NCBI RefSeq assembly: GCF_000739695.1
Contig: NZ_BBIO01000003.1
Location: forward strand, 186,001-250,000
DNA length: 64,000 bases
Source of the DNA: Tepidicaulis marinus
GTDB taxonomy: Bacteria > Pseudomonadota > Alphaproteobacteria > Parvibaculales > Parvibaculaceae
Direction: 5' to 3'
Shown here in pieces: positions 1 through 64,000 of the stretch; positions within the stretch are counted from its first letter, which is position 1; every line of letters starts with the position of its first letter. Made by a program: the position numbers and the translations under genes. Below the pieces are notes generated by a model. That model was not told the origin of the DNA. It saw only the letters and a list, made by a program, of their open reading frames with translations, and made no database searches.

Positions 1-175
1 AGTTCGCTGCTGCTACAAAGGGGAAAGCGGGGAGGGTGCGCGGATTTCGCTTCATCGTCATAAACGCGCCGCGGCGGGAGACGTTTCGCCGCATCTTCCG
101 GCGCTTTTGTCCATTGAAGCCCAGCCTATCGGTATCAGATAATAGGTATTCAAAATGCTTCTTAAAGGTGTGCCG

Positions 176-595
176 ATGCATGTTTCCCCTTCTCCCCAAG
201 CCGGGGCCGTAACGGAGACCATGATACATGATCTCGTGCATGAATTTTACCGGCGGGTCCAGGCGGATGAAGTGCTGGGACCGGTCTTCGCGCGCGCCAT
301 CGGCAACCAAGAGAACTGGGGCCCCCATCTGGCGAAAATGTGCGACTTCTGGTCGTCCGTCATGCTGATGAGCGGGCGCTATCACGGCAGGCCGATGGCG
401 GCGCATATGAAGGTCAAAACCATAAGACCCGACCATTTCACCCGCTGGCTGAAGCTTTTCGAGGAAGCTGCTTATGATGTGGCCGGACCCGAGGCGGGCG
501 CGCTTTTTACGGTAAAGGCGCAGCGTATCGCCCATAGTCTGCAGCTCGGGCTTTTCTTCCGGCCGGAAGAGGCGGACGGGGAGCGCCAAACCTAG
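176..595 (+). CDS. Group III truncated hemoglobin
   Basis: This 139-residue globin belongs to the truncated (2/2 fold) group III family, heme proteins thought to bind oxygen or nitric oxide in the cytoplasm. The family signature is visible: an N-terminal helix ending in HEFYRRV, a WGPHLAKMCDFW stretch (residues 48-59) and YHGRPMAAH, whose last residue, His77, is the expected proximal heme ligand. I chose the ATG at 176 because AAAGG lies seven bases upstream; an in-frame ATG at 155 would add seven residues and has a weaker site. Upstream, GGTAT occurs twice about 14 bases apart near 130-149, a possible but unassigned operator. The gene is monocistronic and ends before a bidirectional terminator. 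Family assignment is confident; the physiological ligand is not shown. Confidence 0.88.
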   Translation: MHVSPSPQAGAVTETMIHDLVHEFYRRVQADEVLGPVFARAIGNQENWGPHLAKMCDFWSSVMLMSGRYHGRPMAAHMKVKTIRPDHFTRWLKLFEEAAYDVAGPEAGALFTVKAQRIAHSLQLGLFFRPEEADGERQT

Positions 596-634
596 CCGAG
601 AACAAGCTGAGCATTTGGGATTTATCCAATAAAA

Positions 635-664
635 AAGGCCGGTGTTTGCGCACCGGCCTTTTCT
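635..664. terminator. Bidirectional rho-independent terminator
   Basis: A perfect 10-bp stem (AAGGCCGGTG / CACCGGCCTT) around a six-base loop is flanked by A residues on the left and T residues on the right. It can therefore end both the hemoglobin transcript and the converging DUF1329 transcript. Confidence 0.85.
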
Positions 665-688
665 TTTGCCTCCGGGGAGGCTGGTCGA

Positions 689-2059
689 TTAACGCACGCC
701 GAGCTGGCGGATGGCGGCCGGCGTGTACCGGTTCACATCCAGTTCTTCGGCGCCGTAGTTGATCGGCTCACCTTCGTTCTGCAGAGCCAGAGCGAGGTAA
801 CGGCCGGCCTGCAGGTCATAGACGATTTCCGCGCCTTTGTTGCAGAGCGGTACGCCATAGTCCTGGCGGCCATGCAGCTCCTGAACGCGCCAGAGCTCGC
901 CGCGGCCGTCATAAAGTTCCGCACCCGTAATGGTCCAGCTGTCCTCATCGAGGTGAGTCACACGGCGCGAATAGACGTGGCGGGTGCCGCTTTTCAGGTT
1001 GGCCTCGATGCTCCATACCCGGTGCAGCTCATAACGGACATGGTCCTGATTGAGGTGCAGGGGCTTGAGGTAATCGGCATAGGACGCAAGCGAAGCGTCA
1101 TAGGCATTGGCCGCAACGAATTTCTCGGACTTGCCGAGAACGGTCCAGTCATAGCGGTCCGGGGCGCCATTGTAGCCGTCGAAGCTGTCCGAAGTGGACA
1201 GGCCGTCGGAGTTGGTGCCCGGGTTATCGTAAGCAATGTTCGGGGCGCGGCGCACACGGCGGGTACCGGGCGAATACTGCCAGGCTTTGCGGTCTTCAAG
1301 GGCACGGTTCAGCGTTTCGTGCACCAGGATCACGCTACCTGCCGAACGGGCGGGCGCCACGGTGTTGGCGATGTAGTAGAGCGAGATATTGTTCAGCTCT
1401 TCCGCGCGTTTTTTGCTCGGGTCCGACCATTGCAGAATGGCTTCATCCTGCACGGTCTGCAGCTCATATTCGCCCGAACGGGTGACTGGGGCCGCGGTGA
1501 ACTCGCGCGTCAGTTTGAAGGCGCGGTAACGCAGCGTGTGGTTCCAGATGATTTCCAGCGCGTTGTTCGGGATCGGGAAGGGCGAACCCATGATCCCCTC
1601 GGACACACCATTGCCGCCCGGCGTCAGTTCGGAAACCTGCGCATTGCGCTTGTTGGCTTCATAGACGAATTCCGGGAAGGCGCAGGAGCGGCGGGTCTGA
1701 TAGACCTTCATCTTGTAGGTCGGGTAGGTCGACAGCATGGCTTTGTAGCCTTCCGTCAGCTGCCCGTCATACTGCGCCATGTTGCCTGCGGTGACTTCGA
1801 ACTGAACCGCATCGCCCTTGAACGGGTTCGGCATCAGTTTGTCGGCTGAATATTCGCCCTGCACGCTGGCCGGGACGCTGGACAGGCCGCCGGTCCATGC
1901 CGGGATCGCCCCGCCATTGCCTGCTTTTTCCGAGCCCATGGGCGTCAGGTCGGCGCCGAGGCGGTTGACCTGAGCCTCGGGCACCTTGGCCAGAGCCGAT
2001 CCGGCAACCGTGCCGGCGACCAAGGCAGATACCAAGGCTAAGCTCTTTCTCATTTTCAT
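689..2059 (-). CDS. DUF1329 family exported protein (copy 1)
   Basis: A 456-residue protein with a clear Sec signal peptide (MKMRKSLALVSALVAG, cleavage near ALA-K) followed by one DUF1329 domain over the rest of its length. DUF1329 proteins are exported, often accompany DUF1302 proteins and are suspected to handle hydrophobic or lipid substrates; no reaction is established. I placed the start at the ATG at 2059, preceded by GGAGGG, instead of an upstream in-frame codon that would put 18 residues before the signal peptide. A second ATG two codons on is equally compatible with the ribosome site. The next gene (2383-3747) is a tandem paralogue, and the two share very highly conserved DNA in the middle third. 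No DUF1302 partner is present here. Confidence 0.85.
   Translation of the reverse strand: MKMRKSLALVSALVAGTVAGSALAKVPEAQVNRLGADLTPMGSEKAGNGGAIPAWTGGLSSVPASVQGEYSADKLMPNPFKGDAVQFEVTAGNMAQYDGQLTEGYKAMLSTYPTYKMKVYQTRRSCAFPEFVYEANKRNAQVSELTPGGNGVSEGIMGSPFPIPNNALEIIWNHTLRYRAFKLTREFTAAPVTRSGEYELQTVQDEAILQWSDPSKKRAEELNNISLYYIANTVAPARSAGSVILVHETLNRALEDRKAWQYSPGTRRVRRAPNIAYDNPGTNSDGLSTSDSFDGYNGAPDRYDWTVLGKSEKFVAANAYDASLASYADYLKPLHLNQDHVRYELHRVWSIEANLKSGTRHVYSRRVTHLDEDSWTITGAELYDGRGELWRVQELHGRQDYGVPLCNKGAEIVYDLQAGRYLALALQNEGEPINYGAEELDVNRYTPAAIRQLGVR
1446..1549. repeat. 104-bp exact repeat shared by the two DUF1329 genes
   Basis: This stretch is identical base for base to 3140-3243 in the neighbouring paralogue. 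Further long matches surround it, for example about 50 bp around 1115-1170 against about 2808-2860. Third codon positions match as well, so protein-level constraint alone does not explain it. Gene conversion or a recent partial duplication is the likely cause. Confidence 0.85.
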
Positions 2060-2320
2060 TATTCCCTCCGTGATTATCGCCGCAGACCGAAGGGAAGAGG
2101 AGTGCCAGCACACGGCGTTCTTCTGCCCATTTTATCTGTCTTCTGGCGCGGGCCTCCCCCTTGAAATCCGAGACCCATTTCCATGAGGACGTTACCCTTC
2201 TTTCCTGGTTACCTTTCATTAAATGTTTGTAAGGTCTCCGCGCGCCAGCCTTTGCCAATCGTTTGCCTTAAGACAATCTGCTCTAGGATGATCGGGACTC
2301 TTATTGATTTGAGCGCCTTA

Positions 2321-2357
2321 GCAAAAGAAAAGCCGGCTCCCCGAAGGAAGCCGGCTT
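2321..2357 (-). terminator. Rho-independent terminator after DUF1329 copy 2
   Basis: On the minus strand an 8-bp AGCCGGCT stem (arms at 2331-2338 and 2349-2356) is followed by a T-rich run (TTTTCTTTT), 26 bases after the stop codon of the 2383-3747 gene. Confidence 0.8.
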
Positions 2358-2382
2358 CAAGCCATTGTGACAGGCTTGCGGT

Positions 2383-3747
2383 TTAGCGCACGCCGAGGCG
2401 GCGAATCGCAGCCGGTGTGTAGCGGTCGGCATTCAGCTCGTCGGCCGCATAGTTAATCGGCTGACCTTCGTTCTGCAGCGCCAGAGCGAGGTAGCGGCCG
2501 GCCTGCAGGTCATAGACGATTTCCGCGCCCTTGTTGCAGAGCGGCACGGCATAGGACTGGCGGCCATGCAGTTCCTGCACGCGCCACAGCTCGCCGCGGC
2601 CGTCGTAAAGCTCGGCGCCCGTCATGGTCCAGCTGTCCTCATCGAGATGTTTGACCCGGCGCGAATAGACGTGGCGGGTGCCTTCCTTCAGCTTCGCCTC
2701 AATGGTCCAGACCCGGTGGTTTTCGTAACGCACATAGTCCTGATTGAGATGCAGCGGCTTGATCAGCTGATCATAGGTCGCAAGCGTCGCATCGTAGGAG
2801 TTTGCCGCGACGAATTTCTCGGACTTGCCGAGAACGGTCCAGTCATAGCGGTCCGGGGCGCCGTTATAGCCGTCGAAGCTGTCCGAGGTGGAAAGCCCGT
2901 CGGAGTTCGTGCCCGGATTGTCATAGGCAATGTTCGGCGCGCGGCGCACACGGCGTGTGCCGGGCGAATATTGCCAGGCCTTGCGGTCCTCGATGGCGCG
3001 GTTCAGCGTTTCGTGCACCAGGATCACGCTACCTGCCGAACGGGCCGGGGCCACGGTGTTGGCGATGTAGTAGAGCGAAATGTTGTTCAGCTCTTCGGCG
3101 CGTTTTTTGCTCGGGTCCGACCATTGCAGAATGGCTTCGTCCTGCACGGTCTGCAGCTCATATTCGCCCGAACGGGTGACTGGGGCCGCGGTGAACTCGC
3201 GCGTCAGTTTGAAGGCGCGGTAACGCAGCGTGTGGTTCCAGATCACTTCCAGCGCGTTGTTGGGGATCGGGAAGGGAAAGCCCATGATCCCCTCGGACAC
3301 ACCATTGCCGCCCGGCGTCAGCTCGGCGACCTGGGCATTGCGCTTCGTCGCTTCATAGACGAATTCGGGATACGCGCAGGTGCGCCGCGTCTGATAGACC
3401 TTCATCTTGTAATCGGGATAGGTCGTCAGAAGCGCTTTATAGCCTTCGGTGAGCTTGTCCGAATATTGGCCCATATTGGCCGAGGTGATTTCGAGTTTGG
3501 GCTGGTCGCCGGCAAACGGGTTCGGCATCAATTCGCCGGCCTTGTATTCGCCTTTGACATTGTCGGGGACGCTGGTCAGCCCGCCCGTCCAGGCGGGAAT
3601 GTCCCCGCCATTACCGGCTTTTTCCGCGCCGATCGGCGTCAGATCGTTCCCAAGCCGGTTCGTTTGAGCTTCGGGCACCTTGGCTGCCGCCGTTCCGGCG
3701 AGCGAGCCGGCGAGAAGCGCCGAAGCCAGAGCAATGCTCTTTTTCAT
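2383..3747 (-). CDS. DUF1329 family exported protein (copy 2)
   Basis: A 454-residue protein with a Sec signal peptide (MKKSIALASALLAGSLAG, cleavage near AAA-K) and a full-length DUF1329 domain. It is a tandem paralogue of the 689-2059 product. The central region, from about the RNAQV motif to the VLGKSEKFVAAN motif, is almost identical in protein and DNA, whereas the first 100 and last 90 residues differ at many positions. GGAGG precedes the ATG by eight bases. The gene has its own terminator, and copy 1 has a ribosome site and upstream region of its own, so the two may be transcribed separately although they face the same way. Substrate and partner are unknown; a periplasmic or envelope lipid-binding role is only a family-level guess. 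Confidence 0.85.
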   Translation of the reverse strand: MKKSIALASALLAGSLAGTAAAKVPEAQTNRLGNDLTPIGAEKAGNGGDIPAWTGGLTSVPDNVKGEYKAGELMPNPFAGDQPKLEITSANMGQYSDKLTEGYKALLTTYPDYKMKVYQTRRTCAYPEFVYEATKRNAQVAELTPGGNGVSEGIMGFPFPIPNNALEVIWNHTLRYRAFKLTREFTAAPVTRSGEYELQTVQDEAILQWSDPSKKRAEELNNISLYYIANTVAPARSAGSVILVHETLNRAIEDRKAWQYSPGTRRVRRAPNIAYDNPGTNSDGLSTSDSFDGYNGAPDRYDWTVLGKSEKFVAANSYDATLATYDQLIKPLHLNQDYVRYENHRVWTIEAKLKEGTRHVYSRRVKHLDEDSWTMTGAELYDGRGELWRVQELHGRQSYAVPLCNKGAEIVYDLQAGRYLALALQNEGQPINYAADELNADRYTPAAIRRLGVR

Positions 3748-3980
3748 GGCTTATTCCTCCAATTTAGTCCCGGTTTCTCCTTTCTCTTTTTGCAGTCTGA
3801 TCCCCCTCAAACCGGGTGGTTGAGTCTTTGCCGACTGCAAGCGCGGCGCAAATGGCGGCGCGCTGCGGGCTGTTTGATCACGAATTCGTGCCCGCCCTTC
3901 ATCCTAACCAACCAGAGTGCGCGGCTGCATGAAGAGGGAGTTAAAACTTCGTAATGTTGAAAGGGCCGGAAAAGTGCGAT

Positions 3981-4625
3981 TCAGCGCCGTTTTTTGGTGG
4001 AAATATCGGCGTAAAAGCCTTCCACCAGGGTGAGGAAGACCTCACGTCCTTCAGGCACATAAGCGCCGATGGTCAGCAGCATCTGAAAGACGCCGCGATG
4101 GATGAGGTCCGGCCCGTCTTCTTCCGGATGGCGCACGGCCCGGTCGTTCATCCAATAGGTCATGAACAGCGTCAGCCGTTCGGCAAGATGGATATGCTCA
4201 GTGTCGCCCAGATGGATGAAATCGCGGCCCGCCAGCTCGCGCAGCAAGGCGCCGAGCGCGCGTTCCTTCAAGGCGAGAAGATCGCGGAACCGGCGGGCAA
4301 GCTGGGGATAGCGCTGCAGAAGATCGGAGAGATTGCGGTAGAAGAAGCGGAAATCGTAAATTTCCTCGAAGACCACGTAGAGATAGAGCCAATTATCCTC
4401 GACCGATAAAGGCTTGGCGACGGGCGCTTCGAGGACGATGTGCATCTCTTCTTCGAAGGCATCGAAGAGCGCTTCGATCAGCACTTCTTTTCCGCGGAAA
4501 TGATAATAGAGATTGCCGGGGCTGATGCCCACTTCATTGGCGATGTCGACGGTGGAAACGGAAGGCTCGCCCTCTTCGTTGAAAAGGGCGAGCGCCGATT
4601 TGAGAATCCGGTCGCGGGTTTTCAT
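3981..4625 (-). CDS. phaD: PhaD-like TetR family regulator
   Basis: A 214-residue TetR/AcrR regulator. The N-terminal helix-turn-helix (MKTRDRILKSALALFNEEG, then STVDIANEVGISPGNLYYHF, about residues 1-45) closely resembles pseudomonad PhaD, the regulator of medium-chain-length PHA operons. The C-terminal ligand domain, with YDFRFFYRNLSDLLQR, is also of that type. It is the last gene of the run phaC-phaZ-phasin-phaD, 25 bases after the phasin. In pseudomonads PhaD activates pha promoters in response to a PHA-pathway CoA intermediate; a similar role is inferred here. No operator was identified. Family certain, the PhaD orthology probable. Confidence 0.8.
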   Translation of the reverse strand: MKTRDRILKSALALFNEEGEPSVSTVDIANEVGISPGNLYYHFRGKEVLIEALFDAFEEEMHIVLEAPVAKPLSVEDNWLYLYVVFEEIYDFRFFYRNLSDLLQRYPQLARRFRDLLALKERALGALLRELAGRDFIHLGDTEHIHLAERLTLFMTYWMNDRAVRHPEEDGPDLIHRGVFQMLLTIGAYVPEGREVFLTLVEGFYADISTKKRR

Positions 4626-4650
4626 GCCGCTTCAGCTTCCCCGCTTCGCA

Positions 4651-5136
4651 TCAGCGTTTCTTCGCGGCGGTTTTCTTTTTTGCCGCCGCTTTTTTTGCGG
4701 GTGCTTTTTTCTTTGCGGCAGGCTTTTTTGCTGCCGCTTTTTTTGCCGCCGGTTTCTTCGCCCCAGCTGCACCGAGCGCATCGAGTTTGGCGGAAAGCGC
4801 ATCGACCTTGGCGGTCAACGCATCCACCTTGCGGGCAAGGTCCGGGTCGTTGCCGCTCATGCCGAACATGGCGCGCATCCTTTCAAGGCGCTCCTCCAGC
4901 GAGGCGAGGGCTTTGTCCGACTGCTGGGTCACGCGCTCACGCGCGGGCGCCAGTTTCTTTTCCAGCGTCTCGCCGCGATTGACCAGCTCCTCGAAGACTT
5001 TGCTGGTTTCCTCGTTCACCCGTGACATCTGTTCCTGGGCTTCGTCATAGGCCTGGCCGTAGGCGCCGACACCGGCAAGCCAGATACGGCGGGCGAGTTC
5101 GCTGGCGCGGTCCACGGGGGTTTTCTGTCGCGTCAT
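4651..5136 (-). CDS. Phasin, PhaF/PhaI type, with histone-like tail
   Basis: A 161-residue PHA granule-associated protein. Residues 1-110 are the amphipathic helical phasin domain (RRIWLAGVGAYGQAYDEAQ near the start). Residues 90-112 carry heptad-like repeats (VDALTAKVDALSAKLDAL) that suggest a coiled coil. The last 45 residues are an Ala/Lys/Pro histone H1-like tail (AAKKPAAKK repeats), the hallmark of PhaF, which in pseudomonads binds DNA and helps granules segregate at division. AAAGGAGG precedes the ATG. It sits 30 bases after phaZ in the pha operon. A second phasin of the same architecture lies upstream of phaC. Granule location and DNA binding are inferred from the family. Confidence 0.87.
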   Translation of the reverse strand: MTRQKTPVDRASELARRIWLAGVGAYGQAYDEAQEQMSRVNEETSKVFEELVNRGETLEKKLAPARERVTQQSDKALASLEERLERMRAMFGMSGNDPDLARKVDALTAKVDALSAKLDALGAAGAKKPAAKKAAAKKPAAKKKAPAKKAAAKKKTAAKKR

Positions 5137-5166
5137 GAAGGCCTCCTTTAAAGGTGAATGCGCGGA

Positions 5167-6024
5167 CTAGAGCGCGGGCGCTCCAGCCCCTTCGAATTCC
5201 TCGGGTGTATCCAGAAAATCCTGCATGACCGGAATGATTTCATCGGCCCGGCTGACAAGGAAGAGATGCCCGCCGCCGTTGACGACATAGAGGCGGGAGC
5301 GGGGAATGAGCGTCTTGAGAATATGCCCGTTGGCGAGCGGCACGATATTGTCCCTGTCGCCCATCATGATCAGCGTCGGATGCGGCAGGAAGGGCAGGAA
5401 GGGCACCGAGGTCCAACCCGCCATGGCAAGCAGCTGGAACATATAGCCGCGCGCGGTGGGCGGCAAAATGCTGATGGCGTGTGTTTCGGCCATATCGGGA
5501 TCATCGCCGTAAAGCTGCTCGAAATTGCGCATCAGATAGGCCGGGTCGAGATAGCGGCGCGGATGGGCGAGTTTGGAAAGCGCCTTGGGTTTGCCCGGCA
5601 CCATCACCATGCCCGCGGACGTGGCCGCCAGCATCAGCTTGCCGACACGGCGGCGGTACTGCATGGCAAATTGCTGCGCCATCGCCCCGCCCCAGGAAAC
5701 GCCGAGCACGTCCACTTCGTCATAGCCGTATTCATCGAGCACCTTGCGGGCAAGCCGCGCGGCCTGCCAGGCCCGGTAGGGCCAGCGCGGGGCCGGCGAC
5801 TTGCCGATGCCGGGCATGTCGAAGGTGATGACGTCGCGGTCGGTAAAAGCCTCGCCCAAAGGCGCTGCCAGTTCCAGATTGGCGCCGATGCCGTTGAAGA
5901 AGAGAATTGGCCGGGCCCGTCCCGATCCTTCCCAGATCGCCACGCGCAGCTTTTGTCCGCCGATGGTCGGATAGCGCATCTTCGGCAGATGCGGCGTATG
6001 AGACGGGGTTTTGCCTACCGGCAT
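5167..6024 (-). CDS. phaZ: Intracellular PHA depolymerase PhaZ
   Basis: A 285-residue alpha/beta hydrolase matching the intracellular medium-chain-length PHA depolymerase of pseudomonads. Shared signatures are LFFNGIGANLEL near residue 41, the nucleophile elbow GVSWGG with Ser110, the MGDRDNIVPL loop with the likely catalytic Asp225, and GGHLF with His253. It would hydrolyse stored PHA to 3-hydroxyacids at the granule surface. It begins 14 bases after the phaC stop and is followed by a phasin, so synthase and depolymerase are probably made from one transcript, as in Pseudomonas. AAGGA lies upstream of the ATG. Length and all catalytic residues are normal. Confidence 0.9.
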   Translation of the reverse strand: MPVGKTPSHTPHLPKMRYPTIGGQKLRVAIWEGSGRARPILFFNGIGANLELAAPLGEAFTDRDVITFDMPGIGKSPAPRWPYRAWQAARLARKVLDEYGYDEVDVLGVSWGGAMAQQFAMQYRRRVGKLMLAATSAGMVMVPGKPKALSKLAHPRRYLDPAYLMRNFEQLYGDDPDMAETHAISILPPTARGYMFQLLAMAGWTSVPFLPFLPHPTLIMMGDRDNIVPLANGHILKTLIPRSRLYVVNGGGHLFLVSRADEIIPVMQDFLDTPEEFEGAGAPAL

Positions 6025-6038
6025 ATACTCATCCTTTT

Positions 6039-7718
6039 CTATTCGAACACATAGCTGCCGGGCGCCGCCTCGATCGGGGGATATTTACGGTTTCCCAGTT
6101 TCTTGGGCGCGGGCTTCGGGGCGCCGGAGCGTTCGGAAAGCCAAACCGCCCATTCGTCCCACCAGGAGCCTTTCTTCTCGCTTGCGCCAGCCAGCCATTC
6201 TTCCGGATTGTCCGGATTGTGTTCGTTCCAATAAAACTTCGCCTTTGGATTCAGCGGCGGGTTGAGAAGCGCCTGAATATGTCCGCCTGCGGACAGAACG
6301 AACTTCACATTGCCGCCCATCAGATGGGTCGTGCGGTAACAGGCTTTCCAGGGGGTGATGTGATCGGTCATGCCGGCAACGATGAAGGTGTCGGCTTTGA
6401 CTTTGCGCAGATCGATCTTGTTCCCCATGAAATCAACCGTTCCCTGATTCGCAAAAGGCTGTCTTTCATATAGTGCCAGATAGTCCGAATGCAGCGCAGC
6501 GGTAAGATTGGTAGAATCGTTGTTCCAGTACAAAATATTGAACGCGGGCGGGTCTTCGCCGAGCAGATAATTGTTGACCACGTAGTTCCAGACGAGGTCG
6601 TTAGGGCGCAGCCAGGCGAACATGCGGGCCAGATCGCTGCCTTCCAGAACGCCTTTCTTGGCCGAGCGCTTGCGCGCCAATTCCAGCCCGCGCTTGTTGA
6701 CGAGCGAGCCCATTTCGCTGTCCGTGCGGCGCGGATCGAGAACGCAGACTTGCAAGGTGACGGTGTTCACGCGCTCGTCATTTTCCGCGGCAAGGTTCGA
6801 GAGCAATGTCGAAACCGTGATGCCGCCGGAGCAGGCGCCGGTGATGTTGAGTTTCTTCTGGCCGGTGATCTTCATCGCCACATCGGAGAGCTCCGTCACC
6901 GTGCGGATGTAATCGGCCAAGCCCCAATGGGCATGTTCCTTCGTTGGGTTGCGCCAGGAGATGATGAAAACCTGATGGCCGAGCTGGGTGAGGTAATTCA
7001 CCAGTGACAGTTCGGGGCAAAGGTCGGAAACGTAGAACTTGTTGATCTGGGGCGGCACCATGAAGACCGGGATCTCGTAAACTTCCGGCGTCTGGGGCTT
7101 GTATTGAATGAGCTCGGCCATTTCCGTGCGGTAGACGACCGCGCCTTCGCTCAAGGCCAGATTTTCACCCACTTTGAATGGGCGCTTGTCGACCTGGGAG
7201 GGCATGCCGCCATTATGAACGATGTCGCTATAGGCGTTTTTCAGCCCTTTGACGAGGGAAAGCCCGCCCGTTTCATAGGCGCGTTTGAGGGCGGCCGGAT
7301 TGCCGATCAGCGAGTTCGTGGGAGAGAGCGCATCGGTGATCATGTTGAGCACGATCTGCGCGCGGGCCCGTTCCAGCTCGGCAAGTTCCAGATCGTCCAC
7401 CCAATTGTTCAGGCCCTTTTGCAGCGCCATCCAGCTTTGCATGCCGGCGCGGTAGACCGGGTTGAAGGCCCAGGTCGGGTCTTTGAAGCGCTTGTCCTTC
7501 GGCTCGGGGCCGAGCTCGGATTTCCCGCGCACGATATCGACGACATCCTTGCCGAAAGTGCCGGCATGGCGCGCGAAATTTATCGGATGGCGCGCCGTTT
7601 CCTTCAGCACGGTGCCGATGGCCGCCAGCAGCTCCTCGCGCGGCAGGCCCACCAGCGGGCTCATGGCAATGGTGTTTTCGTCGGCCTGTTTGCCAAGGTT
7701 ATGATCCGTGTTCGCCAT
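6039..7718 (-). CDS. phaC: Class II poly(3-hydroxyalkanoate) synthase
   Basis: A 559-residue PHA polymerase that joins 3-hydroxyacyl-CoA monomers into storage polyester. The catalytic triad is visible: Cys296 in the lipase-like box GACSGG, Asp452 in AGMTDHITPW and His480 in SAGGHIQ. These positions and the overall length agree with the class II (medium-chain-length) enzymes of pseudomonads, not with the roughly 590-residue class I or the split class III and IV enzymes. GGAGG precedes the ATG. It heads the run phaC-phaZ-phasin-phaD. The 225-base gap upstream holds a terminator for the preceding phasin gene and a TGC-rich palindrome that could be a PhaR site. Monomer preference is inferred from class, not shown. 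Confidence 0.93.
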   Translation of the reverse strand: MANTDHNLGKQADENTIAMSPLVGLPREELLAAIGTVLKETARHPINFARHAGTFGKDVVDIVRGKSELGPEPKDKRFKDPTWAFNPVYRAGMQSWMALQKGLNNWVDDLELAELERARAQIVLNMITDALSPTNSLIGNPAALKRAYETGGLSLVKGLKNAYSDIVHNGGMPSQVDKRPFKVGENLALSEGAVVYRTEMAELIQYKPQTPEVYEIPVFMVPPQINKFYVSDLCPELSLVNYLTQLGHQVFIISWRNPTKEHAHWGLADYIRTVTELSDVAMKITGQKKLNITGACSGGITVSTLLSNLAAENDERVNTVTLQVCVLDPRRTDSEMGSLVNKRGLELARKRSAKKGVLEGSDLARMFAWLRPNDLVWNYVVNNYLLGEDPPAFNILYWNNDSTNLTAALHSDYLALYERQPFANQGTVDFMGNKIDLRKVKADTFIVAGMTDHITPWKACYRTTHLMGGNVKFVLSAGGHIQALLNPPLNPKAKFYWNEHNPDNPEEWLAGASEKKGSWWDEWAVWLSERSGAPKPAPKKLGNRKYPPIEAAPGSYVFE

Positions 7719-7860
7719 AGATTATCCCTCCTCACTTGCGCCGGTATTCCGGTCGCTGGCCGCCGGGGCGGCGCTCCTCCGGGATTAAGTAGAACGCATA
7801 ATCGCCAGTAAATAGAAGTGAAAAACACGCGAGGACCTGTAAGGGTCCTGGTAACTTAAG

Positions 7861-7871
7861 GTGCAGTGCAC
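7861..7871. promoter_or_regulatory. Candidate PhaR operator upstream of phaC
   Basis: GTGCA-G-TGCAC is a perfect inverted repeat containing TGC-N3-GCA, about 143 bases before the phaC start codon. PhaR repressors bind TGC-rich palindromes of this kind, a phaR gene is present at 38131-38787, and a related site lies upstream of phaR itself. The assignment is by motif only. Confidence 0.4.
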
Positions 7872-7883
7872 AATAAACGGCTT

Positions 7884-7918
7884 AAAAAAAGGCCCCGGAC
7901 TTTAGTAAGGCCGGGGCC
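7884..7918 (-). terminator. Rho-independent terminator after upstream phasin
   Basis: On the minus strand GGCCCCGG (7911-7918) pairs with CCGGGGCC (7891-7898), followed by seven T residues (7884-7890). It lies 26 bases after the stop of the 7944-8435 phasin and separates it from phaC. Confidence 0.85.
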
Positions 7919-7943
7919 AGTTTCAGCTTGCGTCAGGGAGGAC

Positions 7944-8435
7944 TCACGCAGCCTTTTTAGCGGTGCGCGGCTTGGCGGCAGCTTTCGGCGCCGCCGGCTT
8001 CGCGGCCGTTTTGGCGGCGGCCTTCTTGGCGTTCAGCGCGTTGACTTTGCGGGTCAGGGCATCGACTTCCGCTTCCAGTTCTTTGATCCGGGCATTGGCC
8101 GGGAAAACATTGGCGGGAAGCTGGGGAACCGGCAGCGCGTCGCGCAGCTTGGCGATGCGTTCTTCCACCGTGGTCTGCACCTGGGTGCGGGCGGCTTTCA
8201 GATTGTCGGTTGCTTCCTTCTGGGCGCGGGTCAGCGTGGAGCGGGTTTCTTTTTCCACTTCCTCGCCTTTGGCCACGAAACCGCTAAACAGGGTCTGGGC
8301 GCGTTCGCGCGGCTGTTCGGCGCGCTTCAGCGCTTCGTCATAAAGGCGGCCATAGAAGCCGAGGCTTGCCAGCCACAACGTGCGGGCGGCGGGAAGGGTT
8401 GCGAAAAGTTCGCGGGTTTCGGTTTTCTTCGCCAT
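7944..8435 (-). CDS. Second phasin, PhaF/PhaI type
   Basis: A 163-residue phasin with an N-terminal helical domain (LWLASLGFYGRLYDEALKR), a leucine/valine heptad stretch near residues 110-130 (IKELEAEVDALTRKVNALN) and a short Ala/Lys/Pro-rich tail, shorter than that of the 4651-5136 phasin. I used the ATG at 8435, which has AGGAG seven bases upstream; the open frame continues upstream for 41 residues with no phasin character. It has its own terminator and upstream region, so it is probably expressed separately from phaC. It likely coats PHA granules, with the two phasins dividing size control and DNA or partition functions as PhaI and PhaF do. That division is inference. Confidence 0.85.
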   Translation of the reverse strand: MAKKTETRELFATLPAARTLWLASLGFYGRLYDEALKRAEQPRERAQTLFSGFVAKGEEVEKETRSTLTRAQKEATDNLKAARTQVQTTVEERIAKLRDALPVPQLPANVFPANARIKELEAEVDALTRKVNALNAKKAAAKTAAKPAAPKAAAKPRTAKKAA

Positions 8436-8589
8436 GGTCACTCTCCTGTCCATTGGGGGGAAAGGGCCGGGGCCGCTCGGGCCCCGCCTGGAACACCAGG
8501 TTGGGGGGCACCCTTTCCGTTGACCGCAGGTGTAGGACAGGAAGTCTAGAAAGCGCATACTAATCCCGTAAGCGCTTGATTCTTATGGC

Positions 8590-10458
8590 TTATCCGATGA
8601 TCGCGGTGGCGGTCCAATAGGTGATGCCCGCGGCCAGATAGGCAATGGCGGTCAGATAGCCTGCCATGAAGAACATCCAGCCCCAGGAGTTCGTCTCGCG
8701 CTTGGCAACGGCCAAGGTGGCAAGGCATTGCGGCGCATAGACATACCAGGCCATGACGGCAAGGGCTGTGGGCAGCGACCAGGCGTTTTGCAGGCGGGAG
8801 ACGAGGCTCGTGGCGATCTGGTCTTCGCTTCCAGAGAGCGCATAGACCGTGCCGAGCGCGCCGACGAAAACTTCCCGCGCGGCCATGCCGGGCACGAGCG
8901 AGATCGCGATCTCCCAGGTAAAGCCGATGGGCGCGAAAAGGATTTCCAGCACCCGGCCGATCTGCCCGGCATAGGAATAATAAATATCCGGCAGCGCGGC
9001 ATCGGCGGGTGCGGCGGGATAGGAGGCCAGCACCCAAAGCACGATCATGGTGGTCAGGATGAACTTGCCCGCCCGCGCTATGAAGATTTTCACGCGCTCG
9101 TAAAGGCCGAGCACCAGATCGCGCAGATTGGGGAGCTGGTATTTCGGCAGTTCCATAAGCAGCGACTGGGAAGCGCCTTTCGTGACGGTGCGCTTCAAGA
9201 CACCGGCCACGATAAGCGCGCTGACGATGCCTGCCAGATAAAGCGCGAAAAGCACCATGCCTTGCAGGTTGAAGACGCCGCCCACGGCCCGGTTGGGAAT
9301 AAAGGCGGCGATGAGCAGCGTATAGACCGGGATGCGCGCCGAACAGGTCATCAGCGGGGCGATCATGATGGTGGTCAGCCGGTCGCGCGGATTGTCGATG
9401 GTGCGCGTTGCCATGATGCCGGGAATGGCGCAGGCAAAGCTGGAGAGCAGCGGAATGAAGGCGCGGCCATTGAGCCCGACGCTTGCCATGATGCGGTCCA
9501 TCAGGAAGGCGCCGCGGGCCATATAGCCCGAGGCTTCCAGCGCCAGAATGAACGCAAAGAGAATAAGGATCTGCGGCAGGAACACGACGACCGAGCCGAC
9601 ACCCGCGATCACGCCGTCCACAAGCAGGCTGCGCAAGGCATTGTCCGGCAGGCTGGCGATGAGCCAGTCGGCAAGCGCGCCGATGCCCATATCGATCCAT
9701 TCCATCGGCGTTTCGGCCCAGGCGAAAACCGCCTGGAACATGACGAAGAGCATGGCAAAAAGAATGACGGGCCCGGCGATTTTGTGCAGGAACAAGGCAT
9801 CGAGGCGGCGCGTCATGACATGTTCGATGCCTTCGGAACGCGTGGCCACTTTGGCGATGCGCCCGGCTTCTTTTTGCAGGGATTTCAGGTCCTGCGGCTG
9901 CCAGGCAGGCAGCGGTTTCGTCTTGGCGGCTTCCTCGACAAGATCATTAAGATGGTTTGAGAGTTCGACGCTCAGTTCCTTCACACCGGAGCGGCGCACG
10001 GCGACGGTCGGAATGACGGGAATGCCGAGCGCGCTTTCCAGCGCGTCCACATCGATGTCGATCTTATCGCGCGTGGCCAGATCGATCATGTTGAGGGCGA
10101 TCAGCATGGGCCGGCCGAGCTGTTTCAGCTCCAGGACGAGGCGCAGATGGAGTTTGAGGTTCGTGGCATCGACCACGCATAAAATGACGTCCGGCAGCGG
10201 CTCGCTGTCGCGCTGGCCCAGCACCACTTCGCGGGTAACGACCTGGTCGGGACTTGTCGCGGAGAGCGAATAGGTGCCCGGAAGATCGACGACATTCACT
10301 TCCAGCCCGTGCTGCGTTTGAAAGCGCCCGGCGCGGCGCTCCACGGTCGTGCCCGGATAGTTGCCGGTCTTCTGGCGGCTGCCGGTCAGAGCGTTGAAGA
10401 GAGCGGATTTGCCGGCATTCGGATTGCCGACCAGCGCGAGACGCAGGGCCGAGTTCAT
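8590..10458 (-). CDS. feoB: Ferrous iron transporter FeoB
   Basis: A 622-residue inner-membrane Fe(II) transporter with an N-terminal GTPase domain. Its G motifs are visible: GNPNAGKS (residues 11-18), DLPGTYS, and NMID as the G4-like guanine-specificity motif. A membrane domain with two Gate regions follows and includes the conserved ACAIPGIMATRTI stretch. It is shorter than E. coli FeoB (about 770 residues), within the range of other alphaproteobacterial FeoBs. It starts one base after the feoA stop, so the pair is translationally coupled. No FeoC is seen. Expression is probably iron controlled through the site upstream of feoA. Confidence 0.95.
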   Translation of the reverse strand: MNSALRLALVGNPNAGKSALFNALTGSRQKTGNYPGTTVERRAGRFQTQHGLEVNVVDLPGTYSLSATSPDQVVTREVVLGQRDSEPLPDVILCVVDATNLKLHLRLVLELKQLGRPMLIALNMIDLATRDKIDIDVDALESALGIPVIPTVAVRRSGVKELSVELSNHLNDLVEEAAKTKPLPAWQPQDLKSLQKEAGRIAKVATRSEGIEHVMTRRLDALFLHKIAGPVILFAMLFVMFQAVFAWAETPMEWIDMGIGALADWLIASLPDNALRSLLVDGVIAGVGSVVVFLPQILILFAFILALEASGYMARGAFLMDRIMASVGLNGRAFIPLLSSFACAIPGIMATRTIDNPRDRLTTIMIAPLMTCSARIPVYTLLIAAFIPNRAVGGVFNLQGMVLFALYLAGIVSALIVAGVLKRTVTKGASQSLLMELPKYQLPNLRDLVLGLYERVKIFIARAGKFILTTMIVLWVLASYPAAPADAALPDIYYSYAGQIGRVLEILFAPIGFTWEIAISLVPGMAAREVFVGALGTVYALSGSEDQIATSLVSRLQNAWSLPTALAVMAWYVYAPQCLATLAVAKRETNSWGWMFFMAGYLTAIAYLAAGITYWTATAIIG

Positions 10459-10459
10459 A

Positions 10460-10744
10460 TTAGTTTCCGTTCAGGCGTTCGATGATGATGGTGCCGGCAT
10501 CGGCGCGGCGCAGGGCGATGATGGTGCGGTCGACTTTCACCGACATGGGATCGCCGCCGAAAGGCGAGCGGTGCAGAGCCTCGATCTCCGCCCCTTCCAT
10601 GATACCGAGTTCGAGCAGGCGCGCGGCCAGGCCCGCATCGTTTTCAGCCGTTTGGCTGGCGATGCTGGCAATACGGCCTTTCTCGCCGTAGCGCATGTCG
10701 GCGAGCGTTACCTGGTTTTCAGCAGCGGTCGAAATGTCCGGCAT
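10460..10744 (-). CDS. feoA: Ferrous iron transport accessory protein FeoA
   Basis: A 94-residue cytoplasmic protein with the FeoA SH3-like fold signatures: an N-terminal segment, then LLELGIMEGAEIEAL and a C-terminal DRTIIALRRADAGTIII strand. FeoA supports FeoB activity. It is the first gene of the feoAB operon, with feoB starting one base after its stop. The promoter region about 60-90 bases upstream has a 7-1-7 inverted repeat between plausible -35 and -10 elements, which suggests repression by a Fur-type regulator under iron sufficiency. Confidence 0.9.
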   Translation of the reverse strand: MPDISTAAENQVTLADMRYGEKGRIASIASQTAENDAGLAARLLELGIMEGAEIEALHRSPFGGDPMSVKVDRTIIALRRADAGTIIIERLNGN

Positions 10745-10803
10745 GGTTCACACATCCCTTAGCGCCGCAGCTCTTCAAGCTGGCGCGTTGTTCTTTGCAC
10801 CAT

Positions 10804-10832
10804 TAATATTGCTACTCACTCGCACTATGCAA
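10804..10832 (-). promoter_or_regulatory. feoAB promoter with Fur-type operator
   Basis: On the minus strand TTGCAT (10827-10832) and ATATTA (10804-10809) are separated by 17 bases, a plausible sigma-70-type promoter. Between them lies TGCGAGT-G-AGTAGCA (10810-10824), an imperfect 7-1-7 inverted repeat with the layout of a Fur box. A regulator bound there would block polymerase. Motif and position support it; the repressor is not in this window. Confidence 0.45.
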
Positions 10833-10911
10833 GGAAAGTCCGCGTGAGCGGGCAAAGAGTTGGTGCGGCGAAAGCGCCCGGCTGGCTTCTAAAGGCCTCT
10901 CAGATCGCTTC

Positions 10912-11715
10912 TCAAGCCGCTTGGGCGGCGGCCCAGCCATGGATAATGTCCACAAGCGCATCGAGGCCATCGGTCAGCGCGGCGGGGCCGGGCTGCAGGA
11001 TGATGGTGGATTTGACCTCATGGAGGGCGCCCGCGCGCACCGCTGTCAAGGCCTCGTAGCCGGGTCTGGCGCGCACCGCCTCGGGCTGAAATTTCTTGCC
11101 GCACCACGAGCCGATGAAGATATCCGGGTCGGCGGCAAGCAGATCGCTATGGCTGATGATGCGGTTTGACGCGGAAGGCTCTTTGACGAGATGGGGGAAG
11201 CATTCCTCGCCCCCTGCAATGCCGATCAGCTCCGACACCCAGCCGATGCCGGTGATCATGGGCTCGTCCCATTCCTCGAAATAAACCTTCGGACGGCGGG
11301 GGAGCTTTGCAGAAGCGGCGCGGATGTCGGCAAGGCGCCCCTCAAGGCGCGCGCAGAGCGCTTCGGCTTTTTCCGGCTCGCCGATCAGGCCGCCCAGCAT
11401 GCGCAGCATGTCGAAGATGCCGGCAATGTCGCGCTGATTGAAGGCATGCACGGCAATGCCCGCTTTCACGAGATCGGCGACGATGTCCGCCTGCAGATCG
11501 GAAAAGGTCAGAACGAGATCGGGTTCGAGCGCCAGGATCTTGTCGATCTTGGCGGAGGTGAAGGCGGCGACGCGCGGTTTTTCCCGGCGCACTTGCGGCG
11601 GGCGCACGGCATAGCCCGAAACGCCGACAATGCGCGCGTCTTCCCCCATCAGATAAAGCGCTTCGACGGTTTCCTCGGTCAGGCAGACGATACGCCGGGG
11701 CGGATACATGGGCAC
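10912..11715 (-). CDS. BtuF-like periplasmic-binding-fold protein lacking a signal peptide
   Basis: A 267-residue protein of the periplasmic binding family used for cobalamin and siderophores (PF01497), with RIVCLTEETVEALYLMGE at the N terminus, FTSAKIDKILALEPDLVL and HSDLLAADPDIFIGSWCG. BtuF proteins deliver vitamin B12 to BtuCD. No signal peptide is visible: the protein starts MPMYPPRRIVCLTEE, directly on the first strand of the fold. It may be cytoplasmic, as in some relatives of unknown role. No transporter genes adjoin it; feoAB lies downstream on the same strand. The window encodes a B12-dependent enzyme (NrdJ), but any link is speculative. Fold assignment confident, ligand uncertain. 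Confidence 0.72.
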   Translation of the reverse strand: MPMYPPRRIVCLTEETVEALYLMGEDARIVGVSGYAVRPPQVRREKPRVAAFTSAKIDKILALEPDLVLTFSDLQADIVADLVKAGIAVHAFNQRDIAGIFDMLRMLGGLIGEPEKAEALCARLEGRLADIRAASAKLPRRPKVYFEEWDEPMITGIGWVSELIGIAGGEECFPHLVKEPSASNRIISHSDLLAADPDIFIGSWCGKKFQPEAVRARPGYEALTAVRAGALHEVKSTIILQPGPAALTDGLDALVDIIHGWAAAQAA

Positions 11716-11934
11716 AGTTTCCTTAATTCATGTGCGGGCTTTATTCAGGCGGGCCAGCATAAGCACCCGCGCGCGTGAAGGCCAATGGCGCGGCCTTTTT
11801 TGACCGGCGGTTTCTCTGCGCGGGCGCCTCACTTGCTCTTTACCTGCCGCGCTGTTACGCCCATCCTGTCAGGCGCGGCATCTGGCTTGATGTGCGGTAC
11901 GATATCAGCGGCTCTATGGGAGGCTCGCCACATT

Positions 11935-12687
11935 ATGGGCGCCAAGAAGAAGCACTATCAGACGATCTATGAGAATTTCGGCGCGCCGATTTCCAAAGCG
12001 CATGATTGCGGCAAATATTGCGCGCCTTTGAATGGCGGCCAGCCGGTGTGCTGCGATCACGATCATGCCATTCCCGCCGCCTCGCCGCCGGAATGGAAAG
12101 TGATGAAAAAGCGCACCGACATGTGGAAGCGCTACAAGCCCAAAGACGCCCACGCAAAAAAGGAAGTCGCGGAGATCGAAGAGACCTGCGTCGCCATCGT
12201 CTGCAACGGCGCGAAATATTGCGAGCGCGACAATCGCCTGCTCGCCTGCCGGGCCTTTCCCTTCTATCCCTATTTCACCAAGGACGGGGAATTTGCAGGG
12301 CTCGCCTATTACTGGGTTTTCGAGGACCGCTGCTGGGTCATCTCCAATATCGAGGCGGTGGACAAGGCCTATGTGAAGGAGTTCATCGAGGCTTACGATA
12401 CGCTCACCGATGTGGATGAGGGCGAGTATCTGGCCTTTCACGAACAGTCGGCCAATATGCGCCGGGTCTTTTCGCGCCGGAACGCGCCCATTCCGCTGAT
12501 CGGGCTGGAGGGGGAATATCTGCAGGTGCTGCCCAAATCCGGCGGCAAGATCGTGCCTGCCGATCCCAAAAAATACCCGAAATTCGGCCCCTACCGCTCG
12601 CGCAAGGCCTATGAGAAGGCCGCGAAAGAGGCAGAGGAGATGTACGGGCCCGCCGAATGGGGCGAGATGCCGCCATTTCCGGCCTAA
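11935..12687 (+). CDS. Cysteine-rich conserved protein, possibly YkgJ-like
   Basis: A 250-residue soluble protein rich in cysteines: HDCGKYCAPLNGGQPVCC near residues 21-38, then CVAIVCNGAKYC and LLACRAFPFYPYF. The CR-x-FPFYP motif with clustered cysteines recalls the YkgJ family, proposed to bind zinc or an iron-sulfur centre, but the spacing is not the standard CxxC pattern. I set the start at the ATG at 11935, with GGGAGG ahead, because the upstream 50 in-frame residues look non-coding. The tail is charged and ends MPPFPA. It is transcribed away from the BtuF-like gene and followed by hairpins. Metal binding is plausible from the cysteines; function unknown. Confidence 0.65.
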   Translation: MGAKKKHYQTIYENFGAPISKAHDCGKYCAPLNGGQPVCCDHDHAIPAASPPEWKVMKKRTDMWKRYKPKDAHAKKEVAEIEETCVAIVCNGAKYCERDNRLLACRAFPFYPYFTKDGEFAGLAYYWVFEDRCWVISNIEAVDKAYVKEFIEAYDTLTDVDEGEYLAFHEQSANMRRVFSRRNAPIPLIGLEGEYLQVLPKSGGKIVPADPKKYPKFGPYRSRKAYEKAAKEAEEMYGPAEWGEMPPFPA

Positions 12688-12695
12688 AGCCTTGA

Positions 12696-12753
12696 CCCAG
12701 CCTGGGCTCAAACCGGGCGCAGGCTGGGGGCAACCAAAAAACCTATGGTTTTT
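12696..12753 (+). terminator. Two adjacent hairpins downstream of the Cys-rich gene
   Basis: CCCAGCCTG (12696-12704) pairs with CAGGCTGGG (12720-12728) but lacks a T-run. A few bases on, AAAAACC-TAT-GGTTTTT forms an AT-rich hairpin ending in five T residues. One or both may terminate transcription. Confidence 0.35.
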
Positions 12754-12870
12754 CACCGATTTTGACCCGTTTGGGCTTGGCCTCGGCGGGCTTTCGATGT
12801 GTAATCCGGCCAAACCGAGCCGGGCAAACCGGCCTATACCAATAATCAAACTGTTGCAGGGAGTTTCCCC

Positions 12871-14622
12871 ATGAGTGAAACGGCCGCCAATTCCGCGCCG
12901 TGGCCTGCCATGTCGATCGCCGATGCCCATGCGCTGCTGACCGGCGAGGGCTCGCCGCTTGAGATGGAAGAAAAAGAGATCCGCGGCGTGAAGATGCGGG
13001 TCTGGAAGAATGCGCCGGGGAGCCTGCGCGAAGTGCTCGAAGTGAGCCGCGGGCACGGCAATCTGGATTTTCTCGTCTATGAAGGCGAGCGCGTCACCTT
13101 CGAAGCGCATTACCGGGCGGTGGCCAAGCTCGCTACCGCGCTGCAGAACAAATACGGCATCGAAAAAGGCGACCGTGTCGCCATCGCCATGCGCAATTAT
13201 CCTGAATGGGTGATCGCGTTCTGGGCGGCGGCGGCCGTCGGCGCCATTGTCGTGCCGCTCAATTCCTGGTGGACGGGTGAGGAGCTGGAATACGGCCTGT
13301 CCGATTCCGGCGCCAAGCTGGCGGTGGTCGACGGTGAGCGGCTGGAAAGCATCAAGCCGCATCTGAAGAACCTCGATCTCGGCGGGCTTCTGGTCGTGCG
13401 CGGCGTCGGCGATCTTGCCGGCGGCGATGATTGGGAAGAGGTGGTTGCGCCTTATGGGGCCTATGCCGATCTGCCCGACACGAAAATGCCCGATGTTGCG
13501 CTCGAGCCGGAAGACAATGCGACGATCTTCTATACGTCCGGCACAACGGGCAAACCGAAAGGCGCGCTCGGCACGCACCGCAATATTTGCGGCAACCTGC
13601 TCTCGCTTGCCATCGGTACCGCGCGCTCGATGATGCGCCGGGGCGAGATTCCCCAGCCGCCGGACCCGGATGGGCCCAAGCCCTCGACGCTGATCTCCGT
13701 GCCGCTTTTTCATGCCACGGGCTGCCACGCCATTTTGTGCGGCACGACCTTCAGCGGCGGCAAGCTGGTGATGATGTATAAATGGGATCCGCTGAAAGCC
13801 ATGCAGCTGATCCAGGAAGAAAAGATCAAGGCGTTCGGCGGCGTGCCGGCCATGGTCTGGCAGGTGCTCGAACATCCTCATTTCAAGGATTACGACCTCT
13901 CCTCAGTGGAAAGCATTTCCTATGGCGGCGCGCCTTCCGCGCCCGAGCTTGTCACCCGCATCAAGGAAGAGTTTCCCCAGGTGCAGCCCGGCAACGGCTA
14001 TGGGCTGACCGAAACGTCGTCCGTGACGAGCCAGAACTCGGCGGAAGATTACGTCAACCGGCCGAACAGCGCCGGGCCCGCCATTCCCGTGTGCGACATC
14101 AAGGTCGTGGATGCGGAAGGCAAGGAGCTCGGCCCCAATGAAGTGGGCGAGCTTTGGATCAAGGGGCCGAATGTGGTCAGCGGCTATTGGAACAAGCCCG
14201 AGGCGACCGCCGAGGCGATTACCGATGGCTGGCTCCATACAGGCGATCTCGTGCGGGTGGATGAGGAAGGTTTCATCTTCATCCTCGACCGCGCCAAGGA
14301 CATGTTGATCCGCGGCGGTGAGAACGTTTACTGCGTGGAAGTGGAAGATGCCCTTTATGCGCATGAAGACGTGATGGATGCCGCCGTGGTGGGCATTCCC
14401 CACAAGGTGCTGGGCGAAGAGGTTGGCGCGATCGTGCAGATCAAGCCGGGCGCCAAGGTGACGGAAGAAAAGCTGCGCGCCTTCGTGGGCGAGCATATTG
14501 CCGCCTTCAAGGTGCCGGTGAAGATCGAGCTGCGCACAGAGCCTCTGCCGCGCAATGCCAATGGCAAGATCCTCAAGCGTCAGCTCAAGGACGAGTTCCT
14601 GCAAAGCCTCGGCGTCGCCTGA
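12871..14622 (+). CDS. Acyl-CoA synthetase (AMP-forming)
   Basis: A 583-residue adenylate-forming enzyme that activates a carboxylic acid with ATP and CoA. Core motifs in order: the P-loop YTSGTTGKPKG (about 221-231), YGLTE (about 376), GWLHTGD (about 452-458), the hinge motif DRAKDMLIRGGENVY and the C-terminal catalytic lysine in NGKILK (about 564). About 40 residues precede the core. The substrate cannot be read from sequence; medium- or long-chain fatty acids fit the nearby PHA and beta-oxidation genes. GGGAG precedes the ATG. The gene ends in a strong terminator, and the MerR gene downstream may regulate it or act elsewhere. Confidence 0.88.
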   Translation: MSETAANSAPWPAMSIADAHALLTGEGSPLEMEEKEIRGVKMRVWKNAPGSLREVLEVSRGHGNLDFLVYEGERVTFEAHYRAVAKLATALQNKYGIEKGDRVAIAMRNYPEWVIAFWAAAAVGAIVVPLNSWWTGEELEYGLSDSGAKLAVVDGERLESIKPHLKNLDLGGLLVVRGVGDLAGGDDWEEVVAPYGAYADLPDTKMPDVALEPEDNATIFYTSGTTGKPKGALGTHRNICGNLLSLAIGTARSMMRRGEIPQPPDPDGPKPSTLISVPLFHATGCHAILCGTTFSGGKLVMMYKWDPLKAMQLIQEEKIKAFGGVPAMVWQVLEHPHFKDYDLSSVESISYGGAPSAPELVTRIKEEFPQVQPGNGYGLTETSSVTSQNSAEDYVNRPNSAGPAIPVCDIKVVDAEGKELGPNEVGELWIKGPNVVSGYWNKPEATAEAITDGWLHTGDLVRVDEEGFIFILDRAKDMLIRGGENVYCVEVEDALYAHEDVMDAAVVGIPHKVLGEEVGAIVQIKPGAKVTEEKLRAFVGEHIAAFKVPVKIELRTEPLPRNANGKILKRQLKDEFLQSLGVA

Positions 14623-14643
14623 GGTTTCTTGCAAAAGACGAGC

Positions 14644-14678
14644 AGCCCCGCCCGGTCCGCCGGGCGGGGCTCTTTTTT
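14644..14678 (+). terminator. Rho-independent terminator after acyl-CoA synthetase
   Basis: An 11-bp perfect stem (AGCCCCGCCCG / CGGGCGGGGCT) with a six-base loop is followed by a run of T residues, 22 bases after the stop codon. Confidence 0.9.
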
Positions 14679-14749
14679 GACCGGCCTCTCGGTCTTTCGG
14701 GCAAAATCGCCTAAACTGGGCCGGTTCTTCTGAAAAGGTATGCGTAACG

Positions 14750-15475
14750 ATGAAGATGAAGGAGCTGGAGCAGGCAGCGGGTGTGGGCCGGGAGACGATC
14801 CGCTTCTATATCCGCGAAGGGCTTTTGCCGGAGCCGGAGCGCCCGAAGCGCAATGTCGCGCGCTATGGCGCTGAGCATGTGGAACGGCTGAAGCTGATCA
14901 AACAGCTCCAGCAGGAACGCTTTCTGCCGCTCTCCGTCATCAAGCACGTCATCCATGCCCAGGAACAGCGCCGGGGCGGCCAGGTGGAACCGCTGATCGG
15001 GCTCGAAGAAGCGCTTTATCCGCTGCTCTCCAATCCCGAAGGCTTGAAGGAGCGCCCGCTTTCGGAGGTTTCCGCGAGCCTTGATGTGCCCGATGCCGAT
15101 ATCGAGGAATATATCGATATGGGGCTCATCCATGTCGAGGAGCGCGATGGCACGCGCTGGATCGATCACCGCAATGCCAGGCTCCTTCAGCTTTGGGACG
15201 AAGTGCGCGCGGCCGGCTATACGGACGATATCAGTTACGGCGTGCGCAGCTGGCAGCGCTATGCCGAATTCATCAAGTTTCTGGTCGATGATGAGGTGGC
15301 GACCTTCTACCGCAATCTCGGCGACCGCTATGACCAGAAAGATGCCGCCCGCCTTGCCGCCGCCGGTATCCGCCTGATCAACGAAATCCTGCCGCTGATG
15401 CGCACCGATGCGATTTTGCGCGAAGTGCGCGCGATTTCCGAACGCGGGAGCCTCGAGCCGGACGAGCAGGAGTAA
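14750..15475 (+). CDS. MerR family transcriptional regulator
   Basis: A 241-residue regulator with an N-terminal MerR winged helix (MKMKELEQAAGVGRETIRFY, then a YGAEHVERLKLIKQLQ segment) typical of proteins that twist suboptimal promoters. The remaining 165 residues include a second stretch resembling a degenerate helix-turn-helix (about 110-135, LDVPDADIEEYIDMGL) and a helical C-terminal ligand or dimer domain, longer than in metal-sensing MerR proteins. No metal-binding cysteines are evident. It lies between the acyl-CoA synthetase terminator and a convergent membrane protein gene. Target and inducer unknown. Confidence 0.82.
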   Translation: MKMKELEQAAGVGRETIRFYIREGLLPEPERPKRNVARYGAEHVERLKLIKQLQQERFLPLSVIKHVIHAQEQRRGGQVEPLIGLEEALYPLLSNPEGLKERPLSEVSASLDVPDADIEEYIDMGLIHVEERDGTRWIDHRNARLLQLWDEVRAAGYTDDISYGVRSWQRYAEFIKFLVDDEVATFYRNLGDRYDQKDAARLAAAGIRLINEILPLMRTDAILREVRAISERGSLEPDEQE

Positions 15476-15495
15476 CCTGCCCGCCCGGATGCGCG

Positions 15496-16167
15496 TCAGG
15501 CAGGGACGGCTTTCGCCCCGCGCGGGCGGCGCCCGAAGAGCCAGATCAGGCTTAGAAAGATGACGATCTGCCCCAGCACGAAATAGGGAAAGATGGCCGG
15601 GTTCTCCGCGAGCAGGTTTTCCGATCCCTCGAGGTTTGGAAAGTACGAAGTGATCGAGACGAGATTGCCGATCACGATGAGCGCAAAGAGCTTCCAATTG
15701 CCTTGCGCGATCCACCAGCAAAAAAGCGCATAAAAGATTTCGGCGGCAAAAGCCCATTGCGGATGGGAGCCGTAAAGACCTGTGCCGAGCATCGGCCCGT
15801 CAATGAGCGGGGCGAGCGCCATATCGGGCGCATGGACCGCAAGGTCGAGCAGTGTGTGGGAGAAGACGCCAAGCGCCAGCGCCAGGCCGATGCGCGGGTT
15901 CTTGGTAAAGTATATCGCGGCGGCATAAAAGAGCGCGGCAAAGCAAAGACCTGCCAGCACCGAGTGCGACCAGGGCATGTGCACGAGATGCATGTCCATC
16001 ACGCTTTTGAACGGCACGGCGATTTCCGTGCGTTCGATACCGGCAATGTTGAAGCCGACAAAGGCGATCTCCACAGCTTCGGTGGAAACGAGAAGCCAGC
16101 CGAGATTGGCTTCCGGGAAGGCCTTTTTCAGCACGATGGCGGTGATGCCGTGTCCGATTGCATTCAT
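15496..16167 (-). CDS. Multi-pass membrane protein with His/Asp motifs
   Basis: A 223-residue integral membrane protein with about five or six hydrophobic helices. Polar motifs HLVHMPWSHS (near residues 60-69) and FSHTLLDLAVHAPD (near 101-114), plus GHG in MNAIGHGI, resemble the His and Asp ligands of YdjM/YbcI-like membrane metal-dependent hydrolases (DUF457), but I cannot be sure of that family. A TetR-type operator sits 20-40 bases upstream of the start, identical in core to the one before the neighbouring tetR gene, so this is the probable regulated target of that repressor. The gene converges on the MerR gene. Confidence 0.65.
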   Translation of the reverse strand: MNAIGHGITAIVLKKAFPEANLGWLLVSTEAVEIAFVGFNIAGIERTEIAVPFKSVMDMHLVHMPWSHSVLAGLCFAALFYAAAIYFTKNPRIGLALALGVFSHTLLDLAVHAPDMALAPLIDGPMLGTGLYGSHPQWAFAAEIFYALFCWWIAQGNWKLFALIVIGNLVSITSYFPNLEGSENLLAENPAIFPYFVLGQIVIFLSLIWLFGRRPRGAKAVPA

Positions 16168-16187
16168 GGGGTCCTCCTGTGCGGTTG

Positions 16188-16207
16188 GTGAGCAAATGCT
16201 AACTCAC
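16188..16207. promoter_or_regulatory. TetR-type operator before the membrane protein gene
   Basis: GTGAGCAAATGCTAACTCAC shares the core AGCAAATGCTAACTCAC with the site at 16870-16885 and its following bases. The half-sites (T/G)GAGCA and TGCTAAC form an inverted repeat around AA. Its place 21 bases before the start codon would allow direct repression. Confidence 0.7.
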
Positions 16208-16241
16208 GGGGTAAATAAAAAGAGACGCGGGGGGACGAGGC

Positions 16242-16844
16242 TCAGCTCAAGGAGCGCAGCAAGAGTTTCGATAAAGGCTTTGCCCATTTGCCGGCAGGTC
16301 TTGCCAGCCCGCCGAGATAGATCATGCGGGAGAACTGCGCGAGCGTGCCGGCAACAAGGACGACGAGCAGTTCTTCTTCTTGCCCGTTCGTGACCGCGCC
16401 TTCTTTGCGCCCTGCCGCCAGGATTTCCCGGTAGCGGGTGATGAGTGTGCGCTTCTTCTGGGCGGCGGGCATTTTCGGCCAGAAGGCGGCAAGGTTCTCG
16501 TTCACATAGATCGAGGCTTCCGGGCATTTATCGAGGAGCCCGGTATAGGCCGCGATGAGCTTTTCAAAGCGTTCGGGAAAAGGGCCTTCCGTATCGGCAA
16601 GGGTGCGGTCGAGCCAGGCGCTCATTTCCCCGTAGCAGCGCTCGAAAAGCGCGAAGGCGAGCTCTTCCTTGCTGGCGAAATGTTTGTAAAGGGCCGGGTT
16701 GGAATAGCCCGCTTTTTCCGCCACGTCGCGGATGCTGGTGCCTTCGATGCCGCGCGCGACGAACAGATCGAGGGCCGCCAGCATGATCGCCTTTTTGGCG
16801 GGCGGGTCTCGTGTTTCGATCAGAAAGCTCGGCGCGTTTGTCAC
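16242..16844 (-). CDS. TetR family transcriptional regulator
   Basis: A 200-residue TetR/AcrR regulator with the helix-turn-helix IEGTSIRDVAEKAGYSNPAL-YKHF near residues 30-55 and a helical ligand domain. I chose the GTG at 16844 because AAGGAG sits six bases upstream; an upstream TTG in frame would fall inside the operator. An inverted repeat at 16870-16885 precedes this gene and recurs before the membrane protein gene at 15496-16167, so the protein probably represses both itself and that gene. The ligand is unknown. Confidence 0.85.
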   Translation of the reverse strand: MTNAPSFLIETRDPPAKKAIMLAALDLFVARGIEGTSIRDVAEKAGYSNPALYKHFASKEELAFALFERCYGEMSAWLDRTLADTEGPFPERFEKLIAAYTGLLDKCPEASIYVNENLAAFWPKMPAAQKKRTLITRYREILAAGRKEGAVTNGQEEELLVVLVAGTLAQFSRMIYLGGLARPAGKWAKPLSKLLLRSLS

Positions 16845-16869
16845 GGGTTTCTCCTTGAGATAAGCAAGG

Positions 16870-16885
16870 GTTAGCAAATGCTAAC
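16870..16885. promoter_or_regulatory. TetR-type operator before the tetR gene
   Basis: GTTAGCA-AA-TGCTAAC is a perfect 7-2-7 inverted repeat, 26-41 bases upstream of the GTG start. Together with the copy at 16188-16207 it defines a probable autoregulated two-site regulon. Confidence 0.72.
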
Positions 16886-16982
16886 TCACCTGTCAAGAAA
16901 AACCGGCAGGCGTGCCGGACGAAGAAAACCGGAAAGCGGGGCTTTCCGGTTTCAGTATCTAAAGAGGTGACGAGCCTTGGCT

Positions 16983-18080
16983 TTACGAGGTTAGCACCAG
17001 CGTGTCTTCGGCCCGCCAGCTTACCCAAAGCTTTTCTCCATTTTCAAAGCCGGGGCCCATGCTGCGCTCGGCATTGGTGATGTCGGCAAGGACGGGCTCC
17101 TTCGCGCCGATATCGACAAAGACTTTCGAGTAGCCGCCATAATAGGCGATGTCGGTGACGGGGCCTTGCGCGGCAAGCAAATTGCCGCTCGGTTTTTCCC
17201 GGCTGACGCGGACTTTTTCCGGGCGCACGCCGAGCGAGACGGGACCATTGGCATCGCCGCCGAATTCGACTTTTCCGAGCACGGGCGTCTCCACCAGCGT
17301 CTTGCCGTTGCCGTTCGCTTTTGCCTGGCCGTCGAAGAGATTGATCTTGCCGATGAAGTCGGCAACGAAACGGCAATTGGGGCTTTCGTAAAGCTCGGCG
17401 GGGCCGGCGATCTGTTTTACGACGCCCTGTTCCATCACCGCGATGCGGTTGGCCATGGAAAGCGCTTCGTCCTGGTCGTGGGTGACAATGACGAAGGTGA
17501 TGCCCACGGTCTTTTGCAGGCGCACGAGTTCGATCTGCATGGCCTCGCGCAGTTTCGCATCGAGGGCGGAAAGCGGCTCGTCGAGCAGCAGCACGCTCGG
17601 CCGCTTGATCAGCGCGCGGGCGAGCGCGACGCGCTGGCGCTGGCCGCCGGAAAGCTCGTCCGGCATGCGCCCGCCCAGATGGCCGAGCTTGACGAGGTCG
17701 AGCGCTTCTTGCACCCGCTCGGCGATTTCCTTTTTGGGGCGGCCTTCGATTTTCAGCCCGTAGCCGACATTCTGCGCGACGCTCATATGCGGGAAAACCG
17801 CATAGGACTGGAAGACCATATTGACGGGGCGCTTGTTGGGCTGCACATCCGCCATGTTCTGCCCGTCGATGAGAAGCGTGCCGCTGGTCGGAATTTCAAA
17901 GCCCGCCATCATGCGCAGCAAGGTGGTCTTGCCGCAGCCCGAAGGCCCGAGCAGCGCGAAGAACTCGCCCCGGTTCACATTGAGCGAGACATTGTTCACG
18001 GCCTGAACGCCGCCCGGATAGGTCTTGCAGATATTTTCGATGCGAATAATCGGGTCTTGCATGTCTGCCATAATCGTCAC
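16983..18080 (-). CDS. potA: ABC transporter ATPase, polyamine type (PotA/PotG)
   Basis: A 365-residue cytoplasmic ATPase powering the adjacent permeases. Motifs: Walker A GPSGCGKTTLL (about 43-53), signature LSGGQRQRVALARAL, Walker B LLLDEPLSALD and the switch histidine in IVTHDQDEAL. A C-terminal TOBE-type regulatory domain (from about residue 240) includes SLGVRPEKVRVS. The GTG start overlaps the permease stop by four bases; an ATG three codons on is an alternative. It is the last gene of a run ordered binding protein, permease, permease, ATPase. Putrescine or spermidine is the likely substrate from operon-wide similarity. Confidence 0.88.
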   Translation of the reverse strand: MTIMADMQDPIIRIENICKTYPGGVQAVNNVSLNVNRGEFFALLGPSGCGKTTLLRMMAGFEIPTSGTLLIDGQNMADVQPNKRPVNMVFQSYAVFPHMSVAQNVGYGLKIEGRPKKEIAERVQEALDLVKLGHLGGRMPDELSGGQRQRVALARALIKRPSVLLLDEPLSALDAKLREAMQIELVRLQKTVGITFVIVTHDQDEALSMANRIAVMEQGVVKQIAGPAELYESPNCRFVADFIGKINLFDGQAKANGNGKTLVETPVLGKVEFGGDANGPVSLGVRPEKVRVSREKPSGNLLAAQGPVTDIAYYGGYSKVFVDIGAKEPVLADITNAERSMGPGFENGEKLWVSWRAEDTLVLTS

Positions 18081-18934
18081 GCTTGCATGTTCATATTGTT
18101 GCGGTTCTGGAGCCGGAGCGCGATGGCGGTGAGCACCAGCGTCAGACCGATGAGGATGGTCGAGGCGGCGTTCACTTCCGGCGTCACGGAGAACCGGACC
18201 ATGGAATAGACCTTCACCGGGAAAGTGACGGTGTTGGGGCCGGCGGTGAAGAAGGTGATCACGAAATCGTCGAGAGAGAGCGTGAAGGACAAGAGCGCCC
18301 CGGCGATCAGCCCCGGCTTCATGTGGGGCACCACGATGTCCCAGAAGACGCGGGCCTCGGAGGCCCCCAGATCGCGCGCCGATTCGCCCAGTTCCCGGTT
18401 GAAACTCTCCAGCCGCGCGCGAATGACGATCGCGGCGAAGGGGAAGGAAAAGGCGATATGGGCGATGGTGATCTGCGAGAGCGAGAGCGGCCAGGGCAAG
18501 TCCGAGGGCCAGCCGATGCGCGCGAAGAACGCCATCATCGCCACGCCCATGCAGATTTCGGGGATCACGATGGGCAGCGCGACCGCGCCTTCATAGGCCG
18601 CTTTGAAGGGAAAGCGGAAGCGCCAGAGCACATAGGCGGCAAGAGCTGCCAGGATCACCGAAACGATGGTGGTGAAAAAGGCGATGGTAAGCGAATTCGT
18701 GAAAGCCTCGATCAACTCGTCGTTTTCCAGTGCCTTTTCGTAATATTTCAGCGTGAAGCCGCGCCAGACGATGTTGCGCCGGCTGTCATTGAAGGAAAAG
18801 GCGATGAGCGTCGAAATCGGCCCGTAGAGGAAGATAAGCGTGCCGATCATGATCAGCCGCAACCAGAGCTTGCGGTAATAATCGAGCGGGCCGATGGGCT
18901 CGCGCCGGGCACGCAGGCGGGAGAGCAAAGCCAT
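18077..18934 (-). CDS. potC: Polyamine-type ABC permease (PotC/PotI)
   Basis: A 285-residue inner-membrane permease with six predicted helices; the first lies near residues 28-50 after a basic N terminus. The cytoplasmic EAA loop, which contacts the ATPase, is visible as ESARDLGASEARVFWDIVVP. It overlaps the ATPase gene by four bases and the preceding permease by one, so the three are tightly coupled. Together with the 18934-19851 product it forms the membrane channel of the transporter. Confidence 0.88.
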   Translation of the reverse strand: MALLSRLRARREPIGPLDYYRKLWLRLIMIGTLIFLYGPISTLIAFSFNDSRRNIVWRGFTLKYYEKALENDELIEAFTNSLTIAFFTTIVSVILAALAAYVLWRFRFPFKAAYEGAVALPIVIPEICMGVAMMAFFARIGWPSDLPWPLSLSQITIAHIAFSFPFAAIVIRARLESFNRELGESARDLGASEARVFWDIVVPHMKPGLIAGALLSFTLSLDDFVITFFTAGPNTVTFPVKVYSMVRFSVTPEVNAASTILIGLTLVLTAIALRLQNRNNMNMQA

Positions 18935-19851
18935 TAGCGGATCCCCCTTTGTTCATTGCGCGACATCAGCGCGCGCACGGCGAGGCCGAAAAAGGTTGCA
19001 TACATCAGAAGGAAGGAAAGCGCCGAGCCGAAGGGCCAATGATTGGCCGATTTGAACTGGCGCTCGATCACATTGGCGATCATCTGGCTGTCCGGCCCGC
19101 CGAGCAGGTCCGGTGTCAGGAACGAGCCGAGTGTGGGGATGAACGTAATGACGATGCCGCTGGCAATGCCGGGCAGGGCGAGCGGCACGACCACGGACCA
19201 GAAAGTGCGGATGTGCCCGGCGCCGAGATCGAGGCTCGCCTCGATGTAAGAGCGGTCCAGCCGGTCGAGCGCGGCATAAAGCGGCAGCACCATGAAGGGC
19301 AGGCCCACATAGACGAGGCCGATGACCACGGCAGTGTTGTTATAGAGCATCTGCAGAGGCTCGAAGCGTTCGCCCAGCAGGCTGAAACTGCCAAGCCCGA
19401 TCAGCGTCAGGAAGGAGTTGGCGTGATCCCACATCCATTCCAGCGCGAAATTGACATGGCCGCGGGTGCGCAGCACCGCGATCAGCGCGTAAGTGCGGAT
19501 CAAGAGGTTCGTCCAGAAGGGAAGAATGACCAGCAGCAAGAGCCACATACGCATTTTGGGCGGCGCGAAGACGATGCCGATGGCGACAGGAAAGCCGACA
19601 AGCAGGCAGATGAAGGTCGTGATCGTCGCCATCCAGAGCGACTTGGCGAAAATGCCCAGATAAAGCGGCTCGAGCGCCCGGGCATAATTCTCGAATGTCC
19701 AGACGAGGTCGATGTCGATGATGCCGGACTTTTCGCCGAAGCTGAATGCCCAGATCAGGGACAGGGGAACGAAGAAAAAGGCCAGGAGCCAAAGAGTGGG
19801 CGGAAGAAAGCCTGCCCAGAAAGCGCCCGCGGATTTACGCCAATGTTCCAT
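18934..19851 (-). CDS. potB: Polyamine-type ABC permease (PotB/PotH)
   Basis: A 305-residue permease with six predicted membrane helices and an EAA loop (EASLDLGAGHIRTFWSVVVP). A typical PotB/PotH stretch, LVILPFWTNLLIRTYA, lies around residue 106. The start codon falls 116 bases after the binding-protein stop; that gap contains a GC-rich hairpin which may reduce downstream expression relative to the binding protein. It pairs with the 18077-18934 permease. Confidence 0.88.
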   Translation of the reverse strand: MEHWRKSAGAFWAGFLPPTLWLLAFFFVPLSLIWAFSFGEKSGIIDIDLVWTFENYARALEPLYLGIFAKSLWMATITTFICLLVGFPVAIGIVFAPPKMRMWLLLLVILPFWTNLLIRTYALIAVLRTRGHVNFALEWMWDHANSFLTLIGLGSFSLLGERFEPLQMLYNNTAVVIGLVYVGLPFMVLPLYAALDRLDRSYIEASLDLGAGHIRTFWSVVVPLALPGIASGIVITFIPTLGSFLTPDLLGGPDSQMIANVIERQFKSANHWPFGSALSFLLMYATFFGLAVRALMSRNEQRGIR

Positions 19852-19927
19852 TCTCGCCCTTTGCCCCGGCGTGCCTGATTGAAATCGGGCGCCCCCAGAG
19901 CGCCGCTAAAAAGGTTTAGAACGAAAG

Positions 19928-19954
19928 CGGGGCGGATGTTTTCCATCCGCCCCG
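19928..19954 (-). terminator. Intra-operon hairpin after the binding-protein gene
   Basis: An 11-bp perfect stem (arms at 19928-19938 and 19944-19954, five-base loop) lies 14 bases after the stop codon of the binding protein, without a strong T-run. Such hairpins can act as weak terminators or protect upstream mRNA, giving more binding protein than permease. Confidence 0.5.
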
Positions 19955-19967
19955 ATTTGCGGCCGCC

Positions 19968-21071
19968 TTAGGCTGCAAAGATACGCGTGCAGGCTTCTTC
20001 AAGCTGCCCGACGACATCCTCACCGAGATATTTCGCCGTCTGCGCTTTGGCAAGCGCTTCTTCGGGCGGGAAGATGGCGGGATTGTCCTTATAGGCCGGG
20101 TCCATGCCTTCCACCGCGGTTTTGTTCGGCGATGCATACTGGATGAAGTCGGCGATGAGCCGGTTCACTTCGGGCTCATAGATGTAGTTGATGAAGGCAT
20201 GCGCGTTTTCAGGATGCGGCGCGTCCTTCGGAATGGCCAGCGCATCTTCCCACAGGAGCCCGCCTTCGGTGGGCAGCACATAGCCGATATCGTCGTCCTC
20301 GGCCATGACCTGCGAAATATCGCCGTTCCATTCCATCACGATGTCGCATTCGCCTGAGGCAAGCAGGTCCTGGCCATTGTCTTCGGCGAAGGACTTGATA
20401 TGCGGCTTCTGCTTGATCAGCAGTTCTTCTGCGGCTTTGAAATGCGCCGGATCGGTGGTGTTGATGTCATGGCCGAGATACTGCATGGCCATCTGCATCA
20501 GCGTGCCGCATTCGCCCATCAGCGCGATCTTGCCGGCATATTTGTCCGAATCCATCAGCCATTTCCAGCTGTCCGGCACACCGTCCACGCGCGACTTGCG
20601 GTAGCCGATGCCGATCGTGCCCCACATGTAAGGGAGCGAATATTTCCGGCCCGGATCGAAGGACACGTCCTCGCCCAGGAAGCGCGGGAAAAGATGCTTG
20701 GTGTTCGGAATCTTCGAATGATCGATTTCTTCCAGCATGCCCGCTTCGGACATGCGCGCCACATAGTCGTTCGAGGGCACGATCACGTCATAGCCCGGAT
20801 TGCCTTCGCGCAGTTTGGCGAAAAGCTCCGTATTGTCGGCGAAAAGGTCCATCGTGACTTCAATGCCCGTGGCTTCCTTGAAGTCGTCGAGGGTGGTTTC
20901 CCCAATATACGTATCCCAGTTGTAGAAATTCAGTTTCTTTTCTTCTGCGGCGGCGAATTTCGGCATGGCCGTGATGGTCACCCCCACAGCCGCTGCGCCG
21001 GTCACGAACTGACGGCGCGAAAGCGCCTTCAGCAGACCCGACATGCCTCTGTTGCCATTATTGCGCGTCAT
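19968..21071 (-). CDS. potF: Polyamine-type ABC substrate-binding protein (PotD/PotF), Tat signal
   Basis: A 367-residue periplasmic binding protein that captures substrate for the permeases. The leader has a twin-arginine motif (SRRQFVTG, residues 18-25) and cleavage is likely near AAAEE, so it is probably exported folded through Tat. The mature part starts LNFYNWDTYIG, as in PotD/PotF, and contains YDVIVPSNDYVARM and an acidic ligand region MEWNGDISQV. GGAGG precedes the ATG. It heads the operon and follows a 377-base upstream region with strong secondary structure. Putrescine or spermidine is the probable ligand. Confidence 0.9.
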   Translation of the reverse strand: MTRNNGNRGMSGLLKALSRRQFVTGAAAVGVTITAMPKFAAAEEKKLNFYNWDTYIGETTLDDFKEATGIEVTMDLFADNTELFAKLREGNPGYDVIVPSNDYVARMSEAGMLEEIDHSKIPNTKHLFPRFLGEDVSFDPGRKYSLPYMWGTIGIGYRKSRVDGVPDSWKWLMDSDKYAGKIALMGECGTLMQMAMQYLGHDINTTDPAHFKAAEELLIKQKPHIKSFAEDNGQDLLASGECDIVMEWNGDISQVMAEDDDIGYVLPTEGGLLWEDALAIPKDAPHPENAHAFINYIYEPEVNRLIADFIQYASPNKTAVEGMDPAYKDNPAIFPPEEALAKAQTAKYLGEDVVGQLEEACTRIFAA

Positions 21072-21448
21072 AATCCCAATCCTCCGAATTTGCCTGGCTG
21101 ACCCCCGCCCGCCATAGAAAAAGGCGGGAATTCAACAAGTCTTTCTCTCTTTTGGATTGCGTGCAAGGGGGATGATTGAGCCTAGTTCATGAAAATGTTG
21201 ATAAAAATGAACAAGTGGCGGCCCTTTCGGGCCGGCAGGCACATCGATTGCGTGAGGGCGTGCTTCACGGCCAAGTGAGCGGGTTTCCGGTGCCTGGTAC
21301 CGGGCAAATGGTTGCGCTTTAGCCAGGCACCGCCAATATCGACGGCACTTGCATAATCGGCGGGCATGACAGACGAGCCCTCTTCTGCCCGGCTTCACAG
21401 AAAACCCGCTCAAGACAACCTGTTTTCGGGGAACTCAAGGAAAAACCC
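21072..21448. other. 377-base divergent intergenic region with structured DNA
   Basis: Between the binding-protein gene and the GST gene I see no convincing gene; a 93-codon minus-strand frame (21132-21413) has no ribosome site or recognisable domain. The region holds GTTCAT-N16-ATGAAC (21185-21212), a GGCCC-GAAA-GGGCC hairpin in minus-strand sense with a GNRA loop (21220-21233), and a 10-bp perfect stem CGGTGCCTGG / CCAGGCACCG enclosing 25 bases (21288-21332). These may form a leader RNA for the transporter operon or mark regulator sites. Confidence 0.5.
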
Positions 21449-22138
21449 ATGATCGATCTTTATACCGCCTCCACGCCCAATGGCTGGAAAGCCTCCGTGA
21501 CGCTTGAAGAACTCGGCCTGCCTTATGAGGTGAAAGCCATCGACATGCAGTCGGGCGAGCAGAAGCAGGACTGGTTCCTGAAAATCAACCCGAACGGGCG
21601 CATTCCGGCGATTGTCGACCGCGAGGAAGGCGATTTTGCCGTCTTCGAAAGCGGCGCGATCATGCTCTATCTCGCCGAAAAGACCGGCAAGCTTCTGCCT
21701 GCCGATGCCAAGGGCCGTTCGCAGGTGATCCAGTGGCTGATGTTCCAGATGGGCGGCATCGGCCCGATGATGGGTCAGGCCAATGTCTTCAACCGTTACT
21801 GGCCCGAAAAGATCCAGCCGGTGATCGATCGCTATCAAAACGAGTCGCGCCGTCTTTTCGAGGTGCTGGAGCGCCGGCTGGGTGAGAGCGAATGGCTGGC
21901 GGGCGATGCCTATACGATCGCCGATATCGCCAATTGGTGCTGGGTGCGCACCCATGCCTGGTCGGGCGCCTCCGTCGAAGGGCTGGATCACCTGCAGCGC
22001 TGGATCGACAAGATCGCCGAACGGCCCGCCGCGCAAAAAGGCATCAAAGTGCCGGTCGATATCGACGCGATCCGCCAGGGCAATGGCAAAGAGGCGGAAG
22101 AGTTTGCCAAGCGCGCCCGCACGATGGTGCAGCGCTAA
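21449..22138 (+). CDS. Glutathione S-transferase, YfcG/YghU-like
   Basis: A 229-residue GST-fold protein. The thioredoxin-like N-terminal domain begins [22 protein letters not shown]; the TPNG-K element is characteristic of the YfcG/YghU (nu class) proteins, which act as disulfide-bond oxidoreductases with glutathione. The glutathione-binding [10 protein letters not shown] and [12 protein letters not shown] motifs are present, followed by the helical C-terminal domain with [16 protein letters not shown] precedes the ATG and a terminator follows, so it is probably monocistronic. A redox or detoxification role is inferred. Confidence 0.87.
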
Positions 22139-22207
22139 AGGGCTGGGCAAGCGGCAGGATCCGCGCCGCATTGCCCGTTTCTCTTCCCTGCTTTAACGGG
22201 TTAAAAG

Positions 22208-22234
22208 AGGGCGCCTTTACCGGGCGCCCTTTTT
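22208..22234 (+). terminator. Rho-independent terminator after GST
   Basis: AGGGCGCC (22208-22215) pairs with GGCGCCCT (22223-22230) and is followed by five T residues, just before rlmJ. Confidence 0.85.
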
Positions 22235-22250
22235 CGTTGGGAAGCTGTTC

Positions 22251-23096
22251 TTGAACTACCGCCATATCTACCACGCCGGCAATTTTGCCGATGTCCTCAA
22301 GCACAGCGTGCTGACGCTGGCGCTTTCCTATCTCACGCAGAAGGAAAAGCCGTTTTTCGTACTCGACACCCATGCGGGCATCGGGCTTTACGATCTGTCG
22401 AGTGAGGAGGCGCAAAAGACCGGCGAGTTTCAGGGCGGCATCGCCAAGCTGCTGGCGGATCCGGCCTGCCCGGAAATTTTCCGCCCCTATCTCGATGCCG
22501 TGCGCGCGCTGCAGCCGGAAGGGACGGGCGAGGGCGTGCGGATTTATCCCGGCTCGCCATTCATCACCCGCGGCTTTTTGCGGGCAGGGGATGAGGCGAA
22601 GTTCTGCGAGCTGCATGAAAAGGACAAGGAGGTTTTGCTCTCCCGCTTTGAGGGGGACAAGCAGGCGCGGGTTTACGGGCTCGACGGCTATCTGGCGCTG
22701 AAATCCTTTTTGCCGCCCAAAGCGCGCCGGGGGCTCGTGCTGATCGATCCGCCCTTTGAAAGGCGCGATGAGTTTTTAGCGCTTACCGCGCATCTGAAAG
22801 AAGCGCTCTCCCGCTTTGCCACGGGCACTTACATGATCTGGTATCCGGTGAAGGAGCGGGGCCCTGTGGACCGCTTTGCCCGCGAGGCAGCGGGGCTTGC
22901 GGCGGGAAGCTGGCTGCGCGCCGAGCTGATGCTGTACGGGGAGGCGCGCGCGGACCGGCTCAATGGCTGCGGGCTTTTTATTCTCAACCCGCCCTACACG
23001 CTCAAAGCCCAGCTTGAAAAAGAAATTCTGCCTTACCTTGTGGCGCGGCTCGGCATTGCGCGGGCGCGCTTTCTTTTGGAGGCGGGCGGGGACTAG
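22251..23096 (+). CDS. rlmJ: 23S rRNA (adenine-N6)-methyltransferase RlmJ
   Basis: A 281-residue RlmJ (YhiR) methyltransferase, which modifies A2030 of 23S rRNA in E. coli. Family motifs are MNYRHIYHAGNFADVLKH at the N terminus, VLDTHAGIGLYDL (the SAM site) and the catalytic DPPFE with Asp166. The start codon is TTG at 22251; the family almost always begins with this MNYRH motif, which fixes the start despite a weak ribosome site. It follows the GST terminator and converges on the DUF2336 gene with only three bases between stops. Confidence 0.9.
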   Translation: MNYRHIYHAGNFADVLKHSVLTLALSYLTQKEKPFFVLDTHAGIGLYDLSSEEAQKTGEFQGGIAKLLADPACPEIFRPYLDAVRALQPEGTGEGVRIYPGSPFITRGFLRAGDEAKFCELHEKDKEVLLSRFEGDKQARVYGLDGYLALKSFLPPKARRGLVLIDPPFERRDEFLALTAHLKEALSRFATGTYMIWYPVKERGPVDRFAREAAGLAAGSWLRAELMLYGEARADRLNGCGLFILNPPYTLKAQLEKEILPYLVARLGIARARFLLEAGGD

Positions 23097-23099
23097 GCG

Positions 23100-24173
23100 T
23101 CAGCTTGCTTGCCTCAGCCGTGTGCGCACGGCGATGAAGCGCAGGCCCCGCCGGGCCGTTTCGCCGTCCAGCGCGCGGAATTCTTCCAGCCATTGTTCGG
23201 TAATGCTGTCTGGCAGTTTCAACCTTTCGCAGCGCGCCAGGCAGAGCGCGCGGTAGGTCTCTTCCTGCATGCCGAGGGCGCGGCACAAAAGCGCGGGCGC
23301 TTCGTTCGCGCTTTTTGCCAGAATGTTGATGACGACTTTTTCCTCGATCCCGGCAACGCTGGCTAGCAGGTGCGCGAGGGCCAGCATCCAGTTTTTTTCA
23401 CTATATTGGCGCACGATCGTGTCGAGAGAGCGCCGGCCCGCCTTGATTTCCTTGGCGGCAATTTTCGCATGAAGCCGGCGGCGGCGGTATTCGGGCGTGT
23501 TGCGTTTGGCGATCTGGGCGGCAATCGCCAGAAGATTTTTGGCCGCCTCCTCGCTTGCATTTGTCAGCTTTTCGAAAATCGCCCGGTGACCTTCCGGCAG
23601 GACCGAGATGATATTGGCGAAGGCCTTGCCGCCCTGTTCAGCGCGCATCCAAAGCGCATTCCGCACAAGCGCGTCGTTTTCGGCAAGTTCGGTGAGGTGC
23701 TTGCCGCCCCATTCGGAAAATTCCGCATTCGTGTTCGCAGCAAGGGTTTGCTGCACCGGCGCTTCGCCCTTTTCAAGGAGCACGTCCGTCAGCCCGCTTT
23801 CCAGATGGGCGCGCCGCGCAATGGCCTGCAAATGCGGCTGACCTTTTGCTTTGGCAAGTTCGATGAGATCGTCCGTCGTCAGCACCGGAGAATATTGCAG
23901 CATGGGCGCGGCGATATCGGCCTCGTCATGGGCAAGCTGCAGGGCGAGGCTGCGCGGAGTTTGGCAGAGCGGGGCCAGTTTTTCCGACGTTTCGCGGCGG
24001 CCTTCCCGCTCGATCTGGTTGAGCAGGTTCGCCATGATCTCGCCGAATAGCGTGAGTTCCCGGCTTGAATAGGTTTCGGCATTTTCGGTGAAGATATCCG
24101 CGACTTGCCCCATCAGTTCGCGGCGTTTGTCGCTGGAAGGTTCCTGGGCGAGGGCAATGAGACGCTGAAACAC
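23100..24173 (-). CDS. DUF2336 family protein
   Basis: A protein of about 357 residues belonging to DUF2336, a helical, HEAT-repeat-like family found mainly in alphaproteobacteria and of unknown function. Typical features are FQRLIALAQEPSSDKRRELM at the start, SSRELTLFGEIMANLLNQIE, and ARRAHLESGLTDVLLEKG. The GTG at 24173 fits the family start and has a weak AGG upstream; a TTG at 24209 would add 12 residues. No signal peptide or membrane segment is seen. It stands alone between rlmJ (convergent) and a divergent small membrane protein gene. Confidence 0.75.
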   Translation of the reverse strand: MFQRLIALAQEPSSDKRRELMGQVADIFTENAETYSSRELTLFGEIMANLLNQIEREGRRETSEKLAPLCQTPRSLALQLAHDEADIAAPMLQYSPVLTTDDLIELAKAKGQPHLQAIARRAHLESGLTDVLLEKGEAPVQQTLAANTNAEFSEWGGKHLTELAENDALVRNALWMRAEQGGKAFANIISVLPEGHRAIFEKLTNASEEAAKNLLAIAAQIAKRNTPEYRRRRLHAKIAAKEIKAGRRSLDTIVRQYSEKNWMLALAHLLASVAGIEEKVVINILAKSANEAPALLCRALGMQEETYRALCLARCERLKLPDSITEQWLEEFRALDGETARRGLRFIAVRTRLRQAS

Positions 24174-24385
24174 AGTGACACCTGCATTCTTATATAACCC
24201 CACCCTCAACGCGGATCATGTGCGTGAGCCGTTCACGGACGTTTAAAATTTTAGGTAAAGCGCGGTTAAGGTAAGCGCCGTTTTAACGGACCGGAGGGCG
24301 CCCGGCCGGTGCGGCAGGTTGAGCGGGCCTGTGCCCGTCTCCCCTCCCCTCACAAGGGTCTCCCCTTACAAGGTAAGGTTTCTTG

Positions 24386-24414
24386 TTGACAATGGTTCTC
24401 AAAAACTATATTTT
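24386..24414 (+). promoter_or_regulatory. Promoter with Fur/RirA-like iron box
   Basis: TTGACA (24386-24391) and TATTTT (24409-24414) are 17 bases apart, a near-consensus sigma-70-type promoter. Overlapping the -35 is TGACAAT-G-GTTCTCA (24387-24401), which fits both a 7-1-7 Fur box and the TGA-N9-TCA rhizobial iron motif. Iron repression of the following gene is suggested by motif only. Confidence 0.5.
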
Positions 24415-24447
24415 GAAATCATTCTAATTCGCATAATGGAGCTTGCG

Positions 24448-24720
24448 ATGAGAGACCTGATCAAAACCGCCACTTTCGCCGTCCTGCATTTCGGGGTGGG
24501 CTTCGGCGTGACCTTCGCGCTGACAGGCTCTGTTGCCATTGCTACGGGCGTCGCGATGATCGAGCCGACGGTGAACACGCTGGTCTTCTATTTCCACGAA
24601 AAGGGCTGGAACGTTTTCTGGCCGGCGAGCGCTGCGGAAAAGGCCGTGCAAGCGGCAGCGCCCGAAAGTGCCCGCGCCCATAATCACGGCTTCAGTCATA
24701 TCGCCTTCAGCCCGCGCTGA
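24448..24720 (+). CDS. Small DUF2061-like membrane protein
   Basis: A 90-residue membrane protein resembling DUF2061: it opens RDLIKTATFAVLHFGVGFGV, has TGSVAIATGVAMIEP in the second helix and the conserved FYFHEKGWN segment at the membrane edge. The tail is Ala-rich and ends with several histidines (HNHGFSH). I used the ATG at 24448, six bases after GGAG; an ATG four codons earlier lacks spacing. The promoter carries a candidate iron box, and the His-rich tail could bind metal, but both points are inference. Function of the family is unknown. Confidence 0.72.
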   Translation: MRDLIKTATFAVLHFGVGFGVTFALTGSVAIATGVAMIEPTVNTLVFYFHEKGWNVFWPASAAEKAVQAAAPESARAHNHGFSHIAFSPR

Positions 24721-24722
24721 GC

Positions 24723-25349
24723 TTATTTCCAGGCCCAGACCGGCTGTTCGTAATGGGCGACGCGGGTGACGCGCCCATGCAGCGCAAGCTCCAGAAATTG
24801 ATACAGCACGGCGGCGGTGGGCGCGTGAATGTTACTGTCTTCGAAATAAAGCCGGATCACGGGCCGCTCGCTTTCGGGGATATTGATGAACTCGGGCGAA
24901 TCCGGCCGGTCGAATGCTTCAAGGGCAATCGGATGGAGTGAGGCGACTTCTCCTGGATTGGGGCGCATCGTGCCCGTCTCCTGCGCCCAGAAGACGAAAG
25001 GCGAGATGAGATAGCCGGAGCGGGTTTCATAATCATCGAGCCGGCCAAGGCAGTGCGTATCTTCCAGATTGAGATTGACCTCCTCGCGCAGTTCCCGGCG
25101 CGCGGCCTCGAGCGGGCTTTCGCCTTTATCGATGCGCCCGCCCGGCAGCGCCCATTGCCCGGCATGGGAACTGAGACGCGGCGCGCGCCGGGTGAGCAGA
25201 AGCGAGGCCCGGTCCGTTTGCTCCGGGTGGGAGAGAAGCGTCAGACAGACCGCGGCATGTTTAAGATGTGGGGCATCTGCGAGTTGATGCTGAAAGGCGC
25301 CGAGGCCCGTTGCCAGCCTGTTTTTGAGAGTGTCGTTGAATTCCGTCAT
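24723..25349 (-). CDS. Nudix hydrolase, CoA pyrophosphatase-like
   Basis: A 208-residue Nudix hydrolase. The Nudix box runs from residue 71 (GRIDKGESPLEAARRELREE), giving the Mg-binding glutamates. The upstream RRAPRLSSHAGQWALPGG segment matches the NUDIX/UPF0035 pattern of coenzyme A diphosphatases such as NudL, which split CoA to phosphopantetheine and 3',5'-ADP. The gene converges on the DUF2061 gene with two bases between stops. Substrate class is probable rather than certain. Confidence 0.82.
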   Translation of the reverse strand: MTEFNDTLKNRLATGLGAFQHQLADAPHLKHAAVCLTLLSHPEQTDRASLLLTRRAPRLSSHAGQWALPGGRIDKGESPLEAARRELREEVNLNLEDTHCLGRLDDYETRSGYLISPFVFWAQETGTMRPNPGEVASLHPIALEAFDRPDSPEFINIPESERPVIRLYFEDSNIHAPTAAVLYQFLELALHGRVTRVAHYEQPVWAWK

Positions 25350-25551
25350 CTTCTTCGTCCGCTGCGCTTTTTCCGCGCGCCTTCATTTCGCTTATCATTT
25401 TAAACGCGGGAACAAACAGCCCGCCGGACCGCTCTTGGAGAGCGGGGTTTTTCGCGCCTAGACTTCCTCCATGTTCAGGGCGCGCGCGCCTTCCGGCTCC
25501 CGGCGCGGCCCCTCAAGCTTTCAAGAGCTCAAGCTTTAGGAGAATGAGGCC

Positions 25552-26670
25552 ATGCGCATCGGTGTCCCCAAGGAAATCAAGGTTCACGAATACCGGGTCG
25601 GCATGACCCCGGCAAGCGTGCGTGAAGCGGTGGTGAACGGCCATGAGGTCGTGGTGCAAAAAGATGCGGGCACCGCGATTGGGCTGTTCGATGAGGCCTA
25701 TGAGCAGGCGGGCGCGAAGATCGCGGCCAGCGCCGAGGAAGTTTTTGCCGAAGCCGACATGGTCGTGAAGGTGAAAGAGCCGCAGCCTTCCGAAACGAAA
25801 ATGCTGCGCGACGGGCAAATCCTTTTCACCTATCTCCACCTTGCCGCCGATCCCGACCAGACTCAGGCGCTGATCGATTCCGGCTGTGTGGCGATCGCCT
25901 ATGAAACCGTGACGGACCAGCGCGGCGGCTTGCCGCTGCTCGCCCCGATGAGCGAGGTGGCCGGGCGCATGTCGATCCAGGCGGGCGCTCACTGCCTTGA
26001 AATGGAGCAGGGCGGGCGCGGCCAGCTTCTGGGCGGGGTGCCGGGCGTGCCGGCGGCGAAAGTCGTGGTGCTCGGCGGCGGCGTGGCCGGCACGAATGCC
26101 GCGCGCATGGCCATGGGGCTTGAAGCCCATGTCACGGTCATCGACATCAATCTCCACCGGCTTTACGAGCTCGATCTGCAATTCGGGCCGATGCTCAACA
26201 CGATCTTCGGCACGGTGCAGTCCATCGAGGAACATGTCTTGGGCGCCGATCTCGTCATCGGCGCGGTGCTGGTGCCGGGCGCTGCCGCGCCCAAGCTCGT
26301 GACCGAGGAAATGGTGCGCAAGATGAAGCGGGGCTCGGTATTGGTCGATATTTCCATCGACCAGGGGGGCTGTTTCGAAACCTCGAAAGCCACCACCCAT
26401 GCCGATCCCACTTTCATCAAGCATGACGTGGTGCATTACTGCGTGGCGAATATGCCGGGCGCGGTGGCGCGCACCTCCACCTTCGCGCTTAATAATGCGA
26501 CGCTGCCTTTCACGCTGGCGCTCGCTAATAAAGGCTACCGCAAGGCGCTGCAGGACGATCCGCATCTGCTGGCCGGGCTCAATGTCCATCAGGGCGAGCT
26601 CACATACCGGGCCGTGGCGGAGGCGACGGGGCACCGTTTCATGGAGCCGGCAAAGGCCGTGGCGGCGTAA
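25552..26670 (+). CDS. ald: Alanine dehydrogenase
   Basis: A 372-residue NAD-dependent L-alanine dehydrogenase, interconverting alanine with pyruvate and ammonia. It begins MRIGVPKEIKVHEYRVGMTP, has the substrate lysine in VKVKEPQPSE, LFTYLHLAAD with the catalytic histidine, and the Rossmann motif VVLGGGVAGTNAARMA with VIDIN after it. Length matches the family. AGGAGAAT lies ahead of the ATG. Just upstream, TCAAGCTTT occurs twice (25512-25538 area) and could be an Lrp/AsnC-type operator, as ald genes are often so controlled; this is unproven. Confidence 0.95.
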   Translation: MRIGVPKEIKVHEYRVGMTPASVREAVVNGHEVVVQKDAGTAIGLFDEAYEQAGAKIAASAEEVFAEADMVVKVKEPQPSETKMLRDGQILFTYLHLAADPDQTQALIDSGCVAIAYETVTDQRGGLPLLAPMSEVAGRMSIQAGAHCLEMEQGGRGQLLGGVPGVPAAKVVVLGGGVAGTNAARMAMGLEAHVTVIDINLHRLYELDLQFGPMLNTIFGTVQSIEEHVLGADLVIGAVLVPGAAAPKLVTEEMVRKMKRGSVLVDISIDQGGCFETSKATTHADPTFIKHDVVHYCVANMPGAVARTSTFALNNATLPFTLALANKGYRKALQDDPHLLAGLNVHQGELTYRAVAEATGHRFMEPAKAVAA

Positions 26671-26690
26671 GGGCCCAGCTGCTTTCAAGG

Positions 26691-26705
26691 TTAATATTTA
26701 CTTAA
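26691..26705. promoter_or_regulatory. TTAA-N7-TTAA motif, possible CtrA site
   Basis: On the minus strand the sequence reads TTAA-GTAAATA-TTAAC, the full CtrA consensus. It lies 20 bases after ald and about 120 bases before the small exported-protein gene, with a terminator in between, so a regulatory role is uncertain. Confidence 0.25.
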
Positions 26706-26712
26706 AGAGACG

Positions 26713-26746
26713 AAAACGCGCTGTGCGGTTTGCAACAGCGCGTTTT
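26713..26746 (+). terminator. Rho-independent terminator after ald
   Basis: A 12-bp perfect stem AAAACGCGCTGT / ACAGCGCGTTTT with a ten-base loop, followed by a T-containing stretch, lies 42 bases after the ald stop. Confidence 0.85.
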
Positions 26747-26825
26747 GCATTTTAATAAATTGGTACCGATTGGCCGTTAGAGTGGCGGTAGAAATTGAGA
26801 CGAAACCGCGACTCCGGGGGGACCC

Positions 26826-27071
26826 ATGCGGAACCAGACGACGAAATTCATGCAGATCGTGACGGGCGCGGCGCTGGCCGGCCTTCTTGGCGCAGGCGCA
26901 GCGCTTGCTGCCGAAGACACGCTGAAATCCTATGACCGGGAAAGCATGCAGCGCCTCTTCGAACAAATGTCCGAAGGCGGCGCGGCCGGGATCAGCGAAG
27001 ACGATCTTCTGGTGACCGGCACCGTGAAGTCCGACAAGAAGAGCGACAAAAAAGAAGACGACAAGCGCTAA
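26826..27071 (+). CDS. Small exported protein of unknown function
   Basis: An 81-residue protein with a Sec signal peptide (hydrophobic core IVTGAALAGLLGAGAALA, cleavage near ALAAE at about residue 29). The mature part of about 52 residues is highly charged: an acidic helix-like stretch (SMQRLFEQMSEGG) and a Lys/Asp-rich tail (KSDKKSDKKEDDKR). I recognise no domain. It is preceded by the ald terminator, so it has its own promoter, and converges on the serine hydrolase gene with 16 bases between. The signal peptide and codon use suggest a real gene. Confidence 0.65.
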   Translation: MRNQTTKFMQIVTGAALAGLLGAGAALAAEDTLKSYDRESMQRLFEQMSEGGAAGISEDDLLVTGTVKSDKKSDKKEDDKR

Positions 27072-27087
27072 ACTTCTGCATCTGCGC

Positions 27088-28239
27088 TTACGGCGCAGCG
27101 CTCTCGGCCAGGTCGGCAATCAGATCGACCAGCGGCTCCGCATCGTCTTCATAGACGGCGCCCAGCATCACCAGCACCATGTCCTCGCTGGGAAAGATCG
27201 CCACAAGCTGGCCGCCGAAGCCTCTCGCCATGAACACATCCGTTGGCAGCCGGTCCGAAAGGGCCGGCTTGCCTGTTTCAGGATTGGGCGCATTCAGCCA
27301 GAAATGCGCGCCGTAAAGCCCGCCTGAATGGCGCGCCGGGCGGCGGGCATGGTCTGCCCAGCCTTCCGGCAAGAGCCTTTGGCCGTTCCATTCGCCGTCG
27401 CGCAGATAAAGATAGCCGAAGCGCGCCCAGTCCCGCGCGCGCATATGCACGAAGGACGAGCCGATAAAAGTGCCGCTCGCATCGAACTCGGGCACGGCGT
27501 TTTCAATGCCGATGGGCTTGAAAAGCTCGTCCTGCATGAAAGCGTTGAAGGCGGCAGCATCTTTCGTGCCTGCCGCCTCTTTCAGGATGCGGGCGACAAT
27601 ATTGCTGGTGCCGCTCGAATAGGACCAATGCGTGCCCGGGTCATGGGCAAGCGGCAAGCTGGCGGCATAGTGGCCCATATCCTTGCGCCCCGAACCGAAA
27701 AGCATTTGCAGAGCATGGGATTTCGAGGGCGTTTCGTAATTTTCCAGGAAGGTGAGGCCGGACTGCATGCGCAGCAAATCCTCCAAACGGATCTGCGCGC
27801 GCGCATCGCCGTCCCAGCGCTGCCATTCGGGCACGGGGGCAGGCGCCGCGATGTCGAGCTTGCCTTCCCGGCTTAAAATGCCGGTGAGCGCATGGGTAAT
27901 GCTTTTGGCCATGGACCAGGATTGAAAATGGGTCTCCTGGCCAAAGCCCGCGCGGTAGCCCTCCCCGATCAGTTTGCCGCCGCGCACGACAAGAAGCGCG
28001 CGTACGCCTTTCAGATGCGGGTCTTCTTCGTTTGTCAGTACCTCGCGGATGCGGGTTTCAAGCGCTGCAGGTCCCGCCGCTTCCGGCCAGCCGCCATCGG
28101 GCCAGCGCGTTTCCTCGGGCTGGTCGGGAAGGGGCGGGAGTTCTGCCTGTGCAGGGGCTGCGGCCAGCGCCAGAAACCAGAGAGCGGCGATCAGCCCTTT
28201 TAGGGCGGGCGGGGCAGCGGGAATGGACAGGGCTGGCAC
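27088..28239 (-). CDS. Serine hydrolase of the beta-lactamase class C family
   Basis: A 383-residue exported enzyme of the beta-lactamase/penicillin-binding-like family (PF00144). A hydrophobic N-terminal segment (GLIAALWFLALAAAPAQA) indicates a signal peptide. The SxxK nucleophile is in WSMAKSITH, the second motif is YSS in WSYSSGTSNI, and HSGG serves as the third-motif equivalent. Members include esterases, D-amino-peptidases and others, so beta-lactamase activity cannot be assumed. The start is GTG with TAGGAG upstream. It is divergent from the 28286 gene. Confidence 0.82.
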   Translation of the reverse strand: MPALSIPAAPPALKGLIAALWFLALAAAPAQAELPPLPDQPEETRWPDGGWPEAAGPAALETRIREVLTNEEDPHLKGVRALLVVRGGKLIGEGYRAGFGQETHFQSWSMAKSITHALTGILSREGKLDIAAPAPVPEWQRWDGDARAQIRLEDLLRMQSGLTFLENYETPSKSHALQMLFGSGRKDMGHYAASLPLAHDPGTHWSYSSGTSNIVARILKEAAGTKDAAAFNAFMQDELFKPIGIENAVPEFDASGTFIGSSFVHMRARDWARFGYLYLRDGEWNGQRLLPEGWADHARRPARHSGGLYGAHFWLNAPNPETGKPALSDRLPTDVFMARGFGGQLVAIFPSEDMVLVMLGAVYEDDAEPLVDLIADLAESAAP

Positions 28240-28285
28240 GGGCGGGTACTCCTAATCTTGGCCGAAGCAGCCTAAGGATGTGTCC

Positions 28286-28588
28286 GTGAATATCAAATAT
28301 CTCGTTTCGGCGGTGGTCCTCGCCGTCCTGATCGGGCTGGTGCTGGGCCCCGTCCGCCGCATTGCCGGGGATGCGGAAGTGGGCGCGCGGGCCGTCGCCA
28401 AAACCGCCTGTTCGTGCGTTTTTATTGCGGAGCGCTCTTTGGAAGACTGCCGGAAGGACGATCCGCCGGGTTTCGAGCTGGTCCGGGCCTCGGTGGATGA
28501 GCAAGAAAAGCGCATTTCCGCTTCGGTCTTCTGGCTGATCCGGGCGGAGGCGCGCTACCGCGGCGCGGAAGGCTGTCTTCCGGATTGA
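28286..28588 (+). CDS. Small membrane-anchored protein of unknown function
   Basis: A 100-residue protein with one N-terminal transmembrane helix (YLVSAVVLAVLIGLVLG) and a periplasmic part containing CSCVFIAERSLEDCR and a late cysteine near the C terminus, so disulfides are possible. Similar N-terminal segments occur in exported alphaproteobacterial hydrolases, which may explain its position beside a serine hydrolase gene (divergent). The GTG at 28286 has AAGGA seven bases ahead; a GTG two codons earlier is too close to it. Function unknown. Confidence 0.55.
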   Translation: MNIKYLVSAVVLAVLIGLVLGPVRRIAGDAEVGARAVAKTACSCVFIAERSLEDCRKDDPPGFELVRASVDEQEKRISASVFWLIRAEARYRGAEGCLPD

Positions 28589-28809
28589 GGCGCGGGCAGA
28601 CTGAGGTGTGCGGAAAGGGGCGCGCGGAAAAGGGGAGCGCGGCGCGGTTTTTTGCCGCGAGCCCATAGACGCGGGCCCCATTTGCCGCTATAACGCGCAC
28701 CCAATGGGGCGCTGGCTCGGATTTGCCGCGCCCTGAATTATTTAAGTCCTTGAAAGATTTGACAGTTTCGGGCCGGACCTGATGCCGGTGTTGAAACGGG
28801 AGCGATGAG

Positions 28810-28995
28810 ATGGCTGTTCCCAAGCGGAAAACCACCCCTTCCAAGCGCGGCATGCGCCGTTCCGCCGACGCGCTGACCGCGCCGGCCTATATGGAAGACA
28901 AGGAAACGGGCGAGTTGCACCGCCCGCACCATATCGACCTGAAGACGGGCATGTATCGTGGCCGCCAGGTTCTGGAAGCCAAGGACGACATCTAA
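28810..28995 (+). CDS. rpmF: 50S ribosomal protein L32
   Basis: A 61-residue L32 protein: [18 protein letters not shown] at the N terminus is the conserved rRNA-binding start, followed by the [15 protein letters not shown] segment. It lacks the CxxC zinc pairs found in some L32 proteins. GGGAGCG precedes the ATG. A terminator follows; in many alphaproteobacteria plsX-fabH lie downstream, but not here. The 221 bases upstream hold its promoter region, including TTGACA at about 28758 without a clear -10. Confidence 0.95.
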
Positions 28996-29022
28996 GTCCT
29001 TCGCCTTTTCAGCGATTTATTG

Positions 29023-29049
29023 AAAAGCGCCGGTTTTCCGGCGCTTTTT
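29023..29049 (+). terminator. Rho-independent terminator after rpmF
   Basis: AAAAGCGCCGG and CCGGCGCTTTT form an 11-bp stem around TTTT, with T residues continuing to 29049. Confidence 0.9.
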
Positions 29050-29194
29050 CTTTATTCTGGGCTGGATTCTGGGCCCGCTTTTCCGGCTTTTTCTGTCGTA
29101 AATAGTTTAAGGGCCTGAGTTTACATGGCCTTGACGGGCACTGCTTGCTACACTTTGGCCAGTGGAGGCCGACCATTTGTAAGGGGGAACAAAT

Positions 29195-29584
29195 ATGGGC
29201 TCGATGCCGCTTATGGCCATTATCGTCATTGCCTATAACATTATCGCTTTTCTGACCGGACCCAGCCTCGATGCCGAGCTGTTCACCGTTGCGCTCATCT
29301 CGGGCGCAAGCTGGGGGGTGGCCGTGAGCGATGCGCTGCTTTCCGCCGGGCTGGTTCTTTTGTTTCTGGAACTTGTCAGCGCCACGCGCACCGGCACGAC
29401 CTCGATCATCAATCATGCGCTTTCGCTGATCGTGCTGCTTGTCTGCCTGATCGAATTCATCGCGCTGCCGGCCTTCGGCAATTCGACGTTCTTCCTGATC
29501 ACGCTTCTGGTGCTGCTGGATGTGGTGGCAGGGTTCACCGTCACCATCACGACGGCGCGGCGGGACTTTTCCGTCGGCGAATAA
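29195..29584 (+). CDS. Four-helix membrane protein of unknown function
   Basis: A 129-residue very hydrophobic protein with about four transmembrane helices (approximately residues 5-22, 32-60, 72-92 and 97-118) and a short polar C terminus (TTARRDFSVGE). I recognise no named family; comparable small membrane proteins are common in alphaproteobacteria. AAGGGGGAA precedes the ATG by about five bases. It is monocistronic, bounded by terminators on both sides. Confidence 0.65.
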   Translation: MGSMPLMAIIVIAYNIIAFLTGPSLDAELFTVALISGASWGVAVSDALLSAGLVLLFLELVSATRTGTTSIINHALSLIVLLVCLIEFIALPAFGNSTFFLITLLVLLDVVAGFTVTITTARRDFSVGE

Positions 29585-29613
29585 GCCCCGCGCTTATATT
29601 CGAGAATTTGGAG

Positions 29614-29643
29614 ACGGCGTCCCGGCAGCGGGGCGCCGTTTTC
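29614..29643. terminator. Terminator between membrane protein gene and pabC
   Basis: ACGGCGTCCC (29614-29623) pairs with GGGGCGCCGT (29630-29639), with one wobble pair, and is followed by T residues on the plus strand. It overlaps the end of the converging pabC gene. Confidence 0.7.
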
Positions 29644-30499
29644 ATTCGCCGTCCGGTTCCTTTGTCGCTTCTTTTTCGAGAAGCGCCAGGTAAGCGGCTT
29701 CAAGCTGCCCGGTCAGAGCGTGGTCGGGCAGGGCCTCGCCGTCCACTTTCCGGATGCGCTGCAGGCCGGCCAGCGAGTTCGTCAAAAATGCGCCGTCGCA
29801 GCCGCGCAACGTATCCGGCTCGAGCGGTGCCTCGCGGCAGGTAAGCCCTTCTTTCTCGGCAAGCGCGATGATTTGCGCGCGGGTAATGCCGGGCAGCACG
29901 CCTTCATCCAGAGACGGCGTAAAAAGCGCCGCGCCTTTCCAGAGAAAAAGATTGCCGATCGTGCCGCAGGCAAGCCGGCCCTTGGTGTTCAGCATTAGCG
30001 CTTCGCCCGCGCCTTTCGCATTCGCCTCGCGCCGCGCCAGAATATTGTCGAGATAGGCAAGCGTTTTCATGCGCGCGGCGGGGGAGGTGTCGTTACGCCG
30101 GATGGCGGCGGTGATGGCCGTTACGGTATCGGGCGCTTTGCCGAGCGGGGCGGCGGTGATGAGCAAAGTGGGATGCGGGTCTTCAGGCAAAGCAATGCCG
30201 CGCGCGCCCGGCCCCCGCGTCAGGGTGAGGCGCAGGCTCGCCCCGCCTTCATCCAGCTTATTGGCGGCAAGAAGCGCGCTCATGCCTTTGCGGATTTTCT
30301 TGCGGCTTGCGGGCAAGGGCAGGGCGAGCTCCTCGGCGCTCCGCTCCAGCCGGTCCAGATGCGCATCGAAGAAAAGCGGGCGCCCTTCGCGCGCCAGCAG
30401 CGTTTCGAAGAGGCCGTCGGCCAGCAGAAAGCCCCGGTCCGAGGGTTCGATCACGGGCACGCCGGAGCCGGTGAGCGCGCCGTTCAGCCAGACGGTCAT
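29642..30499 (-). CDS. pabC: Aminodeoxychorismate lyase (class IV aminotransferase fold)
   Basis: A 285-residue PLP enzyme of fold type IV. It opens MTVWLNGALTGSGVPVIEPSDRGFLLADGLFE, a typical PabC/IlvE start; the PLP lysine is in ARMKTLAYLDNILAR and the LACGTIGNLFLW stretch fits PabC. In the folate pathway PabC releases pyruvate from aminodeoxychorismate to give p-aminobenzoate. It is the third gene of pabB-pabA-pabC and its ATG overlaps the pabA stop (ATGA). D-amino-acid aminotransferase activity cannot be excluded by sequence alone, but the context strongly favours PabC. Confidence 0.88.
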   Translation of the reverse strand: MTVWLNGALTGSGVPVIEPSDRGFLLADGLFETLLAREGRPLFFDAHLDRLERSAEELALPLPASRKKIRKGMSALLAANKLDEGGASLRLTLTRGPGARGIALPEDPHPTLLITAAPLGKAPDTVTAITAAIRRNDTSPAARMKTLAYLDNILARREANAKGAGEALMLNTKGRLACGTIGNLFLWKGAALFTPSLDEGVLPGITRAQIIALAEKEGLTCREAPLEPDTLRGCDGAFLTNSLAGLQRIRKVDGEALPDHALTGQLEAAYLALLEKEATKEPDGE

Positions 30500-31110
30500 G
30501 GGGCAGGCTCCTCATGGCGCAGGCGCGGCGCTTTTGAGGGTTTGAGCCCCGAGGCGGCAAAGAAATTGGCAAGCAGCTTGTGGCCGAGCGGGGTGAGCAC
30601 CGATTCGGGGTGAAATTGCAGGCCCGTTACGGGCAGGCTCTCATGGGCAAGCGCCATGATCTCTCCATCGTCTTCGGCGCGGGCGGTTTCTTGCAACACT
30701 CCTCCTTCCGGCAGATCGACGGCGAGGGAATGGTAGCGCGCCGCTTCAAAAGGATTTGGCAGGCCGGCAAAGACTAACGCGCCATTGTGACGGATCGGTG
30801 AGGCGCGTCCATGGCGCGGCGCGGCGCGGCGCACGGCGCCGCCGAATGCCTGCGCGATGCATTGATGACCAAGGCAGATGCCGAGAATGGGAAGCTGCGG
30901 GGCAAGACGCTTGACCGCCTCGAGGCAAATGCCCGCTTCATCCGGTGTGCAGGGACCGGGCGAGAGGATAAGGGCCTTCGGGCGCATCGCTTCGATCTCG
31001 GCAATTGTCACCGCATCGTTGCGCAGCACGCGGCGTTCATAGCCAAGCTCGCCCACATAGCGGGCCAGATTGTGAACGAAGCTATCGTAATTGTCGATGA
31101 GCAGGATCAT
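30496..31110 (-). CDS. pabA: Aminodeoxychorismate/anthranilate synthase glutaminase subunit
   Basis: A 204-residue class I glutamine amidotransferase that supplies ammonia to PabB. The catalytic cysteine is in GICLGHQCIAQAFGG and the His/Glu pair in LPVTGLQFHPESV. It begins MILLIDNYDSFVHNLARYVGELG, as TrpG/PabA do. It overlaps pabB by four bases and pabC by four bases. TrpG and PabA cannot be told apart by motif, and a shared amphibolic role is possible, but the operon points to folate synthesis. Confidence 0.9.
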   Translation of the reverse strand: MILLIDNYDSFVHNLARYVGELGYERRVLRNDAVTIAEIEAMRPKALILSPGPCTPDEAGICLEAVKRLAPQLPILGICLGHQCIAQAFGGAVRRAAPRHGRASPIRHNGALVFAGLPNPFEAARYHSLAVDLPEGGVLQETARAEDDGEIMALAHESLPVTGLQFHPESVLTPLGHKLLANFFAASGLKPSKAPRLRHEEPAP

Positions 31111-32633
31111 GAGCGCTGCTCTGCTCCTCTGCTCTCTTCTGGGCGTTCTTCGGGCCGGATGCCGAGAAGCGCGGCGCGCATGGCGCTCGCCTTGGCAAGG
31201 CTTTCCTCGTATTCCTCCTGCGGATCGGAATCGGCGACGATGCCGCCGCCCGCATTGAAACGCGCCTTGCCGCCCGTAATGCTCATGGTGCGGATGGAAA
31301 TGTTCATGTCCATGCGTCCGTCAAGGCCGAGATAACCGAAGCTGCCGCAATAGAGGCCGCGCGGTTTTTGCTCGAGCTCCGCGATCACTTCCATGGCGCG
31401 GATTTTCGGCGCGCCGGTGATCGAGCCGCCGGGGAAGGCTGCTTTCAAAAGATCGAGCGCGGTTTTTCCCTCGCATAGCTCGCCTTCCACGGTCGAGACG
31501 AGATGATGGACATTCGCGTAACTTTCCAGCGCGCAAAGGGCAGGCACGCGCACGCTGCCATCCTTGCAGACACGGGAAAAATCATTGCGCATCAGATCGA
31601 CGATCATGACGTTTTCCGCCCGGTCCTTGCCGCTTGCCTGAAGCGCGGCGGCAAGGGCGGCGTCTTCTTTCGCAGATCCCCCGCGCGGACGTGTGCCTTT
31701 GATGGGTTTCGTCTGCGCGGTTTTGCCGTCCGAGGAGAGAAAGCGTTCAGGGGATGAAGAAAGCAGCGCGCCTTCTTCCAGATTGAAGAATCCGGCAAAG
31801 GGGGCGGGCGAATGGGCGCGCAGGCGCCGGTATAGCAGGAAAGGCGTTTCGCCGGGCGTCAGATCGCTTTCAAAACGCTGGCTGAGATTGGCCTGGAAAA
31901 TATCGCCTGCATGAATATAGGCGATGACCCTGGCGATATCGGCTTTATAAGCATCCGGTGTTTTGAGCGCTCTGACGGAATGGGCAGGCAGCGGGCTGAG
32001 CGGCCAGTGCAAGGGGGCAAGGGCGGGATTGAGCGCGATGCGGGCGCGCCATTTGGCGGCCCGCGCTTCGGCCCGCGCGGCGCGGGCAGGCGGTTTTTCC
32101 TCACCAAGGCCGGTGGAGATGAGAAAGAGCCTTTGGGTTTGATGATCGAAGGCAAGCACCACGTCGTAAAGCCCGAGGGCGAGTGCGGGAAGTTCATCCC
32201 GTGAAAGCGCAGGCAAGTCCTCAAGCGCGCGGGCCATTTCATAGCCAATCGTCCCGGCAAGTCCGCCGGTAAAGGGAATGGCGCGGGCGGCTTCCGGCAG
32301 GTCTTCTTGTTCAAGCCGGTGGCGGGCAAGGAGGCGGGCAATGAGATCGAAGACGGGCTCCTGGCACGGCGACCCGTCCAGCAAGGCTCTGCCATCCGGC
32401 TCCGCTTTCAGCGTGCAGACGGGATCGGCGGCAATGAAACTCCAGCGGCCATGCAGCGCGGCCTCACGGCCCGGCCCGGCGGTGGCGCTATCGAGGAAAA
32501 GCGCGAAAGGCTCATGGGCAAGCGGCGCAAAAAGCGCCAGCGGGTCCACCCAGCCCAGCTCCTCCAAAATCACGCCTTTGTCGCTGATGTCCTTGATCAC
32601 GGTGCTTTGCCTTGAAACCTCTATGCCCCGCAT
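31107..32633 (-). CDS. pabB: Aminodeoxychorismate synthase component I
   Basis: A 508-residue chorismate-binding enzyme. The N-terminal Anth_synt_I_N part (LFLDSATAGPGREAALHGRWSF) precedes the catalytic domain with IHAGDIFQANLSQRFES, ENVMIVDLMRNDFSRVC and PGGSITGAPKIRAMEVI. It converts chorismate and PabA-derived ammonia to 4-amino-4-deoxychorismate. The C terminus has a hydrophilic extension rich in Glu and Arg. The ATG at 32633 lacks a strong ribosome site; an in-frame GTG 11 codons on is possible. It heads a coupled three-gene operon for p-aminobenzoate. Confidence 0.9.
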   Translation of the reverse strand: MRGIEVSRQSTVIKDISDKGVILEELGWVDPLALFAPLAHEPFALFLDSATAGPGREAALHGRWSFIAADPVCTLKAEPDGRALLDGSPCQEPVFDLIARLLARHRLEQEDLPEAARAIPFTGGLAGTIGYEMARALEDLPALSRDELPALALGLYDVVLAFDHQTQRLFLISTGLGEEKPPARAARAEARAAKWRARIALNPALAPLHWPLSPLPAHSVRALKTPDAYKADIARVIAYIHAGDIFQANLSQRFESDLTPGETPFLLYRRLRAHSPAPFAGFFNLEEGALLSSSPERFLSSDGKTAQTKPIKGTRPRGGSAKEDAALAAALQASGKDRAENVMIVDLMRNDFSRVCKDGSVRVPALCALESYANVHHLVSTVEGELCEGKTALDLLKAAFPGGSITGAPKIRAMEVIAELEQKPRGLYCGSFGYLGLDGRMDMNISIRTMSITGGKARFNAGGGIVADSDPQEEYEESLAKASAMRAALLGIRPEERPEESRGAEQRS

Positions 32634-32709
32634 AGATGGGCGCGCAGGCCTCTTTCTTCCAGTTTCCCGGTTCTAGGCGTCTTCGCGGCGTGCGGCAAGC
32701 GGCCCGGTT

Positions 32710-33801
32710 TTACCCGTCCTTGGCAGGCGGCGCCGGGCTTTGCGCCCCGGCGGCGGGCACATGGCAATCACATTCGCGCGCCTGCATCCGTGCGGCGGGG
32801 CCGCGCGGTTTGGCGCCGATGCCGCCGGGGCTGAGGGCGACGTGATGGGCGCGGATATGCTCCAGAATGAGCGGGGTTATTTTTTCCGGCGCGCTATAGG
32901 TCAGGGAGTGATCCAGCTGCGGGAACGAAATCAGTTTTGTCTGCGGGGCAAGGCGGGTGAGCGCGGCAGAATGCGCGAAGGGCACCACCTCGTCCTTCTC
33001 ACCCCAGATGGCGAGCACCGGTACGCTGCTTTCGCCCACGCTGCGGAAGGCGCCCGGCGCGCCGTCCAGCATCGGATAATGGCGCATGGTGGAAATCAGC
33101 GCATTCGTATAGCCGCGATATTCCATCTGTTTGGCAAAGCGGGCGGTGAAGGCCTCGCCGCCTTCGCGGGTCTTTTCTTCTTCCGCCAGCCTATTATAGA
33201 AAATTTCCTTGCCGAAGACGCGGCCTATCCAGTCGCCTGCGAGCGGCGTGCGCAGCAGATTTACCGCGCCGGAAGGTTCGATGGCTTCCACCCCTGCAGG
33301 CGCGATGAGGGTGAGGCTGCGCACACGCTCCGGGTGGCGGGCGGTGAAAAGCCCGGCGGCCGCTCCGCCCATGGAATAGCCGACGAGGTGGATTTTACCT
33401 GCGATGTTCAAATGCGCGAGAAGATCGGTGATGAGGCGGTCCGTGCGCGCGGCATCATAGGGCCCGTCCGGACGGTCGGAAAAGCCGCGCCCGTAATTGT
33501 CGAAGGCAAGCACCCGGTAACCGGCCTCTGTGAGCGGTGCAAAATGCGCATCCCAGACGAAGGAAGGCACGGAAAAGCCATGCACGAGGAGGATGGTGGG
33601 CGCGCTTTCCGGCCCTTCCAGGCGGTAATGCACGGTGCCCTCGCTCAAGGGCGCAAAGTCATGGGCAAGCCCGTCCGCCTTGAGCTGCGCGCGCTCGGCT
33701 CCGCTTAGCTCTTTGAGATCTTTGCCCGCCCACCAATAGGCGATGCCGGCCAGAAGAATAAAAAGCGCGAGAAGCACGATGGCTGATTTGAGAATCTTCA
33801 T
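32710..33801 (-). CDS. Membrane-anchored alpha/beta hydrolase
   Basis: A 363-residue alpha/beta hydrolase with an N-terminal transmembrane anchor (SAIVLLALFILLAGIAYWWAG). Catalytic features: LLVHGFSVPSFVW (oxyanion region), nucleophile Ser143 in GYSMGG, Asp in GEKDEVVPF and His in FPQLDHSLTY. The ATG at 33801 precedes the anchor; an upstream ATG at 33894 would add a repetitive low-complexity 31 residues and is unlikely. Substrate is unknown; the C-terminal 35 residues are Ala/Pro-rich. It faces away from the SDR gene and is 76 bases upstream of pabB on the same strand. Confidence 0.8.
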   Translation of the reverse strand: MKILKSAIVLLALFILLAGIAYWWAGKDLKELSGAERAQLKADGLAHDFAPLSEGTVHYRLEGPESAPTILLVHGFSVPSFVWDAHFAPLTEAGYRVLAFDNYGRGFSDRPDGPYDAARTDRLITDLLAHLNIAGKIHLVGYSMGGAAAGLFTARHPERVRSLTLIAPAGVEAIEPSGAVNLLRTPLAGDWIGRVFGKEIFYNRLAEEEKTREGGEAFTARFAKQMEYRGYTNALISTMRHYPMLDGAPGAFRSVGESSVPVLAIWGEKDEVVPFAHSAALTRLAPQTKLISFPQLDHSLTYSAPEKITPLILEHIRAHHVALSPGGIGAKPRGPAARMQARECDCHVPAAGAQSPAPPAKDG

Positions 33802-33859
33802 GGAAGCCGGCCTTGGATGTGGAACTGTTGGCGGGGAGAGTATGACCGAAAGCCGTGAT

Positions 33860-33889
33860 GAACCCAACTGAGAACCCAACTGCGAACCC
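33860..33889. repeat. Short 12-bp tandem repeat
   Basis: GAACCCAACTGA, GAACCCAACTGC and GAACCC follow each other at a 12-base period, in the divergent region between the hydrolase and the SDR gene. Slippage is the simplest origin; a spaced operator is possible. Confidence 0.7.
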
Positions 33890-34014
33890 GGCATTCCCCT
33901 GCGCCCCCTTGCGTCAAGCGTGCCAGGGGCATCATGGCGGCTTGCAAGAGCGCTTCTTGCCCGGTTTAGTGCCTATAGATTTCAACAACAGCAGCTCAAA
34001 ACGGGGAGAGACAC

Positions 34015-34815
34015 ATGGCCAGCATCATCAAGGAAAAGGCGCTTGAAGGGAAAGTCGCCTTCATCGCGGGCGCCTCGAGCGGCATCAATCTCGGCATTGC
34101 ACAGCATTTCGCCGAACATGGAGCGAAGGTCGCCGTCATCTCGCGCAGTCACGAGAAAATCGCCGCCGCTGCCAAGACCATGACCGACAAGGGGCATGAG
34201 GCGATCGGCATGGCGGCGGATGTGCGCGATTTTGACAGCGTCGCTAAAGCCTATGAGGAAACGGTCAAACAGTTCGGCAAGATCGATATCGTCATATCGG
34301 GGGCGGCGGGTAATTTCGTGGCGCCCGCGCTCGGCATGTCTTCCAACGGTTTCAAGACCGTTGTCGATATCGATCTCATCGGCACGTTCAATGTGCTGCG
34401 TGCCTCTTTCGAACATTTGAACCGGCCGGGCGCCTCGCTCATTTCCATCACCGCGCCGCAGGCGGTGAATGCGATGATGTTCCAGTCGCATGTCTGCGCG
34501 GCGAAAGCGGGCATCAACATGCTTACCAAATGCCTTGCCATGGAATGGGGCCCGGCGGGCGTGCGCGTCAATGCGATCTCGCCCGGTCCCATTGCCGATA
34601 CCGAAGGCATGGCGCGTCTTGCGCCGACGCCGGAAATGGAAGAGGCGGTGAAGTCGCGCCTTGCACTGCGCGATTATGGCACAAAGAAAGATATCGCGGA
34701 GACGGCGCTTTTCCTTTCCTCCGATAATGGCGCTTACATCACCGGCACGATCATCGATTGCGATGGCGGCTCGAAGCTCGGCGATGCAAGCGCCGATGCG
34801 CTGGCCGGTAATTAA
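34015..34815 (+). CDS. SDR family protein resembling 2,4-dienoyl-CoA reductase
   Basis: A 266-residue short-chain dehydrogenase/reductase with the nucleotide motif GASSGINLGIA and NAG-equivalent SGAAGNFVAP. The usual catalytic Tyr-x3-Lys is replaced: in QSHVCAAKAGINMLTK the tyrosine position is not Tyr while Lys remains. The same loss is typical of peroxisomal-type 2,4-dienoyl-CoA reductases, whose GNF-P, DIDLIGTFNV and EWGPAGVRVN-ISPGPI-TEG motifs are also present. It would reduce dienoyl-CoA intermediates in unsaturated fatty acid oxidation. GGGGAGA precedes the ATG. An enoyl-CoA hydratase gene follows 34 bases later, supporting the beta-oxidation role. Confidence 0.8.
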   Translation: MASIIKEKALEGKVAFIAGASSGINLGIAQHFAEHGAKVAVISRSHEKIAAAAKTMTDKGHEAIGMAADVRDFDSVAKAYEETVKQFGKIDIVISGAAGNFVAPALGMSSNGFKTVVDIDLIGTFNVLRASFEHLNRPGASLISITAPQAVNAMMFQSHVCAAKAGINMLTKCLAMEWGPAGVRVNAISPGPIADTEGMARLAPTPEMEEAVKSRLALRDYGTKKDIAETALFLSSDNGAYITGTIIDCDGGSKLGDASADALAGN

Positions 34816-34849
34816 GGCGGGCGCGGGCGTAAAGAGCAGGGGAGGAGAG

Positions 34850-35668
34850 ATGGCGTCTTACAAAATTCACCCGAAAGACTTCGAGTGCGTGCGCTATGAG
34901 GTGGACGATCATATCGCAACGCTCACCCTCAACCGGCCGGAGCGGCGCAATGCGCTGAACCGGCGCGCCTATGATGAGGTGGAAGCAGGCTTCCGCTTTG
35001 CAAGCCAGGATGAGGCGGCGCGCTGCCTCATCGTGACGGGCGCCGATCCTGCCTTTTGTTCGGGCGAGGATGTGAAGGAAATGATGACGGGCGAGCAGAA
35101 GGAAAAAAGCGTCGCCCGGCTGACCGCCGTGCGGCCCGAGCCGACGCCTGCCGCCGTTGCCGCGCTTGAATGCGAAAAGCCCGTCATAGCCGCCGTCAAT
35201 GGGGCGGCGGTCGGTTGGGGCATGGAGCTGGCGCTTTTCGCCGACATGCGCATTGCCTCGGAAAAAGCAGCCTTCGGGGAAATTTTCATCAAGCGCGGGC
35301 TGATTTCCGATATAGGCGGGCTTTGGCGCCTGCCGGCGCTGGTCGGCCCGCAAAAAGCGGCGGAACTGCTTTTCACCGGCGATGTCATCGATGCGGGCGA
35401 GGCGGAGCGGATCGGCCTCGTGCTGCGCACCGTGCCTCATGACACGCTTTTGAGCGAGGCGCGGGCGCTTGCCGCGCGCATGGCGGTTAACGCGCCGCTT
35501 GCCTTGCGTTATATGAAGGAGGGGCTGCGGCGCACGGCGTATGGCGAACTGCGTGAGATCGGCGGATGGGTGTCGCAGACGCTCGGCACGCTTTTCCAGA
35601 GCGAGGATCACCGGGAAGGTGTGGCAAGTTTTCTGGAAAAACGCGCGCCGCAATTCAAAGGCCGCTAA
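34850..35668 (+). CDS. Enoyl-CoA hydratase/isomerase family protein
   Basis: A 272-residue crotonase-fold protein. ITLNRPERRNALN-type start (LTLNRPERRNALNRRAYDEV), the CoA and oxyanion region DPAFCSGEDVKEM, and VNGAAVGWGMELALFADMRI with FGEIFIKRGLISDIGG are present. The start at 34850 follows GGAGGAGAG directly. It lies 34 bases after the SDR gene and is probably cotranscribed, giving a small beta-oxidation module. The exact acyl substrate and whether it hydrates or isomerises cannot be read. The HTH gene starts 24 bases after its stop. Confidence 0.87.
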   Translation: MASYKIHPKDFECVRYEVDDHIATLTLNRPERRNALNRRAYDEVEAGFRFASQDEAARCLIVTGADPAFCSGEDVKEMMTGEQKEKSVARLTAVRPEPTPAAVAALECEKPVIAAVNGAAVGWGMELALFADMRIASEKAAFGEIFIKRGLISDIGGLWRLPALVGPQKAAELLFTGDVIDAGEAERIGLVLRTVPHDTLLSEARALAARMAVNAPLALRYMKEGLRRTAYGELREIGGWVSQTLGTLFQSEDHREGVASFLEKRAPQFKGR

Positions 35669-35692
35669 GGCGGCATAAGAAAGGGTGCAAGG

Positions 35693-36052
35693 GTGGCGCT
35701 TTTCTTCGATCAGGACTGGTTCAACACGCGCCTGCGCGCGCTCGGTAAAAACCAGATGGATGTGGCCGCCGTCCTTGGCCTGAGCCCTTCTCAGGTTGCT
35801 GAAATCTGGAAAGACCAGCGCGAGCTGATGCCGCAGGAAGTCGCCCAGCTTGCCAAGTTCTTTTCCGTGCCTGCCGCCGAGATCGCCGACAGGGCGGGGG
35901 TTTCCACACCGCTTCCTCAAGAAGCGCCCGGGGAGGGCGATATGGGCGCGGTGATGGAAAAGCTCGACGAGCTTGGCGGGCGCATGATGCGCATCGAACG
36001 CGCCATTGTCGATTTGAAGGCCCTTATTCTCGATCTGTCCCGCAAGGAGTAA
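35693..36052 (+). CDS. XRE-like helix-turn-helix protein with coiled-coil tail
   Basis: A 119-residue protein with a helix-turn-helix of the XRE/Cro type in its first 60 residues (MDVAAVLGLSPSQVAEIWKD, then MPQEVAQLAKFFSVPAAEIADRAG) and a C-terminal amphipathic helix (VMEKLDELGGRMMRIERAIVDLKALI) that likely dimerises. The start is GTG at 35693, with AAGGG near. It falls between the enoyl-CoA hydratase and gamma-glutamyltransferase genes, all on the plus strand with short gaps (24 and 3 bases). Its target is unknown. Confidence 0.75.
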   Translation: MALFFDQDWFNTRLRALGKNQMDVAAVLGLSPSQVAEIWKDQRELMPQEVAQLAKFFSVPAAEIADRAGVSTPLPQEAPGEGDMGAVMEKLDELGGRMMRIERAIVDLKALILDLSRKE

Positions 36053-36055
36053 GTT

Positions 36056-37645
<1,590 letters not shown>

Positions 37646-37665
37646 GCCATGTTTGCGGGAAGGGC

Positions 37666-37995
37666 CTAAAGGTCTTTCAGGCGGATGCTGACGGGATAGG
37701 GCGAGAGCTCTTCGGCGCTGCGATAGGCGCTGCCGGCATTTGCCTGTTTGCGGGCCGCCTCTTCCTGGCTGACCGGACGGGGGGAGTGCTGATCGACATA
37801 TTGGGCAAGAAAGGGCGCGGAGGGGCGGTTTGCCCGGCGCTGTGCGAGCGGGGCATTTCTTCCGCGGTTGGCCGGACGGCGTGGTGCAAGAATCTCCACC
37901 GGCTTATCCTCAGCACTTCCAGTTGCATGCGCCTCGCGTCTCCGCGCCGGTAGGGCGGGAAAGGCGCTCTGCGTTATGTGCGTTACCCTCGTCAT
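37666..37995 (-). CDS. Small Arg/Ala-rich protein of unknown function
   Basis: A 109-residue basic protein without membrane segments. The middle part (APFLAQYVDQHSPRPVSQEE) followed by an AYRSAEELSP motif recalls a small alphaproteobacterial family with a conserved FLAQ-I and Y-A pattern. Function unknown. A plus-strand frame also covers this place but shows no family resemblance. No good ribosome site is present upstream of the ATG, so the gene is only moderately supported. It lies between the convergent GGT gene and phaR. Confidence 0.45.
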   Translation of the reverse strand: MTRVTHITQSAFPALPARRREAHATGSAEDKPVEILAPRRPANRGRNAPLAQRRANRPSAPFLAQYVDQHSPRPVSQEEAARKQANAGSAYRSAEELSPYPVSIRLKDL

Positions 37996-38130
37996 GGTAA
38001 TCCAGCCGCAAGAGTGCGGCCAGATTTTCCGTTCCGGTTTAATACAAAATCGCAGAATTTTGAGGGCCGGCGGGGCTAAATCTTAACGCTGTGGATCGTT
38101 CTGTGCCGGAATGAAACGCTTTTGGAGGCG

Positions 38131-38787
38131 TCAGTTCTTGTCGGCGAGCTTTTTCAGCATGGACTGCATTTCCGCCATTTGCTTTTTCAGCTCGTCGAGT
38201 TCGGCTTTTTCATCGCCGCGCGGCTCCTGTTCGGCCGGGGCTTCGGGCGGCGGGGCGTCTTCGGTTTTTCGCGGCGTGGGCCGGTACTCGCTCCGGTAAT
38301 CGCCGGTGCTGCGCCCGGCGCCGGCAAAAGGCGCGAACATGCGCATGAACGTGTCTTCGAAAAGCGACATGTTGCGGCGGATCTGTTCTTCCCACTGGTT
38401 CATGCGCTCCGGCCCGCCAAAAGCGTCGGTAAAGCGCTCGCGCATACGGTCCTGCTCGCGCGAGAACGTATCCATGGACATGTCGAGATAGGACGGCACG
38501 AAGCTCTGCAAACTGTCGCCGTAAAGCGTGATCAGATGCCGCAGAAACTTGATGGGCAAAAGGTTCTGACCTTTCGCTTCCAGCTCGAAAATAATCTGTG
38601 TCAGGACGGAGCGGGTAATGTCGTCGCCGGTCTTGGCGTCATGCACGATGAATTCGTCGCCGTCGCGCACCATCTGCGCCAGATCTTCGAGCGTCACATA
38701 GGAACTCGTTGCCGTATTGTAGAGACGGCGGTTCGCGTATTTCTTGATTTTGATAACGTCTTTGTCCGTATCGTCCTGCCGTGCCAC
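38131..38787 (-). CDS. phaR: PHA synthesis regulator PhaR
   Basis: A 218-residue PhaR with the conserved N-terminal DNA-binding domain (VIKIKKYANRRLYNTATSSYVTLEDLAQMV, residues 12-41) and the following PHB-accumulation domain, including FLRHLITLYGDSLQSFVPSYLD. The C-terminal third is polar with a terminal helix (LDELKKQMAEMQSMLKKLADK). PhaR proteins bind PHA granules and DNA and repress phasin and synthesis genes until polymer forms. It lies far from phaC (30 kb). TGC-rich palindromes occur about 95-125 bases upstream of its start, consistent with autoregulation. Confidence 0.92.
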   Translation of the reverse strand: MARQDDTDKDVIKIKKYANRRLYNTATSSYVTLEDLAQMVRDGDEFIVHDAKTGDDITRSVLTQIIFELEAKGQNLLPIKFLRHLITLYGDSLQSFVPSYLDMSMDTFSREQDRMRERFTDAFGGPERMNQWEEQIRRNMSLFEDTFMRMFAPFAGAGRSTGDYRSEYRPTPRKTEDAPPPEAPAEQEPRGDEKAELDELKKQMAEMQSMLKKLADKN

Positions 38788-38882
38788 CTGACCCCCAGTT
38801 CACCCTTGCCGCCCGGCTGCTGAAGCCCGGCGTTGGTGTGCCTTATGTTTCTCTAGGTTTGGCGAATTGTCGCAAGGGCCTG

Positions 38883-38912
38883 TTGCGATGCGCAAGCTTT
38901 TTGTGCATTGCA
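38883..38912. promoter_or_regulatory. Candidate PhaR operators upstream of phaR
   Basis: TTGCG-ATG-CGCAA (38883-38895) is a perfect inverted repeat, and TGC-ATT-GCA (38904-38912) lies eight bases on. Both are TGC-rich palindromes of the sort PhaR binds; the second has the same TGC-N3-GCA pattern as the site before phaC. Confidence 0.45.
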
Positions 38913-38934
38913 AGATGATAAGTCCGTGAGGAAA

Positions 38935-39579
38935 TCAGCTTTTTGCCTTGGGTGCCGTTTCCGCGTTGCCGCGCTCAACGTCCACCGCGCGCCCTTCGCG
39001 GGGCTTTTCCGGCCAGCGCCAGAGGTCTTTCGGGCCGACATCCACATGCACGAAGGGGCGTTTGGTGGGGTAAAAGCCAGCGCCGCCGCGCCCCAGTTTT
39101 TTCGCCACCAAAAAAAGCGCTTCGGGATCGCGGAAATCCTGGGTCAGGTCCATGGCCATGCCGCGCATATGGAAACTGGCTTCATCGACGCCTTCGCTCG
39201 TCGCCGCCAGCATGGCGTTGGTTTCGGGCGAGCGGTAGCCGGACATCGTATAAAGCGGGTTGTTTGAGCGCGTGTTTTGGTCGATCTCCCAGAGAAGATC
39301 GAGCAGGCGCACATCCATTTTGAAACTTTCATGGGTGCGCAGATCGCGCATGAACCAGTTGATGCGGGGCAGCGCGTCCTCGATGTAAGCGCCGTCGGCC
39401 CAATAGGTGATGGTGAGTTTTTCACCGGAATTGAGGCTCTGCATTTTCAAGATGCGCTTGTAAGGCGCTTCGGCGCGCACGAGCGCGGGCGTGACAAGCG
39501 CGCTTGCTGCAGCTGCCGTGCCCCATTGCAGCGCTTTGCGGCGGCTCAACCCGGATTTGCTGCGGATCTGTTTTTTCAT
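38935..39579 (-). CDS. DUF882 (YcbK-like) peptidase M15 family protein, Tat signal
   Basis: A 214-residue exported protein. A twin-arginine leader (SRRKALQWG) and hydrophobic stretch precede a DUF882/M15-type domain. Zinc-ligand motifs of the M15 fold are visible: SFHMRGMAMDL (His and Asp) and FVHVDVGP (His), with GYRSPETNAML. Relatives cleave or bind cell-wall peptides. The ATG at 39579 is preferred to an upstream TTG. It lies upstream of the 3' end of the polysaccharide deacetylase gene, 37 bases apart on the same strand. Confidence 0.85.
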   Translation of the reverse strand: MKKQIRSKSGLSRRKALQWGTAAAASALVTPALVRAEAPYKRILKMQSLNSGEKLTITYWADGAYIEDALPRINWFMRDLRTHESFKMDVRLLDLLWEIDQNTRSNNPLYTMSGYRSPETNAMLAATSEGVDEASFHMRGMAMDLTQDFRDPEALFLVAKKLGRGGAGFYPTKRPFVHVDVGPKDLWRWPEKPREGRAVDVERGNAETAPKAKS

Positions 39580-39616
39580 GGGCCAAACGTTAGTCAATCG
39601 CTTGCCGGGCGGCAAG

Positions 39617-40453
39617 TTAAGGTGCGGTGACGGCTTTTTCCGGCAAACCGGCCAGCGTATCCGGGGGTTTTTTGGCGCGCATATGAGCGGCCTTGAACCC
39701 CCGGCGCGCCAGCTCGTCGAGGATCATCGGCAGGGCGCTCGCCGTGCGTGTCTTGGTGTCATGCAAAATGACGATGCCGCGCCCCATATAGGCGGCGTTG
39801 CGCATCGTGCGTTTATAAACGCTCCAGGCGGAAATGCGCCGCCAATCGTCGCTGCCGAAATCGCAGGAAAAAACGGCGATGTCTTGCGCGGCCAGCCAGG
39901 CTTTCAGCCGCGCGCTGTCGTTGAGGCCCGGAAAACGGAAAAAGGGGGCAAGTTCTGCCTCTTTCGTATCCTCTGCCCCTTGCAGGGCGGCTGCAATGGC
40001 TTCCTGGCCGCGGGTGATCTGCGCGCGCGCATAAGAGGGCGCGAAGCGGCGCAAATTATTCGGGTGGGAATAGGTGTGGGTTGCAATCGTGTGGCCGCGC
40101 CGCCAGGCCTCGCGCACCAGTTCCGGATAGCGCTCGGCGCGCAGGCCGGTAAAGAAGAATGTCGCTTTAAGGCAATGCCGGTCGAGCGTGTCGAGAATTT
40201 GCGGCGTCACTACGGGATCCGGGCCGTCATCGAAGGTGAAGAGAATTTCTTTTTCGGCAAGATCGAGGCTGCGGGCATATTGCAGCGTGCCGTAAACGCC
40301 GCCGCCTTGCGTCTCCACTTCAATGATGCGGGCAGGGCCGAGCGTTTTACCGGAGGGCGCGCCGGAACAGGGTATTTCCGCGCGGGCGGGCAAGCCCGCC
40401 AAAAGCGCCGTGCCAAGGGCTAGAAGCGCGGCGATGGCGCGGGCATGGTTCAT
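39617..40453 (-). CDS. Polysaccharide deacetylase family protein
   Basis: A 278-residue exported NodB-domain enzyme. After a signal peptide (AIAALLALGTALLAGLPARA) the catalytic motif ILFTFDDGPDP carries the metal-binding Asp, ATHTYSHP gives the two His ligands, and FFRFPGL fits motif 3. It would deacetylate a sugar polymer of the envelope. The ATG at 40453 overlaps the stop of the cupin gene (ATGA), so translation is coupled. DUF882 follows downstream on the same strand, suggesting a shared envelope role. Confidence 0.87.
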   Translation of the reverse strand: MNHARAIAALLALGTALLAGLPARAEIPCSGAPSGKTLGPARIIEVETQGGGVYGTLQYARSLDLAEKEILFTFDDGPDPVVTPQILDTLDRHCLKATFFFTGLRAERYPELVREAWRRGHTIATHTYSHPNNLRRFAPSYARAQITRGQEAIAAALQGAEDTKEAELAPFFRFPGLNDSARLKAWLAAQDIAVFSCDFGSDDWRRISAWSVYKRTMRNAAYMGRGIVILHDTKTRTASALPMILDELARRGFKAAHMRAKKPPDTLAGLPEKAVTAP

Positions 40454-40878
40454 TGACCGGGCGTCCAATCTTTGGCGGCAAGTTCGAAGCCGGCAAAATC
40501 GAAACCGGGCGCGACGGTGCAGCCGACCAGCGTCCACTCGCCGCAGCTTTCCGCCGCCTGCCAGGCATGGGCGGGCACCACATGCTGCGGGCGCTCGCCA
40601 TGCACGAGATCGTTGCCGAGCAGAAATTCAGACGCCGGTTTTGCCTCATCCTTGGCAACGCGAAGGCGGAGCGGGGCACCCGCATACCAATGCCAGATTT
40701 CGGTGGCATCGACCTTATGCCAATGGGATTTCTCGCCCTTGCGCAGGAGATAATAGATCGCGGTGGAATGGGCGCGCTTGCCGGACGGCGCCTCATCGCG
40801 GAAGACCTCCTTGAAATGCCCGCCTTCCGGATGCGGCTCAAGGCCGAGCAGCAGAATGATTTCTTCCGATGACAGCAT
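40450..40878 (-). CDS. DUF985 cupin protein
   Basis: A 142-residue cupin of the DUF985/YML079W type. Signatures are LEPHPEGGHFKEVFRD at the start, STAIYYLL, SHWHKVDATEIWHWY with metal-binding histidines, and a C-terminal VAPGFDFAGFELA. Enzymatic role unknown. GGGGGAACTC precedes the ATG. Its stop overlaps the deacetylase start, so the two may be cotranscribed, and gloB lies 38 bases upstream on the same strand. Confidence 0.88.
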   Translation of the reverse strand: MLSSEEIILLLGLEPHPEGGHFKEVFRDEAPSGKRAHSTAIYYLLRKGEKSHWHKVDATEIWHWYAGAPLRLRVAKDEAKPASEFLLGNDLVHGERPQHVVPAHAWQAAESCGEWTLVGCTVAPGFDFAGFELAAKDWTPGQ

Positions 40879-40916
40879 GAGTTCCCCCTTCTCAGCCGCT
40901 TGCTTTTACTGCGCGC

Positions 40917-41687
40917 CTAGAAACTGTCCTTGCGGGCGCGGGTTTCGGCGAACACATCGACAAGCGGCGCGCCGACAAGGTTCAATGTCTTTTGCACCTC
41001 CTCGCTCATCGGCCGCAAAAACGGATTGGTCGCTTTTTCAAGGCCGATCGTGGTGGGCACGGTGGGTTTGCCTTCCGCGCGTTTGGCGTCGATCTCTTTA
41101 ATGCGCGCTTGCAACGCCTCGTTCGCCGGTTCGATGGTTGCGGCGAAGCGGGCATTGGCTTGTGTATATTCATGGGCGCAGTAAACCACCGTCTCATCCG
41201 GCAGGCCCATCAGCTTTTGCAGCGAGCCCCACATCTGCTCCGCCGTGCCCTCGAAGATACGCCCGCAGCCCAGCGCAAAAAGCGTATCGCCGACAAAGGC
41301 AATACCGTCTTGCGGGAAGTAATAGGCGATATGGCCGAGTGTGTGCCCGCCCACTTCCAGCACCTGCGCCTTACGGCTGCCGAACTCGCAGATGTCACCG
41401 TCCCCCAGCGCGATGTCGATGCCGGGAATGCGCGGTGCTTCGCCTTTCGGGCCGATGATGGTGCAGCCGGTCTTTTCTTTCAGTTCCAGATTGCCGCCCG
41501 CATGATCGAAATGGTGATGGGTGTTGAGAATGTGTGTGAGCGTCCAGCCCTTTTCCTCCAGCGCTTTCAGGATGGGGGCGACTTCCGGCGTGTCGATGGC
41601 GCCGGTCGCGCCCGTTTCCGGGTCGTGCAGCAGATAGCCGTAATTATCCGAAAGGCACGGGAACTGGTGAACGATTAGCTTGGACAT
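40917..41687 (-). CDS. gloB: Hydroxyacylglutathione hydrolase (glyoxalase II)
   Basis: A 256-residue metallo-beta-lactamase-fold enzyme that hydrolyses S-lactoylglutathione in methylglyoxal detoxification. The binuclear metal motif THHHFDHAGGN is near residues 55-65; GHTLGHIAYY and FVGDTLFALGCGR follow, and the C-terminal HAGH-C domain has CAHEYTQANARFA and NPFLR. The ATG at 41687 gives the usual length; a GTG four codons earlier is also open. Transcribed away from the methyltransferase gene. Confidence 0.93.
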   Translation of the reverse strand: MSKLIVHQFPCLSDNYGYLLHDPETGATGAIDTPEVAPILKALEEKGWTLTHILNTHHHFDHAGGNLELKEKTGCTIIGPKGEAPRIPGIDIALGDGDICEFGSRKAQVLEVGGHTLGHIAYYFPQDGIAFVGDTLFALGCGRIFEGTAEQMWGSLQKLMGLPDETVVYCAHEYTQANARFAATIEPANEALQARIKEIDAKRAEGKPTVPTTIGLEKATNPFLRPMSEEVQKTLNLVGAPLVDVFAETRARKDSF

Positions 41688-41731
41688 GAGGACCACCACT
41701 GGCTGAATGTTTGCCGGGCCAGCCTAGCGCG

Positions 41732-41756
41732 TCGGGAGCCGGATTTGAACCGGTGC
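41732..41756 (-). repeat. Fragment resembling the 3' end of a tRNA gene
   Basis: On the minus strand GCACCGG-TTCAAAT-CCGG-CTCCCGA reads as a T-arm with the TTCAAAT loop and a following acceptor-like strand. No matching 5' acceptor half, anticodon arm or CCA was found nearby, so this is a remnant or chance match, not a tRNA gene. Confidence 0.35.
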
Positions 41757-41831
41757 GTGCCGCCCGAAATAAGGCAGAAGGAATACAGAAAGAACCTCCG
41801 CCTTTTCGCCGTTTCTGCTAGGCTTTCAGGC

Positions 41832-42584
41832 ATGCATATGGATGTGGCCGACCTCAGGGATTTTTATGCCCGCCCGCTCGGGCGGATGACCCGCCGTCAT
41901 TTGTCCCGGCGCATCCGCGAAATCTGGCCGGATGTGCGGGGCATGGATGTGGCCGGGTTCGGCTATGCCACGCCCTATTTGCGGCTCTTTCTGGATGAGG
42001 CCGAGCGGGTGCTCGCGCTCATGCCGGCGCAGCAGGGCGTGATCTATTGGCCGAAGGAAGGGCCAAACCGCACCACGCTGGTGGAGGAGACCGACTGGCC
42101 GCTGCCCGATGACAGTCTCGACCGGTTGCTGCTTGTTCACACGGTTGAAAGTTCCGAGCCGCTCGGCACCATGCTGCGCCAGGCCTGGCGGGTGCTCAAA
42201 CCCGGCGGGCGGCTGCTTATCGTCGTGCCGAACCGGCGGGGTGTCTGGGCGCGGCGGGAGACGACGCCCTTCGGCCATGGACGCCCGTTCACGCGCGGCC
42301 AGCTCATCCGGCTGTTGCGCGATGCGATGTTCAGCCCGACCGACTGGTCGACGGCGCTTTTCTTTTTACCGTTCGATTGGCGTGCGCTTTTGCGCTGGGC
42401 TTCCGCCTTCGAGCGGGGCGGGCGGTTTTTCGGCCAGCGCCTTGCCGGGGTCATGCTTGTGGAAGCGGCCAAACAGTTTTATGCAGGCACACCGGTGCCG
42501 GTGCGCCGCGCGTCTACGCGGGCCGTGTTGCCCGGCTTGCGGCCCGTTGCCGTGCCGCGCACATCCGCTTCGTCCAATGACTGA
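41832..42584 (+). CDS. SAM-dependent methyltransferase-like protein
   Basis: A 250-residue protein with a class I methyltransferase fold: a YATPYLRLF strand after a weak glycine motif, DSLDRLLLVHTVESSEPLGTMLRQAWRVLKPGG (the DxxL and LKPGG core) and VPNRRGVWAR. The first SAM-binding glycine loop is degenerate (MDVAGFGYATPY), as in the alphaproteobacterial proteins usually adjacent to gloB. The start was placed at the ATG at 41832; the open frame extends upstream through the tRNA-like fragment. Substrate unknown. The glnK gene begins 26 bases after the stop. Confidence 0.75.
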   Translation: MHMDVADLRDFYARPLGRMTRRHLSRRIREIWPDVRGMDVAGFGYATPYLRLFLDEAERVLALMPAQQGVIYWPKEGPNRTTLVEETDWPLPDDSLDRLLLVHTVESSEPLGTMLRQAWRVLKPGGRLLIVVPNRRGVWARRETTPFGHGRPFTRGQLIRLLRDAMFSPTDWSTALFFLPFDWRALLRWASAFERGGRFFGQRLAGVMLVEAAKQFYAGTPVPVRRASTRAVLPGLRPVAVPRTSASSND

Positions 42585-42610
42585 AGTTTGAAAAGACGCA
42601 GGAGATCGAC

Positions 42611-42955
42611 ATGAAACTTGTAGTGGCCATCGTAAAACCTGCCATGACGAATGCTGTGATGGATGCGTTGAGCGCAATCGGCGTGTCCGGCATGACGGTG
42701 ACGGAAGTCAAAGGGCATGGGCGGCAAAAAGGCCAGACCGAGATTTACCGCGGCGCGGAATATCAGGTCACGCTGGTGCCGAAAGTGCGCTTCGATATCG
42801 CGGTTGCCGATGACATTGCCGATAAGGTGGTGGAGACGATCGGCAAGGCTGCGAAGACGGGCAAGATCGGCGACGGCAAGATTTTCGTGCTCGATCTGGA
42901 ACAGGCCGTGCGTATCCGCACCGGCGAGCGTGACGCCGAAGCCGTGGCGACGTAA
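42611..42955 (+). CDS. glnK: PII nitrogen regulatory protein
   Basis: A 114-residue PII signal protein sensing 2-oxoglutarate and ATP/ADP. The T-loop GQTEIYRGAEYQV contains the uridylylation site Tyr51; the B-loop KTGKIGDGKIFV and the C-loop RIRTGE are intact. PII proteins normally lie next to amtB (GlnK) or glnA (GlnB); neither adjoins this gene, which follows a methyltransferase and converges on metW. Which of the two names applies is not certain. GGAG lies upstream of the ATG. Confidence 0.9.
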   Translation: MKLVVAIVKPAMTNAVMDALSAIGVSGMTVTEVKGHGRQKGQTEIYRGAEYQVTLVPKVRFDIAVADDIADKVVETIGKAAKTGKIGDGKIFVLDLEQAVRIRTGERDAEAVAT

Positions 42956-42962
42956 GCGCTAC

Positions 42963-43583
42963 TTATTTCCGGTAAAGCAGGAAGACCGCCTGTTCGGCGC
43001 GCAAATTGGCGCGGGCGCCGGGATTGTGCTCGGTCCAACTCTTTTCCCCTGCCAGCATCAGCGTTTTTTCGATGGCAAGGTGCTCGGTCTCGCACAGATC
43101 GAGAAAATCACGCACGGTGCAAAGATGGATATTGGGCGTGTCGTACCATTCATCCGCCAGCGTCCGGGTGACCGGCATGCGGCCTGAAAGAAGAAGCTGC
43201 AGGCGGATTTTCCAATGGCCGAAATTCGGGAAGGAAACGACGACGCGCCGCCCGATCCGTTTCATTTGGCCCAGCACTTCGCGCGGGTTGCGCGTTGCCT
43301 GAATGGTCTGGCTGAGAATGACGTAATCGAAGCTGTCATCGGGATAATCCCCGAGGTCGCGATCCGCATCCCCTTGCACGACGGAAAGTCCGCGCGCCAC
43401 GCAGGCATTGACGCCGGCCTGGCTCAGTTCCACGCCGCGCCCGTCCACTTGCCGTTTATCGCGCAAAAGCTCCAGTAACTCGCCTTCCCCGCAGCCCACA
43501 TCGAGCACGCGCGATCCTTCCTGCACCAGATCGGCGACGGCGATGAGGTCGATACGGGTTTGGGTATTCGTGTCCAGCGTCAT
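42963..43583 (-). CDS. metW: Methionine biosynthesis protein MetW
   Basis: A 206-residue methyltransferase-fold protein. VLDVGCGEGELLELL is the SAM-site glycine loop, DSFDYVILSQTIQATRNP and VSFPNFGHW are family motifs. MetW is required with MetX for homoserine acylation in alphaproteobacteria and the two are almost always adjacent. It starts 20 bases after the metX stop. Confidence 0.93.
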   Translation of the reverse strand: MTLDTNTQTRIDLIAVADLVQEGSRVLDVGCGEGELLELLRDKRQVDGRGVELSQAGVNACVARGLSVVQGDADRDLGDYPDDSFDYVILSQTIQATRNPREVLGQMKRIGRRVVVSFPNFGHWKIRLQLLLSGRMPVTRTLADEWYDTPNIHLCTVRDFLDLCETEHLAIEKTLMLAGEKSWTEHNPGARANLRAEQAVFLLYRK

Positions 43584-43603
43584 GGCTCTGCCTCCGCTCT
43601 TTC

Positions 43604-44794
43604 TCAGGTCAGCCCGCGCTGGCGTGCGGCGGAGGCGATGAAACCGGCCAGCGTATCGTCCATCACCGGTTCGTCGAGCAGGAAGGCGTCGTGGCCCTTG
43701 TCGGTCTCGATTTCCACGAAACTCACATTGGCGCCCGCGGCGATCAGCGCGTGCACGATCTGCTTGTTATAGGCGGTCGGGTAATGCCAGTCGCTGGTGA
43801 AAGAGACGACGCAGAAGCGTGTCTTCGTTCCCTTGAAGGCATTGGCAAGCACACCGCCATGGACCGCCGCCAGATCGAAATAATCCATGGCGCGGGTGAT
43901 GTAGAGATAGGAGTTCGCGTCGAAGCGGTCCACGAAGGTCATGCCCTGGTGGCGCAGATAGCTTTCGATCTGGAAATCCGGCGCGCCGAAATCATAGGTC
44001 AGCGTATCGCGGTCCTGCAGATTGCGGTCGAATTTGCGAAAGAGCGCGGTCTCCGACAGATAGGTGATATGCGCGGCCATGCGCGCCACGGCAAGACCTT
44101 TGGTCGGGCGCGTGCCGTGATCGAGATAGGTGCCGCCATGCCAGTCGGGGTCCGCCATGATGGCCTGGCGTCCAACTTCGTGAAAGGCAATGTTCTGAGC
44201 CGAATGGCGCGCCGCCGTTGCCATGGGAATGGCGCTGAAGACGCGCTCCGGATAAGCGCTTGCCCATTCGAGCACCTGCATGCCGCCCATGGAGCCGCCA
44301 ATGGCGCAGAAGAGCGTTTCGATGCCCAGATGGTCGAGCAGCATGGCCTGGGCGCGCACCATGTCGGCAATGGTGATGACGGGAAAATCGAGCCCGTAGG
44401 GCTTGCCGGTTGCAGGGTTCGTCTCGGTCGGGCCGGAAGAGCCCTGGCAGCCGCCGATCACATTGGGACAAATGACGAAAAACCGGTCCGTGTCGATGGT
44501 CCGGCCGGGCCCTACCATGCGCAGCCACCAGCCGGGTTTGCCGGTCTGGGGATGGGCGTTGGCCACATGCTGGTCCATGGTCAGCGCATGGCAGATCAGC
44601 ACCGCGTTGGACTTGTCGGCGTTGAGCTCGCCGTAAGTGTTATAGGCCAGCGTTACCGGGCTCAGATTCTCGCCCGAATCCAGCCGGAGCGGTTTGTCCG
44701 GGCCGAACGTCACCGTCTCGAGGCGCGCTTCGGGCGCTTCAAGGTGGGGGTCTGGCGGCGCGGTGCCGGTATGTGCTCCGGTGGCGGCGGACAT
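43604..44794 (-). CDS. metX: Homoserine O-acyltransferase MetX
   Basis: A 396-residue alpha/beta hydrolase-fold enzyme that acylates homoserine, the first step of methionine synthesis. The nucleophile serine is in [24 protein letters not shown] lies near the oxyanion hole, and the C-terminal catalytic His is in DKGHDAFL. Acetyl- versus succinyl-transfer cannot be decided by eye. The ATG at 44794 starts the family-typical sequence; the frame opens further upstream without similarity. I found no SAM-II-type riboswitch in the 290-base upstream region. Operon with metW. Confidence 0.92.
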
Positions 44795-45085
44795 GGGCGG
44801 TTCCCAGCTCTGCTTTTGCCTGAATTCAGGTCCCGGTCCCGGTTTTCCGGGCCATCTTGCCCGGTCTGCGGCTTTTGGCCGGCAGGCGACGGGCGGCTTG
44901 AATAAGCTCGTTAGATGGGGCAGAGGTGCCTGAAATGTCAATGTTTTCTTTGATTTTGGCCGTGTTCGTCCTTATGAATACCGCTCATTTTGCACGGGCT
45001 GGGAGACGGGCCGGGACATGGGCCGGGAGAGGCGCGAAACGCCTCCACGGGGTCTGGAAGAAGGCCCGCGATGCGGGAAGCAGGG

Positions 45086-45976
45086 ATGGCGGATCAGGAT
45101 AGAGGCGAGGTCAAGCAGCTCGGCGATGTGCGCCGCGAGATCGATGCGATCGACGCGCAGATGCACGGCTTGCTTATGGAACGCACCGAGCTCGTGCGCC
45201 AGGTGGCCGAAGCCAAAGCGCAGGCGGCGAGCGATGCGGGCGAGGGCAGTTTCATCGCCTTCCGTCCGGGCCGGGAGGCCGAAGTGCTGCGCGCCCTTGC
45301 CGCGCGCCATCAGGGGCCCTTGCCGCTTGCCGTCATCTTCCGGCTGTGGCGGGAAATCATGTCCGCCAAAACACGCCTGCAAGGCCCGCTCCGGGTGGAG
45401 GTTTTCGGCGGCGCCGACCCGCTGCGCCTGTGGGATTTGGCGCGCGGGTATTATGGCTCGTTCACGCCCATGAACCTGCGTGAGGAAGCAATGGACGTTC
45501 TGCGCCGGGTCTCCAAGGACCGCTCGGTGATCGGTGTCCTGCCCGCGCCGCAACCGGATGACGGCGATGCCTGGTGGGCGATGCTGGGGCGCGGGGATAC
45601 GGCGCCGGTGCGTGTCGTTGCCTGCTTGCCCTTCCTCACCGAGGAAGGCGTGTTGCCTGAAGCTTATGCGGTGGCGCAGGCCGATTTTGAGGAAACAGGC
45701 GCGGATACGAGCTTGGTTGTGCTGACCTTCTCAGAAGCGGTGAGCGCGGGCGCGGTGGAGGCGCAGCTGCAGGAGGCCGGGCTTGCCGGCACGCTTTATC
45801 TGCGCAAAGAACAAAACGGGCAATATTATGCGCTGATTGGTCTCACCGGTTTCATAAGTGCCGGGGACGGGCGGCTTGAGACTCTCTATAACCAGGACGG
45901 CATCGATGGGGTGCAGCTGATCGGCGGCTATGCCGATCCCGTGCGCCTTGCCGGCTGTCTTGAAAAAGGAGAGTAA
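45086..45976 (+). CDS. Chorismate mutase with a C-terminal degenerate domain
   Basis: A 296-residue protein. Residues 5-90 are an AroQ-type chorismate mutase (LGDVRREIDAIDAQMHGLLMERTELVRQVAEAK, LAVIFRLWREIMSAK). The following 190 residues resemble the periplasmic-binding/prephenate dehydratase region in layout (LWDLARGYYGSFTPM, SVIGVLPAPQPDDGDAWW, then a possible ACT-like stretch, YYALIGLTGFISAGD) but lack a recognisable dehydratase active site. It starts a run with an aminotransferase (three bases on) and TyrA-type gene. I chose the ATG at 45086, with GGAAG ahead; one at 45071 is also open. Confidence 0.72.
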   Translation: MADQDRGEVKQLGDVRREIDAIDAQMHGLLMERTELVRQVAEAKAQAASDAGEGSFIAFRPGREAEVLRALAARHQGPLPLAVIFRLWREIMSAKTRLQGPLRVEVFGGADPLRLWDLARGYYGSFTPMNLREEAMDVLRRVSKDRSVIGVLPAPQPDDGDAWWAMLGRGDTAPVRVVACLPFLTEEGVLPEAYAVAQADFEETGADTSLVVLTFSEAVSAGAVEAQLQEAGLAGTLYLRKEQNGQYYALIGLTGFISAGDGRLETLYNQDGIDGVQLIGGYADPVRLAGCLEKGE

Positions 45977-45979
45977 GCG

Positions 45980-47074
45980 ATGAGCCCCGTTCAGCCCCGG
46001 CCCGGCATTCTCGACATCGCCCCTTATGTGGGCGGGCGCGAGAAAGTGGAAGGCACGGCCAAGCAGTACAAGCTGTCGGCGAATGAAACCCCGCTTGGGC
46101 CGAGCCCCAAGGCGCGCGAGGCGGCGATGGAAGCGCTCGGCGCCATGGAGCGCTATCCCGATGGCGGCGCGCTGGAACTGCGCAAGGCCATTGCCGGCGT
46201 TTACGGGCTCGATCCAGAGCGTATCGTTTGCGGGGCGGGATCGGACGAGCTTTTGCATCTGCTGGCCCAGGCCTATATCGGCCCCGGCGACGAAGCGATT
46301 GCGACCCGGCACGGCTTTCTGATCTATCCCATCGTCACGAAAGCGGCGGGCGGAGAGATCGTGCAGGTGCCGGAGAAGAACCTCACCGCGGATGTCGATG
46401 CCATTCTGGCGGCGCAGAACGAAAAGACGCGGATCGTTTTTCTTGCCAATCCCAACAATCCGACGGGCACTTATCTTTCTTTCTCCGAGATCAAGCGCCT
46501 GCGCGAGGGATTGCGGGAGGATGTGCTTCTGGTACTCGATGCCGCTTACGCTGAATATGTGCGCAGCAACGATTATGAATCCGGGATCGAGCTGGTTGCG
46601 ACCCATGACAATGTGGTGATGACGCGCACCTTCTCGAAGGTGTACGGCCTTGCCGCGATCCGGCTCGGCTGGGCCTATTGTCCGGCAAGCGTCGCGGATG
46701 TGCTGAACCGCATTCGCGGGCCCTTCAACGTCAATGTGCCGGCGATGAAAGCGGGCATTGCCGCGATAGAAGATAAAGAGCACACGGCCAAAGCCGTCGC
46801 CCATAACGAAAAGTGGCGTGCCTGGCTGAGCGAGGAGATTTCGGCGCTCGGGCTCGAGGTCGTGCCCAGCGTGACGAATTTCATTTCCTTCCGCTTTCCG
46901 CCCGAAACGGGTAAGAGCGCGGCGGAGGCGGATGAGTTTCTCTGCTCGAAAGGGTTGATCCTCCGGCAGATCGCTTCCTACGGGCTGCCGGATTATCTGC
47001 GCCTGACGGTGAGCACCGAGGAAGCCAATCTGAAGGTGGTAGCCGCGCTGAAAGAGTTTTTGGGGAAGGCATGA
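45980..47074 (+). CDS. hisC: Aromatic/histidinol-phosphate aminotransferase
   Basis: A 364-residue PLP aminotransferase of the HisC family. [10 protein letters not shown] binds the cofactor region, LDAAYAEY follows, and the Schiff-base lysine is Lys220 in [16 protein letters not shown]. Its place between a chorismate mutase and a TyrA-type dehydrogenase suggests it aminates prephenate or 4-hydroxyphenylpyruvate in tyrosine or phenylalanine synthesis, in addition to or instead of histidinol phosphate. Its stop overlaps the next gene by four bases. Confidence 0.87.
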
Positions 47075-48018
47075 GCAAGAGCGAACCTCTTTTTGGACGC
47101 ATTGCGCTGATCGGGCTCGGGCTTATCGGCGGCTCCATCGGCCATGCGGTCAAGCGCGCGGGGCTCGCCGGGCATGTTGCCGGCTTTGCCCGCTCCAAGG
47201 AGACGCGCGCGCGGGCGCTTGAAATCGGGTTCATCGACAGCGCTCATGAAAGCGCGGCGGAGGCGGCGCAAGATGCCGATCTCGTCATTCTCTGCGTGCC
47301 GGTGGGCGCGCTCGGGCCTTCTGCCAAAGAAATCGAACCGGCCTTGAAAAAAGGCGCGATCCTGACGGATGTGGGCTCGGTGAAAACCGCCGTCGTGCGC
47401 GATGTCGGCCCTTATGTGCCAAGCGGTGTGCATTTCATTCCCGGCCACCCGATTGCGGGGACCGAGGAATCGGGTCCCGACGCAGGCTTTGCCGAACTTT
47501 TCGACAATCGCTGGTGCATTCTCACGCCGGTGCCGGGCACGGAGGCGGAGGCCATCAAAGCGCTGACCGCGTTCTGGGAAGGGTGCGGCTCGAATGTGGA
47601 TGTGATGGAGTCCAAGCATCACGATCTCGTCTTTGCCATCGTCAGCCATTTGCCGCATCTCATCGCCTATAACATCGTGGGCACGGCGACGGATCTGGAA
47701 AAGGTCACGCAGTCCGAAGTGATCAAATATGCGGCGAGCGGCTTTCGCGATTTCACACGCCTTGCCGCCTCGGACCCCACCATGTGGCGCGATGTCTTTC
47801 TGAATAACAGGGAAGCGGTGCTGGAAATGCTGGGCCGCTTTTCCGAGGACCTTGCCGCGCTGCAGCGGGCGATCCGCTGGGGTGACGGGGACATGCTGTT
47901 CGATCTTTTCACCCGCACGCGTGCGGTGCGCCGCTCCATCATCGATGCGGGCCAGGATACGGATGCGCCGAATTTCGGGCGCAATCCCACCCATGCGAAA
48001 TCCGTTTCCAAGAAATAA
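47071..48018 (+). CDS. tyrC: Prephenate/arogenate (cyclohexadienyl) dehydrogenase
   Basis: A 315-residue NAD(P) enzyme of the TyrA family with the nucleotide motif [17 protein letters not shown] near residues 13-29, [12 protein letters not shown], and the catalytic [15 protein letters not shown] motif. It oxidatively decarboxylates prephenate or arogenate to the tyrosine precursor. It ends the three-gene tyrosine operon (chorismate mutase, aminotransferase, dehydrogenase), with its ATG overlapping the aminotransferase stop. No ACT domain is visible at the C terminus, so feedback control by ACT is not expected. Confidence 0.9.
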
Positions 48019-48024
48019 GGCGGC

Positions 48025-49122
48025 TTAATAAAGCGGCTCGAGGCGGCCGATAGAGACGGGCCCCAGAAACACCACGCCTTCATGGAAGGCAAGCGGCAGA
48101 TGCATGCGCCCGTCCTGCGGCTTACCTTGCAGGGCGGAGATGATGCCGGCGCCGGCAAAGATGACGGGTGCGCTTTCTTTCTTCACGATGCCGGTTTCAA
48201 CGAGCCGCGCGATCAGCTCTTCCACCTTGCCGAAGCTCGCCTCGATGCGCCCGCTCGGGCGGCCTTTGGCATCGAGCGTCAGCTCGCCCTGGCCCTTCAT
48301 GTCGATGGGGCCCCAGAGAAGCTGAAGATCGGAAATGGTGATGCGCCCGCCTGAAGCTGCCCAGGCGCGTGCGCCGGTATCGAGATCGGCAGGCAGGCGC
48401 CCCGGCACTTCATAGCCGCGCATTTGGGCTTCAAAGAGCGCGATTTCCGGCTCGAGCCAGCCTGTGACGGGGCCGAAATCCCAGGCAATATCCGTGGCTT
48501 TGAGCGCCAGGTCGTAGGTGCGGGGCAGCGGCGGCGCGTCTTCTTCGGTGGCCTCAGGGTCGGGCGCCGGGCGGGTGTGGAGCTGCAGGCTGCCCGCGCT
48601 TGCCGAGCCGATAAACGTGCCGCTGTCTTCGCTCAGGCCGGAAGCCGCCCAATCTTTTATTTCGATGGCAAGCCGCCCGGCGCTTTCCTTGCCCGCAACA
48701 TAGCTGCCCCAAAGGGTTTCGGCCTTCGAGATGAAACGCCGCTTGCCATCCGGGCCTGTCAGCGTCAAATCCTGTTCGCCGTTCACATCGACGATGAAAT
48801 GGCCGGGCCTATAGGGCAGCATCTGGGCGCTGATTTCAGGCAGGGCGAGCGACCAGGCGGTCTTGCCGCGATCGCGGGTAAGCGTTGCCTCTTTCAGCGT
48901 CACGCCCATGCGGTAGGGAAAGCCGTGCATCTCATGGGCGCGCCAATCGGCCTTCACCCCGTTCTCCTGCACGCGGCCTTTATAGGCGAGCAGTTCTTCT
49001 TCCAGATTGCCTGCAAGCGTGAACCAGAAAATGCTATAGGCCCCTGCGATCAGCGCTAGCGCGCCGAAGGGGGCGGCGATTTTCCAGGGGAAACGGGGGG
49101 CTGTGTCGGCGCTTTTTGCCAT
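48025..49122 (-). CDS. DUF2125 family protein
   Basis: A 365-residue protein with an N-terminal transmembrane helix (IAAPFGALALIAGAYSIFWF) and a large periplasmic DUF2125 domain of alternating beta-strands, conserved in alphaproteobacteria next to tyrosine and gamma-glutamylcyclotransferase genes. Typical motifs are WRAHEMHGFPYRMGVTL and LPEISAQMLPYRPGHF. AsmA-like fold and envelope lipid handling are suspected for similar domains but not shown. Converges on the tyrosine operon with six bases between stops. Confidence 0.82.
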   Translation of the reverse strand: MAKSADTAPRFPWKIAAPFGALALIAGAYSIFWFTLAGNLEEELLAYKGRVQENGVKADWRAHEMHGFPYRMGVTLKEATLTRDRGKTAWSLALPEISAQMLPYRPGHFIVDVNGEQDLTLTGPDGKRRFISKAETLWGSYVAGKESAGRLAIEIKDWAASGLSEDSGTFIGSASAGSLQLHTRPAPDPEATEEDAPPLPRTYDLALKATDIAWDFGPVTGWLEPEIALFEAQMRGYEVPGRLPADLDTGARAWAASGGRITISDLQLLWGPIDMKGQGELTLDAKGRPSGRIEASFGKVEELIARLVETGIVKKESAPVIFAGAGIISALQGKPQDGRMHLPLAFHEGVVFLGPVSIGRLEPLY

Positions 49123-49197
49123 TTATGAATCGGTCCGGCTTTTATTGCTGCCCTCAAGTCTGCCCGCTAGGGTCTGGCGGAGCAAGTAAGAGGTATC

Positions 49198-49728
49198 ATG
49201 CAAGATCTCTGGGTATTTGGATATGGCTCGCTGATGTGGCGGCCGGGTTTCGATTTCGTGGAACGGCGCGATGCGCGCCTTTACGGCTATCACCGGGAGT
49301 TCTGTGTTTTCTCCCATGTCCATCGTGGCACGCCGGAAAAGCCGGGCCTTGTCTTCGGCCTCGACAGGGGCGGGGCGTGCCGGGGCGCGGCCTTCCGCGT
49401 GGCCGGTGAAAAGGCCGCCGAGGTCTATGCTTATCTGCAGGAGCGCGAACAGGTCACGAGTGTCTATCTCGATGTGATGCGCCCGGTGCGGCTTTTGGAG
49501 ACGGGCGAGAAAGTGACCGCGCTTTGCTTCATCGTCGACCGCGCGCATCTGCAATATGCAGGCAAGCTCTCTTTCGACGATCAGGTCCGTCTCATTGCGG
49601 AAGGGAAGGGCCAGTCCGGGGCCAATCCCGATTATCTTTTCGGCACGCTCACGCATCTGCGCGAGATCGGCATCAAGGACGCCCGTCTTGAAGCTTTATG
49701 GCACGCCGTATTGCAGCGTCTGTCTTGA
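49198..49728 (+). CDS. ChaC-like gamma-glutamylcyclotransferase
   Basis: A 176-residue protein of the ChaC family, which cleaves glutathione to 5-oxoproline and Cys-Gly. The substrate-binding motif WVFGYGSLMWRPGF opens the protein, FCVFSHVHRGTPEKPGLVFGL follows, and YLQEREQVTSVY carries the probable catalytic Glu. Length is normal. Its 3' end overlaps the converging ycaQ gene by 56 bases. Confidence 0.88.
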   Translation: MQDLWVFGYGSLMWRPGFDFVERRDARLYGYHREFCVFSHVHRGTPEKPGLVFGLDRGGACRGAAFRVAGEKAAEVYAYLQEREQVTSVYLDVMRPVRLLETGEKVTALCFIVDRAHLQYAGKLSFDDQVRLIAEGKGQSGANPDYLFGTLTHLREIGIKDARLEALWHAVLQRLS

Positions 49729-50881
49729 CCGTCTCTGCGCCTGAAAATTTGGCAAGCCGCGCCAGCGCCTTGCGGAAGGCTTCTTCGCGGGCGCTTGTCC
49801 ATTTGACGCCGGGCTCGAGCCAGAGGCCCTTCACTTCCAGAACGCCTTCCTTGCGGTGGACCTTCATATCCGCGCGGCCGGTAAAACGCGCGCCTTCTAA
49901 AATGGGCAGGACATAATAGCCATATTGGCGTTTCTTTTCGGGGACGAAAATCTCGATCCGGTAATCGAAGCCGAAAATGCGCTCGGCTCTTTTCCGGTCC
50001 CGAAGCACGGGGTCGAACGGGCTGAGAAAGCGCAGGCGCGTGGGCGGGGCGGGGGCCTCCAGGCGCTCTTCGATATCTTTGAAAGCCAGGGCGGCGCGTT
50101 TCGTCCCATCCGCACCGGTGATTTCCACCTCGCACAGCGCGCGCGCATTCTCCGCCAGCCATTTTTTGACTTCCGCCGGCGGCAGGCTGTCCCAAAAGGC
50201 GGCGATTTCTCCAGGCGTTGCCGTGCCCAGCCGTTTCAGGGCCTCGCGGCATTTCCAGTCGCGGATTGCCGCAGCGCTCGGGGTGTGCGTGCGGTGACCC
50301 TCCGGGATAACGCGTTCGGCCAAATCATAGACTTTCTGAAAGCCCTCGCGCCGGGAGATGGCAAGATCGCCCGTGCGCCAGAGAAATTCCAGCGCGGTTT
50401 TGGACGGGCCCCAGCCCCACCAGCCGCCCGCGCCTTTGTCTTCAAAGTCGCGGGCCATGAGCGGGCCTTCTTTCTCGATCCGCTGTTTGACGTTTTTGAT
50501 GATCTTGGGGCCGTGCGGGCCGAGCCGCGTTTTCCAGGCCCCGTCTTTCAGTTTCTGCCGGGCGGCTTTGAAGCGTTCCTGCCAGTAAGGATAAAACTCG
50601 ATGGGGATGAGGCAGGCATCATGGGTCCAATGTTCGAAAAGCGCCCTGTCGCTTTCATGCAGCCCGTGCAAATCCTCGCGTTTATATTTTTCCGCGCGCG
50701 AGAAAAGCATCATGTGATGGGCGCGCTCGACGGCATTGACGGAATCGAGCTGCAAATAGCCGAGCTTGCCGATCAGGGCACGCAGCTCTTCTTTTGGAAG
50801 CGGCGCGGCGGGTTTGCGCGTCAGGCCCTGCAGGTCGAGAAGCAGATGGCGGGCCTGACGGTTGGTGATTTGAAGCGGCAT
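49673..50881 (-). CDS. ycaQ: YcaQ-like DNA glycosylase (HTH_42 family)
   Basis: A 402-residue winged-helix protein of the HTH_42 (DUF1006) family. E. coli YcaQ unhooks interstrand DNA crosslinks; AlkZ of Streptomyces is a relative. The catalytic region LGYLQLDSVNAVERAHHMMLFSRAEKY contains the QxD motif (Gln-Leu-Asp) of the YcaQ branch rather than the QxQ of AlkZ. The winged-helix pair and the beta-rich C-terminal domain with LSPFDPVLRDRKRAERIFGFDY are as in the family. Its ATG overlaps the VOC gene stop by one base, so it is coupled to VOC and nrdJ. Confidence 0.85.
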   Translation of the reverse strand: MPLQITNRQARHLLLDLQGLTRKPAAPLPKEELRALIGKLGYLQLDSVNAVERAHHMMLFSRAEKYKREDLHGLHESDRALFEHWTHDACLIPIEFYPYWQERFKAARQKLKDGAWKTRLGPHGPKIIKNVKQRIEKEGPLMARDFEDKGAGGWWGWGPSKTALEFLWRTGDLAISRREGFQKVYDLAERVIPEGHRTHTPSAAAIRDWKCREALKRLGTATPGEIAAFWDSLPPAEVKKWLAENARALCEVEITGADGTKRAALAFKDIEERLEAPAPPTRLRFLSPFDPVLRDRKRAERIFGFDYRIEIFVPEKKRQYGYYVLPILEGARFTGRADMKVHRKEGVLEVKGLWLEPGVKWTSAREEAFRKALARLAKFSGAETVKTDAAIRRAIKLQDGRP

Positions 50882-51297
50882 CAGGCAGCGTAAGGTTCGT
50901 AGACGAATTCAAGCTTCAGCCCGTCGGGATCGGCGAAAAAGACGGCGTAATAATCCGGGCCGTATTCGGGATAGGCGGCGGGGGCATCCAGAATTTCCGC
51001 GCCGATTTCTTGCAGCAGCGCATGGAGCCCGTCGACGTCTTCCCGGCTTTGCGCATGCCAGGCGACGTGATGAAGGCCGGGCGCATAGCGGTTGTGTTTT
51101 TGCCCCGCGCTTTCCGCTTTAGCGCGCAAAATGCCGATGGAGATATAAGCGCCTGCGGGCCGCGCCGCCCAATCGACGCTGTCGGCGTCTTCATCGACGC
51201 GGGCATAGCCCATAAAACCCAGAACGGCATCGTAAAAGGGGGCGGAGATGGCGGGGTCTTTAACGGTCAGGTCGAGATGATGAATGGCGCCGCGCAT
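50881..51297 (-). CDS. VOC (glyoxalase/bleomycin resistance) family protein
   Basis: A 138-residue VOC-superfamily protein with the usual paired beta-alpha-beta-beta-beta modules: IHHLDLTVKDPAISAPFYDAVLGFMGY at the N terminus, HHVAWHAQSREDVDGLHALL, and DPDGLKLEFVYEP at the C terminus giving likely metal ligands His, His and Glu. VOC proteins include glyoxalases, dioxygenases and drug-binding resistance proteins; which applies is not shown. It lies between nrdJ (21 bases upstream) and ycaQ in an apparent operon. Confidence 0.82.
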   Translation of the reverse strand: MRGAIHHLDLTVKDPAISAPFYDAVLGFMGYARVDEDADSVDWAARPAGAYISIGILRAKAESAGQKHNRYAPGLHHVAWHAQSREDVDGLHALLQEIGAEILDAPAAYPEYGPDYYAVFFADPDGLKLEFVYEPYAA

Positions 51298-51318
51298 TAT
51301 CGTTTTTGTCCTTTGCCC

Positions 51319-53610
51319 TTAGCTGCATTTGGAATAGCCGCAGGAGGTGCAGGTATCGCAGCCTTCCTGACGCACCAGCCCGCGCTCACCGCAGCGCGGG
51401 CAGCCTTTCATCCCCGTTACCACCGCCCCTTCAAGCAATTTGCCCTCGCTGAGCGGTTTGCCGTCTTTTTTGGTGATAAAGCCGATATCGATCATGTGCC
51501 GTTCGATCGTCTCGCCGATGGCGGCCAGAAGCGAGGGTACATAGCGCCCGTTCATCCAGGAGCCGCCGCGCGGATCGAACACGGCTTTCAATTCTTCGAC
51601 GACGAAAGTCACATCGCCGCCGCGCCGGAAGACGGCGGAGATCATCCGCGTCAACGCCACGGTCCAGGCATAGTGCTCCATGTTCTTCGAGTTGATGAAA
51701 ATCTCGAAGGGCCGGCGGCGCTTGTCCTGAATGATGTCGTTGAGCGTGATGTAAATGGCATGATCGCTTTCGGGCCATTGCAGCTTATAGGTATAGCCGG
51801 GCAGTACCGCATCGCGCTCGAGCGGTTTGGACATATAGACGACGCCGTCTTTGACCTCGAAAACGGGCGCGCCGCTTTCTTCCTCCGCCGGGCTTTCGGA
51901 AGGGCTAAGCGAGAGCACGGAGCCGCGCACCTCGCTCGGGCGGTAAGTGGTGCAGCCTTTCAGGCCTGCTTTATAGGCGCTGGTGTAAATATCCTTGAAC
52001 GCCTCGAAACTGATATCGGCGGGGCAATTGATCGTTTTGGAGATCGAGCTGTCGATATAAGGCTGCACGGCGGCCTGGACGGCAATATGGGCGTCCGGGG
52101 TCAGGTCCTGCGCGGTGGTAAAGGCCTCGGGCAGCGGCGCATCCGCGCCATGCAGGGCGCGGTATTCGGCAAGGGCGTAGTCCACCACCTCTTCCTCGCG
52201 CGTGCTGCCATCGGCAAGGCGCACCTTGCGCCTGTAGCTCGGCGCGAAAATCGGCTCGATGCCGCTTGAGACATTACCCGCGAAAAGCGAGATCGTGCCG
52301 GTGGGCGCGATGGAGGTCAAAAGCGCGTTGCGGATGCCGTGATGCGCAATCGCATCCTGAAGATGCTGGGGCAATGCCTTGATGGTTTCCCCTGCCAGAT
52401 AGGGCTCCTTCTCGAAAAGCGGGAAGGGGCCCTTTTCCTTGGCAAGCTCCACGGAGGCGGCATAAGCGGCGTGTTGCAGCCGGCTCATCCAGCGGTGAAT
52501 GAGCGTCAGGCTTTCCGGCGCCCCGTAGCGCGCGCCGCACATCAGGAGCGCATCGGCAAGGCCCGTCACGCCAAGGCCGATGCGGCGCTTGGCTTTTGCC
52601 TCATGCTCCTGCTCGGGCAGGGGAAAGCGCGAAACGTCGATCACATTGTCCATCATGCGCACGGCGGTATGGACGAGATCGGCAAGCTCGTCTTCATCGA
52701 TATGGGCTTCGGCGCCGAAGGGGTGTTTGACGAGAGCGGCCAGGTTGAGCGAGCCGAGCAGGCAGGCGCCATATGGCGGCAAGGGCTGCTCGCCGCAGGG
52801 GTTCGTCGCCTGAATGCTTTCGCAATAATAGAGGTTGTTGCGGGCATTGATGCGGTCGATGAAGATCACGCCGGGCTCGGCATAGGCGTAGGTCGAGGCG
52901 GTGATGTGGTTCCAGAGCGCGCGGGCGCGCAAGGTTTTGTAGACCTTGCCTTCGAAAGTGAGCTGCCAGTCGCCGTCTTCTTCCACCGCCTGCATGAAGG
53001 CGTCGGTGACAAGGACGGAAAGATTGAAATTCGTCAGCCGTCCCGCTTCGCGTTTCGCGTCGATAAAGTCTTCGATGTCCGGATGATCGCAGCGCATCGT
53101 CGCCATCATCGCGCCGCGCCGCGCGCCCGCCGACATGATGGTGCGGCACATCGCATCCCACACATCCATGAAGCTCAAGGGACCGGAGGCATCCGCCCCC
53201 ACGCCTTTGACCGGCGCGCCCTTGGGGCGCAGCACCGAGAAGTCGTAACCGATGCCGCCGCCCTGCTGCATGGTCAGCGCGGCTTCCTTCAAATGATCGA
53301 AGATGCCCGCCATCGTGTCCGGGATGGTGCCCATGACGAAGCAGTTGAAGAGCGTGACGTCGCGCCCGGTCCCCGCGCCCGCCAGAATGCGCCCGGCGGG
53401 CAGGAACTTGTAATCCTCCATCGCCTGATAGAAACGCGCCGCCCAGCCCACCCGGTCATGGGGTTCGGCCAGCGCCAGGGCGGAGGCGACCCGCGCCCAG
53501 CTGTCAGGCACAGAGGCATCGCCCCTGCCGTCTTGGGGATTTTCCTCCGGGGTGCGGAACCGGTATTTCAGGTTCCAGATTTCCTCTGCAATGGCCGGGC
53601 GTTCACCCAT
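51319..53610 (-). CDS. nrdJ: Adenosylcobalamin-dependent (class II) ribonucleotide reductase
   Basis: A 763-residue class II ribonucleotide reductase, making deoxynucleotides with vitamin B12 instead of oxygen or iron. Visible features: LFNCFVMGTIPD (first redox Cys), GGIGYDFSVLRP, NPCGEQPLPPYGACLLGSLNLA (active-site Cys), TGTISLFAGNVSSGIEPIF, and a C-terminal Cys-rich tail CPRCGERGLVRQEGCDTCTSCGYSKC that transfers electrons or binds zinc. It is shorter than the ~1,200-residue NrdJ of many rhizobia. An SOS-type GTTC-N7-GTTC site lies about 73-87 bases upstream; no cobalamin riboswitch is seen. It heads an operon with VOC and ycaQ. Confidence 0.95.
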   Translation of the reverse strand: MGERPAIAEEIWNLKYRFRTPEENPQDGRGDASVPDSWARVASALALAEPHDRVGWAARFYQAMEDYKFLPAGRILAGAGTGRDVTLFNCFVMGTIPDTMAGIFDHLKEAALTMQQGGGIGYDFSVLRPKGAPVKGVGADASGPLSFMDVWDAMCRTIMSAGARRGAMMATMRCDHPDIEDFIDAKREAGRLTNFNLSVLVTDAFMQAVEEDGDWQLTFEGKVYKTLRARALWNHITASTYAYAEPGVIFIDRINARNNLYYCESIQATNPCGEQPLPPYGACLLGSLNLAALVKHPFGAEAHIDEDELADLVHTAVRMMDNVIDVSRFPLPEQEHEAKAKRRIGLGVTGLADALLMCGARYGAPESLTLIHRWMSRLQHAAYAASVELAKEKGPFPLFEKEPYLAGETIKALPQHLQDAIAHHGIRNALLTSIAPTGTISLFAGNVSSGIEPIFAPSYRRKVRLADGSTREEEVVDYALAEYRALHGADAPLPEAFTTAQDLTPDAHIAVQAAVQPYIDSSISKTINCPADISFEAFKDIYTSAYKAGLKGCTTYRPSEVRGSVLSLSPSESPAEEESGAPVFEVKDGVVYMSKPLERDAVLPGYTYKLQWPESDHAIYITLNDIIQDKRRRPFEIFINSKNMEHYAWTVALTRMISAVFRRGGDVTFVVEELKAVFDPRGGSWMNGRYVPSLLAAIGETIERHMIDIGFITKKDGKPLSEGKLLEGAVVTGMKGCPRCGERGLVRQEGCDTCTSCGYSKCS

Positions 53611-53682
53611 TTCATTCTCCTTGCGCGGGCTCTCCCGCAGGGCCCTATAAGCTAGGGAGCCGGACCCTTATCGTCAATGAAT

Positions 53683-53697
53683 GTTCTTTTAATGTTC
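53683..53697. promoter_or_regulatory. LexA-type SOS box upstream of nrdJ
   Basis: GTTC-TTTTAAT-GTTC matches exactly the alphaproteobacterial LexA direct repeat GTTC-N7-GTTC. In minus-strand sense it lies just upstream of TTGACG and a possible TAGCTT, which could be the -35 and -10 of nrdJ. Motif and position are both suitable for LexA control. Confidence 0.65.
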
Positions 53698-53813
53698 ACG
53701 GGTTTGCGGCCCGCCTGCGCCAATCCCTTTTCCTGGGGCGCGATAGGCGGGCTTAAGTTTAGGCCGGGAGAGTTGCAGGGGTGTTACTTTAGGCGTGTCG
53801 CCGCCGCGCGGCT

Positions 53814-54536
53814 TCAGCCGGAAAACCCTGCCTCGGCCAGAAGCTTATCGGTCGCAGGCTCGATGCGGCCTTCAAGCTCGGCCATGAAGGCTTTCCGGTT
53901 CATACCCGGCGGGATGGGGGGCAGGAATTCCAAGACGATGGTGCCCGGCCTGCGCAGGAACTTGCGGCGCGGCCAGTAGAGGCCGGAATTGAGCGCCACG
54001 GGCACGCAGGCAATGCCGAGCTGGCTGTAGAGCCCGGCCACGCCCGGCTTATAAGGGTTGTGCGATCCGGGCGCAGCGCGCGTGCCCTCGGGAAAGATCA
54101 CCAGGTGGCGGTTCTGCGCCAGCGCGTTCTTGGCATGGAGGATGAGATTGCGCAGGGCGCTGGCGCCCGAGGTGCGGTCCACCGGCACCATCTGCGCTTT
54201 GATCGAATACCAGCCGTAATAGGGGATATAGAGCAGCTCTTTTTTGAGCACGATGGCCGGGTCGTTCAAAATCGCCGCGTAGATGATCGTGTCCCACATG
54301 GACTGGTGCTTTGAGGCGATAAGCGCCGGTTCTTTCGGCAGGTTTTCAAGTCCCCGCACTTCATAGCGCGTGCCCGCGATGACGCGCAGCAGCCACATGG
54401 TCCAGCGCGACCAGGCGCGCATGCAAAAGACGATAACGCCGCGCGGCAGAATGAAAGCCGGTGTCACCGCAATGCAGATGATTGCCGAGGAAACGTAAAA
54501 GGTCAGGTTGAAAAGAGCCGAACGCAGAAAGAGCAC
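53814..54536 (-). CDS. plsC: 1-acyl-sn-glycerol-3-phosphate acyltransferase
   Basis: A 240-residue membrane acyltransferase of the PlsC family that converts lysophosphatidate to phosphatidate. The HX4D motif is His77-QSMW-Asp82 in IASKHQSMWDT, and FPEGTRAAPG is the second acyl-acceptor motif; an N-terminal membrane segment (FNLTFYVSSAIICIAVTPAF) is present. The gene follows the DUF218 gene by 24 bases on the same strand, a common alphaproteobacterial order with ftsEX. Confidence 0.9.
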   Translation of the reverse strand: MLFLRSALFNLTFYVSSAIICIAVTPAFILPRGVIVFCMRAWSRWTMWLLRVIAGTRYEVRGLENLPKEPALIASKHQSMWDTIIYAAILNDPAIVLKKELLYIPYYGWYSIKAQMVPVDRTSGASALRNLILHAKNALAQNRHLVIFPEGTRAAPGSHNPYKPGVAGLYSQLGIACVPVALNSGLYWPRRKFLRRPGTIVLEFLPPIPPGMNRKAFMAELEGRIEPATDKLLAEAGFSG

Positions 54537-54560
54537 GGGAACCGTCCTATGGAATGCGCC

Positions 54561-55196
54561 TTAAGAGCCGGGCACCGGCGGGGCAAGGTAAGTACGGGCG
54601 AAGGAAACAAGATATTTCGTATATTCGGAAACGAGAAGCTTTGCCGTCCCGGGATAAGCCCACCAATCATCGAGGCGGACCTGATCCTGGAAGACGGGAT
54701 AGCCGGTCAGCTCGGCCTCCGGCATGGCGCTTTGCAGCTCGCGCAGCGCGCGGGGCAGATGATAGGCGCTGGTAACGACGATGAGGCGCTGCATGGCGTT
54801 TTCCTGTGCCCAGGTTGCTGTCTCGATGGCATTGCCGATGGTGTTCTCCGCCCGCCAGTCGAGATCGACGCAGCAATCGAACAGCGCTTGGTCGGCTTTC
54901 AGCGCGGCGCGCAATTCCTCGCGGGTGACTTCCGGATTGACGCCGGAGACGAGCAGCCGCTTCGCCTTGCCGCTGTCGAGGAGGCCCATGGCTTCGGAAA
55001 GCCGTTCGGGTGTGCCGGTCAGCACGACAATGCCGTCCGCCGGGGCAAGGGCTGCGGGCGCTTTCTTTTCCAGGGACTGAATGAAACCGATCAGGCCGAT
55101 GAGATAGGCCAGAAGCGCGGCAAGCAGCAGCGTGCCTGCCAGGCGCAATAGCCAGACTGCCGTCTCGTTCCTTGCTTGCCGGCCGGCCGCCGCCAT
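54561..55196 (-). CDS. DUF218 (YdcF/SanA-like) membrane protein
   Basis: A 211-residue protein with one N-terminal transmembrane helix (AGTLLLAALLAYLIGLIGFI) and a periplasmic DUF218 domain: DGIVVLTGTPERLSEAMGLL, RLLVSGVNPEV, and the WAQENAMQRLIVVTSAYHLPRA segment. The family includes SanA and ElyC, which affect envelope integrity; a molecular function is not settled. I used the ATG at 55196, after GGAGGAG; a GTG five codons earlier is also open. Between ftsX and plsC on the same strand. Confidence 0.85.
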   Translation of the reverse strand: MAAAGRQARNETAVWLLRLAGTLLLAALLAYLIGLIGFIQSLEKKAPAALAPADGIVVLTGTPERLSEAMGLLDSGKAKRLLVSGVNPEVTREELRAALKADQALFDCCVDLDWRAENTIGNAIETATWAQENAMQRLIVVTSAYHLPRALRELQSAMPEAELTGYPVFQDQVRLDDWWAYPGTAKLLVSEYTKYLVSFARTYLAPPVPGS

Positions 55197-55300
55197 TTCC
55201 AGCTCCTCCACTTCGTCTCCCGGTGTCCCGTGCGGGCCTCTGGGAGCCCTGACCTTTTCAGCCTATTGCGGGTGAGTATACAGGGGCTGAACGGGCCGCG

Positions 55301-56245
55301 TCACATCATCCGTCCGAGCACCCTAAGCACGGTAAAGCGGGCCGTGGCGGCCACCACAAGGGCAAGGGCGGCGGGCACCACCATCAGCCAGAGATAATGC
55401 AGGGCGGAAAGCGAAGGAAGCGGCACCAGAAAGAGCGCCCCGTCCGCCGCCAATATTTCCATGAGTAAGAACGTGAAAAGCGCAAGAGCGAAGCCGATCA
55501 GGCCGCCCCGCCAGCCCAGATCGAAGAAATGGCGCTGGATTTCGGCGGCGATGAAGCCGTCCCGCGCCCCGCACAGATGCAGCACTTCCACTACTTCCTG
55601 ATTGGCTGAGAGCCCCGCCCGAGAGGCGAAAATGACCAGCGCAATGGTGGTCGCCGAAATGATCACCAGCACCGCAAAGGCAAGAAAACGGGCCGCCGAG
55701 GTTGCCCCCAGAAGATCTTCGAGCCATTGGCGGTGCGTGTCGAGGACAAGGCCGGGGGCGGCACCGGCAAGGCGCGCGGCAAGCGCTTCCATATCGACCG
55801 GGACGCCTTTTTCAAGCTCCACATCGATGAGGCGCGGCAGCGGCAAGCTCTCGGAAATCGTGCCGGCGCCGAGCCAGGGCTCGATCAGCGCGGCGGTCTC
55901 CTCGGCTCCCAGCGCTTCGGCTTTCACGATGCCGGGGGTGGCGAGCAGAATGGAGCGGGCGGCGGCGATCTGGTCTTCCGCGCTCACGTCATCTGAAGGT
56001 TTGACCTGCACGGTCAATGTGCCGGTGAGATCGCTTTCCCAGCCGCTGGCCGCTTTGGAGACGATGAGCGAGGCCCCGAGCGCGAGACATGCCAGAAAGC
56101 TCATCGCGGCAATGACGAGCACCAGCGTCGGCCCGGTCGTGCCGGCGGCGGGCATGACGCCTTTTTGCGGCGCGGCCATGCGGTGCAGCTGCTCGCTCCA
56201 GGATGGGACTTTTTCTTCGCCCGGGGTGCCCGCGCTTTCAGCCAT
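55301..56245 (-). CDS. ftsX: Cell division protein FtsX
   Basis: A 314-residue FtsX-family membrane protein with four transmembrane helices: one near the N terminus (LVLVIAAMSFLACLALGASL), and three in the C-terminal half (for example FLAFAVLVIISATTIALVIF). The extracellular domain between helix 1 and 2 is of normal size for regulating cell-wall hydrolases. It overlaps ftsE by eight bases. The N-terminal 35 residues are hydrophilic. Confidence 0.9.
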   Translation of the reverse strand: MAESAGTPGEEKVPSWSEQLHRMAAPQKGVMPAAGTTGPTLVLVIAAMSFLACLALGASLIVSKAASGWESDLTGTLTVQVKPSDDVSAEDQIAAARSILLATPGIVKAEALGAEETAALIEPWLGAGTISESLPLPRLIDVELEKGVPVDMEALAARLAGAAPGLVLDTHRQWLEDLLGATSAARFLAFAVLVIISATTIALVIFASRAGLSANQEVVEVLHLCGARDGFIAAEIQRHFFDLGWRGGLIGFALALFTFLLMEILAADGALFLVPLPSLSALHYLWLMVVPAALALVVAATARFTVLRVLGRMM

Positions 56246-56897
56246 GATAGACAAGCTCCCCGTTTTGAATGAGGAGGACGGGCGCGCCGACCTGTTCGAC
56301 CAGCGAATGGTCGTGGGTGGCGAAGAGGATCGAGGTGCCGAGCCGGTTCAGTTCTACGAAAAGCCGCATCAGGCGCTGGCCCATTTCCGGATCGACACTG
56401 CCGGTCGGCTCATCGGCCAGCAAAAGCTCGGGCTGGGCGACGACGGCGCGGGCAATGGCGGCGCGCTGTTTTTCCCCGCCTGAAAGCGTGGGCGGTTTGG
56501 CATCCATGCGCTCGCCCAGGCCCACCCAGGCCAAAAGTTCGCGCACATCGGCCCGGTAGCTGGCTTCCTCGCGCCCGGCCACTTTCAGCGGCAGGGCAAT
56601 ATTTTCATATGTTGTAAGATGGTCCAGCAGCCGGAATTCCTGAAAAACAATGCCGATGCGCCGGCGCAGGCTTGGCAGATCCTTGCGGTCGGTGGTTGCG
56701 ATGTCGTGCCCGAACATGGAAATCAGCCCGCGCGAGGGCTTGTGCGCCAGAAACATGAGCTTCAAAAGCGAGGTCTTGCCCGCCCCGGACGGGCCGGTGA
56801 GAAAATGGAACGACCCCGGCTCCAGGTGAAACGAGACATCGCGCAACACTTCCGGTCCCATGCCGTAACGCATGCCCACATTTTCGAATCGCACCAT
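56238..56897 (-). CDS. ftsE: Cell division ATP-binding protein FtsE
   Basis: A 219-residue ABC ATPase partner of FtsX. Walker A is GPSGAGKTSLL, the signature LSGGEKQRAAIARAV, Walker B ELLLADEPTGSVDPE and the switch histidine FATHDHSL. The divisome complex FtsEX controls amidase activators and septal wall hydrolysis. GGAG precedes the ATG. A CtrA-type motif lies 33-47 bases upstream, suggesting cell-cycle-timed expression. Confidence 0.95.
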   Translation of the reverse strand: MVRFENVGMRYGMGPEVLRDVSFHLEPGSFHFLTGPSGAGKTSLLKLMFLAHKPSRGLISMFGHDIATTDRKDLPSLRRRIGIVFQEFRLLDHLTTYENIALPLKVAGREEASYRADVRELLAWVGLGERMDAKPPTLSGGEKQRAAIARAVVAQPELLLADEPTGSVDPEMGQRLMRLFVELNRLGTSILFATHDHSLVEQVGAPVLLIQNGELVYHG

Positions 56898-56929
56898 AAA
56901 GGGTCTCCGGCTGTGTTTTGGGTTCTACC

Positions 56930-56944
56930 TTAACCCCCTCTTAA
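56930..56944. promoter_or_regulatory. CtrA-type site upstream of ftsE
   Basis: TTAA-CCCCCTC-TTAAC is an exact match to the CtrA consensus TTAA-N7-TTAAC. It is 33-47 bases before the ftsE start, and 160 bases before the divergent zinc-ribbon gene, so it could regulate either or both. A further GTTAA half-site occurs at about 56956. Confidence 0.5.
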
Positions 56945-57103
56945 CCGTGTATGGTCGTTAAATAAAGGGCTTGGACCTTTGTCCGGCGGGCCGTTCCGGC
57001 GCCGGTTTTCCGTGCCATCCGCGTATCCTGGATGGCAGGGCTCCGCTTGTTTCACCACGCACTGTGTGCGAAGAACATATAGGCCACTCGCTAGTCGAAT
57101 CGC

Positions 57104-57949
57104 ATGATTATAACGTGCCCATCCTGTGATACGCGTTACAACGTGGATGCCGCCGGTTTCGAACCGTCGGGCCGCAAGGTCCGCTGCGCGAAATGCGGCG
57201 AGCATTGGCATCAGGAACCGGAAAGCGCGCAGGCCAAGGAAGACGCCGAAGAGCTGGAGAGCGCTGCTGCCGTAGAAGCGGAGAGCGGCGATGCAGAGAG
57301 CAGCGATGATGTACCGCCGCCCCCGCCGCCGCTCGATCCCGATTTCGGCAAACCGGCCAGGAAATCCCAAAGTGCCGATGACGAGGAAGACGAGCCTGCG
57401 CCCGCGCGCAGCCGTCCGCGCCACCAAATGCCCATCAAGGCGCGCGGCAGCCGCACGCTGCAGGTGGCAGGCTGGGTGGCGCTTATCGCGTTTGTCGCGG
57501 GCTCCGCGCTTGGCGCCGCCGCCTTCCGCAGCGAGATCATCCGCCTTTGGCCGGCCACGCAGACGCTTTATGCCGCCTTCAACGATCCCGTCGATATCGA
57601 CGATATGGCGTTTCAGAACGTGTCCTATGAATACCAGTTCGAAAACGGGCTGCCGGTGCTCTCCATCCGCGGGGAAGTGATCAATGAAGGCGAGGCGCGC
57701 ATTCCGCTTCGCCCGGTTCAGATCGATCTGCGCGGGGAAAACCGCGAGCGGCTTTATCATTGGACGTTCCGTCTGCCCGAAACGGCGCTCGATCCTGCAG
57801 AGCGGGCCGAATTCGTCACCCGTCTTTCCAGCCCGCCTCTTGAGGCGCGCGATCTCGTCATCCGTTTCACCGAAGAAGAGGACGCTACGCCAGAGGCAGG
57901 GGCAGAGGCGGAAAAAGGCGGTGCGGAAAAAGATGAGGCGGCCCGGTGA
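57104..57949 (+). CDS. Zinc-ribbon membrane protein with DUF3426
   Basis: A 281-residue protein. The N-terminal MJ0042-type zinc ribbon has Cys5, Cys8, Cys28 and Cys31 (ITCPSCDTRYNV, RKVRCAKCGEHW). A long acidic, Pro-rich linker follows, then one transmembrane helix near residues 116-138 (GWVALIAFVAGSALGAAAF) and a periplasmic DUF3426 domain (NVSYEYQFENGLPVLSIRGEVINEG). The last 20 residues are Glu/Ala-rich. The function of this widespread alphaproteobacterial family is unknown. hpt overlaps its stop by four bases, and the CtrA-type site before ftsE lies in the shared upstream region. Confidence 0.82.
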   Translation: MIITCPSCDTRYNVDAAGFEPSGRKVRCAKCGEHWHQEPESAQAKEDAEELESAAAVEAESGDAESSDDVPPPPPPLDPDFGKPARKSQSADDEEDEPAPARSRPRHQMPIKARGSRTLQVAGWVALIAFVAGSALGAAAFRSEIIRLWPATQTLYAAFNDPVDIDDMAFQNVSYEYQFENGLPVLSIRGEVINEGEARIPLRPVQIDLRGENRERLYHWTFRLPETALDPAERAEFVTRLSSPPLEARDLVIRFTEEEDATPEAGAEAEKGGAEKDEAAR

Positions 57950-58497
57950 GCAAGGGCGCCGCAGACGGCATGCCCCGCATCGAAGTGCTTTTCAGCGCCG
58001 CTGAAATCGGCGACCGGCTGGGCGCGCTCGCCCGCGAGATCGTGGCCGATTTCGGCCCGGATTTCCTGATCGTGCCCGTGCTCAAAGGCAGTTTCATTTT
58101 CGCAGCTGATCTCGTGCGCGCGCTGCATTTTGCGGGCGCCAATCCGCGTGTCGATTTCCTGTCGCTGGCCAGCTACGGCGCGGCCACGTCTTCGTCCGGT
58201 AAGGTCGAGGTGCTGCGCGATCTGGAAGCGGATGTCGGCGCCGACAAGGTGCTGCTGATCGACGATATTTTGGAATCGGGCCGCACGCTGGAATTTGCCG
58301 CGGGGCTTTTGACCGGACGCGGCGCCGCCAAAGTGGCGTCCTGCGTGCTGCTCGATAAACCGGGCAAGCGGGCGGCATCGTTCCAGGCGGATTATGTGGG
58401 CTTTGAGTGCCCCGATAAATTCGTCATCGGCTATGGCATGGACCTCGCTCATGCCTATAGGGCGCTGCCCTATATCGGCTATCTGCCGGATGCGTAA
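57946..58497 (+). CDS. hpt: Hypoxanthine phosphoribosyltransferase
   Basis: A 183-residue purine-salvage enzyme converting hypoxanthine or guanine with PRPP to nucleotides. The PRPP motif VLLIDDILESGRTL is at about residues 102-115, VPVLKGSFIFAADL precedes it, and the C-terminal DYVGFECPDKFVIGYGMD matches the family. The start is GTG, overlapping the stop of the zinc-ribbon gene (GTGA), so translation is coupled. It abuts the converging DUF4175 gene with no gap between stops. Confidence 0.93.
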   Translation: MSKGAADGMPRIEVLFSAAEIGDRLGALAREIVADFGPDFLIVPVLKGSFIFAADLVRALHFAGANPRVDFLSLASYGAATSSSGKVEVLRDLEADVGADKVLLIDDILESGRTLEFAAGLLTGRGAAKVASCVLLDKPGKRAASFQADYVGFECPDKFVIGYGMDLAHAYRALPYIGYLPDA

Positions 58498-61173
58498 TTA
58501 AAAGCGCCGCAGCAATCTTTCCAGATAATCAAGTTCGATTTGCGGGCGGCCCATTTCGGCGGCGCGGCGGCGCAGCTCGTTCAGGATTTCCCGCGCGCGC
58601 TCCGCGTCGATTTCGTCGGGCACTTGCACGTCATCGCCGAAATCGGGTCCGGCGGAGCGGGTCGGGCGGCCCAGGGGATCGGTATTGGCATTGCCGCTGC
58701 CTTGCCCGGAATTGCCGGAGCGGGCCATGCCGCCTGCCATGCGCTCCAGCATCTGGTTGGCCATGGACTGGGCGCCCGCGCGCAGCTGGTCGATGGCCTG
58801 GCCTTGCGCGCCTGTCGCCCGTTCGGCCCGGCCCTGTTTCAAGCGGTCGTCCGCCTGATCCATCGCGCGCTCGGCATGTTCAAGGGCGGAGGGCACTTCC
58901 TCACCGCTATTGTGCAGTTCTTCCATGAGCGCGCGCAGCTTGTCGCGCAGCGCTTGCTGGCGCCCGCGCAGGTCCGGATAACCGCCCGTGCCGCTGCCTT
59001 GCTGCGCGCCTTGGCGGGCGCCGCCCTGCTGCGTGCCGTTTTGCTGGCTGCCGCTTTGGCTGCCACCGCTTTGCCCCGAGCCTTGCTGGTTGGAGCTGAG
59101 GCCCTGGCGGCCTTGCTGATCGAGCGGGCGGGCCTCTTCCTTCTTGGCCTCGCCGAACGTGTCGTCCATGAGCTCGCGCTGCTCGCCGATCATCTCGCCC
59201 ATTTCATTCAGCGCTTCGGAAAGGGCGGAAGGGGCCTCGGCGTTCTGGTTCTGCCCATCGCCGGTTTGCAGGTTTTCCAGAATATTGCCGAGCTGGGAGA
59301 GCATGTCCTGTGCCTGCTCGCGCGCGCCGGTGCGGGCGAGATCGCCGATCGCCTCCAGCATTTTTTCAAGGTCCGAGCGCTCCAGCGCCTGGGTCTCGGG
59401 GTTCTGCGGCATGGCGGGCAATTGTTCGGCCATATTGCCCATCTTTTCCGAAAGCGCATCGAGATAGCGGGCGAGCGCCGATTTCAGCGCCTCCATGGCC
59501 GCTTCGATTTCTTCATCCGAGGCGCCTTCGGCCAGCGCTTCGGCCAGCTTCTCGCGCGCATCGCGCAGATCGCGCTCGGCAAGCGAAAGATCGCCGTCCT
59601 CGATATGAAGCGCCAGATCCCAAAGGAGGTCGAGCACGCCGTCCAGATCGGCCAGATGCCGCGCCTTGGTCAGCCGCCAATAGGCCGCGCGCAGGCCGAG
59701 AAAGACGGTCATGTCGCCGCCATGGCGCTCCAGATCCTGGGAAAAGGCGCTGAGAAATCCGGCAATATTCATGCGCGAATCCGGATAAAGGGCAAGGCGG
59801 CGGCGCTGCTCGGCAATGGCGGCGGCCAGCGGCTCGTTGAACTGGCGCGCGGGCAGCACCAGGCTGCGTGTTTCGCTTTTCCCCGTTTGGCCTGCATCGT
59901 CTTGCGCAATCAGCCAAAGCTCGACGGGCAGTCCCGCCCAGGGATGGGCGGTCAGATCGCGGAAAACTTCCTGGGAAACTTTTTTGGGCCGCAGGCCCGG
60001 CAAGGGCAATTCGACCAGAGGCGGGGGCATCAGCACATTGTTTTGTGCGCTTGCGTCTTCTTTCTCTGCCGCGTTTTCAGCCCGCTCGAACAGCGGATCG
60101 CTGCCTGCCGTTTGAAAGAGCGTGCGCTCCTGCAGGACGACGGAGGGCCCGAGCGCCATGCGCGCCTGAACCGATTTCAGGCCGTAGTCGTCGCTTGCCT
60201 CATAACCAAGGCGCAGCGCCTTGCGCAGCGTGTCTTCGAGCGGGCCGTCGAATGCGATCTCGGGCGCATCGTCCGGAATGATCTTGAAGTCCCAGCTATA
60301 AAGATCGTTGCTTGCCCGGCTGAGGGTGAGCGAGGTGTCCTCGCTAAGCGTTACCTGCGCTTCATAGGCGTTTTCGCCGAGCGTCTTGAAGGCGGTCTCG
60401 CTGGCGCCAGCAAGCTCATAGGCGGGCCGGGGGCCGGGGCCATGTACGCGCAAGGTCAGGACGGAGCCTTCGGGAATCTCGAATTCGGTTTTACCCTTGG
60501 GTGCGCCTTTGGCACCGGCCAGAAAGAGCGGCGGGCGGCCGGTATAGGCTGGCGGGTTCACCCAGGCATCGACGCTTGTTGCGGTGTCCGGCATGCCAAG
60601 GCCTGGCCAATAGGTGCGCGCCAGCCGCTCCCCCGTTTCAGGGCCGAGGATGACCGTAAAAACAAGAAGGGCGGTGACGAGCGCGGCGCGCAGCGCATAT
60701 GGGTCGGCGGCGGCAAGGCTGGCGCGGGGCAGGCCGACACGGGCTTTGACGACTTTTTCCGCGATCCAGGCGCGGTGGGCGGCCCAAAGCGCGGCTTCAC
60801 CCGTGCCCTCGGCGGCTTCATCATTGAAAGCGGAAAGCGGGCGGTGGGAGAGGCCGGAGATATGCTCCATCCGGCGCAGCGCTTCCTCCCGGCTTGGCGG
60901 GTAAAGCGCGGTGCGGCGCTGCCAGAGCAAAAAACCGGCAGCGGCGAAACTCGCGCACCATAAAAGCCAATGGGCGGCGAGCGGCAGGCTGCTTAAAAAG
61001 CCGCTGAGGCCCGCCAGCGTGAAAAGGCCGAGAACGGCAAGGCTTGGCCAAAGGGCAGGCCAAAGCCGCTCCCAGAACAGCGCAAGGCGGCTTGCGCCCA
61101 CGCGCCGCTCGATCGGCGCAGGCAGGCCGGGCTTTTGCAGGCCAGGCTTTTGTGAGGCGTCTTGCTCTGCCAA
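58498..61173 (-). CDS. Large DUF4175/TIGR02302 membrane protein
   Basis: An 891-residue protein of the alphaproteobacterial DUF4175 (TIGR02302) family. The N-terminal part has transmembrane segments near residues 33-52, 57-83 and 165-182, and the rest is a large soluble portion. A central Gln/Gly/Ser-rich stretch around residues 690-740 (repeats such as QSGGSQSGSQQNG) is low complexity, and helical coiled regions surround it (EMGEMIGEQRELMDDTF). Function unknown; envelope location likely. It converges on hpt and lies 57 bases downstream of the lysA stop. Confidence 0.82.
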   Translation of the reverse strand: MAEQDASQKPGLQKPGLPAPIERRVGASRLALFWERLWPALWPSLAVLGLFTLAGLSGFLSSLPLAAHWLLWCASFAAAGFLLWQRRTALYPPSREEALRRMEHISGLSHRPLSAFNDEAAEGTGEAALWAAHRAWIAEKVVKARVGLPRASLAAADPYALRAALVTALLVFTVILGPETGERLARTYWPGLGMPDTATSVDAWVNPPAYTGRPPLFLAGAKGAPKGKTEFEIPEGSVLTLRVHGPGPRPAYELAGASETAFKTLGENAYEAQVTLSEDTSLTLSRASNDLYSWDFKIIPDDAPEIAFDGPLEDTLRKALRLGYEASDDYGLKSVQARMALGPSVVLQERTLFQTAGSDPLFERAENAAEKEDASAQNNVLMPPPLVELPLPGLRPKKVSQEVFRDLTAHPWAGLPVELWLIAQDDAGQTGKSETRSLVLPARQFNEPLAAAIAEQRRRLALYPDSRMNIAGFLSAFSQDLERHGGDMTVFLGLRAAYWRLTKARHLADLDGVLDLLWDLALHIEDGDLSLAERDLRDAREKLAEALAEGASDEEIEAAMEALKSALARYLDALSEKMGNMAEQLPAMPQNPETQALERSDLEKMLEAIGDLARTGAREQAQDMLSQLGNILENLQTGDGQNQNAEAPSALSEALNEMGEMIGEQRELMDDTFGEAKKEEARPLDQQGRQGLSSNQQGSGQSGGSQSGSQQNGTQQGGARQGAQQGSGTGGYPDLRGRQQALRDKLRALMEELHNSGEEVPSALEHAERAMDQADDRLKQGRAERATGAQGQAIDQLRAGAQSMANQMLERMAGGMARSGNSGQGSGNANTDPLGRPTRSAGPDFGDDVQVPDEIDAERAREILNELRRRAAEMGRPQIELDYLERLLRRF

Positions 61174-61230
61174 GCCGAGGGCTCCTCTTCCCGCATGCGT
61201 TCCGCTGCCCCCTGATCAGATAGATCTTCC

Positions 61231-62499
61231 TTAAGGGGCCAGCCAGTCCGGTATCTTATCCTGCCCAAGCATTGCGTCATAATCTGGGCGCGGGCGGATC
61301 ACGGCCATGTGTTCGCCGGAGACCATGATTTCGGGCACCAGAGGCCGGGTATTATAGGTCGAGGAAAGCACCGCCCCATAGGCTCCCGCCGACATGAGCG
61401 CGATGAGATCGCCGGATTTCAGGGGGGGAAGCTGGCGCCCCTTGGCAAAGAAATCCCCGGTCTCGCAGACGGGCCCGACGACGTCATAGGTGACGGGGGC
61501 GGCATCCGGGACTTCCTTGACGGGCAGAATGTCGTGATGGGCGTCATAAAGCGTCGGGCGGATAAGGTCGTTCATCGCCGCATCGACAATGAGGAAGGCC
61601 CGGTCGGTGCCGTGCTTCTCATAGATGACGGAGGAAACGAGGATGCCGGCATTACCGGCGATCATGCGCCCCGGCTCGAACATCAGCGTGCAGCCCAGAT
61701 GCCCGACCGTGCGCGCCACCATCGCCGCATATTCGCTGGGGTGCGGCGGCACGTCATTCGTGCCCCGGTAGGGAATGCCGAGCCCGCCGCCAAGGTCGAG
61801 CCGCTTGATGTCATGGCCTGCCGCGCGCAGCCGTTCGGCCATTTCCGCCACGCGGGTAAAAGCGGCTTCAAAGGGGGCAAGGTCGGTCAGCTGGCTGCCG
61901 ATATGCACATCGATGCCCGCCACCTCGATGCCGGGAAGCGCGGCGGCGCGGTCATAGACGTCCGGCGCGCGCTGCCAGGAAATGCCGAACTTGTTTTCCG
62001 CTTTCCCGGTGGCGATTTTCTCATGGGTCTTGGCATCGACATCCGGATTGACGCGCAGCGCGATAGAGGCGGTCTTGCCCATGGCGGCGGCAACCTTGGA
62101 GAGCTGCTCCAGTTCCGGTTCCGATTCCACATTGAATTGCAGGATGCCCGTTTCGAGCGCGAAACGCATTTCCTCCTGCGTCTTGCCGACGCCGGAGAAG
62201 ACGATTTTTTCAGGCGCAATGCCCGCCGCCAGCGCGCGGCGCAGCTCGCCCTGCGAGACGACATCGGCGCCCGATCCCAGATCCGCCAGAAGTTTGATAA
62301 CGGCAAGATTGGAATTGGCTTTGACCGAATAGCAGATCAGCGTGTCGGTGCCTTTGAAGGCATCGGCGAAGACCTGATAATGCCGCTCGATCGTGGCGCG
62401 CGAATAACAATAGAAAGGCGTGCCGATCTTTGCGGCAATATCGCTGAGCGCGACATCTTCGGCATGAAGCACGCCGTTCTTGTAGGCAAAATGATGCAT
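61231..62499 (-). CDS. lysA: Diaminopimelate decarboxylase
   Basis: A 422-residue PLP enzyme making L-lysine from meso-diaminopimelate. The PLP lysine is Lys60 in CYSVKANSNLAVI; the phosphate-binding LDLGGGLGIPY, FEPGRMI and active-site Cys in VCETGDFFA are present. It follows lptM by 38 bases on the same strand in the typical argH-lptM-lysA order. Confidence 0.95.
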   Translation of the reverse strand: MHHFAYKNGVLHAEDVALSDIAAKIGTPFYCYSRATIERHYQVFADAFKGTDTLICYSVKANSNLAVIKLLADLGSGADVVSQGELRRALAAGIAPEKIVFSGVGKTQEEMRFALETGILQFNVESEPELEQLSKVAAAMGKTASIALRVNPDVDAKTHEKIATGKAENKFGISWQRAPDVYDRAAALPGIEVAGIDVHIGSQLTDLAPFEAAFTRVAEMAERLRAAGHDIKRLDLGGGLGIPYRGTNDVPPHPSEYAAMVARTVGHLGCTLMFEPGRMIAGNAGILVSSVIYEKHGTDRAFLIVDAAMNDLIRPTLYDAHHDILPVKEVPDAAPVTYDVVGPVCETGDFFAKGRQLPPLKSGDLIALMSAGAYGAVLSSTYNTRPLVPEIMVSGEHMAVIRPRPDYDAMLGQDKIPDWLAP

Positions 62500-62537
62500 A
62501 AGATTCTCTGCGGCAGCGCCAGTTTAAAGCGCCAGTT

Positions 62538-62669
62538 TTAAGAGGCCTGCTCCTCCTGCTGCGGGGCGGGCGGGTCTTGGAGGTTGCCCTTCTTGCCGCA
62601 AGCGGCAAGGCCGAGCGCCAGGGTCAGAGCGGTGGTCAGCGCAATGGTCAGTGTGCGTGTGCGTTTCAT
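62538..62669 (-). CDS. lptM: Small lipoprotein LptM (YifL-like)
   Basis: A 43-residue lipoprotein. The leader [20 protein letters not shown] ends in the lipobox LAAC with Cys24, followed by the family-defining [10 protein letters not shown]. LptM (formerly YifL) assists maturation of the LptD-LptE complex that inserts lipopolysaccharide. Its ATG overlaps the argH stop (ATGA), so translation is coupled, and its place between argH and lysA is conserved in proteobacteria. Confidence 0.9.
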
Positions 62670-64000
62670 GGTTTTGCCGATCCGTTTTTGTTTTCCCCGG
62701 CCAGCGCCTTTTCCCAGAACGCGGCCATGGCCTTGACGTTATCCGGCGCCGTGCCGCCGAAGCTCGTGCGGCTTTTGACGGAATTGTCGATGCCGAGCAC
62801 GGAATAGACTTCCTCGGTGATGCGCGGTTCTGTTTCCTGCATTTCGGCCAGGGAAAGCCCGTCGAGATCGCAGCCTTTTGCCTCCGCCTTCGCCACCAGC
62901 GTGCCGGTGACATGGTGCGCGTTGCGGAAGGGCATGTCCAGCGTGCGCACCAGCCAGTCGGCAAGGTCCGTGGCGGTGGAAAAGCCCTTGGCGGCGCTGG
63001 CGCGCATCGCTTCTTCGTTCACCTTAAGGCGCGTCACCATGGCGGTCATGGCGGCGATGCAGAGCGAGAGGGAATCGAGCGCGTCGAAGGCGGTTTCCTT
63101 GTCTTCCTGCATGTCCTTGGAATAGGCGAGCGGCAGGCCCTTCATCACGACGAGGAGCGAGGTCAGACCGCCGATCACCCGGCCGGTCTTGGCGCGCACG
63201 AGCTCGGCGGCATCCGGGTTCTTTTTCTGCGGCATGATGGAGGAGCCCGTGGTCAGGCTGTCCGGCAGGCGTACGAAATCGAACCCGGGCGTCACCCAGA
63301 TCACCAGCTCCTCGGCAAGGCGCGAGAGATGCACGGCCGTGATCGCCGCCGCGCTCAAGGTTTCGAGCACGAAATCGCGGTCCGACACGCTGTCGAGCGA
63401 ATTGCGCGTCGGCCCGTCGAAGCCGAGTGCCGCGGCGGTCTTTTCCCGGTCGATGGGAAAGGAGGTGCCGGCAAGGGCGGCCGCGCCGAGCGGGCTTTCG
63501 TTCAGCCTTTTGCGCGCATCGGCAAAGCGGCCCCGGTCCCGGCCCGCCATTTCCACATAAGCCAGACAATGATGGCCGAAGGTGACGGGCTGGGCGGTCT
63601 GCAAATGCGTAAAGCCCGGCATGACGGTTGCCGCATGCGCCTTGGCTTTGGCCACCAGCGCTTCCTGCAAGGCGTGCAGCTGGCCGTCCAGATGATCGAG
63701 CGTGTCGCGGATATAGAGCTTGAAATCCGTCGCCACCTGGTCGTTGCGCGAGCGGGCGGTGTGAAGGCGGCCTGCGGCCTCGCCCACGGTTTCTTTCAGG
63801 CGCGCCTCGATATTCATGTGAATATCTTCAAGCGCGCGGGAGAATTCGAATGTGCCTGCCTCGATTTCCACGCTGATCGCGTCGAGCCCCGCGACAATTT
63901 GATCTGCATCCGCCTTTGCAATAATTCCCTTTTCGGCGAGCATATGGGCATGCGCTTTCGAGCCCCTTATATCCTGGGCGGCAAAACGCTTGTCGAAGCC
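62666..64000 (-). CDS. argH: Argininosuccinate lyase, 5' end beyond the window
   Basis: The 3' 445 codons of argH; the reading frame stays open to the window edge ([19 protein letters not shown] before the first internal Met), so the start lies outside. The enzyme splits argininosuccinate to arginine and fumarate. The fumarase-superfamily signature [13 protein letters not shown], the [13 protein letters not shown] motif and [16 protein letters not shown] are present. About 10-20 N-terminal residues are missing if length is typical. It overlaps lptM by four bases. Confidence 0.95.

Follow-up and report, generated by a model that had tools for sequence, protein, structure and literature searches.

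The nrdJ-VOC-ycaQ locus

Three genes, nrdJ, a gene of the VOC superfamily and ycaQ (alkX), follow one another on the minus strand of the window (the whole 64,000-nt stretch of Tepidicaulis marinus DNA that was analysed), and a predicted LexA box with a probable promoter lies upstream of nrdJ (Table 1). The first two genes are separated by 21 bp and the last two overlap by one base, in agreement with the gene order and spacing given in an earlier note on this DNA. Simple scans of the nrdJ-to-ycaQ interval revealed neither promoter- nor terminator-like sites on the minus strand, and together with the short same-strand gaps this is the layout of a single operon. On the plus strand, chaC (gamma-glutamylcyclotransferase family) is convergent with ycaQ and overlaps it by 56 bp (49673-49728); a convergent chaC next to nrdJ or ycaQ is kept throughout the family of T. 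marinus and in many other alphaproteobacteria.

Table 1. Features of the nrdJ-VOC-ycaQ locus (positions in the window)
Feature	Position	Strand	Description
nrdJ	51319-53610	minus	short class II (adenosylcobalamin-dependent, predicted) ribonucleotide reductase, 763 aa
VOC (glyoxalase superfamily)	50881-51297	minus	138 aa, optional operon member
ycaQ/alkX	49673-50881	minus	YQL-type DNA glycosylase (by sequence), 402 aa
predicted LexA box	53683-53697	minus	exact GTTC-N7-GTTC / GAAC-N7-GAAC; plus strand GTTCTTTTAATGTTC, along the operon GAACATTAAAAGAAC
probable -35	53672-53677	minus	TTGACG, 5 nt downstream of the box
probable -10	53649-53654	minus	TAGCTT, 17 bp from the -35

NrdJ scored 596.6 bits against TIGR02504 (NrdJ_Z; cut-off 399.95), which bears out the identity proposed earlier, and its alignment to the NrdJ of T. 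maritima (1xje) preserves the NPCGE radical-site motif and the disulphide cysteines; both family score and radical site are those of a class II reductase. The genome also encodes a long class II NrdJ (PRK07562) and the class Ia NrdAB, and the enzyme behind the LexA-type box is therefore a third reductase; no exact box was found at the loci of the other two. The T. marinus protein thus resembles the T. maritima type in family and intact radical site, but differs in being the second class II enzyme of its genome and in carrying a LexA-type box. In several other alphaproteobacteria (L253, G154:C69 and others) the open nrdJ frames reach some 1150-1280 aa and contain a large insertion at around residue 270, possibly an intein.

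YcaQ is the only protein of the genome matching PF06224 (AlkZ-like/HTH_42; E=7.2e-73, residues 38-379), and its LQLDSVN segment aligns to IQIDSVN of the AlkX structure 9zd6. This QxD motif, present in 57 of 58 YcaQ homologues, is the hallmark of the YQL subfamily, as opposed to the QxQ/HxQ of AlkZ (PMC9040887), and with PF06224 covering the length of the protein it places YcaQ among the YQL enzymes and supports its earlier assignment as a putative crosslink glycosylase. The domain, the motif and the single copy are shared with known YcaQ/AlkX glycosylases; in contrast to ycaQ/alkX of E. coli and A. baumannii, the gene here comes after that of a reductase, with a LexA-type box ahead of the pair.

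The VOC protein matches PF00903 (E=1.9e-13), and its nearest solved relatives are 3ct8 and 4z04, uncharacterised putative glyoxalases of the same fold family. H68, H77 and E130 are invariant in 30 homologues and H7 is kept in the complete ones, H7, H77 and E130 forming a metal-ligand-like set. Bleomycin-resistance binding proteins are VOC dimers not known to have catalytic metal ligands, and the VOC protein differs from this class in keeping metal-ligand-like histidines and a glutamate. Its ligand set appears to fit a metalloenzyme rather than a protein that binds bleomycin-type compounds; on this criterion a bleomycin-type role is not supported, and the idea that the protein may bind the damaging agent found no support. 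The neighbours of VOC genes examined elsewhere gave no functional lead.

The LexA-type box and its conservation

The box lies 72 bp upstream of the nrdJ ATG (about 75 bases had been noted before), is exact, and stands directly before the probable -35 element, i.e., at a promoter, as expected of a member of the alphaproteobacterial LexA regulon. A strict sigma-70 scan called no promoter before nrdJ because the -10 element is degenerate. An Rfam search of the 64-kb window yielded no cobalamin riboswitch and no other match, and a riboswitch before nrdJ was rejected. The box pattern is not enriched, either in the window (2 found, 1.24 expected) or in the genome (63 copies, where the reversed control has 113), so its count alone proves nothing and was rejected as evidence; as a candidate LexA site, the nrdJ box becomes significant through comparison with relatives.

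Among 29 genomes of the family, 11 have an exact GAAC-N7-GAAC before nrdJ (0-1 with permuted half-sites or other spacings), and in the GTDB alphaproteobacterial sample 12 of 76 nrdJ upstream regions carry it, all 12 in one orientation (permuted half-sites 0-2, other spacings 0-1; the sample includes a few family members, none of them among the 12). The box is thus kept in relatives beyond chance. Within the family the exact box occurs in genera g1, g2, g3 and g4, the half-sites being fixed and the spacers differing between genera. In 22 of the 25 exact-box nrdJ promoters a TTG starts within nine bases of the box (about 15% would be expected in random sequence), and most of these extend to TTGnnn-17/18-TA, usually at a distance of 5-7 nt, a pattern that recurs across genera and families. 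To judge from these promoter sequences, the box is placed as a repressor site directly adjoining the -35 element would be.

In most Parvibaculum the same place is occupied by a one-mismatch box with a first half-site G[TCG]AC (G[TCG]AC-N7-GAAC); two genomes show more than one mismatch and one locus (L152) is exact. A lower affinity of the one-mismatch box is a reasonable guess, and its loss is possible. The closest named relatives of NrdJ are from Parvibaculum MAGs (about 73-74%), and locus L021 (Parvibaculum sp.) gives match identities equal to those of family genome G017, which places the T. marinus genome in the family of Parvibaculum; genus g5 is probably Parvibaculum itself. Outside the family, the nrdJ of ycaQ-linked genomes is preceded by the exact box (the f123 and f5 genomes, G161 and G043) or a one-mismatch box (f116), and in G356 by none. 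The Rhodobacteraceae-type nrdJ of the GTDB sample are mostly without a box.

The same motif occurs elsewhere in the T. marinus genome, with exact boxes before lexA, uvrA and imuA as well as comM/yifB, zapE and mraZ, mostly with AT-rich spacers. The motif also precedes lexA in nearly all relatives for which upstream sequence is available; in the family this lexA box is nearly constant (GAACYAAACTAGAAC) and points the same way, with respect to its gene, as the box of nrdJ. The uvrA boxes are kept in many Parvibaculum and in g2; none was detected within the stretch scanned at the uvrA loci of g3 and g4. Given the boxes before lexA, uvrA and imuA and the family lexA box, the LexA of the family is expected to read GAAC-N7-GAAC. 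In Caulobacter crescentus SOS control acts through the direct repeat GTTCN7GTTC (PMC9578287, PMC12700426), the box carried by lexA, uvrA and imuA of T. marinus; nrdJ and ycaQ are not among the Caulobacter LexA targets named in the literature searched, which did not extend to the primary regulon paper.

Gene order across alphaproteobacteria

Most of the family keeps the order plsC-nrdJ-(insert)-VOC-ycaQ, with chaC convergent. The VOC gene is missing from the operon in 6 of the 7 g3 genomes, in both g4 genomes and wherever nrdJ and ycaQ are linked outside the family; in g3 and g4 ycaQ directly follows nrdJ, and in the VOC-less genomes of g3, f116 and f123 the gap between the two is about 14-28 bp. 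Of the unit proposed before, the linkage of nrdJ and ycaQ therefore stands and VOC as a constant part does not. Of 385 genomes sampled across the class, ycaQ was found in 100, this type of nrdJ in 151 and both in 75; by coordinates the two genes are adjacent in 10 of these 75, belonging to families f1, f5, f116 and f123. The linkage thus extends through the family and to three others, and conservation of box and gene order, on which the earlier proposal could have failed, did not speak against it. In the YcaQ tree most linked sequences fall into one supported group and f123 is placed firmly elsewhere, so the linkage was gained or lost more than once. At one locus (L256, G384:C10) ycaQ directly follows plsC in the usual place of nrdJ, which is absent there.

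Predicted SOS control and competing explanations

We regard nrdJ-(VOC)-ycaQ as a LexA-repressed DNA-damage operon with a probability of roughly 0.7; LexA binding, induction and co-transcription are predicted from sequence comparison. LexA bound to GAAC-N7-GAAC just upstream of the -35 element would block the single promoter, and upon DNA damage activated RecA (RecA*) would cause self-cleavage of LexA and derepression, after which nrdJ, VOC (where present) and ycaQ would be made from one transcript. YcaQ/AlkX would excise N7-alkylpurines and unhook interstrand crosslinks (its presumed substrates), and NrdJ, which needs neither oxygen nor a di-iron centre and is extra to NrdAB and the long NrdJ, would supply dNTPs for the subsequent repair synthesis. 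The VOC protein may be an accessory metalloenzyme that perhaps detoxifies a reactive small molecule, its putative substrate. We favour only slightly the further step of seeing the operon as a dedicated SOS module, with an oxygen-independent spare reductase and an AlkX crosslink glycosylase switched on together by LexA, so that crosslink repair has a dNTP source of its own.

It could also be that LexA controls only nrdJ, and that ycaQ and VOC came in as passengers between nrdJ and the convergent chaC, expressed mainly by read-through or from promoters of their own and without a joint function. Such an origin would fit the GTDB loci, in which plsC-nrdJ-chaC is the wider context and ycaQ/VOC an insertion, and the many Parvibaculum genomes in which unrelated genes (encoding a diacylglycerol-kinase-like protein, a membrane protein and a secreted protein) have entered the same slot, between nrdJ and VOC. 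The box is likewise found before nrdJ where ycaQ is not adjacent (the 12 of 76 GTDB loci; G276), and standalone ycaQ genes are not clearly LexA-controlled: a box precedes 3 of 56, which does not exceed the best permuted control, and they were rejected as independent proof. Against passengers stand the narrow nrdJ-ycaQ gap, which is maintained in several families, the persistence of the linkage despite gain and loss of VOC (on the YcaQ tree the linkage itself calls for at least two gains or losses), the lack of an internal minus-strand promoter-like site in the interval scanned, and the position of all three standalone boxes close to the ycaQ starts; on balance we consider it unlikely that ycaQ and VOC are mere passengers. 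That the GAAC repeat arose by chance or is the site of another regulator, the operon being constitutive or regulated by oxygen or B12, is very improbable, since the low window and genome counts and the degenerate box of most Parvibaculum are set against the spacing and permutation controls, the constant orientation and promoter position, the match between the nrdJ and lexA boxes within each genome and the absence of Rfam matches in the window.

If the LexA-repressed operon is accepted, its regulation would differ from that of E. coli ycaQ. In E. coli, ycaQ shares an operon with msbA and lpxK (PMC7367128, PMC13303869) and is constitutive, mechlorethamine inducing lexA and uvrA but not ycaQ (PMC7367128); SOS control of an AlkX enzyme would therefore be a new arrangement. 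The alkX gene of A. baumannii is induced by mechlorethamine, and species-specific regulation of AlkX has been proposed (EMBO Rep 2026, PMC13303869). In the literature searched, which did not extend to the primary Caulobacter and comparative LexA papers, we found no link between LexA and nrdJ in alphaproteobacteria, no ycaQ in an SOS regulon and no nrdJ-ycaQ operon. The cellular pathway of YcaQ/AlkX has been called unknown, and gene neighbourhoods beyond Streptomyces have been asked for (mBio 2022, PMC9040887). For one clade the operon offers a testable answer, in which crosslink unhooking is tied to SOS and deoxynucleotide supply; if the reading as a dedicated SOS module is true, glycosylase-based crosslink repair in alphaproteobacteria would be a pathway regulated by SOS and provided with its own dNTPs. 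The operon also hints at a reason for the presence of several reductases in some bacteria, one serving as a damage-inducible spare.

Regulation in the T. marinus strain itself is uncertain because its lexA (L101, G000:C43:46189-46881, outside the window), which has its own exact box, contains an in-frame TGA. The codon sits in the catalytic domain, between the regions of the catalytic Ser and Lys, and is Cys in a relative of the same genus (G039) and in six other family members checked; it is either an assembly error, with no effect on the proposed operon, or a natural truncation of the SOS repressor, in which case the operon would perhaps be always on.

Further LexA-like boxes were observed in the course of the analysis. 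In T. marinus one (GTTCTATTTATGTTC; L003, G000:C23:754-768) is found 191 bp upstream of mraZ, the first gene of the division and cell wall cluster, and others (L016, L020, L012) precede zapE, a comM/yifB-type Mg-chelatase-like gene and a TIGR04283-family glycosyltransferase gene. In the lexA promoters of the family (L173-L194 and others) the first box is followed, about 25 bp downstream, by another with one mismatch (GTTTNTNNTTTGTTC) that faces the opposite way, which suggests that the two are paired autoregulatory sites.
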